Position numbers and translations under genes: made by a program
The notes under the pieces: generated by a model
What the model was told of the DNA's origin: nothing
Database searches by the model: none
What the model saw: the letters and a program-made list of their open reading frames with translations, nothing else
Assembly (NCBI RefSeq): GCF_947039425.1
Contig: NZ_CAMQYW010000004.1
Span: forward strand, 1-38,391
Direction: 5' to 3'
Length of the DNA: 38,391 nucleotides
From: an uncultured Cetobacterium sp.
GTDB lineage: Bacteria > Fusobacteriota > Fusobacteriia > Fusobacteriales > Fusobacteriaceae
Shown: in pieces, positions 1 through 38,391 of the stretch
How the letters are laid out: each line of letters opens with the position of its first letter
How positions within the stretch are numbered: the first letter of the stretch is position 1

Positions 1-1
1 A

Positions 2-40
2 ACAGTAGCTTCTGGAGTTGTTGCAGAAATTACTAAGTAA
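2..40 (+). CDS. tuf: C-terminal fragment of elongation factor Tu (partial, truncated by window start)
   Basis: Frame 2 reads TVASGVVAEITK*, matching the usual EF-Tu C-terminus (...REGGRTVASGVV.EI.K). Confidence 0.7.
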   Translation, partial: TVASGVVAEITK

Positions 41-50
41 TTCTTTTAAA

Positions 51-90
51 TAGATAAGAGTTAAGTGGAAACTTAGCTCTTTTTTTTTGT
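51..90 (+). terminator. Rho-independent terminator after tuf
   Basis: agagttaag-tggaaa-cttagctct followed by a T run. Confidence 0.75.
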
Positions 91-138
91 TTTAAAAAAT
101 AATGTGGTATAATATACTAAAAATTGAAAGGATTATAG

Positions 139-744
139 ATGGTTGAATTTACAAAAATAATGGAGCAAGGAGAATCAATTGGATTTGTAGGAGTAATGCT
201 TATATGGACCTCTTTTTTAATTGGAATAAAATTTCCTGATTGGGATTTTAAATTAAAAATAAAGCATAGAAATATATTAACTCATAGTCCTTTAATTCTT
301 TGGTTGATGATTTATTTTTTCAACACCCAGAAAAATGTAGAAGTTTTTAGATTTTCAATAATTGGATTTTCTTTAGCAATAGGTTTACATATGATATTTG
401 ATTCATTTCCAAAAGGGTGGTCAAGGGGAGCCCTAATATATTATCCTTGGTGCAGATTTGGATTAGGAGTTAAATGGAGTCGAGGCTTTATATACTGCAC
501 AAGTATTTATGCTATATTTTTAGCTATAAAATATTCTGAAAATTACACTGAAGCATTGCTTCTTATGATTGGTGGAGTGTACACAATAGTTAAAAATAGG
601 AAAAAAGAGGAAAAGTTTTTTAGACCGTTTATATTTTTTTCTGTAACGATAGTAATATTTAGCGCTGTGAAGTATAAAGGGATAAGCGATTTTATTTTTT
701 ATGTTGTACACTTTATTTCTCAAAAAATAAATTTTCTGTTTTAG
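139..744 (+). CDS. Membrane protein, possibly YdjM/DUF457-like metal-dependent hydrolase family
   Basis: 201 aa ORF, several hydrophobic segments, PDWD and HRNILTHS motifs, GLHMIFDSFPKGW. Confidence 0.55.
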   Translation: MVEFTKIMEQGESIGFVGVMLIWTSFLIGIKFPDWDFKLKIKHRNILTHSPLILWLMIYFFNTQKNVEVFRFSIIGFSLAIGLHMIFDSFPKGWSRGALIYYPWCRFGLGVKWSRGFIYCTSIYAIFLAIKYSENYTEALLLMIGGVYTIVKNRKKEEKFFRPFIFFSVTIVIFSAVKYKGISDFIFYVVHFISQKINFLF

Positions 745-778
745 TACAGTAAAAAACCAATAAATCCCATACCAAATC

Positions 779-808
779 TTGACAAAAGAAGTGAAATTTT
801 AATATAAT
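779..808 (+). promoter_or_regulatory. Sigma70-type promoter for transketolase operon
   Basis: TTGACA (779-784), 18 bp spacer, TATAAT (803-808). Confidence 0.7.
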
Positions 809-841
809 TTAACTAAATAAAATAGATTGAAAGGAGAAAAA

Positions 842-1669
842 ATGAGAGACGTAAAACTTTTAGCAGAACAAGCAGCTAAAATAAGAAAAGATATCGTTCA
901 AATGATATGTAAAGCAAAGTCAGGTCATCCAGGAGGGTCATTATCAGCAGCAGATATAATAACTGCACTTTATTTTTCAGAAATGAATATAGATCCTAAA
1001 AACCCAAAGATGATTGGTAGAGATAGATTTGTACTATCAAAAGGACATGCAGCTCCAGTATTATACTCAGCATTAGCAGAGAGAGGTTATTTTGATAAAG
1101 AGTTACTAGGAACACTAAGAGCTTATGGATCACCTTTACAAGGTCATCCTGATATGAAAAAATTACCAGGAATTGAAATTTCAACTGGATCATTAGGTCA
1201 AGGATTATCAGTAGCTAACGGAATGGCTTTATCTGGAAGAATCTCTGGTGAGGACTATAGAACTTATGTTTTAATGGGTGACGGAGAGATGCAAGAAGGT
1301 CAGGTTTGGGAAGCGGCTATGACTGCAGCTCATTACAAACTTGATTCATTATGTGTTTTCATTGATTCAAATAATCTTCAAATAGATGGAAATGTAGATA
1401 AAGTAATGGGAATAGAGCCATTAGATAAGAAATGGGAAGCTTTTGGATGGAACGTAATTAAAATAGACGGACATAACTTCTATGAAATATTTGCTGCTTT
1501 AGACGAAGCAAAAGAAGTAAAAGGAAAACCAACTGCAATTATAGCAAAAACAACTAAAGGAAAAGGAGTATCATTTATGGAAAATGTTTGTGGTTTCCAT
1601 GGAGTAGCTCCAACACCAGAAGAAACAGAAAGAGCAGTAAAAGAGCTAGAAAAAGTATCACAGATATAA
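842..1669 (+). CDS. Transketolase, N-terminal (TPP-binding) subunit
   Basis: KSGHPGGSLSAADI, MGDGEMQEGQVWEA; ATG at 842 preceded by AAGGAG, so start moved from track start 827. Confidence 0.95.
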   Translation: MRDVKLLAEQAAKIRKDIVQMICKAKSGHPGGSLSAADIITALYFSEMNIDPKNPKMIGRDRFVLSKGHAAPVLYSALAERGYFDKELLGTLRAYGSPLQGHPDMKKLPGIEISTGSLGQGLSVANGMALSGRISGEDYRTYVLMGDGEMQEGQVWEAAMTAAHYKLDSLCVFIDSNNLQIDGNVDKVMGIEPLDKKWEAFGWNVIKIDGHNFYEIFAALDEAKEVKGKPTAIIAKTTKGKGVSFMENVCGFHGVAPTPEETERAVKELEKVSQI

Positions 1670-1687
1670 TAACTTTCGGAGGGAAAA

Positions 1688-2614
1688 ATGAAAAAGAAAT
1701 CAACAAGACAGGCTTACGGTGAGGCACTAGTAGAGCTTGGAAGAATGAATGAAAATATAGTAGTTTTAGATGCTGATTTAACAAAATCAACAAAGACGAA
1801 TTTGTTTCAAGAGGAATTTCCTGAAAGACATATAAATGTGGGAATAGCTGAAGCTGACTTAATTGGAACAGCAGCAGGACTTGCAACTTGTGGAAAGATT
1901 CCATTTGCATCAACATTTGCAATGTTCGCAGCAGGAAGAGCTTATGAGCAAATAAGAAATACAGTAGCTTATCCAAAATTAAATGTAAAGATAGCTCCTA
2001 CACATGCAGGAATATCAGTTGGAGAAGATGGAGGATCTCATCAATCAATTGAAGATATATCTTTAATGAGAGGAATTCCAGGAATGGTAGTTTTATCTCC
2101 AGCAGATGCAACAGAAACTAAAAAAATGATATTTGCAGCAGCAGAATATGAAGGTCCTGTTTATATTAGAATGGGAAGATTAGATGTTCCAGTTTTATTT
2201 GATGAATCATATGATTTTCAAATAGGAATAGCAAATACAATTAAAGAGGGAACTGATGTAACAGTTGTTGCTACAGGACTTATGACTGCAAGAGCTTTAG
2301 AAGCAGCAGAAGAGTTAGCTAAAGAGGGAGTATCAGTGAGAGTTATAAATGCTGGAACTATAAAACCTTTAGATGGAGAAACAATCTTAAAAGCAGCTAA
2401 AGAAACTAAGTTCATTGTAACTGCAGAAGAACATTCTGTAATAGGTGGATTAGGATCAGCAGTATCAGAATTTTTATCAGAAACTCATCCAGCATTAGTA
2501 AAGAAAATTGGAATTTATGATAAATTTGGACAAAGTGGAAAGGGTGACGAGTTACTTGAGAAGTATGAATTAACAGCTTCTAAGATAATATCAGTGGTAA
2601 AAGAAAACTTATAA
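1688..2614 (+). CDS. Transketolase, C-terminal (pyrimidine-binding) subunit
   Basis: DADLTKSTKT, FPERHINVGIAEADLIGTAAGLA; adjacent to N-terminal subunit. Confidence 0.95.
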   Translation: MKKKSTRQAYGEALVELGRMNENIVVLDADLTKSTKTNLFQEEFPERHINVGIAEADLIGTAAGLATCGKIPFASTFAMFAAGRAYEQIRNTVAYPKLNVKIAPTHAGISVGEDGGSHQSIEDISLMRGIPGMVVLSPADATETKKMIFAAAEYEGPVYIRMGRLDVPVLFDESYDFQIGIANTIKEGTDVTVVATGLMTARALEAAEELAKEGVSVRVINAGTIKPLDGETILKAAKETKFIVTAEEHSVIGGLGSAVSEFLSETHPALVKKIGIYDKFGQSGKGDELLEKYELTASKIISVVKENL

Positions 2615-2625
2615 TATAATTAAAA

Positions 2626-2660
2626 GGATAGAGGCGATAAAATGCGCCTCTATATTTTCA
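2626..2660 (+). terminator. Stem-loop terminator between transketolase and ftsX
   Basis: ATAGAGGCG-ataaaatg-CGCCTCTAT followed by attttcatt. Confidence 0.6.
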
Positions 2661-2678
2661 TTATAAAAGGGAGAAAAA

Positions 2679-3476
2679 ATGGGAGCTAAAAAGGTGAAAA
2701 GGACTTTTATTGTTTTAGTCTTAAGTTTTATGATTTTTAATTTGTTTATTTCAATGGCATCAAATAGTTATTTTTTAGGTAAGGTATTAAAAAATAATTA
2801 TTTTTTAACAGTTGAGTTACAAAATAATTTGAAATTACCTCAAATAGAGGAGTTTGAAAAATTTTTATTAAAGAATAATAGTGTAAAAGGATTGAGGTAT
2901 CTTGACAAGACAGAAGCTTTTAGAAATTTACAAAAAGAATTGGAAATAATAATTCCAAAGAGTGAAAATCCACTACCCAATTCAATAATAGTTTCTTTTA
3001 ATAATGAAAATGATATACATGTCGTTCAAGAATTGTTAGATGTTAATCCAAACGTAAGAGAGATATATATAGACAGTAAATTTTTACAAAGTACTCAAAT
3101 GAAAGTGAGTGCAGTGAATACATCGCTGTTTTTATTTTTATTTTTTGCAGGAAGTATGTTTTTTTTAATTTCAACAACATTAAGAGGAAATATTTTTAAA
3201 GATTATACAATGTATGCTATAAAAAATTCTCAAAATCCTAAAAATTATATGGTAGCAAGAAATAAAAATTTAATTCCATTTATAGTTAGTGCTATAATTG
3301 GAAATCTTTTATTTTTCAATATCTATATAATATTAAGAGATAAACTTTTAATATTATTACCAAATTTAATTTTACAAAGTTTTAAGCAACTATTTTTTAT
3401 AGAATTTATTGCTGTATTAATTGTTATAGTAGTATCTTGGAAAGCCACAGCAAAAGTAAAAAAAGAAGAGGTATAA
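2679..3476 (+). CDS. ftsX: FtsX-like cell division permease
   Basis: N-terminal TM, extracellular domain with 'LKNNSVKGLRYLDKTEAFRNLQKEL' and 'NPLPNSIIVSF', three C-terminal TM segments; followed immediately by an EnvC-like gene. Confidence 0.75.
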   Translation: MGAKKVKRTFIVLVLSFMIFNLFISMASNSYFLGKVLKNNYFLTVELQNNLKLPQIEEFEKFLLKNNSVKGLRYLDKTEAFRNLQKELEIIIPKSENPLPNSIIVSFNNENDIHVVQELLDVNPNVREIYIDSKFLQSTQMKVSAVNTSLFLFLFFAGSMFFLISTTLRGNIFKDYTMYAIKNSQNPKNYMVARNKNLIPFIVSAIIGNLLFFNIYIILRDKLLILLPNLILQSFKQLFFIEFIAVLIVIVVSWKATAKVKKEEV

Positions 3477-3477
3477 C

Positions 3478-4566
3478 ATGAAAAAGATACTGTTGTTTTT
3501 GCTAGTATCAGCTTTGCTTTATGGAGATAATGTAGATAACTTAAAAAACAGAATGAAAAAAATAGATTCAGAAATAAAGCAAAAAAATACGAGAATAAAA
3601 AATATAAATTCAGAAAAGATAAGTGTAGAAAAACAAATTATAAAAATTAATAAAGAGATAAAAGATATTGAAAATGATGCAGATCAAATAAAAAGTGAAA
3701 TTGTTGTAGTAAATAAAAATATAGAATATGGTGGACTAAATTTAGGTGTTAGTAACAAAGCTTTAGAGAGAAAGCAGTCAGAATACAAAGCAAAGATGAT
3801 TGAAATAAATAGAATTGCCAATATGGAAAGTGATACAAAAGAAAAAAGCATAGCTAAGAGAAGTTTTTCAAGATTATTATTTGGTGATTTAGAAAGTATG
3901 GAACATATAAAAGAGGTTCAAAGTTCAATTCAGCATGTAAAAGCAAATATTGAGAAAGACAAAAGGAAATTAACTAGTTTAAAAGCAAGATTGGATAGTA
4001 ATAGAAAAAAAATAGAATATAAAAAAATAGAAAAAAATAGATTGATATCTAAGTTGAATAAAGAGAAAACAAATCACGTAAAAAGTATCTCAAATTTACA
4101 AGCACAAAAGAAGAGAATAGCAAAAGAGATCGAAAGAATAATTAAGGCTAGAAGTGTTACAAATAAAAATATTAAATTAAATACAGCACTGGCTAGACTT
4201 GGAAAATTTATAAAACCAATTGCAGGAAGAGTGATAGTTAGATTTAGAGAAAAAAAAGGTGGCCAAGTAGTAAGTAACGGAATTGAAATTAGAGGTCGAA
4301 TGGGTTCTAAGGTTAAATCATCTATGGGTGGAAAAGTTATTTATGCTGATAAATTTCAAGGACTTAATAATGTGGTTATGATAGATTATGGATATAATAC
4401 AATCGGTGTTTATGGAAATTTAATAGCAGTGGGGGTAACACTGAATCAACAAATAAGAAAAGGTCAGGATATAGGGGTTTTAGGACTTACTACAGAAGGA
4501 GAACCAAACTTATATTATGAAGTAAGATTTAAATTAAAACCAATAAATCCAGAAAATTTATTTTAA
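3478..4566 (+). CDS. EnvC-like coiled-coil protein with degenerate LytM (M23) domain
   Basis: Signal peptide, long coiled coil, C-terminal LytM-like fold (GKVIYADKFQGLNNVVMIDYG...YYEVRF); Zn-ligand histidines absent. Confidence 0.8.
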   Translation: MKKILLFLLVSALLYGDNVDNLKNRMKKIDSEIKQKNTRIKNINSEKISVEKQIIKINKEIKDIENDADQIKSEIVVVNKNIEYGGLNLGVSNKALERKQSEYKAKMIEINRIANMESDTKEKSIAKRSFSRLLFGDLESMEHIKEVQSSIQHVKANIEKDKRKLTSLKARLDSNRKKIEYKKIEKNRLISKLNKEKTNHVKSISNLQAQKKRIAKEIERIIKARSVTNKNIKLNTALARLGKFIKPIAGRVIVRFREKKGGQVVSNGIEIRGRMGSKVKSSMGGKVIYADKFQGLNNVVMIDYGYNTIGVYGNLIAVGVTLNQQIRKGQDIGVLGLTTEGEPNLYYEVRFKLKPINPENLF

Positions 4567-4578
4567 TGGAGGAAGGTA

Positions 4579-5379
4579 ATGAAAGGAGTCATCATTTACA
4601 ACGAAGGGAAAGAGTTTGCAAAAAAATTAAATGATGAGTATTTGATTTTTTTTAAAGAAAAGAATATAGAGATAGTTCCAAAGTCAAAAATAAAAGAAGC
4701 TACATTTATTATTATAATAGGTGGAGATGGAACTTTATTAAGAGCTTCTAAAAGTATAATAAAAAATAATGAAGCAATAGATGTATTTGCTGTAAATGCA
4801 GGATCTCTTGGGTTTTTAACAGAGATCAAAGCAGAAGAATTTAAAGAAACTTTTGAAAATTATTTAGAGGGAAGGTATCAAAGAGAACCAAGATCTCTAT
4901 TACAATTAAAATCTAGAGGTGAAGTTATATATATTCTAAATGAAGTTGTAATATCAAAAGCAGCAGCAGTTTCTAGGATTTTAAATATTTCAGCAAGAAC
5001 AAATAAAAGTACAATTTGTAATTACAAAGCAGATGGATTAATAATAGCAACACCAACAGGATCAACAGCTTATTCTTTATCTGCTGGAGGCCCAATAGTG
5101 ATGCCAGGTTTAAAGGTAATAATAATAACACCTTTAGCACCACATAATTTAACTACAAGACCAATAATTATAAATGGAGATGAAAAGTTAATACTATCTT
5201 TAAGAGAAAAAGAGAAAGGTTGCATAATAATTGATGGAGAGATTAAAAGAGAACTTAGAGAACAGGAGATTATTTCAATTTGTTACTCAGATAAAAGATT
5301 GAATTTAATTCTCCCAGAAGGTAGAGATTATTATGGAGTACTGAGAGATAAGTTAAAATGGGGAGATAGTTTATGCTAA
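4579..5379 (+). CDS. nadK: NAD kinase
   Basis: GGDGTLLRA, NAGSLGFLTE, TPTGSTAYSLSAGGPIV. Confidence 0.95.
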   Translation: MKGVIIYNEGKEFAKKLNDEYLIFFKEKNIEIVPKSKIKEATFIIIIGGDGTLLRASKSIIKNNEAIDVFAVNAGSLGFLTEIKAEEFKETFENYLEGRYQREPRSLLQLKSRGEVIYILNEVVISKAAAVSRILNISARTNKSTICNYKADGLIIATPTGSTAYSLSAGGPIVMPGLKVIIITPLAPHNLTTRPIIINGDEKLILSLREKEKGCIIIDGEIKRELREQEIISICYSDKRLNLILPEGRDYYGVLRDKLKWGDSLC

Positions 5380-7034
5380 AAGAGTTAAAAATTGAAAATT
5401 TAGCTATTATAGAAAAAGTTGATCTTGAGTTTGATAATGGATTGATAGTTTTAACAGGAGAAACAGGAGCAGGAAAATCTATTATTTTAAGTGGAATAAA
5501 TCTTTTAATTGGAGAAAAAGCTAGTTCTGATATGGTGAGAGATGGAGAGGATCATCTATTGGCTCAAGGTGTATTTGGAGTTAATGAGGAGCAAGAGCAA
5601 GAATTAAAAGAGTTAGGAATAGAAGCTGAAGATCAGGAAGTAATAGTTAGAAGACATATTGATAAGAGCGGAAGAGGAAAAGCCTTTGTAAATAATATAA
5701 GAGTTCCAATGTCTAGTTTAAAGGAGATTATGGGGACTCTTGTGGATATTGTAGGTCAACACTCTCATCAAATGTTACTAAATAAAAATAATCATTTAAG
5801 ATTATTAGATAGATTTTTAGGAGAAAAGGGTCTAGAGATTAAAAAGGAATTAGAAGTACTTTTTAGTAAATATTCTAGTTTAGATAGAAGAATACAAGAT
5901 GTTGAAAAAAATAAGAAAGAAACAATGGAGAAAAAAGAGTTTTATGAATATCAACTTCTTGAAATTGATAAAATAAGTTTGAAAGAAAATGAAGATGAAA
6001 AATTAGAGGAAGAGTATAAAAAACTTTTCAATGCAGGGAAAATTAAGGAAAAGTTATCAATGTCAGAATCTTTACTTCGTGATGGAGAACTTAACGCTTT
6101 AACTATAATATCTAATAGTAAAAAAAATCTAGAGATTGTTTCTAAATATGGAAAAGAGTTTCAAGATATTTTAGAAAAATTAGAAAGAGTATATTATGAT
6201 TTACAAGATTGTGTAGATTATATGAGTGATTTAAATAGTGGTATTGAAGGGGATGACATTAGATTAGATAAAGTAATATCAAGACTTGATAATATAAATA
6301 GATTAAAATCAAAATATGGAGATGAAATTTCAGATATCTTAGAATATAGAAATAATATTGAAGAAAAATTACAACTTTTAGATGAAAATAGTTTCCAAAT
6401 AAAAAAACTTTTAAAAGAAAGAGAGATAGCAAAAAAATTATATTTTGAAAAAGCTGAAAAGTTAACTTCAATAAGACTTGAAAAAGCTAGTCTTATTGAG
6501 ACAAACTTAAAAGATGAACTTAAGGGATTAAATATGGGAGATGCTCAGTTTAAAATTAAGTTTGAAGAAGCGCAAAACATGGGAATAACTGGAGTAGATC
6601 AAGTGGAATTTATGATATCAACAAATATTGGACAATCTTTAAAACCTTTATGGAAAGTAGCTTCAGGTGGTGAAGTTAGTAGAATAATGTTAGCTATAAA
6701 AGTTATTTTTTCAAAAGTTGATAATATTCCAATTTTAATATTTGATGAGATTGATACAGGAGTTGGTGGAGAAACAGTTAGAAAAATTGCAGATAAATTA
6801 CAAGAAATTGGAAAAACAACTCAAGTTATGAGTATAACTCACTCTCCAGCAATAGCTTCTAAAGCTTCTCAGCAATTTTATATAGAAAAAAAATTAATTG
6901 AAAATAAAACTGTAACTCAGGTAAAAAAATTAACTGATCAAGAAAGAGTTCAAGAGATTGCAAGAATGCTAGGTGGAAAAAATATTTCTCAAGCAGTACT
7001 AAAGCATGCAAAGGAACTTTTAAGTGAGGGATAG
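5373..7034 (+). CDS. recN: DNA repair protein RecN
   Basis: LKELKIENLAIIEKVDLEF, GETGAGKSIIL, VASGGEVSRIMLAIK, IFDEIDTGVGGETV. Confidence 0.95.
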   Translation: MLKELKIENLAIIEKVDLEFDNGLIVLTGETGAGKSIILSGINLLIGEKASSDMVRDGEDHLLAQGVFGVNEEQEQELKELGIEAEDQEVIVRRHIDKSGRGKAFVNNIRVPMSSLKEIMGTLVDIVGQHSHQMLLNKNNHLRLLDRFLGEKGLEIKKELEVLFSKYSSLDRRIQDVEKNKKETMEKKEFYEYQLLEIDKISLKENEDEKLEEEYKKLFNAGKIKEKLSMSESLLRDGELNALTIISNSKKNLEIVSKYGKEFQDILEKLERVYYDLQDCVDYMSDLNSGIEGDDIRLDKVISRLDNINRLKSKYGDEISDILEYRNNIEEKLQLLDENSFQIKKLLKEREIAKKLYFEKAEKLTSIRLEKASLIETNLKDELKGLNMGDAQFKIKFEEAQNMGITGVDQVEFMISTNIGQSLKPLWKVASGGEVSRIMLAIKVIFSKVDNIPILIFDEIDTGVGGETVRKIADKLQEIGKTTQVMSITHSPAIASKASQQFYIEKKLIENKTVTQVKKLTDQERVQEIARMLGGKNISQAVLKHAKELLSEG

Positions 7035-7826
7035 ATGGATTTATTAAAAGAATTTTTAGAGTATAAATTAGAATCAAAAGATATAAAAAAAGAAACATTA
7101 GATATATATCAATGGGATATAGGAGATTTTAAGAATTTTATTGAAAAAGATTTATTAAAAGTGTCCAAAGAGGATGTGATAAACTATATAAAATTTTTAA
7201 AAGATAAATATCAAGCAAATACAATATCTAGAAAGATAAGTACAATAAAAGGATTTTATAAATTTTTATTTAAAAAAAATATGGTTGAATCCTTGCCGAC
7301 AGATGGAATAATTTTAGAAAAAGCTTCTGAAAAAAAAATAGAAGAGTTAGAAGAGTGGGAAATAGAAGCTATTTTAAATAGTTGTGAAAAGGATGAAAAA
7401 GGAGAGAGAGATAAAATATTAATAAAATTATTAATAGAAACAAAACTCTCAATTAATGATATTTTGAAATTGAAAGTATCAGATTTGAAACTATATTCAT
7501 ATTGTGGTGTTTTAAATTTGGACGGTCTTGGAATGATAAAATTATCAGATGAGTTATCAGATGAGTTAAAATATTATATTTTAACTATTAGAGATGAGAA
7601 AAATGAAAATCACAGTGACATCTTATTTTACAAGGTTTCTAGACAGTCTTTTAGAGCAAGATTTATAACTCTTGGAAAGAAAGCTCATATAAAAAGAGGG
7701 ATTTCTCCAAATATGTTGAGAAATACTTTAAAAAGTGTGGTAAAATTAGAACATGATAGAGAAGAAAGTGTTTCAAATTTAAAAACGAAAGAGAAATACT
7801 TTAAAATAGGAATAGGAGATGAGTGA
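7035..7826 (+). CDS. Tyrosine recombinase (XerC/D-fold) homologue, degenerate active site
   Basis: N-terminal SAM-like domain (LVEF..YK.ES....TLDIYQWDIGDFKNFIE...ISRKISTIKGFYKFLFKKNMV) and C-terminal region alignable to catalytic domain, but box I Arg and both box II His positions are replaced. Confidence 0.8.
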   Translation: MDLLKEFLEYKLESKDIKKETLDIYQWDIGDFKNFIEKDLLKVSKEDVINYIKFLKDKYQANTISRKISTIKGFYKFLFKKNMVESLPTDGIILEKASEKKIEELEEWEIEAILNSCEKDEKGERDKILIKLLIETKLSINDILKLKVSDLKLYSYCGVLNLDGLGMIKLSDELSDELKYYILTIRDEKNENHSDILFYKVSRQSFRARFITLGKKAHIKRGISPNMLRNTLKSVVKLEHDREESVSNLKTKEKYFKIGIGDE

Positions 7827-7829
7827 CAA

Positions 7830-8723
7830 GTGAAAGCTGGATTCATAGCAGTAGTAGGAAGACCAAATGTTGGAAAATCTACTCTAATAAATAAACTCGT
7901 AGACGAGAAGGTTGCAATAGTTTCTGATAAAGCAGGAACAACAAGAGATACAATAAAAGGAATTTTAAATTTTAATGGTAATCAATATATTTTTGTAGAT
8001 ACACCAGGAATCCATAAGCCAAAACATTTACTTGGAGAGCATATGACTAATAGTGCTTTAAGAGTATTAAGAGATGTAGATGTTATAGCTATGGTTATTG
8101 ATGCTTCTCAAGAGATAAGTACAGGAGATTTATTTGTTCTTGAAAAAATAAAATTAGCTCATAAAATTCCTAAAATATTAATTTTAAACAAAATAGATAA
8201 AATTAATGATGAGGAATTAGAAGCTAAAAGAGAAGAGATTAAAGAGAAATTAGGAGAATTTAGTGCTGTTGTTGAAATAGCAGGGCAATATGCAATAGGA
8301 TTACCAAAATTATTAACAGCGTTAGATCCCTTTTTAGAAGACGGAATAAAATTCTATCCAGATGACATGTATACAGATATGCCTATGTACAGAATAATAA
8401 CAGAAGTTGTTAGAGAGAAAATACTTGAAAGAACAAGAGATGAGATACCTCACTCAGTTGCTATTGAGATAATAAATGTAACTAGAAGAAATAATGGAAA
8501 AGATAAGTTTGACATTAATATATACGTTGAAAGAGACTCTCAAAAAGGTATTATCATAGGGAAACAAGGTAAAATGTTAAAAGATATTGGAACTGAAGCT
8601 AGAAAAGAGATTGAAAAACTTTTAGGAGTTGAAATCTATATGGAACTTTGGGTAAAAGTTAAAGATGACTGGAGAAAGAAAAAACCATTCCTTAAAGAAC
8701 TTGGTTATGTAGATGAAAAATAA
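7830..8723 (+). CDS. era: GTPase Era
   Basis: GTG start; GRPNVGKSTLINKL, DTPGIHKPKHLLGE, NKID, C-terminal KH domain GIIIGKQGKMLKDIG. Confidence 0.97.
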   Translation: MKAGFIAVVGRPNVGKSTLINKLVDEKVAIVSDKAGTTRDTIKGILNFNGNQYIFVDTPGIHKPKHLLGEHMTNSALRVLRDVDVIAMVIDASQEISTGDLFVLEKIKLAHKIPKILILNKIDKINDEELEAKREEIKEKLGEFSAVVEIAGQYAIGLPKLLTALDPFLEDGIKFYPDDMYTDMPMYRIITEVVREKILERTRDEIPHSVAIEIINVTRRNNGKDKFDINIYVERDSQKGIIIGKQGKMLKDIGTEARKEIEKLLGVEIYMELWVKVKDDWRKKKPFLKELGYVDEK

Positions 8724-8748
8724 AAAATAGAATAAAGTGGAGGTAGTC

Positions 8749-9345
8749 ATGAAAATACTTGCAGTTAGTGATGAAGAGATACTAGAAAAATATCCTATAG
8801 ATCAGCTAAAGAAAATGTTTTCAGAGATAGAACTTATTATATCTTGTGGAGATGTTAGTAATAAGTATTTAGACTACCTCTTTACTATTTTAAATAAAGA
8901 ACTAATTTATGTAAATGGGAATCATGTTTATTCAGAAAATCATGATATCAGTTTTTGTAAAAATTTAGATGGTGGAAATATATGTACAGTAAAGGGTATT
9001 AAAATAGTAGGTTATGATGGAAGTCAAATATATTCAAGAGGATCGCATCAATATAGTGAGAAAGATGTATTTTTTATGGTTATGAAAAGCTTTGTTAAAG
9101 CAAAATTTTCAAATGTAGATTTAATAATAAGTCATTCTCCGATTGGAGGGATAAATGAAGGGAGCGATCCCATTCATAAAGGTTTTTATAGCTATAAAAA
9201 AGCCATAGATTTTATGAAGCCTAAATATTGGCTTCATGGACATGTACATTTAAAAAATCATCACGAAGTAAAAGAAGCCTACTTGGAGGGGACAAAAATA
9301 ATAAATGTATTTGGATATAAAATAATTGATTTGGATATAGACTAG
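8749..9345 (+). CDS. Metallophosphoesterase family protein
   Basis: CGDVS, VNGNH, ISHSPIGGINEGSDPIHKGF, LHGHVH. ATG 8749 with GGAGGT upstream preferred over track GTG at 8737. Confidence 0.85.
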   Translation: MKILAVSDEEILEKYPIDQLKKMFSEIELIISCGDVSNKYLDYLFTILNKELIYVNGNHVYSENHDISFCKNLDGGNICTVKGIKIVGYDGSQIYSRGSHQYSEKDVFFMVMKSFVKAKFSNVDLIISHSPIGGINEGSDPIHKGFYSYKKAIDFMKPKYWLHGHVHLKNHHEVKEAYLEGTKIINVFGYKIIDLDID

Positions 9346-9353
9346 GAGGAACT

Positions 9354-11042
9354 ATGCTTGATTATTTTGAATCAGAAAATGGAGTTGAAGCATTTAAAAA
9401 AGCACTAAGGAAAAATAAGCTAAACTTCTTTTATAGAAAAGATAAAAATATAAAGGTATTTAAAGATATAGAGAGAGAAGGAGAGTTTTCAACAAAAATA
9501 TATTTAGGAATAAGGGAGATTTCTTTGGAGAAAATTGTTGGAACAGTTGAAAAAGGTGGGGACTTTGATAGAAATTTCAACCCTAAAAGAGACTCATCCA
9601 AGAATAGATGGGTCAATGTATATAATGAGCTTGTAGTAAGAGGAACAGCACCACCAATTGTTCTTTATAAGGTGAGAGATGAGTATTATGTCTATGATGG
9701 AAACCATAGAGTTTCTGTTGCCAAAAATCTTTCTTTTACATCTTTAGAAGCAGAAGTATATGAATTTTTCTCATCTAAAAATGATATCTTAGATAAATTA
9801 AGTAGAGAGAGATTTGCTTTTGAACTTGAAACAAAATTGAAAAAAATAGATGTTAGCTTACCTGAAAGCTATTTGCTTTTAAGAGAAGAAATTAAAAATT
9901 TTAGCGATCTTTTTTATGATGAAGAGGAAAGTTATTTGGAAAAATGTGATAATTGGTATAGAAGAATATTTACACCTATTGTTAACATAATAACTAGAAA
10001 TATTCTTGAATTTGAATATAGTAAAAACGGCGACATTTTTTTAGAATATTTAAAATATAAAAAAGAATCAAAATATCAAGATAGATATACAAGATCTCTT
10101 GTAAACTATTTAAATATAAAAAAAAGAGATGAAATTTCTAATCTAAAAATAGATATAGTTGTAGATAATATTATAATTGGAGATTTTAGAAAAATATATG
10201 ATTTTGATAGATTGAGTTTATTTAATAATGAAACTAGAGATAAAATTTTAGCAATAAGAGAGTTTAGTAAAAAAAGATTTAGAAGAGAGAGTTTAATTTT
10301 AGGAGAGATATCTTTATATGGAAAAGTAAATAAGATTCATGGATTTACAGTGGCTATGCAACTTTGGTTTGAAAATGTATATGAAGTTTATCAAAAAGAA
10401 TGGAATATAAAGATTGACTCAATGGGGTTAGTTAAGAAATTTGAAAATTCAGATAAAATAATAGAGGACGCTATGAGATTCTCAAGATATTATAGAGAAC
10501 GTTCAGGAAGATTATTATCTTATTTAGAGATACTGTATAATTATATGTTAGATATATATATACCTAGTATATTGATTTTAGAGGAAAATTCAATAGATAA
10601 AGAGGATATAGAAGATGAGTATCTGAAAATAACTCAAAGCTATTTGTATTATAGAAGATATGGAGGAGAAGATTCTCTTAAAGCGTTTGTAGAAGGATAT
10701 TTATTAGAAAGTTATGGGAGTAAAATAACTGATTTTATTTTTTCTAAAAATAAAAAATTTGATGCAGATGTAACTAAAGATCTTTTAGAATTTACCACGT
10801 TAGAAAAATATGGTGGAACAGAGAGCTATAAAACTATAAAAAAATTAAAAGAGTACATAAAAAGCTTAGATATTGAAAATAAAGAATTAATAGATTTAAA
10901 GCTTGATAATGATTTTAAAGCTTTTGCAAATCAAGAGGATATTATTTTAGATTATAACAATAAGAGAGTTTTTAATTTAATTAGAGGAATTTGGGGTAGT
11001 TATACATTTGTAGATTATTGTAGCGACTTATTAAAAAGATAG
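9354..11042 (+). CDS. ParB/Srx-like N-terminal domain protein with long uncharacterised C-terminus
   Basis: REISLEKIVGTVEKGGDFDRNFNPK...NRWVNV...APPIVLYKVRDEYYVYDGNHRVSVAKNL. Confidence 0.7.
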   Translation: MLDYFESENGVEAFKKALRKNKLNFFYRKDKNIKVFKDIEREGEFSTKIYLGIREISLEKIVGTVEKGGDFDRNFNPKRDSSKNRWVNVYNELVVRGTAPPIVLYKVRDEYYVYDGNHRVSVAKNLSFTSLEAEVYEFFSSKNDILDKLSRERFAFELETKLKKIDVSLPESYLLLREEIKNFSDLFYDEEESYLEKCDNWYRRIFTPIVNIITRNILEFEYSKNGDIFLEYLKYKKESKYQDRYTRSLVNYLNIKKRDEISNLKIDIVVDNIIIGDFRKIYDFDRLSLFNNETRDKILAIREFSKKRFRRESLILGEISLYGKVNKIHGFTVAMQLWFENVYEVYQKEWNIKIDSMGLVKKFENSDKIIEDAMRFSRYYRERSGRLLSYLEILYNYMLDIYIPSILILEENSIDKEDIEDEYLKITQSYLYYRRYGGEDSLKAFVEGYLLESYGSKITDFIFSKNKKFDADVTKDLLEFTTLEKYGGTESYKTIKKLKEYIKSLDIENKELIDLKLDNDFKAFANQEDIILDYNNKRVFNLIRGIWGSYTFVDYCSDLLKR

Positions 11043-11060
11043 CTTTTGCTATCTTTTTTT
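11033..11060 (+). terminator. Rho-independent terminator
   Basis: AAAAAGATAGC-tttt-GCTATCTTTTTTT. Confidence 0.9.
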
Positions 11061-11148
11061 ATATGATGCATAGAATTTGTTTTAGAGTAATAATTATGAT
11101 ATAATGGAAGACAGAAAAAAAATAGTAATACAGGAGGAACAAAGAGCA

Positions 11149-11745
11149 ATGCATTTATTATTAACAGAGGGAATGGGTTGGATAGAAGTAGTAACAGGGA
11201 GTATGTTCTCTGGAAAAAGTGAAGAGCTAATTAGAAGAATGAGAAGGTTAAAATATGCAAATCAAGAGATTGTAGTATTTAAACATTCAAGTGATAATAG
11301 ATATGATAATGCTAAAGTTGCTTCTCATAGTCACGTTTTTATAGAGGCAGTTCCTGTTGCAACAGTTGAAGAGATGAGAAGATTAATTAAAGAGGAATAT
11401 AGTAATGTAAAAGTTATAGGAATAGATGAAGTTCAATTTTTTGGAGAGTCTGTTGTAGAGTTTTGTGAAGAGTTAGCTGATAGTGGAAAAAGAGTTGTTG
11501 TAGCTGGACTTGATCAAGATTTTAGAGGAGAACCTTTTAAACCAATGGATCAGTTAATGGCAAGAGCTGAATATGTAGATAAATTTAATGCTATTTGTGT
11601 TTGTTGTGGAAATCCAGCTTCGAGAACTCAAAGACTTGTAGATGGAGAACCAGCTTATGAAGATGATCCAATAGTTTTAGTTGGAGCTAGTGAAAGTTAT
11701 GAAGCTAGATGTAGAAGATGTCATATAGTAAAAAAAAGAGGGTAA
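11149..11745 (+). CDS. tdk: Thymidine kinase
   Basis: [25 protein letters not shown], zinc-ribbon cysteines CVCCG / CRRCH. ATG at 11149 preceded by CAGGAGGAAC; track start 11104 is upstream. Confidence 0.95.
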
Positions 11746-11746
11746 T

Positions 11747-12598
11747 ATGAATTTAAGAGGAATAGAAAAAACAAGTAAATGGGGTTATATATTTACAATT
11801 TTTTATAATGGAACAAAATTTCACTCTTTTGATGAAATGGCAGGGAAAGTAACTGTAAAAGGTGAATTTAGAAAAGAGATGAACAGCTTAGGATTTTCTT
11901 GGGCCAAGGGAATTCAACAAGGTGGGAGAACAGATGCTAAAGTGTCTGCTGAAAGAAATATGCTTTATGTAAGTAGTAATTTTCAAGGAGACTTAACAGA
12001 TATTATATTTAAATTTAACGAAAAAATGAAAGAAAGTATCTTTGTAAGAAAAGTGGATAAAACTTTTCCAAACTTATCTTTTCCTGAATATGTAGAGGAG
12101 AGAGAGTATCTATATAAATATCCAAAAAAAAGAATAAAAAGAGATATTAATTTAATTGAAGCAGCGCTTTTAGAGGTAAGTGGAACTTATGATGTAAGTA
12201 GATTTACTGATAAAAAAGGGATAGAGTTAAAAGAACACGAAAGAAGAGTAGAAGTTACATTTGAAAAAAATATACTTAAATTTGTTGGAAACTCATTTAT
12301 GCCAAAGCAAGTTAGAAATATGGCAGGATATATTTTAAGTGGAGAAATAGAAACATATCCAGGAAAGTATTTAAGTTTAGATAAAGTTACTTTAAAAGAG
12401 GAACTTTTAAATAAACTGATTTTTGAAGATAAAGAGTTAAAGATTAATGGTGTTGAAAAAATTGAAAAAACAAAGGATAATTCCCTTTATATTCTTTATG
12501 TAAATAGTGAAAATAAAGGTAAGTTTATTGGAAAAAATGCAACAGAGATAAAAAAATTAAGAAAAGAGTATGGAAATATTTTAGTAAGGGAGATATAA
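11747..12598 (+). CDS. Divergent TruA-like tRNA pseudouridine synthase with C-terminal KH-like motif
   Basis: FYNGTKFH, GGRTDAKVSAE (catalytic Asp retained), YDVSRFTDKKG, KQVRNMAGYIL; C-term KFIGKNATEIKKLRKEYGNILV. Confidence 0.75.
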   Translation: MNLRGIEKTSKWGYIFTIFYNGTKFHSFDEMAGKVTVKGEFRKEMNSLGFSWAKGIQQGGRTDAKVSAERNMLYVSSNFQGDLTDIIFKFNEKMKESIFVRKVDKTFPNLSFPEYVEEREYLYKYPKKRIKRDINLIEAALLEVSGTYDVSRFTDKKGIELKEHERRVEVTFEKNILKFVGNSFMPKQVRNMAGYILSGEIETYPGKYLSLDKVTLKEELLNKLIFEDKELKINGVEKIEKTKDNSLYILYVNSENKGKFIGKNATEIKKLRKEYGNILVREI

Positions 12599-12599
12599 A

Positions 12600-13019
12600 A
12601 TGTTTTCTAGAATTAAGCAGGGAGTTTCTTGTTTATTTTTAAAATTTGATAAAAAGAACTTATTGGAAATAAAAAAAATATTATCTAAAGATGAGTTTAA
12701 TATTTTTAATAGAATGAGTGATTATGATAAGTTACACAGTTTTAATGTATATTTAAAAGTGAAAGAAAATGAACTTTTAAAAGATGATGAAAATTATTTA
12801 AAATTAGCACTCCTTCATGATAGTGGAAAGGGCAATATCACTATTTTTAGAAGAGTAAAAAAAGTGTTAGTAGGAGATAGATTATTAGAAAAACATCCTG
12901 AAATTGCTTATGAAAAACTTAAGGAAATAAATCTTTTAGTTGCAAAATTATGTAGAAATCATCATAATGTACATGTAGATAAAAAAATGCAAGTGTTTCA
13001 AAGAATAGATGATCAATAG
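12600..13019 (+). CDS. HD-domain phosphohydrolase-like protein
   Basis: HSFNVYLKV, LALLHDSGKG, LCRNHHN, QRIDDQ. Confidence 0.8.
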   Translation: MFSRIKQGVSCLFLKFDKKNLLEIKKILSKDEFNIFNRMSDYDKLHSFNVYLKVKENELLKDDENYLKLALLHDSGKGNITIFRRVKKVLVGDRLLEKHPEIAYEKLKEINLLVAKLCRNHHNVHVDKKMQVFQRIDDQ

Positions 13020-13034
13020 AAGATGAGGAGAGTT

Positions 13035-14807
13035 ATGAAAGTAAATATAGAAAAATATCTAATGTCTGTGGAAAAACCAGGGCAATATTTAGGTAATGAA
13101 ATTAATAGTTTTCACAAAGATTTAAAAGATATAAAAGGTAGAATGTGTCTGTTTTTTCCAGATATTTATGAAGTTGGAATGTCTAATTTAGGAATAAAAT
13201 TACTTTATAGCATAATGAATGAAATTCCTGGATTTTTCTTAGAAAGAGGATTCTCTCCAATGGAAGATATGGAAATATTAATGAGAGAAAATAATATTCC
13301 AATGTTCTCTTTAGAAACTAAATCAGAGTTAAAAGATTTTGATGTTGTTGGATTCTCATTGTCTTATGAAATGTGTTATCCCAATGTTTTAAATGCTTTA
13401 AATTTAGCAGGAATTCCAATTCATGCAGATAAAAGAACAGAGGAAGATCCTTTAATAATGGCTGGAGGAACTTGCATGATGAATCCATCAGCAATGGAAA
13501 GTTTTATGGATTTCTTTGTTATTGGTGATGGAGAGGAAACAATGACAAAGTTAGCAGAAACTCTTGTAAAACTTCAAGGAAAGACAAAGTCTGAAAAATT
13601 AGATGCTATAAAAGATTTTGAAGGTGTTTATATTCCGAAGCTACATAAAGGAGTTAAAAGAATAAAAAGAGCTATTGTTCAAGATCTAGATAAAACAGTA
13701 TCTTATTCAAATCAATTAGTTCCTTATATACAAATAGTTCACGATAGAGCTTCTGTTGAAATACAAAGAGGTTGCACTAGAGGATGTAGATTCTGTCAAG
13801 CTGGAATAGTTTATAGACCAGTTAGAGAGAGAAGTTTAGAGAAGAATATAGAATTAATAGATGATATGCTTTATAATACAGGACATTCTGAAATATCACT
13901 GTCTTCACTGAGCAGTAGTGATTATAATGGAATTAGTGACTTAATAGCAGGGTTACAAAAGAAATATGAAAATAAAAATTTAGGAATATCACTGCCATCA
14001 TTGAGAATGAATACACACTCTGTTGATGTTGCTGTTGATATATCTGGAGGAAAAAGAACAGGATTTACTTTTGCACCAGAAGCAGGAACTCAGAAAATGA
14101 GAGATGTTATAAATAAAGGTGTAACAGAAGATGAGATTATGGAAACAGCAATAGCAGCAGTAAATGCTGGTTGGGATAATTTAAAGTTTTACTTTATGAT
14201 TGGGCTTCCATTTGAAACAGATGAAGATGTTATGGGTATATTTGAACTTGTAAAAAATGTAACATGGGCTTGTAGAAAAATAAGAAAAAGAGTAAATATA
14301 ACAGCTAGTGTATCGAATTTTGTTCCAAAACCTCATACTCCATATCAGTGGTGTGAACAAATGAACGTAGAGGAAACATTTAGAAAACAGGATATGTTAA
14401 GAGATGCCTTTAAAGGATTAAAAGGAACAACTTTAAGAATGCATCCACCAAAAAAATCTTATTTAGAAGGATTCTTATCAAGAGCAGATAATTTAACTGG
14501 AAAATTAATAGAGTTGGCTTATGAAAAAGGTGCTAAACTTGATGATTATAGAGATAATTTTGAAATTTGGAAAGAGGCAATGAGTGATCTTGGAATAACA
14601 GAAGAAAAATATCTAGGGAAAAGAGAGTTAGATGAAGAGTTGCCTTGGGATATAGTTGAAATTGGAGTAAGTAAAGAATTTTTACTTAGAGAACTAAAAA
14701 AATCAGAGGAACAAGCATTAACTGTTGATTGTAGAGAGCAGTGTGCAGGATGTGGAATGAAAAAATATATAAAAGAGTGTGGATCTTTAACACTTGATAA
14801 AAAATAA
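13035..14807 (+). CDS. B12-binding/radical SAM protein (TIGR03960-like)
   Basis: CTRGCRFCQAGIVYRPVRERS, SSLSSSDYNGI, FAPEAGTQKMRDVINKGV, C-terminal CREQCAGCG. ATG at 13035 chosen; track start 13023 possible. Confidence 0.9.
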   Translation: MKVNIEKYLMSVEKPGQYLGNEINSFHKDLKDIKGRMCLFFPDIYEVGMSNLGIKLLYSIMNEIPGFFLERGFSPMEDMEILMRENNIPMFSLETKSELKDFDVVGFSLSYEMCYPNVLNALNLAGIPIHADKRTEEDPLIMAGGTCMMNPSAMESFMDFFVIGDGEETMTKLAETLVKLQGKTKSEKLDAIKDFEGVYIPKLHKGVKRIKRAIVQDLDKTVSYSNQLVPYIQIVHDRASVEIQRGCTRGCRFCQAGIVYRPVRERSLEKNIELIDDMLYNTGHSEISLSSLSSSDYNGISDLIAGLQKKYENKNLGISLPSLRMNTHSVDVAVDISGGKRTGFTFAPEAGTQKMRDVINKGVTEDEIMETAIAAVNAGWDNLKFYFMIGLPFETDEDVMGIFELVKNVTWACRKIRKRVNITASVSNFVPKPHTPYQWCEQMNVEETFRKQDMLRDAFKGLKGTTLRMHPPKKSYLEGFLSRADNLTGKLIELAYEKGAKLDDYRDNFEIWKEAMSDLGITEEKYLGKRELDEELPWDIVEIGVSKEFLLRELKKSEEQALTVDCREQCAGCGMKKYIKECGSLTLDKK

Positions 14808-14821
14808 ATAGGAGTTTTAAT

Positions 14822-15520
14822 ATGTTGAAAATAGGTAATGAGTGGGATAAGATTTTAAAAGATGAATACTCAAAAGATTATTTTATTAAAATGAATTCTT
14901 TTTTAGAAAAAGAGTATAGAGAAAAAATAGTTTACCCACCTAAAGATGAGATTTTTACAGCCTTTCAACTATCTTCTTATAATAATATAAAAGTGGTAAT
15001 ATTAGGACAAGATCCTTACCATGGAAAAGGGCAAGCTCATGGGCTTGCTTTTTCTGTTAAAGAGGGAGAAAAAATACCACCATCTTTAAGAAATATTTAT
15101 AAGGAAATAGGTATGGAAGGAGAGGGAGATACTTTTCAAAACGGATATCTTATTGATTGGGCAAAACAGGGAATATTTCTTTTAAACACAGCTTTAACAG
15201 TAAGAGAGGGAGAGGCTAATTCTCACTCTAAAATAGGATGGAGCTTATTTACTGATTCTGTAATAGAAAAAATAAATGAAAGAAAAGATCCCGTTATATT
15301 TGTTTTATGGGGGAATAATGCTAAGGGAAAGAAAAAATTAATTACAGGAAAACAGCATTTTATTTTAGAGGGGGTACATCCAAGTCCATTATCGGCAAGT
15401 AGAGGATTTTTTGGATGTAATCATTTTATAATGATTAATGAGATATTGAAATCTTTAGGAAAAGAAATAATAGATTGGAATATACTTTGTAAAACAAAAC
15501 AATTGACATTCTTTGTATAG
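14822..15520 (+). CDS. ung: Uracil-DNA glycosylase
   Basis: VVILGQDPYHGKGQAHGLAFSV, LLNTALTVREGEANSHSKIGW, GVHPSPLSASRGFFGCNHF. Confidence 0.97.
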   Translation: MLKIGNEWDKILKDEYSKDYFIKMNSFLEKEYREKIVYPPKDEIFTAFQLSSYNNIKVVILGQDPYHGKGQAHGLAFSVKEGEKIPPSLRNIYKEIGMEGEGDTFQNGYLIDWAKQGIFLLNTALTVREGEANSHSKIGWSLFTDSVIEKINERKDPVIFVLWGNNAKGKKKLITGKQHFILEGVHPSPLSASRGFFGCNHFIMINEILKSLGKEIIDWNILCKTKQLTFFV

Positions 15521-15531
15521 TAATATAGAAT
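15503..15531 (+). promoter_or_regulatory. Sigma70-type promoter inside the 3' end of ung
   Basis: TTGACA (15503-15508), 17 bp, TAGAAT (15526-15531). Confidence 0.6.
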
Positions 15532-15558
15532 ACTTGAAAAAGCTTGTGGGAGGATTTT

Positions 15559-15951
15559 ATGAAAAAAGTACTACTATTATTAACATTGGTAAGTGGATTA
15601 GCATATGGTGCAGAGTATAGAGATGGAACTTATAGAGGGGTTTATGTTTCAGGACAAGAAACACAAGTGGAAGTACAATTTAATTTGAAAAATGATAAAG
15701 TAACATCAGCTAAATATAGAACTTTATATTATAAAGGGAAAAATTATTTAAAAGATAAAGATATGGAAATGTATAAAAATCAATATGAAGTAGCTTTAAA
15801 GTCAACAATAAATCAAGAGGTAGAAGAGGGGATTGAATCTCTTTATCATCCTGAAAAAATAGAAAAGGCTGGAGCAACAATAAGATCAACAAAGGTGAGA
15901 GCAGCTATTCAAAATGCATTAAATTCTGGTGTGTATAAATTAGCGAAATAA
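15559..15951 (+). CDS. Secreted FMN-binding-domain-like protein
   Basis: ATG 15559 after GGAGG; signal peptide MKKVLLLLTLVSGLAYGAEYRDGTYRG; C-term KAGATIRSTKVRAAIQNAL resembles FMN-binding domain signature. Confidence 0.65.
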   Translation: MKKVLLLLTLVSGLAYGAEYRDGTYRGVYVSGQETQVEVQFNLKNDKVTSAKYRTLYYKGKNYLKDKDMEMYKNQYEVALKSTINQEVEEGIESLYHPEKIEKAGATIRSTKVRAAIQNALNSGVYKLAK

Positions 15952-15955
15952 AATT

Positions 15956-15982
15956 AAAAAAGAACTTCGGTTCTTTTTTTTT
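15956..15982 (+). terminator. Rho-independent terminator with UUCG tetraloop
   Basis: AAAAAAGAAC-TTCG-GTTCTTTTTTTT. Confidence 0.9.
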
Positions 15983-15991
15983 ATAAAAAAA

Positions 15992-16020
15992 TTGACAATA
16001 AAAGAAAAAAATACTATACT
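15992..16020 (+). promoter_or_regulatory. Near-consensus sigma70 promoter of amino-sugar operon
   Basis: TTGACA (15992-15997), 17 bp, TATACT (16015-16020). Confidence 0.8.
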
Positions 16021-16028
16021 CTTAGCAA

Positions 16029-16056
16029 CTGGTACGTACAACATAACAATTGTTAT
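16029..16056. promoter_or_regulatory. Candidate repressor operators overlapping start site
   Basis: Palindrome GTACGTAC (16032-16039) within ACTGGTACGTACAACA, and perfect 14-bp palindrome ATAACAATTGTTAT (16043-16056). Confidence 0.5.
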
Positions 16057-16071
16057 AACGAGGGGAGATAT

Positions 16072-17034
16072 ATGATATTTGTAGGGGTAGATGGTGGTGG
16101 AACTAAAACAGCTTTTTCAGCTATAGATGAAAATGGAAATAATTTATATTTATATGAAACAACAACTTGTCACTATGAACAAGTGGGACTTGATGGTTTT
16201 AAAAATATTATTGAAAAGGGAATTTTAAAAATCAAAGAGAATTTAAAAATTGAAAATAATAGTATAGATTTTGTTTTTTTAGGTGTTCCAGGGTACGGTG
16301 AAAGAGAGGAGTATGATATTAAAATACATACAATTCTAAATGGAATTTTAAAAGGAATTAAATTTAAATGTGGAAATGATGTGGAAAATGGTTGGGCTGG
16401 AAGTTTAGCATGTAGTCCTGGAATAAATTTAGTTGCAGGGACAGGAGCAATAGCTTATGGATTAAATGAGAAAAATGAAAGTGCTAGAAGTAGTGGTTGG
16501 GGATTTTTTTGTGGAGATGAAGGGTCAGCTTTTTGGATAGGTAAAAAAGGAATAGAGCTTTTTTGTAAACAAGCTGATGGAAGAATGGAAAAAAATAAAT
16601 TATATAATATATATAAGGATGAATTGAAATTAGATAAGGATTTTGATCTTATAAATTATGTATATAATACAATTGATTTCGAAAGAGGAAAAGTTGCAGA
16701 ACTGGCAACTCTTGTTTTTAAAGGTGCACTAGCTGGAGATCTATCTTGTATTAAAATATTTCAAGAGGCAGCTTATGAACATTATTTAATGGTTAAGGGA
16801 GTTGTAGAGCAACTTAAATTTAAAGATGAAGTTAAAATATCTTATAGTGGTGGAGTTTTTAAATCAAGAGATTTAGTATTAGAACCTTTAAAAAAATATT
16901 TAGAAGAAAATAATATTAAAGGGAGATTAATAGAACCACAATTATCACCAGTGTTAGGTGCAGCATTATATGCATATAAGTTAAGTGGAAAAGATTTAAA
17001 TGAAAATATAGTTAGAAATTTAAGGGGGGAATAA
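16072..17034 (+). CDS. BadF/BadG-type N-acetylhexosamine kinase
   Basis: GVDGGGTKTAFSAIDENG, AGTGAIAYG, SSGWGFFCGDEGSAFWIGKKG. Confidence 0.85.
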   Translation: MIFVGVDGGGTKTAFSAIDENGNNLYLYETTTCHYEQVGLDGFKNIIEKGILKIKENLKIENNSIDFVFLGVPGYGEREEYDIKIHTILNGILKGIKFKCGNDVENGWAGSLACSPGINLVAGTGAIAYGLNEKNESARSSGWGFFCGDEGSAFWIGKKGIELFCKQADGRMEKNKLYNIYKDELKLDKDFDLINYVYNTIDFERGKVAELATLVFKGALAGDLSCIKIFQEAAYEHYLMVKGVVEQLKFKDEVKISYSGGVFKSRDLVLEPLKKYLEENNIKGRLIEPQLSPVLGAALYAYKLSGKDLNENIVRNLRGE

Positions 17035-17035
17035 A

Positions 17036-19059
<2,024 letters not shown>

Positions 19060-19061
19060 TT

Positions 19062-19997
19062 ATGATACTAACAGTGACATTAAATCCAGCAGTTGATACA
19101 AGATATGAGATTAATGAATTTAAATTGGGAGAGGTTTTTAGAAGTGAAAATGGAAGAAAAACTCCAGGTGGAAAGGGTTTAAATGTAGCAAAAGTGTTAA
19201 AAATATTGGGAGAAGATGTTTTAACAACAGGTTACTTAGGTGGAGTAAATGGTAAATGGATAGAAGATGAACTTAATAGAAATCAGATTAAGACATCTTT
19301 TGAAAAAATATCTGGTGAAACAAGAGTTTGTTTGGCAATTTTAAGTAAAAATAATCAAACAGAGATACTTGAATCAGGTCCAGTTATTAGCTGTGAAGAG
19401 AAAGCTAACTTTATCAATAGATTTATAAAGCTTATAGAAAATGTAAATATAATTTGCTGTTCTGGAAGTTTACCTAAGGGACTAGACAAAGATTTTTATA
19501 AAGAGATAGTGAAAATATGCAAAGAGAGAGATAAGAAAATAATATTAGATACAAGTGGAGAAAGTCTCCTACTTTCTATTGAGAGTAAACCATTTTTAAT
19601 AAAGCCAAATAAAGATGAGTTAGAAAGTATTTTAAATATGAAATTAAAAGATGAAAACTCAATAGTTGGAGGGGGAAAAAAACTTCAAGCTATGGGGGCG
19701 GAAAATGTAATGATAAGTTTAGGAAAGGATGGATGTCTTTTTATTGGAGAAAAAGATATTTATAAAGTTCGAATACCTAAAGGAATAGTTGCATTAAATC
19801 CTATTGGATCAGGAGATTCATCTGTTGCTGGATTTGCCTATGCTTTAGAAAGAGAAAAAAGCATAGTGGATTGTTTAAAATATAGTATGGCTTGTGGTAT
19901 TTCAAATGCTATGAACTTAGAAACTGGCTTTGTATCAGAAAAAGAAATTAAAGAAATTTTAGAAAAAATAAATATAGAACAACTTGAAAATGTCTAG
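19062..19997 (+). CDS. PfkB-family tagatose-6-phosphate/1-phosphofructokinase (LacC/FruK-like)
   Basis: ILTVTLNPAVDTRYEI, GGKGLNVAKVLKILG, KPNKDELE, NPIGSGDSSVAGFA. Confidence 0.92.
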   Translation: MILTVTLNPAVDTRYEINEFKLGEVFRSENGRKTPGGKGLNVAKVLKILGEDVLTTGYLGGVNGKWIEDELNRNQIKTSFEKISGETRVCLAILSKNNQTEILESGPVISCEEKANFINRFIKLIENVNIICCSGSLPKGLDKDFYKEIVKICKERDKKIILDTSGESLLLSIESKPFLIKPNKDELESILNMKLKDENSIVGGGKKLQAMGAENVMISLGKDGCLFIGEKDIYKVRIPKGIVALNPIGSGDSSVAGFAYALEREKSIVDCLKYSMACGISNAMNLETGFVSEKEIKEILEKINIEQLENV

Positions 19998-20016
19998 GAA
20001 GCTAGACATTTTTTCT
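19986..20016 (+). terminator. Rho-independent terminator overlapping stop codon of the PfkB gene
   Basis: AAAATGTCTAG-gaag-CTAGACATTTTTTC. Confidence 0.9.
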
Positions 20017-20083
20017 TTTCTAAACTGTAATATAATAAAGAAAAATGATATAATAAGTTGAAAATAATATGTAGGGAGAGAAA

Positions 20084-21481
20084 ATGAAAAGGATGTTTGA
20101 AAATATAGAATATAAGATTTTAAAAAAAATAGATGGAAATATTAATTTTAAAGATTTAGAGTATGATTCAAGGAAAGTAAAGGATGGGGATATTTTTGTA
20201 GCTTTAGAAGGAGCAGAAGTTGATGGACATAAATATATAGATAAAGCTATAGAAAATGGAGCTAAAGCTATATTAATATCAAAAAATGTAGAGTTAAAAC
20301 ATAATGTAGATTATATTTTAATTGAAAATTTAAGAGAGAAGCTAGGTGTAATTGCTTCTAATTTTTATGGTCATCCAGATAAAAAATTGAAAATAGTTGG
20401 AGTAACTGGAACAAATGGAAAAACAACAACAACATATATAATTGAAGAGCTTCTAGGAACAGATAAAGTAGCTAGAATAGGAACTGTAGAGTATAAAATA
20501 GGAGATGAAATAATTGAAGCTCCAAATACAACACCAGAATCTCTAGATATTATAAAGATGAGTAAGAAAGCTGTAGATAAAGGACTTAAATACTTAATAA
20601 TGGAGGTAAGTTCTCATGGTCTTACAAGTGGAAGAGTTGATATGTTAACTTTTAATGCAGGAGTTTTTACAAATTTAACACCAGAACATTTAGATTACCA
20701 TAAGGATATGGAAGATTACTTTTTGGCTAAAAGGAAACTTTTTGAAAAATTAGATAATAAAGAAAATGGAATAATAAATATTGATGATAAATATGGAGAG
20801 AGATTATTTGAGGAGTTTGGTGGGATATCTTATTCATTAAATAAAAAAGCAGATTTAGATAGAGAATTATTAAATGAGATGGAACCAAAGTTATTAGGAA
20901 AATTTAATATGTATAATTTACTTGGAGCTATTGGAGTAGCTAGAGTATTTGGAATATCAGATTTAGAAATTAAAGAGAGAGTTAGTAAATTAAAGGGAGC
21001 ACCAGGAAGATTTGAACCTGTTTATGCAGGACAGAAATTTAAAGTTATAGTGGATTATGCTCATACAGGAGATGCTTTAAAAAATATACTTCAAGGGGTA
21101 AATGAGATAAAGCATATAGGGAAAGTTATTACTGTTTTTGGTTGCGGTGGAGATAGAGATAGAACTAAGAGGCCTGTAATGGCAGAAGTGGCAGAAAAGT
21201 ATAGTGATTATGTGATTGTAACTTCAGATAATCCAAGAACAGAGGATCCTCAAGAGATTGTAAATGAAATAGTGGTAGGTTTTAAAGGGAATAATTATTC
21301 TATTGAAGTTGACAGAGCTAAGGGAATAAAAAAAGCAATAAAAAAAGCAGGAAAAGATGATATAATACTAATAGCAGGAAAAGGGCATGAGACTTATCAG
21401 ATTTTAGGAAAAACAAAGATTCATTTTGATGATAGGGAGATTGCAATAAAAGCAATAGAAGAATTAAGAGAGGTGAAGTAA
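20084..21481 (+). CDS. murE: UDP-N-acetylmuramoyl-tripeptide synthetase MurE
   Basis: GVTGTNGKTTTTYI, DYAHTGDALKNIL, DNPRTEDP, IAGKGHETYQ. Confidence 0.95.
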   Translation: MKRMFENIEYKILKKIDGNINFKDLEYDSRKVKDGDIFVALEGAEVDGHKYIDKAIENGAKAILISKNVELKHNVDYILIENLREKLGVIASNFYGHPDKKLKIVGVTGTNGKTTTTYIIEELLGTDKVARIGTVEYKIGDEIIEAPNTTPESLDIIKMSKKAVDKGLKYLIMEVSSHGLTSGRVDMLTFNAGVFTNLTPEHLDYHKDMEDYFLAKRKLFEKLDNKENGIINIDDKYGERLFEEFGGISYSLNKKADLDRELLNEMEPKLLGKFNMYNLLGAIGVARVFGISDLEIKERVSKLKGAPGRFEPVYAGQKFKVIVDYAHTGDALKNILQGVNEIKHIGKVITVFGCGGDRDRTKRPVMAEVAEKYSDYVIVTSDNPRTEDPQEIVNEIVVGFKGNNYSIEVDRAKGIKKAIKKAGKDDIILIAGKGHETYQILGKTKIHFDDREIAIKAIEELREVK

Positions 21482-22324
21482 TTGAATTTGATTAATGATG
21501 TAAAGAAAGTTAAAATAGGTAATAAATTTGAAATTGGTGGAAACAATAGATTCACATTAATAGCTGGTCCATGTGTAATTGAATCAGAAGAATTAGTTAT
21601 GGAAGTTGCGGAAAAAGTAAAAGATATATGTGATAGATTAGAAATAAACTATGTATTTAAAGCATCTTTTGATAAAGCAAATAGATCTTCAATACATTCA
21701 TACAGAGGTCCAGGAATAGAAAAAGGATTAGAGATATTAAAAAAAGTAAAGGAAAAGCTAAATATACCTGTTGTGACAGATGTACATGAAGCTTGGCACT
21801 GTAAAGAGGTTGCAAAGGTAGTAGATATTATTCAAATACCAGCTTTCTTATGTAGACAAACGGATCTATTAATGGCAGCAGCAGAAACAGGGTTACCTAT
21901 AAATATTAAAAAGGGACAGTTTTTAGCTCCTTGGGATATGAAAAATGTTGTTATAAAAATGGAAGAGATGAAAAATGAAAATATTATGTTATGTGAAAGA
22001 GGTTCAACTTTTGGATATAATAATATGGTAGTAGATATGAGAGCTTTTGGTGAAATGAGAAAGTTCGGATATCCAGTTGTATTTGATGTAACTCATGCAG
22101 TTCAAAGACCAGGAGGAGCAGGGACAACAACTTCAGGAGATAGAGAGTATGTATTCCCTCTAATGAGAGCTGGACTTGCAATAGGAGTTGATGCTATATT
22201 TGCAGAAGTTCATCCAGATCCAGATAATGCAAAATCAGATGGACCAAATATGCTTTATTTATCACAATTGGAAGAGATTTTAAAAGTAGCAGTTAAAATA
22301 GATGATTTAGTAAAAGGTAGATAA
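21482..22324 (+). CDS. kdsA: 3-deoxy-8-phosphooctulonate synthase
   Basis: AGPCVIESEEL, FKASFDKANRSS, QIPAFLCRQTDLL, THAVQRPGGAG; non-ATG (TTG) start in track. Confidence 0.96.
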   Translation: MNLINDVKKVKIGNKFEIGGNNRFTLIAGPCVIESEELVMEVAEKVKDICDRLEINYVFKASFDKANRSSIHSYRGPGIEKGLEILKKVKEKLNIPVVTDVHEAWHCKEVAKVVDIIQIPAFLCRQTDLLMAAAETGLPINIKKGQFLAPWDMKNVVIKMEEMKNENIMLCERGSTFGYNNMVVDMRAFGEMRKFGYPVVFDVTHAVQRPGGAGTTTSGDREYVFPLMRAGLAIGVDAIFAEVHPDPDNAKSDGPNMLYLSQLEEILKVAVKIDDLVKGR

Positions 22325-22326
22325 AA

Positions 22327-23283
22327 ATGGACATGAAAAAAATTGCACGGGATTTATTTGATAAAGAGATTTGTGAACTTGAAAAGGTAAAAGAAAAAAT
22401 ATCAGAAGAGATTGAAAATGTAATTAATTTAATTTTAGATTCTAAAGGAAAAGTTGTAATAACAGGAATTGGAAAATCTGGAATTATAGGTAAAAAAATT
22501 GCAGCCACACTAGCTTCAACAGGAACTCATGCTATATTCATGAATGCCGCTGAGGGGTTACATGGAGACTTAGGAATGATTTGTGGAGAAGATGTTGTTA
22601 TTGCTATTTCAAATAGTGGAAATAGTGATGAAGTGATAGCTATATTACCATCAATTAAAAAAATAGGTGCAGTTTTAATTGCAATGACAGGAAATAGAAA
22701 TTCTAGACTTGGAAAAGCAGCACATGCAGTTTTAGATATAGGTGTTGACAAAGAAGGCTGTCCATTGAATTTAGCTCCTATGTCATCAACAACAAGTACT
22801 CTTGTTATGGGAGATGCAATAGCAACTATACTTATAACAGCTAGAAATTTCAAACCTGAAAACTTTGCAGTATATCATCCAGGTGGAAGTTTAGGTAGAA
22901 GACTTTTAATGAAAGTAAAGGATGTTATGCATAAAACTCTTCCAATAGTAGAACTTGAAAATGATATGGATACAGTAATTATGACAATGACTAAAAAAAG
23001 ACTTGGTGTAGTTTGTGTTGTTGAAAATGATGAACTTCTTGGAATTATAACAGAGGGAGATATTAGAAGAGCTTTGAAAATGAAAGATAAGTTCTTTACT
23101 TTAAAGGCTAAGGATATAATGACAGAAAAATATACATTTGCAACTGAGGATATAATGGCTTTAGATGCTCTTGAATTAATGGAAAATAGAGAGAGTCAAA
23201 TATCAGTATTACCAGTTTTAAATGATAAAAAAGTTATTGGAATTGTGAGAATACACGATTTATTAAATGTAGTAGGAAAATAA
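22327..23283 (+). CDS. kdsD: Arabinose-5-phosphate isomerase KdsD/KpsF (SIS + CBS)
   Basis: VVITGIGKSGIIGKKIAATLASTGT, SNSGNSDEV, two C-terminal CBS repeats (VKDVMHK, AKDIMTEKYTF). Confidence 0.95.
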   Translation: MDMKKIARDLFDKEICELEKVKEKISEEIENVINLILDSKGKVVITGIGKSGIIGKKIAATLASTGTHAIFMNAAEGLHGDLGMICGEDVVIAISNSGNSDEVIAILPSIKKIGAVLIAMTGNRNSRLGKAAHAVLDIGVDKEGCPLNLAPMSSTTSTLVMGDAIATILITARNFKPENFAVYHPGGSLGRRLLMKVKDVMHKTLPIVELENDMDTVIMTMTKKRLGVVCVVENDELLGIITEGDIRRALKMKDKFFTLKAKDIMTEKYTFATEDIMALDALELMENRESQISVLPVLNDKKVIGIVRIHDLLNVVGK

Positions 23284-23312
23284 TTGACAAGAAAAGTAAA
23301 GTTATATATAAT
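23284..23312 (+). promoter_or_regulatory. Perfect-consensus sigma70 promoter
   Basis: TTGACA (23284-23289), 17 bp, TATAAT (23307-23312). Confidence 0.85.
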
Positions 23313-23349
23313 TGTTTCATAAAGAAACTAAAAATTAGGAGGCATTAAA

Positions 23350-23556
23350 ATGGTAACTAAAGATATGAATATATTAGAAGCAGTTCAAAAATACCCAATG
23401 ATTACAAACATCTTTAAAAGATACGGATTAGGATGTGTTGGATGTATGGTAGCAGCTGGAGAAACTTTAGGAGAGGGAGTTGCAGCTCATGGATTAAATG
23501 CTGATGCAATTATCGAAGAAATGAACCAGTTAATAAAAGAAACAGAAGCTAAATAA
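23350..23556 (+). CDS. DUF1858 / hybrid-cluster-associated redox disulfide domain protein
   Basis: 68 aa; NILEAVQKYPMITNIFKRYGLGCVGCMVAAGETLGEGVAAHGLNADAIIEEMN; AGGAGG upstream. Confidence 0.88.
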   Translation: MVTKDMNILEAVQKYPMITNIFKRYGLGCVGCMVAAGETLGEGVAAHGLNADAIIEEMNQLIKETEAK

Positions 23557-23563
23557 GTATATC

Positions 23564-23597
23564 AAAAAGGACTCTAAATCTTAGAGTCCTTTTTTTA
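23564..23597 (+). terminator. Rho-independent terminator
   Basis: AAAAAGGACTCTAA-atc-TTAGAGTCCTTTTTTT. Confidence 0.93.
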
Positions 23598-23602
23598 ATT
23601 TC

Positions 23603-23631
23603 TTGATAACCCTTAGAAAATTTGATATAAT
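23603..23631 (+). promoter_or_regulatory. Sigma70-type promoter for SNF2 two-gene module
   Basis: TTGATA (23603-23608), 17 bp, TATAAT (23626-23631). Confidence 0.7.
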
Positions 23632-23668
23632 ATATTTCAGAAAAAAATAATTTATAAGGGAAAAGGGT

Positions 23669-26401
23669 ATGGTATATAGTTCAGAAAAAATAAGAGATGC
23701 AGTTTATTTCATGTTAGAAAATGATGAAGTTGGAACATATGTTTCTTTGGTCGATTGTGATGGTCAAAGAGTAGAAGATGTTGAATCATATAACGATTTA
23801 AGTGAAAATGATTTGAAAGTAATTAGCCTAATAAGAGAAATAAAAGAAGATAGTTTTTTTTCTGGTTGGGAAAATGAAAAGAACGAACTTTATATAGATG
23901 ATAATATTGAAATACTAGATTGCCTAAAAGAAAATGAAAAATTTGTAACAAAAGAGATGGAACCAATAAATTGGGAATTAGAAAACAATAAAATAGTGTT
24001 GAAAATAGAAGTTGTAGATTATGAGGGCGGGGTATATCAAGGGAAGATTTTATTTAATGGAGAGTCAGATTTTACAATAGTTTCAGATAACTATATATAT
24101 AAGAATGGAACAATTTATGTTCTTGAATTATCAAAAGATACAATTCATATTTTGAAAGAGATGGAATCTAAATTTTTAAAAGAGGAAATAGAAAGGTATC
24201 TAACTTTAGCTTATTCTTTTGGAAAAGAAGTAGAAATTGAATATTTAGATTACGAAATTGTATTTAATGGGAAAATGAAACCCACTGAAGAGATAATAAT
24301 AGAAAAAATTTCTCAAGATAATAGCTTATACTTAAAAATAGGAGTATCTTTATCAACAGTATCTTATGAATTTTTAAAAGTTAATGATTTAAAGGAAGCA
24401 TTGGTTTTAAAAGAGGATGCTAAGAAAATTGAAGTTACAGAAGTAAATCCAATTTTATTGGATGAAACAGTGGATGAAATATTAAAAGTAGTGGTAAAAC
24501 ATCAGAGAAATTTAGGAATAAAATCAGCATTTTATGTTGATGAAAATTTTATAATATTACAAGAAAAATTAGCAAGAGAATTTGTAACACAAGAATTATT
24601 ACAACTTGCAGGAAAATATAAAGTAATAGGAACAGATAACTTAAAAAAATATAATGTTAGAGCTGTTAAACCAAAGGTTATAGGTAATTTTAAACATGGA
24701 ATAGATTTCTTAGAAGGAGATGTTCAACTTGAAATAGAGGGAGAAAAATTCTCTATAGTTGATATTTTAAATACTTTTAAAAAAGATTCTTATGTAGTTT
24801 TAAGTGATGGAACAAATGCTCTTATTAATAGAAAATATATGGAAAAACTAGAAAGAGTTTTTAAAGATAATGGAAAAGCCAATGTTAAAATTTCATTTTT
24901 TGACTTACCTATTATAGATGATTTAATAGAAGATAAAGTATTAAGTAATGAAATTAAAAAAACAAGAAGTTTTTATAGAGGAATGAATGAAATAGAAAAA
25001 TATGATGCACCAATGCCAATAATAAATGCAACATTAAGAGGATATCAAGAATATGGATATAAATGGCTATCATATTTAATGGATAATAATTTAGGTGGTT
25101 GTCTTGCTGATGATATGGGTCTTGGAAAAACTTTACAAGCGATTACATTAATAGCAAGTTTACATAATATTCCAGGAAAAAGAAGCTTGATTATTATGCC
25201 TAAGAGTTTAATATATAACTGGGAAAGTGAAATTAAAAGATTTAGTCCACAAATTAAATGTGGAATATATTATGGGAACTTTAGAGATAAATCTTTGTTT
25301 GATAAAGTTGATGTTGTAATAACAACATATGGAACAATAAGAAATGATATATCATCATTAAAAGATATGAAGTTTGATTTAGTAATTTTAGATGAATCAC
25401 AAAATATAAAAAATGTAAATGCACAAACAACGAAAGCAGTTATGCTTCTTAATTCAAAATATAGATTTGCTTTAAGTGGAACACCAATAGAAAATAATTT
25501 AGGAGAATTATATTCTCTATTTAGATTTTTAAATCCATCAATGTTTGGAACATTGGATGATTTTAATCATCACTACGCAAATCCAATTCAAAAAGATAAT
25601 GATAGAGAAGCTATTGATGAATTGAAAAAGAAAATATATCCTTTTATTTTAAGAAGAGTAAAAAAAGAGGTATTGAAAGATTTACCAGATAAGATAGAAA
25701 AAACATTATTTATAGGAATGAACCCAGAACAGAGAAAACTTTATGAAGAGAGAAGAACCTATTACTATGGAATGATAAATAATCAAATAAAAAGTCAAGG
25801 ATTAGGGAAAACTCAATTTTATATTTTACAAGCCTTAAATGAACTTAGACAATTAACAAGTTGTCCAGAGATGAAAAATCCAAATGTAGTATCAAGTAAA
25901 AGAGAGGTACTTATAAATAACGTTCAAGATGCTGTTGAAAATGATCATAAAGTACTTATATTTACAAATTATATAAAAAGTATATCAAGCATAACATCTG
26001 ATCTTAAAAAAAGAGGAATAAAATATCTTGAAATGACAGGGGCAACAAAAGATAGACAAGGACTTGTAGATTTGTTTCAAAAAGATAAAAAATATAAAGT
26101 TTTTGTAATGACTTTAAAAACTGGCGGAGTAGGACTTAACTTAACAGCTGCAGATACAATATTTATATATGATCCTTGGTGGAATAAAACAGTTGAAAAT
26201 CAAGCTGTAGACAGAGCATATAGATTAGGACAAGACAGAACAGTTTTTTCATATAAATTAATATTAAAAGATACAATAGAGGAAAAAATATTAAAGTTAC
26301 AAGAGAGTAAGAGTCAACTTTTAGATAATTTAATATCAGATGAAGGGGCAACTCTTAAAACTTTAACAGAAAAAGATATTGAATTTATTCTGGGAGAATA
26401 G
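23669..26401 (+). CDS. SNF2-family DNA-dependent ATPase/helicase
   Basis: RGYQEYGYKWLSYLMDNNLGGCLADDMGLGKTLQAI, LDESQNIKN, ALSGTPIENNLGEL, DPWWNKTVENQAVDRAYRLGQDR. Confidence 0.95.
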   Translation: MVYSSEKIRDAVYFMLENDEVGTYVSLVDCDGQRVEDVESYNDLSENDLKVISLIREIKEDSFFSGWENEKNELYIDDNIEILDCLKENEKFVTKEMEPINWELENNKIVLKIEVVDYEGGVYQGKILFNGESDFTIVSDNYIYKNGTIYVLELSKDTIHILKEMESKFLKEEIERYLTLAYSFGKEVEIEYLDYEIVFNGKMKPTEEIIIEKISQDNSLYLKIGVSLSTVSYEFLKVNDLKEALVLKEDAKKIEVTEVNPILLDETVDEILKVVVKHQRNLGIKSAFYVDENFIILQEKLAREFVTQELLQLAGKYKVIGTDNLKKYNVRAVKPKVIGNFKHGIDFLEGDVQLEIEGEKFSIVDILNTFKKDSYVVLSDGTNALINRKYMEKLERVFKDNGKANVKISFFDLPIIDDLIEDKVLSNEIKKTRSFYRGMNEIEKYDAPMPIINATLRGYQEYGYKWLSYLMDNNLGGCLADDMGLGKTLQAITLIASLHNIPGKRSLIIMPKSLIYNWESEIKRFSPQIKCGIYYGNFRDKSLFDKVDVVITTYGTIRNDISSLKDMKFDLVILDESQNIKNVNAQTTKAVMLLNSKYRFALSGTPIENNLGELYSLFRFLNPSMFGTLDDFNHHYANPIQKDNDREAIDELKKKIYPFILRRVKKEVLKDLPDKIEKTLFIGMNPEQRKLYEERRTYYYGMINNQIKSQGLGKTQFYILQALNELRQLTSCPEMKNPNVVSSKREVLINNVQDAVENDHKVLIFTNYIKSISSITSDLKKRGIKYLEMTGATKDRQGLVDLFQKDKKYKVFVMTLKTGGVGLNLTAADTIFIYDPWWNKTVENQAVDRAYRLGQDRTVFSYKLILKDTIEEKILKLQESKSQLLDNLISDEGATLKTLTEKDIEFILGE

Positions 26402-26409
26402 GAGATGAT

Positions 26410-28170
26410 ATGGCAATAAGTAAAGATAGATTTAGAAAAGCATTAAATGATAGCTATTCAAAAGAAGTTCTATTTAAAATTTTTAAGAAATATTTTTTAG
26501 ATTGGATAGCAGAAGGATATATTGGAAGTAATTTAGGATTATTTGAAATTTCTTTGATATCATCAACAACAAACAAAGCAACATTTTTAGAGTTAATGGA
26601 ACAAATGTATTCTAAAGCAGAGATATTTGCAAGTGTTTTTAATTCTTTTGATAAAAATGTAAAAGAAGTATTTGAAGAGATAGCTTGGAAAGGTAAATTT
26701 AAGATTCAAGAAAGAGATATTTACTTTAAAGAAGATGATAGCTATAATATAAAATCAGAATTAAAAGATGAATATTTATTCTTTACAGTTGTAGGGGATA
26801 ATAAAAAAGGTGAATACTTAACTTTAAATAATGATATTGTAAGAGTTATGAGAAAATTTATGCCAAAGCCCAAAGAATATTTCATATATAAAACAACTCC
26901 TGAATCTTGTGAATTTAAAGGAAATAATGAAGAAAAAATTCAAGAAAATTTAAGAAAGTATTATTCTTTTTATAAGGATGAAAAAATGCAACTTTCAAGT
27001 AGTGGAAAGTTATTAAAAGAATCTAAAAATAATATGAAAAAATATTGTAATATAGATGAGTATTATGAAGGAATAAAAGATTTAGAGTTTTTAAAAACAG
27101 AAACTATGGGATTGTTTTTATTTTTATTTAAAAGTGAATATTTAAATGATGACTATATAAGAGCTAGTAATTTAAAAGATATTGTTAATGGGTTCTTAGA
27201 TGGTGAAATTATAAAAAGTGAAGATAATACTTACATTAGTTTATATTTAAACTATTTAAAAGGAATTAAAAATGTAGCAAAATCAAATGATGAAATAAAA
27301 AGAGGATTAGCTACAATAAAAATGATAATAAATGAGTTCCCAGAAAATGATTTTGTATCAATTGATAATATTGTAAAAAGTATTTTATTTAGAGATGAAT
27401 TTATAGAGATAATTGATTTAGAATCAGCATATACAAATTTATATATAAATGAAGCAAATTATGAAAGAACTAAGATTGTTGGATATGATAAATATTTAGC
27501 ATATGTTGTTGAACCATTTATAAAATCAGTATTCTTTATATTAGCTTCTTTAGGAGTTTTAGAAATTTGTTATGAAAAACCATCATCAGCAAACTCTCTA
27601 TATTTAAAGAATGGATATTTAAGTAAGTATGATGGAATAAAATATGTTAAATTTACAGAACTTGGAAAATATATATTTGGAAAAATAAAAACATATGATT
27701 TTAAAATTATAGAAGATGAAGGAAAAGTAATTTTAGATGATGAAAGATTAATAGTGACTATTTTAGGAGAGAGTCCCCTTAGAATAATGTCACTTGAAAA
27801 ATTAGGGATAAAAATAGCTCCAAATAAATTTAAGGTTTCAGAAGAATCTATGACAAAAGGACTTGAAAATTCAATTGAAATTCAAGAGAAAATTCAAGAG
27901 TTTAAAGAAAAAATAACTAATGATTTACCAGAAAACTGGATAATTTTCTTTAATAAGTTATTAGAAAGAACTGAAGTGATAACACATATACCAGATTTTA
28001 AAGTATTAAAATTAAAAAATGACAAAGAGCTTATCTCAGCAATAACAAAAGATAAAAGATTTAAACCTTTAATTTTAAAGGGAGAAGATCTTCATATAAT
28101 TGTTAAAAATGAAAATATGGCAGAGGTATCTCATCTTTTTAAAGAATACGGATATTACTTTAATATGTAG
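26410..28170 (+). CDS. Uncharacterised 586-aa protein coupled to SNF2 ATPase; C-terminus possibly helicase-associated (XPB Helicase_C_3-like)
   Basis: Intact ORF 8 bp after SNF2 stop. C-term FKVSEESMTKGLENSIEIQEKIQEFKEKITNDLPENWIIFFNKLLERT...LILKGEDLHIIVKNENMAEVSHLFKEYGYYF. Confidence 0.6.
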   Translation: MAISKDRFRKALNDSYSKEVLFKIFKKYFLDWIAEGYIGSNLGLFEISLISSTTNKATFLELMEQMYSKAEIFASVFNSFDKNVKEVFEEIAWKGKFKIQERDIYFKEDDSYNIKSELKDEYLFFTVVGDNKKGEYLTLNNDIVRVMRKFMPKPKEYFIYKTTPESCEFKGNNEEKIQENLRKYYSFYKDEKMQLSSSGKLLKESKNNMKKYCNIDEYYEGIKDLEFLKTETMGLFLFLFKSEYLNDDYIRASNLKDIVNGFLDGEIIKSEDNTYISLYLNYLKGIKNVAKSNDEIKRGLATIKMIINEFPENDFVSIDNIVKSILFRDEFIEIIDLESAYTNLYINEANYERTKIVGYDKYLAYVVEPFIKSVFFILASLGVLEICYEKPSSANSLYLKNGYLSKYDGIKYVKFTELGKYIFGKIKTYDFKIIEDEGKVILDDERLIVTILGESPLRIMSLEKLGIKIAPNKFKVSEESMTKGLENSIEIQEKIQEFKEKITNDLPENWIIFFNKLLERTEVITHIPDFKVLKLKNDKELISAITKDKRFKPLILKGEDLHIIVKNENMAEVSHLFKEYGYYFNM

Positions 28171-28181
28171 TTAAAATTAAC

Positions 28182-28227
28182 ATAGGATAAAACATTTACA
28201 TGGGTATTTTGTTTTATCCTATTTTTA
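28182..28227 (+). terminator. Terminator-like long stem with 15-nt loop
   Basis: ATAGGATAAAACA (28182-28194) pairs with TGTTTTATCCTAT (28210-28222), followed by T's. Confidence 0.8.
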
Positions 28228-28289
28228 TAAAAAAAATTATGGTAAAATTAAAACTATATGTAAAAGAATGCTTTTTTAAGGAGGATATT

Positions 28290-28943
28290 ATGAAAAATAT
28301 TTATTTTTATGAAGTTGAAAAAATATATAAAAGTGTTCAAAAAGATATAGAAAAAAGATTAGAAGAGTTTAGAGAAACTTGGGAAAATGGTTCTAATAAA
28401 GATATCTTTTGTGAATTAGCTTTTTGTATATTAACACCTCAATCAAAAGCTAGAAATGCTTGGAAGGCGATTAGTGAGTTAAGAGATAGTGGAGCACTAT
28501 TTAATGGAAGTGAAGAGGAGATTGTTCCTTATTTAAATATTGTTCGTTTTAATAATACTAAAGCTAAAAATCTTTGCCTTTTAAGAGATCAAATGACAGA
28601 TGAAGAAGGGAACTTTATTACAAAAGACTTCTTTCTAACATTTGAAACACCTTTTGAAATGAGAGAGTGGATAGTGAAAAATATAAGAGGAATGGCTTTT
28701 AAAGAAGCTAGTCATTTTTTAAGAAATGTTGGATTTGGAGAAGATTTAGCAATTTTAGATAGACATATTTTAAAAAATTTATTAGCTTTAGAAATAATAG
28801 ATGAAATTCCTAAAACTATAACATCTAAGTTATATAAAGAAATAGAAGGTAAACTTAGAGAGTATTGTAAAGAAGTTAATATTTCTATGGATAATATTGA
28901 TTTATTACTATGGTATTTAGAAGCAAAGGATATATTTAAATAA
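28290..28943 (+). CDS. N-glycosylase/DNA lyase, Ogg2-type 8-oxoguanine DNA glycosylase
   Basis: FCELAFCILTPQSKARNAWKAI, IRGMAFKEASHFLRNVGFGEDLAILDRHIL. ATG at 28290 preceded by AAGGAGG; track start 28200 lies in the terminator. Confidence 0.88.
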   Translation: MKNIYFYEVEKIYKSVQKDIEKRLEEFRETWENGSNKDIFCELAFCILTPQSKARNAWKAISELRDSGALFNGSEEEIVPYLNIVRFNNTKAKNLCLLRDQMTDEEGNFITKDFFLTFETPFEMREWIVKNIRGMAFKEASHFLRNVGFGEDLAILDRHILKNLLALEIIDEIPKTITSKLYKEIEGKLREYCKEVNISMDNIDLLLWYLEAKDIFK

Positions 28944-28961
28944 TAGAAACTTAAAGAATTA

Positions 28962-28991
28962 TTGATAAAAATTGTGTCAACATGATATAAT
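28962..28991 (+). promoter_or_regulatory. Sigma70-type promoter upstream of miaB
   Basis: TTGATA (28962-28967), 18 bp, TATAAT (28986-28991). Confidence 0.6.
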
Positions 28992-29039
28992 TTTAGAGTA
29001 AGAAATTTGAAAAAATGTATGATTTTGGAGGAAAGAAAT

Positions 29040-30353
29040 TTGAAAAACGCAGCAGTAATTACGTACGGTTGTCAGATGAATGTCAACGAAAGTGCAAAAA
29101 TTAAAAAGATATTACAAAATATGGGATATAATATAACAGATGATATATCAGAAGCAGATGCAGTATTTTTAAATACATGTACTGTTAGAGAGGGAGCAGC
29201 TACTCAAATTTATGGAAAACTTGGTGAGTTAAAGTGGATTAAAGAGGAGAGAGGAACAATAATTGGTGTAACAGGTTGCTTTGCTCAAGAACAAGGAGAT
29301 GCGCTGGCTAAAAAATTCCCAATGATTGATATAGTAATGGGAAATCAAAATATTGGAAAGATACCATCAGCAATAGAGAAAATTGAAACAGGAGATTTAA
29401 AACATGTAATTTATGTGGGGGATGAAGATGAGTTACCTCCTAGATTAGATGCAGACTTTGATTCAAAAAAAGTTGCTTCAATTCCAATTGGTTATGGATG
29501 TAATAATTTCTGTACTTATTGTATAGTACCATATGTAAGAGGAAGAGAAAGATCAGTTCCATTACTTCAGATAGTTGACGAAGTTAGAGTTTTTGTTGAA
29601 AAAGGTTATAAAGAAATAATGTTACTTGGACAAAATGTAAACTCTTATGGAAACGATTTAGATACAGATGATAACTTTGCAAAATTATTAACAGAAATTT
29701 GTAAAATAGACGGAGAGTTTATAGTTAGATTTATATCTCCACATCCAAAAGATTTTGCAGATGATGTAATAGATGTAATAGCAAAAGAGGAGAAAATAGC
29801 TAAAGCTATTCATTTACCATTACAATCAGGATCAACTAGAATATTAAAGGCTATGAATAGAAAATATACACAAGATGAGTATATTGCTTTAGCAGAAAAA
29901 ATAAAAGTTAGAGTTCCAGGAGTAGCATTAACAGCAGATATAATTGTTGGATTCCCAGGAGAAACAGAAGAGGATTTCTTAGAAACATTAAAAGTTGTAG
30001 AAAAAATTGGATTTGAATCAGCATATATGTTTATGTATTCAATAAGAAAAGGAACAGTTGCAGCTACAATGGATGGGCAAATAGATGAAAAAATAAAAAA
30101 AGAAAGAATATATAGACTTATTGAGTTACAAAATAAAAAATCAAAAGAATCAAGTTTAAAATATGAAGGAAATATAGAAAAAGTTTTAGTTGAAGGTCCT
30201 AGCAAGAAAAATGATGATGTATTAACTGGTAGAACTTCAACAAATAAAATAGTTTTATTTGAAGGAGATAAGGATTTAGAAGGAACATTTGTTGATATTA
30301 AGATAAATGAGTGCAAAACATGGTCGTTATATGGTGAAATAGTTGGCCAGTAA
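29040..30353 (+). CDS. miaB: tRNA-2-methylthio-N6-dimethylallyladenosine synthase MiaB
   Basis: TYGCQMNVNESAKIK, YGCNNFCTYCIVPYVRGRERS, LPLQSGSTRILKAMNRKYT; TTG start with GGAGGAAA ahead is favoured over track start 29007. Confidence 0.95.
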   Translation: MKNAAVITYGCQMNVNESAKIKKILQNMGYNITDDISEADAVFLNTCTVREGAATQIYGKLGELKWIKEERGTIIGVTGCFAQEQGDALAKKFPMIDIVMGNQNIGKIPSAIEKIETGDLKHVIYVGDEDELPPRLDADFDSKKVASIPIGYGCNNFCTYCIVPYVRGRERSVPLLQIVDEVRVFVEKGYKEIMLLGQNVNSYGNDLDTDDNFAKLLTEICKIDGEFIVRFISPHPKDFADDVIDVIAKEEKIAKAIHLPLQSGSTRILKAMNRKYTQDEYIALAEKIKVRVPGVALTADIIVGFPGETEEDFLETLKVVEKIGFESAYMFMYSIRKGTVAATMDGQIDEKIKKERIYRLIELQNKKSKESSLKYEGNIEKVLVEGPSKKNDDVLTGRTSTNKIVLFEGDKDLEGTFVDIKINECKTWSLYGEIVGQ

Positions 30354-30368
30354 TAAACTGGAGGTAAA

Positions 30369-31616
30369 ATGGAAAGGTTAGAAAATTTTTTATTGAAGGA
30401 ATTACAAGAGATTGCAAGACAGATGGAAATAGAATGTCCAGCAAGAATAAAAAAACAAGAATTAGTTGAACTTATAGAAAAAGATATGGAAAAAAAAGAA
30501 GACCTTCTTTTAGCTTGGGGAAATTTAGATGTTATGGCTGATGGATATGGTTTTTTAAGAAATACAAATGTAGAAAAAGATGTATATGTTTCAGCATCTC
30601 AAATAAGAAAATTTAAATTAAGAACAGAGGATTTTGTAGTAGGAGAAGTAAGAGGAGCTGTTCAAGAGGAAAAAAATTATGGATTGCGTAAGGTGCTTTT
30701 AATAAATAGTGGAAGCATTAAAGAAGCAGAGGAAAGGATTCCTTTTGATGAATTAATTCCAGCATATCCAACAGAAATTATAAAATTAGGTTCAGATACT
30801 AAAAATATTTCTGGAAGGATAGTAGAATTAATAGCTCCAATTGGAAAAGGTCAAAGAGGACTTATAATAGCTCCGCCTAAAGCAGGAAAAACTGTTCTAA
30901 TCAGTAGCTTAGCAAACTCTATTATTGAAAATAATAAAGATGTAGAGGTTTGGATACTTTTAATAGATGAAAGACCAGAAGAGGTTACAGATATAAAGGA
31001 AACTGTAAAAGGGGCTCAAGTATACGCTTCAACATTTGATGATGATCCTAGAAATCATATAAAAGTAACAGAGACACTTTTAGAAAGAGCTAAGAGAAAA
31101 ATAGAAAATGGAGAAAATGTAGTTATATTGATGGATTCACTAACAAGACTAGCAAGAGCATACAATATAGTAATTCCATCAAGTGGAAAGTTAATATCAG
31201 GAGGAATTGATCCAACGGCACTTTATTATCCTAAAAAATTCTTTGGTTCAGCTAGAAATATTAGAAATGGTGGAAGTTTAACAATAATAGCTACTGCCTT
31301 AGTTGAAACAGGTAGTAAAATGGATGATGTAATATATGAAGAGTTTAAAGGAACTGGTAATCTAGACATTCATCTAGATAGAAATTTATCAGAATTAAGA
31401 ATATATCCAGCAATAGATATTCAAAAATCTGGAACAAGAAAAGAAGAGTTATTAATAAGTAAAAAGAAATTAGAATCAATATGGAAAATTAGAAGATATT
31501 TATGTTCTTTTGATAAAGCAACAGGAACAAAGAAATTAATAGATACTATTTCATCCACAGAGAGTAATGATAAACTTATAGAAATGTATGAAAACTCTTA
31601 TGTAAGGGGGAAATAG
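30369..31616 (+). CDS. rho: Transcription termination factor Rho
   Basis: GYGFLRN...[59 protein letters not shown]. Confidence 0.97.
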
Positions 31617-32611
31617 TGAAAGAGATAATAAAAAGGTTTTTAATCATAATAATAGCTTTTATAACAATGTTAGTAGTTGTGTATAAACCATATAAAAGTG
31701 AAGTTGTAGATTTATCAAAATTTACAGAATATTATTCTGAAAAGGGAACCGTAGAAGATGGAGGGGGATTAGCCTTAGTTGATAATAACTTTTATACTAT
31801 TGAGAGAGAGTATAAAATAGGAGAAACAGCTCCAACACCTTCAGAAAAAGAGATAAATTTAGAAACATCATATGTTATTCCTAAAGTAGAGAAATATATT
31901 GTAACAAGTGGAGATACATTGGGATCAATAGCTACTGCAAATGGAGTTTCTTTAGGGATTATGAAAGCAAATAATCCAAATTTATCTAAAAGTTTAAAAA
32001 TAGGACAAGAGATAAATGTAGTAAAAGGAAATGGTGTTTTTTATAGAGTTAAAAGAGGAGATTCTTTATTTAAAATAGCTCTAGATTACAAAGTTGATAT
32101 TGATGCTTTAAGAGAGTATAATTCTTTAAAAAGTGATAATATTAGAATTGGAGAAGAGTTATTTATTCGTAATCCAAGTGAAGAAACACTAAAGAGATTA
32201 GAGCAAAGAGGAAATAATAAACCGAGTAAATTATTTATTATGCCAATAAAATATGCTGGAGTAACAAGTCCATTTGGAAAGAGATTTCATCCAGTGTTAA
32301 AAAGATACATATATCATGCAGGAGTTGACTTAAGAGCTCATTTTATACCTGTAGAAGCTTCGAGAACAGGAGTAGTTACATATGCAGGATACATGCACGG
32401 TTATGGGAAGATAATAATAGTAAAGCATAATAGTGGATACGAAACTAGATATGCTCATTTAAGTAAGATAAAAGTAAGGAAAGGACAAAGAGTAAAAGTA
32501 AAACAAGTTATTGCTATATCAGGAATGTCTGGAAGAGTAACTGGACCACATTTACACTTTGAAATTAGGAGATATGGGAAACCATCAAATCCAATGAAAT
32601 TTGTAAGATAG
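31616..32611 (+). CDS. LysM-repeat M23 (LytM) metallopeptidase
   Basis: N-terminal TM; LysM repeats [13 protein letters not shown] and [13 protein letters not shown]; intact HAGVDL and HLHFEIR motifs; GTG start overlapping rho stop. Confidence 0.9.
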
Positions 32612-32636
32612 CCCTAGATTTCTAGGGCTATTTTTA
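32608..32636 (+). terminator. Rho-independent terminator
   Basis: TAGCCCTAGA-ttt-CTAGGGCTATTTTT. Confidence 0.88.
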
Positions 32637-32660
32637 CAAATTATATGCTTAGGAGGATTT

Positions 32661-33710
32661 ATGAGAATGTCAAGAGTAGTAAAAATAGGAGATGTTTTAA
32701 TGGGAGGAGAAAATAATGTTGTAATTCAATCTATGACAAATACTCCTACAAATGATGCTAAAAAAACAATAGAGCAAATTAAAAAATTAGAAAAGGCTGG
32801 ATGTGAAATGGTAAGAGTGACAGTTAACTCAAAGGAAGCAGCAGAAAGTATAAAAGAGATAAAAGAGAATATATCAATTCCTTTAGTTGCAGATATTCAT
32901 TTTGACTATAAATTAGCACTTATGGCAATGGAAAATGGAATAGATAAATTAAGAATAAATCCAGGGAATATAGGTGATGATGAAAAAGTTAAAGAGGTAG
33001 TATTAAAAGCTAAAAAGTTGAATATTCCAATAAGAATAGGTGTAAATTCAGGATCAATAGAAAAAAGTATCTTAGAAAAATATGGGAAACCAACAGCAGA
33101 TGGAATGGTAGAAAGTGCAAAATATCATATTCAATTGCTAGAAAAATATGATTTTAAAAATATTGTAGTTTCTTTAAAATCAAGTAATGTAAAAATGATG
33201 ATAGAGGCCTATAGAAAATTATCTAAAATATGTGATTATCCATTACATCTTGGAGTTACAGAGGCAGGAACAGCATTTCAAGGAACAGTAAAGTCAGCTA
33301 TAGGAATAGGTTCACTTTTAGTTGATGGAATAGGAGATACAATAAGAGTATCATTAACAGAAGATCCAGTTGAAGAGATAAAAGTTGCAAAGGAGATCTT
33401 AAAGGTATTAGGACTTAGAGAGGAGGGAGTAGAGATAATATCTTGTCCAACATGTGGGAGAACAGAGATAGATTTAATAGGACTTGCTCATAAAGTTGAA
33501 GAAGAATTTGAAAATTATGGAAAAAAAGTTAAAATAGCTGTAATGGGTTGTGTTGTAAATGGACCAGGAGAAGCAAAAGAAGCAGATTATGGTGTAGCTG
33601 GTGGAAAAGGCGTTGGAGTACTCTTTAAAAAAGGAGAAATTGTAAAAAAAGTAGATGAGAAAGATATTCTTAGAGAACTTAAAAATATGATCGAAGAAGA
33701 TTTAAATTAA
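32661..33710 (+). CDS. ispG: 4-hydroxy-3-methylbut-2-enyl diphosphate synthase IspG
   Basis: [65 protein letters not shown]. Confidence 0.97.
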
Positions 33711-33737
33711 AACTTTTTATTTATTTTTGTAGTCTAA
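33709..33737 (+). promoter_or_regulatory. Candidate ECF/sigmaE-type promoter
   Basis: AAAACTT (33709-33715), 16 bp, GTCTAA (33732-33737); resembles E. coli sigmaE consensus GGAACTT-N15/16-GTCTAA. Confidence 0.5.
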
Positions 33738-33768
33738 AATTATAAAGCTAAAATGATGAGGTATTTAA

Positions 33769-34221
33769 ATGGATTTTGATGAAATATATAACGAGTATTT
33801 TGATAGAGTTTATTATAAAATACTATCGACAGTAAAAAATGCCGAAGATGCCGAAGATGTAGCTCAAGAAGTTTTTATTAGTGTCTATAAGAATTTAAAG
33901 AACTTTAGAAAAGAAAGTAATATTTATACATGGATATATAGAATTGCAATAAATAAAACATATGACTTTTTTAGAAAGAAAAAGTTAAATTTAGAATTAA
34001 ATGATGAAATTTTAAATGTGGAAAGCAATGAAGATTTTAATGTTTCTATTCTATTAGAAGAAAAATTGAAACAGCTTGAGTTTCAAGAACGTGAGATTGT
34101 TGTTTTAAAAGATATTTATGGATATAAGTTAAGAGAGATTTCAAATATGAAAGATATGAATATATCCACAGTAAAAACAATTTATTATAAAGCTATTAAA
34201 GATATGGGAGGTGTAGTCTAA
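33769..34221 (+). CDS. ECF-type RNA polymerase sigma factor
   Basis: AEDVAQEVFISVYKNLKNFRKESNIYTWIYRIAINKTYDFFRKKK and EREIVVLKDIYGYKLREISNMKDMNISTVKTIYYKAIK. Confidence 0.93.
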   Translation: MDFDEIYNEYFDRVYYKILSTVKNAEDAEDVAQEVFISVYKNLKNFRKESNIYTWIYRIAINKTYDFFRKKKLNLELNDEILNVESNEDFNVSILLEEKLKQLEFQEREIVVLKDIYGYKLREISNMKDMNISTVKTIYYKAIKDMGGVV

Positions 34222-34222
34222 A

Positions 34223-34552
34223 GTGGTTTCTCCAAAGGAAAAAATAAGAGCAAATGTTTATAAAACTCTTTTAGAAGAGGAAAAAAGGAAAGGAAAAAAA
34301 ATGTCTGTTGTTTCTCTTTCGTTATTTGTTGTGGGAGTTTTCACAGGAACTTCTTATGATTTAGTAAAGAATAATATAACTCCTGTAACATCAAATTTAG
34401 TTGCATTGGAATCAAAGGATGTAATTTTAAATAAGATTGAAAAGAATGATTCTGGATTTAAAATTGATGATCTATTTCAAAGTGACGCAATTAAAATAAA
34501 TAAAAAAGATTTTAATTCAGAGAATCTGTTTGTTTCAGATTTACAAATTTAG
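34223..34552 (+). CDS. Short single-TM protein, candidate anti-sigma factor
   Basis: 109 aa, GTG start 1 nt after the sigma gene stop; ~27-residue cytosolic head, one TM (MSVVSLSLFVVGVFTGTSY), extracytoplasmic tail. Confidence 0.6.
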   Translation: MVSPKEKIRANVYKTLLEEEKRKGKKMSVVSLSLFVVGVFTGTSYDLVKNNITPVTSNLVALESKDVILNKIEKNDSGFKIDDLFQSDAIKINKKDFNSENLFVSDLQI

Positions 34553-34563
34553 CGGAGGAAAAT

Positions 34564-34971
34564 ATGAGGAAAATAGTAATAGGTCTATTAATTTTTATTT
34601 TAACAGTACCTATGTTAGCAGCTGGTGGGATAGGAATAGTTAAAGATGAAGATTTTAAAGCAGTGGGAGTAACTCAAGAGAATTTAAATAAGGCTAAAGA
34701 GATAATAAAAGAAGCAAGCACTCAGTATAAATTAAAAACTTTAGATAAAAAATCTTTAGAAATTGAAATGAATAAGTATATTTTAGAAGGAACTGAAAAA
34801 AATATAGGTGAGTTAAATAAGCTGGTCGAACAAATTGGAGTTATTGATACAGAAATAATAAAAGATAGATTAAAATATCAAGTGGAAGTACAGAAGTATA
34901 TAACAACAGAACAATACCTAAATGCTAGGGAAAGATCAGTTGAAAGAATTAGAAAAAACAAAGAGAGTTAA
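34564..34971 (+). CDS. Exported helical protein, candidate periplasmic sensor/CpxP-Spy-CnrX-like
   Basis: Signal peptide MRKIVIGLLIFILTVPMLAA then ~115 aa charged helical domain; GCGGAGGA RBS; co-oriented in sigma cassette. Confidence 0.55.
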   Translation: MRKIVIGLLIFILTVPMLAAGGIGIVKDEDFKAVGVTQENLNKAKEIIKEASTQYKLKTLDKKSLEIEMNKYILEGTEKNIGELNKLVEQIGVIDTEIIKDRLKYQVEVQKYITTEQYLNARERSVERIRKNKES

Positions 34972-34983
34972 ATAAAATATGAG

Positions 34984-35015
34984 TCTCCTTATATATTTTA
35001 AAGGAGATTTTTTAT
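34984..35015 (+). terminator. Rho-independent terminator after the ECF cassette
   Basis: TCTCCTT-atatatttta-AAGGAGA followed by TTTTTTA. Confidence 0.75.
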
Positions 35016-35082
35016 TTTAATTTAAAAGTAATTATGGTATACTTTATAAGTTAAAGTATAGATAAAAAAAGGAGTGAAGATA

Positions 35083-36156
35083 TTGTTTACTAAATTAGAA
35101 GAAGTAGTAGTAAGGTTTAACGAACTATCAGAAGCGTTAGGTTCTCCAGAAGTTTTAGCAAGTCCTAAAAAAATGATGGAATGTAATAAAGCTTTAAATG
35201 ATATAACACCAATTGTTGAGAAGTACAAAGAGTATAAAAGATATCAAGAGGATTTAGATTTTATAAAAGAAAATATAAAAAGTGAAAAAGATCATGATAT
35301 GAAAGAAATGATGTTAGAAGAGAAGCAAGAGATAGAGGAAATAATTCCTAATATTGAGCAAGAGATGAAAGTTTTACTTTTACCAAAAGACCCTAATGAT
35401 GATAGAAATGTTATCATAGAAATTAGAGGAGGAGCTGGTGGAGACGAAGCTGCTCTATTTGCTGGAAATTTATTTAGAATGTATAACAGATATGCAGAGA
35501 GACATAAATGGAAAGTAGAGTTAATTGAAAAGCAAGAGATTGGAGTAGGAGGAATAAAGGAAGCAGTATTCTCTATTAATGGTCAGGGTGCTTATTCAAG
35601 ACTTAAATTTGAGTCAGGAGTACATAGAGTACAAAGAGTTCCTGAAACTGAATCATCAGGAAGAATTCATACATCAACAGCAACAGTAGCAGTTTTACCA
35701 GAGGTTGATGAAGTTCAAGGTGTAAAAATAGATACAAAAGATCTAAAAATAGATACATATAGAGCTGGAGGAGCTGGAGGTCAGCACGTTAACATGACTG
35801 ACTCTGCAGTTAGAATTACTCACTTACCAACTGGAGTAGTTGTTCAGTGTCAAGATGAGAGATCTCAGTTAAAAAACAGAGATAAGGCTATGAAACATTT
35901 AACTTCAAAACTATATGAGATGGAGCTAGAAAAACAAAGAACTGCTGTTGAAAGTGAAAGAAGACTTCAAGTTGGATCAGGAGATAGATCAGAAAAAATA
36001 AGAACATATAACTATCCTCAAGGAAGAATAACAGATCATAGAATCAAATATACAGCTCACCAACTAGAAGCATTTTTAGATGGAGATATAGATAATATGA
36101 TAGATGCTCTAACAACTTTTGCTCAAGCAGAGATGCTTTCAAGTTCAGCGGAGTAA
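35083..36156 (+). CDS. prfA: Peptide chain release factor 1
   Basis: [66 protein letters not shown] start with AAAAGGAG ahead. Confidence 0.95.
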
Positions 36157-36159
36157 TTT

Positions 36160-37293
36160 ATGAAATTACTAGATATATTGAAGTTTTCAGAGGAGTATTT
36201 GAAAAAATACTCCTTTTCAAAACCCCGTTTAGAAAGTGAAAAAGTTATATCTTATGTTTTAAAATTAGATAGAATAACACTTTATGCATATTTTGATATG
36301 GATTTAACGTTGGAGCAAAAAGATAAAATTAAAGAGTATCTAAAAGCTATGGCTAGAAAAAGAGTTCTTTTTGATGAATTGTCTAAGAACGAGGTTGAAG
36401 AAAAAAAATCTCAGAAAACTTTTGAAAAAGAAAATCAAGAGTTATTACTAAAATGTATTGAATATTTAAAGAATAATAGTGTTATTGATAGTAAATTAGA
36501 TGCAGAATATATATTTGCTCATGTATTAAAAGTAAGAAGAAATATTTTATCAATGAATTTAAAAAGAGAGATTACTTTAAAGGAAAAGGATGAAATAAAA
36601 AAACTATTACATGAGAGAGCAAAAGATAAAAAGCCTCTTCAATATATTTTAGGCGAATGGGAATTTTATGGATATCCATTTAAAGTTGATAGTAGAGTTT
36701 TAATTCCAAGAGCAGATACAGAGATTTTAGTTGAGCAGTGTAAATTTATATTGCAAGAGATTGAAAATCCAAAGGTTTTAGATATAGGAACAGGAAGTGG
36801 TGCTATATCTATAACAGTGGCTAAAGAGATTCCAACAAGTTCTGTGTTAGGAGCAGATATTAGTTTAGATGCTTTAGAAGTTGCTAAAATAAATAGAAGT
36901 TTAAATAAGGTTGAAGAAAATTTAAAATTTATTAAATCTGATATATTTTCAAATATAAAAGATAAAGATTTTGACATGATTATATCTAATCCACCATATA
37001 TACCTCAAAGTGAATATGAAGAGTTAATGCCTGAAGTGAAATTACATGAACCTTTAGGAGCTTTAACAGATAAAGGGAATGGATACTTTTTTTACGAAAA
37101 GATATCAAAAGAAGCTAGTGACTATTTAAAAGTAGATGGTTATTTAGCTTTTGAAGTTGGATATAATCAAGCAGAAACAGTGAGTAAATTAATGGAAAAA
37201 AGCAAATTTGATATAATAGCCATAGTAAAAGATTATGGTGGAATAGAAAGAGTTGTAATAGGCAGAAAGAGTGGTGAAAGTAGTGTCAACTAA
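36160..37293 (+). CDS. prmC: Release factor glutamine methyltransferase PrmC with duplicated N-terminal domain
   Basis: QYILGEWEFYGYPFKVDSRVLIPRADTEILVEQ, DIGTGSGAISIT, ISNPPYIPQSEYEEL; extra ~90 aa N-terminal copy. Confidence 0.93.
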   Translation: MKLLDILKFSEEYLKKYSFSKPRLESEKVISYVLKLDRITLYAYFDMDLTLEQKDKIKEYLKAMARKRVLFDELSKNEVEEKKSQKTFEKENQELLLKCIEYLKNNSVIDSKLDAEYIFAHVLKVRRNILSMNLKREITLKEKDEIKKLLHERAKDKKPLQYILGEWEFYGYPFKVDSRVLIPRADTEILVEQCKFILQEIENPKVLDIGTGSGAISITVAKEIPTSSVLGADISLDALEVAKINRSLNKVEENLKFIKSDIFSNIKDKDFDMIISNPPYIPQSEYEELMPEVKLHEPLGALTDKGNGYFFYEKISKEASDYLKVDGYLAFEVGYNQAETVSKLMEKSKFDIIAIVKDYGGIERVVIGRKSGESSVN

Positions 37294-38314
37294 GTTAGCA
37301 GATTATGATTATCATCTTCCAGAGGAATTAATTGGACAAAAACCAAGAGAACCAAGAGATCACTCTAAATTAATGGTGGTAAATAAAGATGAAAAAACAG
37401 TAGAGCATAAAATTTTCTACAATATAATTGATTATTTAAAAAAAGGGGATGTTTTAGTAAGAAACTCAACTAAAGTTATTCCAGCAAGACTTTTTGGGAA
37501 AAAAGATACAGGTGGAGTATTAGAAATTCTTTTAATTAAAAGAGTGGCACTTGATACTTGGGAGTGTCTTTTAAAACCAGCTAAAAAATTAAAAGTTGGT
37601 CAAGTACTTCATATTGGAGATAATCAAGAATTAACAGCTGAACTTTTAGAGATAAAAGATGATGGAAATAGAGTTTTAAAATTTACTTATGAAGGTGCTT
37701 TTGAAGAAGTTTTAGATAAGCTTGGGAAAATGCCATTACCTCCATATATAGTAGAAGCTTTAGAAAAGAAAGATAGATATCAAACTGTTTATGCAATAAA
37801 AGGAGAATCTGTAGCAGCACCAACAGCAGGGTTACACTTTACAGAGGAACTTTTAGAAAGAATAAAAGATAAGGGTGTTGAAATATTAGATGTATTTTTA
37901 GAAGTTGGACTAGGAACATTTAGACCAGTTCAAACTGAAGATGTCCTTGATCATAAAATGCATGAAGAATCTTTTGAAATTCCAAAAGAAACAGTGGATA
38001 GAATAAGAAAAGCGAAAGCTGAAAACAGAAGAATAATAGCAGTTGGAACAACAACAGTAAGAGCTCTTGAATCGTCACTAGATGATAATGGAGAGCTAAT
38101 TGCTCAAAGTGGTTCAACAGAGATATTTATATATCCAGGATATAAATTTAAGGTAATAGATGGATTAATAACTAATTTCCATTTACCAAAATCAACTCTT
38201 TTAATGTTAGTATCAGCTCTTTCTAGTAGAGAGTTTATGCTTGATGTTTATAAAGAGGGTGTTGATATGGAATATCATTTCTTTAGTTTTGGAGATGCGA
38301 TGTTCATCTATTAA
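37283..38314 (+). CDS. queA: S-adenosylmethionine:tRNA ribosyltransferase-isomerase QueA
   Basis: LADYDYHLPEELIGQKPREPRDHSKL, AAPTAGLHFTEELL, GLGTFRPV, NFHLPKSTLLMLVSA; GTG start. Confidence 0.96.
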   Translation: MSTKLADYDYHLPEELIGQKPREPRDHSKLMVVNKDEKTVEHKIFYNIIDYLKKGDVLVRNSTKVIPARLFGKKDTGGVLEILLIKRVALDTWECLLKPAKKLKVGQVLHIGDNQELTAELLEIKDDGNRVLKFTYEGAFEEVLDKLGKMPLPPYIVEALEKKDRYQTVYAIKGESVAAPTAGLHFTEELLERIKDKGVEILDVFLEVGLGTFRPVQTEDVLDHKMHEESFEIPKETVDRIRKAKAENRRIIAVGTTTVRALESSLDDNGELIAQSGSTEIFIYPGYKFKVIDGLITNFHLPKSTLLMLVSALSSREFMLDVYKEGVDMEYHFFSFGDAMFIY

Positions 38315-38328
38315 AGTGAGGTGGAATT

Positions 38329-38391
38329 ATGAGAATTATAGCAGGAGAAGCAAAAGGAAAAAGAATAGAATGTAGAAAAGGAACAGATACA
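38329..38391 (+). CDS. rsmD: 16S rRNA (guanine966-N2)-methyltransferase RsmD, N-terminal fragment (runs off window)
   Basis: MRIIAGEAKGKRIECRKGTDT matches RsmD N-terminus; GAGGTGG RBS. Confidence 0.75.
   Translation, partial: MRIIAGEAKGKRIECRKGTDT

What the first reader, a model, noticed from the sequence alone, without database searches (positions are those of the whole stretch)
7035..7826. Tyrosine-recombinase-fold protein with dismantled active site, embedded between recN and era
Seen: the N-terminal SAM-like DNA-binding domain is well kept, but box I (canonical TGLRVSEL) reads TKLSINDIL with Arg to Ser; the beta-hairpin GKGxKER Lys region reads DGLGMIKLS; box II HxLRH reads NMLRN with both His to Asn; the LGH motif is not recognisable. 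Only the box II Arg and perhaps a Tyr (KEKYF) remain. The frame is fully open and tightly packed (starts 1 nt after the recN stop, ends 4 nt before the era start), which argues against a decaying pseudogene. Inference: a catalytically dead Xer relative repurposed as a DNA-binding or architectural factor, possibly working with RecN or a genuine XerC/D.
Basis: partly seen in the sequence, partly recalled or inferred. Interest (0 to 1): 0.72.

Follow-up and report, generated by a model that had tools for sequence, protein, structure and literature searches.

The report
Dead XerD kept after recombinase swap
The gene is the ancestral chromosome-separating enzyme XerD with its cutting site destroyed, kept as a conserved protein in a whole bacterial family that has also lost FtsK and seems to have handed dimer resolution to a different recombinase with its own target site at the replication terminus.

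Summary
Confirmed: the ORF at 7035-7826 is a tyrosine-recombinase-fold protein between recN and era with no usable active site. It is the XerD orthologue. Sister families carry an intact XerD directly after recN; in the window's family (Fusobacteriaceae; genus Cetobacterium) the dead form occurs in all 14 genera. All 57 copies lack the box I Arg and the LGH His, yet dN/dS is about 0.11, so it is not a pseudogene.

The cause looks like a system swap. No chromosomal FtsK was found in 61 family genomes (37/37 sisters have it), XerC is also decaying, and a third, intact recombinase ('XerF', my label) is in 55/61 family genomes and 0/37 sisters. About 75-520 nt after xerF lies a 28-bp 11+6+11 inverted repeat; its core is usually single-copy, and GC skew changes sign at it in four genomes, as expected of dif.

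Why the dead XerD is kept is inferred: probably a catalysis-independent DNA-binding role, with SMC unloading at the terminus (as for B. subtilis XerD) as the leading guess. No wet evidence.

The parts
5373..7034 (+). recN, upstream neighbour; the nadK-recN-xerD order is ancestral in the phylum
   Evidence: TIGR00634 524.8 bits; sister loci nadK-recN-XerD
7035..7826 (+). X: catalytically dead XerD orthologue, 263 aa
7044..7277 (+). N-terminal SAM-like core-binding domain (aa 4-81); R66 and K67 nearly invariant in X and in active sister XerD
   Evidence: Pfam PF02899 above cut-off; pLDDT mostly 82-94
7347..7730 (+). degenerate catalytic domain (Phage_integrase match, aa 105-232)
   Evidence: PF00589 46.1 bits; Foldseek hits
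7449..7451 (+). box I Arg position, here Ser139 (Arg in 0/57 orthologues, 16/17 sister XerD)
7710..7724 (+). box II: N226 M L R229 N230 in place of H-x-x-R-H
7785..7823 (+). conserved XerD C-terminal tail TKEKYFKIGIGDE (Y..I[GA]IGD), shared with active XerD of sister families
7830..8723 (+). era, downstream neighbour
   Evidence: NF000908 350.3 bits

Best explanation
X is XerD stripped of catalysis. In the ancestor of Fusobacteriaceae the FtsK-XerCD-dif dimer-resolution system appears to have been replaced by a single intact Xer-type recombinase ('XerF') acting at an 11+6+11 bp dif-like site beside its own gene at the replication terminus. FtsK was lost, XerD lost its active site, and XerC then began to lose its own. 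XerD was nevertheless kept under purifying selection. Most likely it performs a function XerD already had that needs no DNA cutting: it binds DNA through the SAM-like domain and contacts a partner through its conserved C-terminal tail. The leading candidate for that function is release of SMC complexes at the terminus, as reported for B. subtilis XerD. Shown by sequence: orthology, loss of active site, selection, loss of FtsK, presence and location of XerF and its site. Inferred: that XerF resolves dimers, and what X does.
For: Orthology: sister families have nadK-recN-XerD with intact residues and the same C-tail; the X clade is 100/100, next to sister XerD and apart from XerC. Selection: dN/dS 0.066-0.169 in 20 pairs from 8 genera. 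Tail Y..I.IG kept in 56/57 X, also where era is 540-1080 nt away or has its own Shine-Dalgarno. FtsK motor absent in 60/61 family genomes, the one hit being an SspH defence protein, versus 37/37 sisters positive; FtsK gamma likewise. XerF: 55/61 family genomes, 0/37 sisters, hexad intact 52/52. Site: exact core usually once per genome, next to xerF; GC skew flips at it in G024-G027; arm complementarity 60/90 against shuffled mean 39, maximum 57 in 10,000. ScpA of the SMC complex is kept (58/61). Terminus SMC unloading by XerD is reported for B. subtilis (cited in PMC12322038 and PMC8242196).
Against: No biochemical data. X evolves faster than recN and era, so a slow decline is possible. Leptotrichia-like relatives show XerD decay up to a frameshift (G077) although they keep FtsK, so XerD can be dispensable. 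No candidate X binding site was found, and nothing ties X to SMC beyond co-occurrence. No dif-like site was found by the core pattern in several genera (g6, g9, g10, g13, part of g8).
Confidence: 0.62

Rival explanations
1. X and the decaying XerC form a non-catalytic heteromer on an old dif-like site and act as a regulator or architectural complex; the X tail docks into XerC as in active Xer synapses.
For: Both genes are kept across the family; the X tail equals the XerD tail that follows the catalytic Tyr; the XerC box I Arg to Thr change is seen only in genera with the short X.
Against: XerC of this family lost its own C-terminal tail motif; the Arg to Thr and short-X changes map to one branch each, so the association is a single event.
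Confidence: 0.3
2. X is a slowly decaying relic, kept open mainly because recN and era are translationally coupled through it.
For: Tight packing; GGA-GAT at the end of the gene resembles a Shine-Dalgarno for era in many genera; faster evolution than its neighbours; frameshifted XerD in a Leptotrichia-like genome.
Against: dN/dS about 0.11 in all tested genera; the tail persists where era is distant or has its own Shine-Dalgarno (g7-g10, g13, g14); 14/14 genera retain the gene.
Confidence: 0.12
3. X is still an active recombinase with relocated catalytic residues.
For: Some long forms keep box II Arg and a Tyr at the old nucleophile position.
Against: Box I Arg and LGH His are 0/57; the LGH-to-Tyr segment is deleted in most; outside the tail almost no catalytic-type residue is invariant.
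Confidence: 0.02
4. X assists RecN or other double-strand-break repair as a DNA-binding cofactor.
For: Next to or near recN throughout the family.
Against: The recN-xerD order is ancestral and predates loss of catalysis, so adjacency says nothing special about X.
Confidence: 0.06

Closest known systems
XerD (TIGR02225)
   Same: Orthologous by synteny and tree; same two-domain fold; same C-terminal tail as XerD of sister Fusobacteriota families
   Different: Catalytic hexad destroyed; scores 99.9 bits against a cut-off of 329.6; family lacks its activator FtsK
B. subtilis XerD as SMC unloader (Karaboja et al. 2021, cited in PMC12322038 and PMC8242196)
   Same: A role for XerD at the terminus other than dimer resolution; ScpA of the SMC complex present here too
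   Different: B. subtilis XerD remains an active recombinase; SMC unloading by X is untested
XerS/difSL and XerH/difH single-recombinase modules (PMC5357621, PMC2731167)
   Same: Resemble the XerF module: one recombinase gene beside a dif-like site near the GC-skew switch, in place of XerCD
   Different: XerF is below the cut-off of XerS, XerA, XerC and XerD models; its site is in many genera a perfect 11+6+11 palindrome; degenerate XerC and XerD genes persist; FtsK is absent
Streptococcal XerD-like protein (PRK02436/NF002685), recalled, not tested
   Same: As recalled, a XerD relative not used for dif recombination in bacteria that use XerS
   Different: X scores only 31.7 bits against its cut-off of 178 and has a different gene neighbourhood

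Membership tests
XerD recombinase (TIGR02225) | Orthology: gene directly after recN, tree placement with XerD | tested here: met
XerD recombinase (TIGR02225) | Catalytic R-K-H-R-H-Y | tested here: not met
   box I Arg 0/57, LGH His 0/57
XerD recombinase (TIGR02225) | Equivalog score of at least 329.6 bits | tested here: not met
   99.9 bits. Intact sister XerDs also fall short, so the cut-off alone is not decisive in this phylum
XerD recombinase (TIGR02225) | FtsK gamma activator present | tested here: not met
XerD-type SMC unloader | SMC-ScpAB present | tested here: met
   ScpA in 58/61 family genomes; ScpB and SMC not searched separately
XerD-type SMC unloader | Sequence-specific binding at terminus sites that releases SMC | not testable with these tools
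   needs ChIP-seq and Hi-C
Single-recombinase Xer module (for XerF, not X) | Intact catalytic hexad, one gene per genome | tested here: met
   52/52 intact; one strong match per genome
Single-recombinase Xer module (for XerF, not X) | dif-like inverted repeat, intergenic, beside the gene, at the GC-skew switch | tested here: met
   clear in g1, g2, g4, g5, g11, weaker in g3, g7, g8, g12, g14; terminus position tested in four g4 genomes only, inconclusive in G037 (g6)
Single-recombinase Xer module (for XerF, not X) | Recombines its site | not testable with these tools
   needs a plasmid resolution assay
XerS (NF003462) or XerA (NF040815) | Curated score cut-off (267 or 220) | tested here: not met
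   XerF 79 and 120 bits

The most novel reading that the evidence does not exclude
An entire bacterial family has discarded FtsK and the XerCD/dif system, replaced it with a new kind of FtsK-independent single-recombinase/dif module, and kept the killed XerD as a dedicated chromosome-terminus DNA-binding protein, which would naturally separate XerD's non-catalytic role from recombination.
Probability: 0.35. Interest if true: 0.88.

Novelty: new variant of a known kind. Interest (0 to 1): 0.75.

Why it matters
XerCD and FtsK have been described as present in nearly all sequenced eubacteria (PMC5357621). A family with no detectable FtsK, dead XerD, decaying XerC and a separate recombinase with a dif-like site at the terminus would be a natural swap of chromosome-dimer resolution machinery. 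Persistence of the dead XerD under selection turns a standing question (what XerD does besides recombination) into a testable one in an organism where its recombination has already been removed. It also supplies a candidate dif site for Fusobacteriaceae; none was found in the held literature.

Tried and rejected
1) Genome-contig scan with X itself: no relatives; X evolves too fast for 8-residue patterns. 2) Scan for a canonical dif consensus over the phylum: matches about as frequent as in the reversed control, and most of the recurrent ones that I read lie in coding sequence; dropped. 3) Pseudogene: rejected by dN/dS and retention in 14 genera. 4) Tail conserved only as the Shine-Dalgarno of era: rejected, since it is kept where era is distant or has its own Shine-Dalgarno. 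5) Active residues elsewhere: no support. 6) XerF site as a plain transcription terminator: unlikely, because the asymmetric core is conserved in sequence and a separate terminator-like hairpin lies at +176 in the own genome. 8) First idea that X pairs with an intact XerC: dropped once XerC box I Arg was seen to be Thr in the window's lineage. 9) The one FtsK-domain hit in the family (G001) is an SspH-like defence gene.

Full report
THE OBSERVATION. The frame at 7035-7826 is open, 263 aa, directly abutting recN (stop 7032-7034) and ending 3 nt before the GTG of era. It matches Pfam SAM_1 and Phage_integrase above their cut-offs and is nearest to XerD among NCBIfam models, far below its cut-off (99.9 of 329.6 bits). 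The AlphaFold2 model (pLDDT 83, pTM 0.54) matches XerA, XerD, lambda Int and XerH in the PDB. One correction: Y255 (KEKYF) is not a relic of the nucleophile but part of a C-terminal tail.

ORTHOLOGUES IN THE FAMILY. Whole-genome searches found the gene with recN before it and era after it in all 14 genera of the window's family (57 loci of 61 genomes; a few loci are cut by contig ends, and g7 and g10 have extra DNA between the genes). The window belongs to Cetobacterium or very near it: the recombinase described below is 82-83% identical to that of named Cetobacterium MAGs, and Cetobacterium is in Fusobacteriaceae. No orthologue has the box I Arg, the LGH His or the last box II His (0/57). Two forms exist: a long form (278-290 aa; g7-g10, g13, g14) that keeps the region of LGH and Tyr in degraded shape, and a short form (237-270 aa; g1-g6, g11, g12) in which it is deleted.

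IT IS XerD. In sister families the gene directly after recN is an intact XerD (16/17 keep box I Arg, both box II residues, LGH His and Tyr). The tree puts X as one clade next to those XerDs, with the family's other Xer next to sister XerC. Most sister XerDs end in ..[KR].IY..I.[IL]GDD or close to it, the same tail as X.

SELECTION. dN/dS (Nei-Gojobori) is 0.066-0.169, median 0.113, in 20 pairs, against 0.032 for era and 0.047 for recN. This excludes neutral decay but shows weaker constraint than the neighbours. The best conserved residues are F198, Y255, I258, I260, G261, D262, R66, K67 and Y25, that is, mainly the tail and the DNA-binding domain. The tail survives where era has its own ribosome-binding site or lies 540-1080 nt away, so it is not merely the Shine-Dalgarno of era. 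In a parallel case, Leptotrichia-like genomes G073 and G075 have XerD reduced to the SAM domain joined in frame to this tail, G077 is frameshifted, and G068 has a point-mutated active site.

THE REST OF THE SYSTEM IS GONE TOO. The FtsK motor domain is found in 37/37 sister genomes and in 1/61 family genomes; that one is an SspH-like defence ATPase. The search scored only the top 26 candidates in many genomes, but the independent FtsK gamma search, which scored all candidates, agrees. One genome (G043) has a 375-aa gene with a weak gamma-like end and no motor, perhaps a remnant. XerC of the family keeps box II Arg, LGH and Tyr in most genomes, but its box I Arg is Thr in 21/21 sequences from short-X genera and Arg in 7/7 from long-X genera; g3, g6 and g11 copies have further losses. 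These changes sit on single branches, so they count as one association.

A REPLACEMENT RECOMBINASE. A third tyrosine recombinase of about 330 aa (here called XerF; own genome contig C219) occurs in 55/61 family genomes, all 14 genera, and in none of 37 sister genomes, where only XerC/D match at about 30%. The six genomes without a match include four below 90% completeness; the other two are 92-93% complete drafts. The hexad is intact in 52/52. It is below the cut-off of every NCBIfam Xer model.

A dif-LIKE SITE. Downstream of xerF lies ACTACATATAA-TTAACA-TTATATGTAGT in Cetobacterium, an 11+6+11 inverted repeat. Other genera have ACCAC..GTGGT, ACTGC..GCAGT or CAATC..GATTG arms around the same core. 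Over the phylum the exact core occurs once in nearly every genome of g1, g2, g4, g5 and g11, beside xerF (4.3 kb away in G001, on a separate contig in G035); the reversed control gave few matches, not split by mismatch in the table. Two sister genomes, G094 and G096, have the exact core with non-palindromic arms. Arm complementarity outside the searched core is 60/90 positions over 18 distinct sites, against a shuffled mean of 39 and a maximum of 57 in 10,000. In G024, G025, G026 and G027 the GC skew and gene orientation change sign across the site; in G026 the sampled whole-chromosome profile puts it opposite the origin. In G037 the profile is rearranged and inconclusive. These are the published hallmarks of dif in single-recombinase systems: near the skew switch, intergenic, low G+C, palindromic with a central hexanucleotide, near its recombinase gene (PMC2731167, PMC5357621).

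WHAT X DOES. Shown: dead, conserved, DNA-binding and tail residues kept, FtsK gone, another recombinase present. Inferred: X keeps a function of XerD that needs no cleavage. B. subtilis XerD unloads SMC at the terminus (Karaboja et al. 2021, cited in PMC12322038 and PMC8242196), and this family keeps ScpA (58/61). I put about 0.3 on SMC unloading specifically, 0.3 on a non-catalytic X-XerC complex (the two are compatible), and 0.12 on a relic. The orthology and loss-of-catalysis claims I hold at above 0.95, the recombinase swap at about 0.85.

NOVELTY. Single-recombinase Xer modules are known (XerS, XerH, XerA), so the swap is a new variant of a known kind. A universally retained, catalytically dead XerD in a family without FtsK was not found in the literature held here, which lacks most subscription journals.

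Noticed in passing
G000:C219:227-1222 (-) and C219:118-135 (locus L133): Intact third tyrosine recombinase (XerF, my label) in the own genome with a 28-bp dif-like inverted repeat 86 nt after its stop; outside the window but central to the explanation.
   Followed up: yes
L155 (G075), L157 (G073), L156 (G077), L117 (G068): Independent XerD decay in Leptotrichia-like genomes that keep FtsK: catalytic domain deleted with SAM domain and tail joined in frame, a frameshift, and a point-mutated active site.
   Followed up: partly
L131:2523-3647 (G043): 375-aa protein with hydrophobic N-terminus and a weak FtsK-gamma-like end (28-31 bits) but no motor domain, upstream of an MreB-like gene; possible FtsK remnant.
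   Followed up: partly
L132:2-9934 (G001): Genes resembling SspG, SspH and weakly SspC (phosphorothioate-type defence); SspH is the only FtsK-domain protein found in the family.
   Followed up: partly
PDB entry 9i5v chain 14: A 401-aa chain named RaiA that matches the X profile over the full recombinase length (1.4e-27) and XerF (1.4e-14): a recombinase-RaiA fusion or a mislabelled chain.
   Followed up: no
window 9354-11042 (+): 562-aa ORF two genes downstream of era with no Pfam or NCBIfam match at E up to 1.
   Followed up: no
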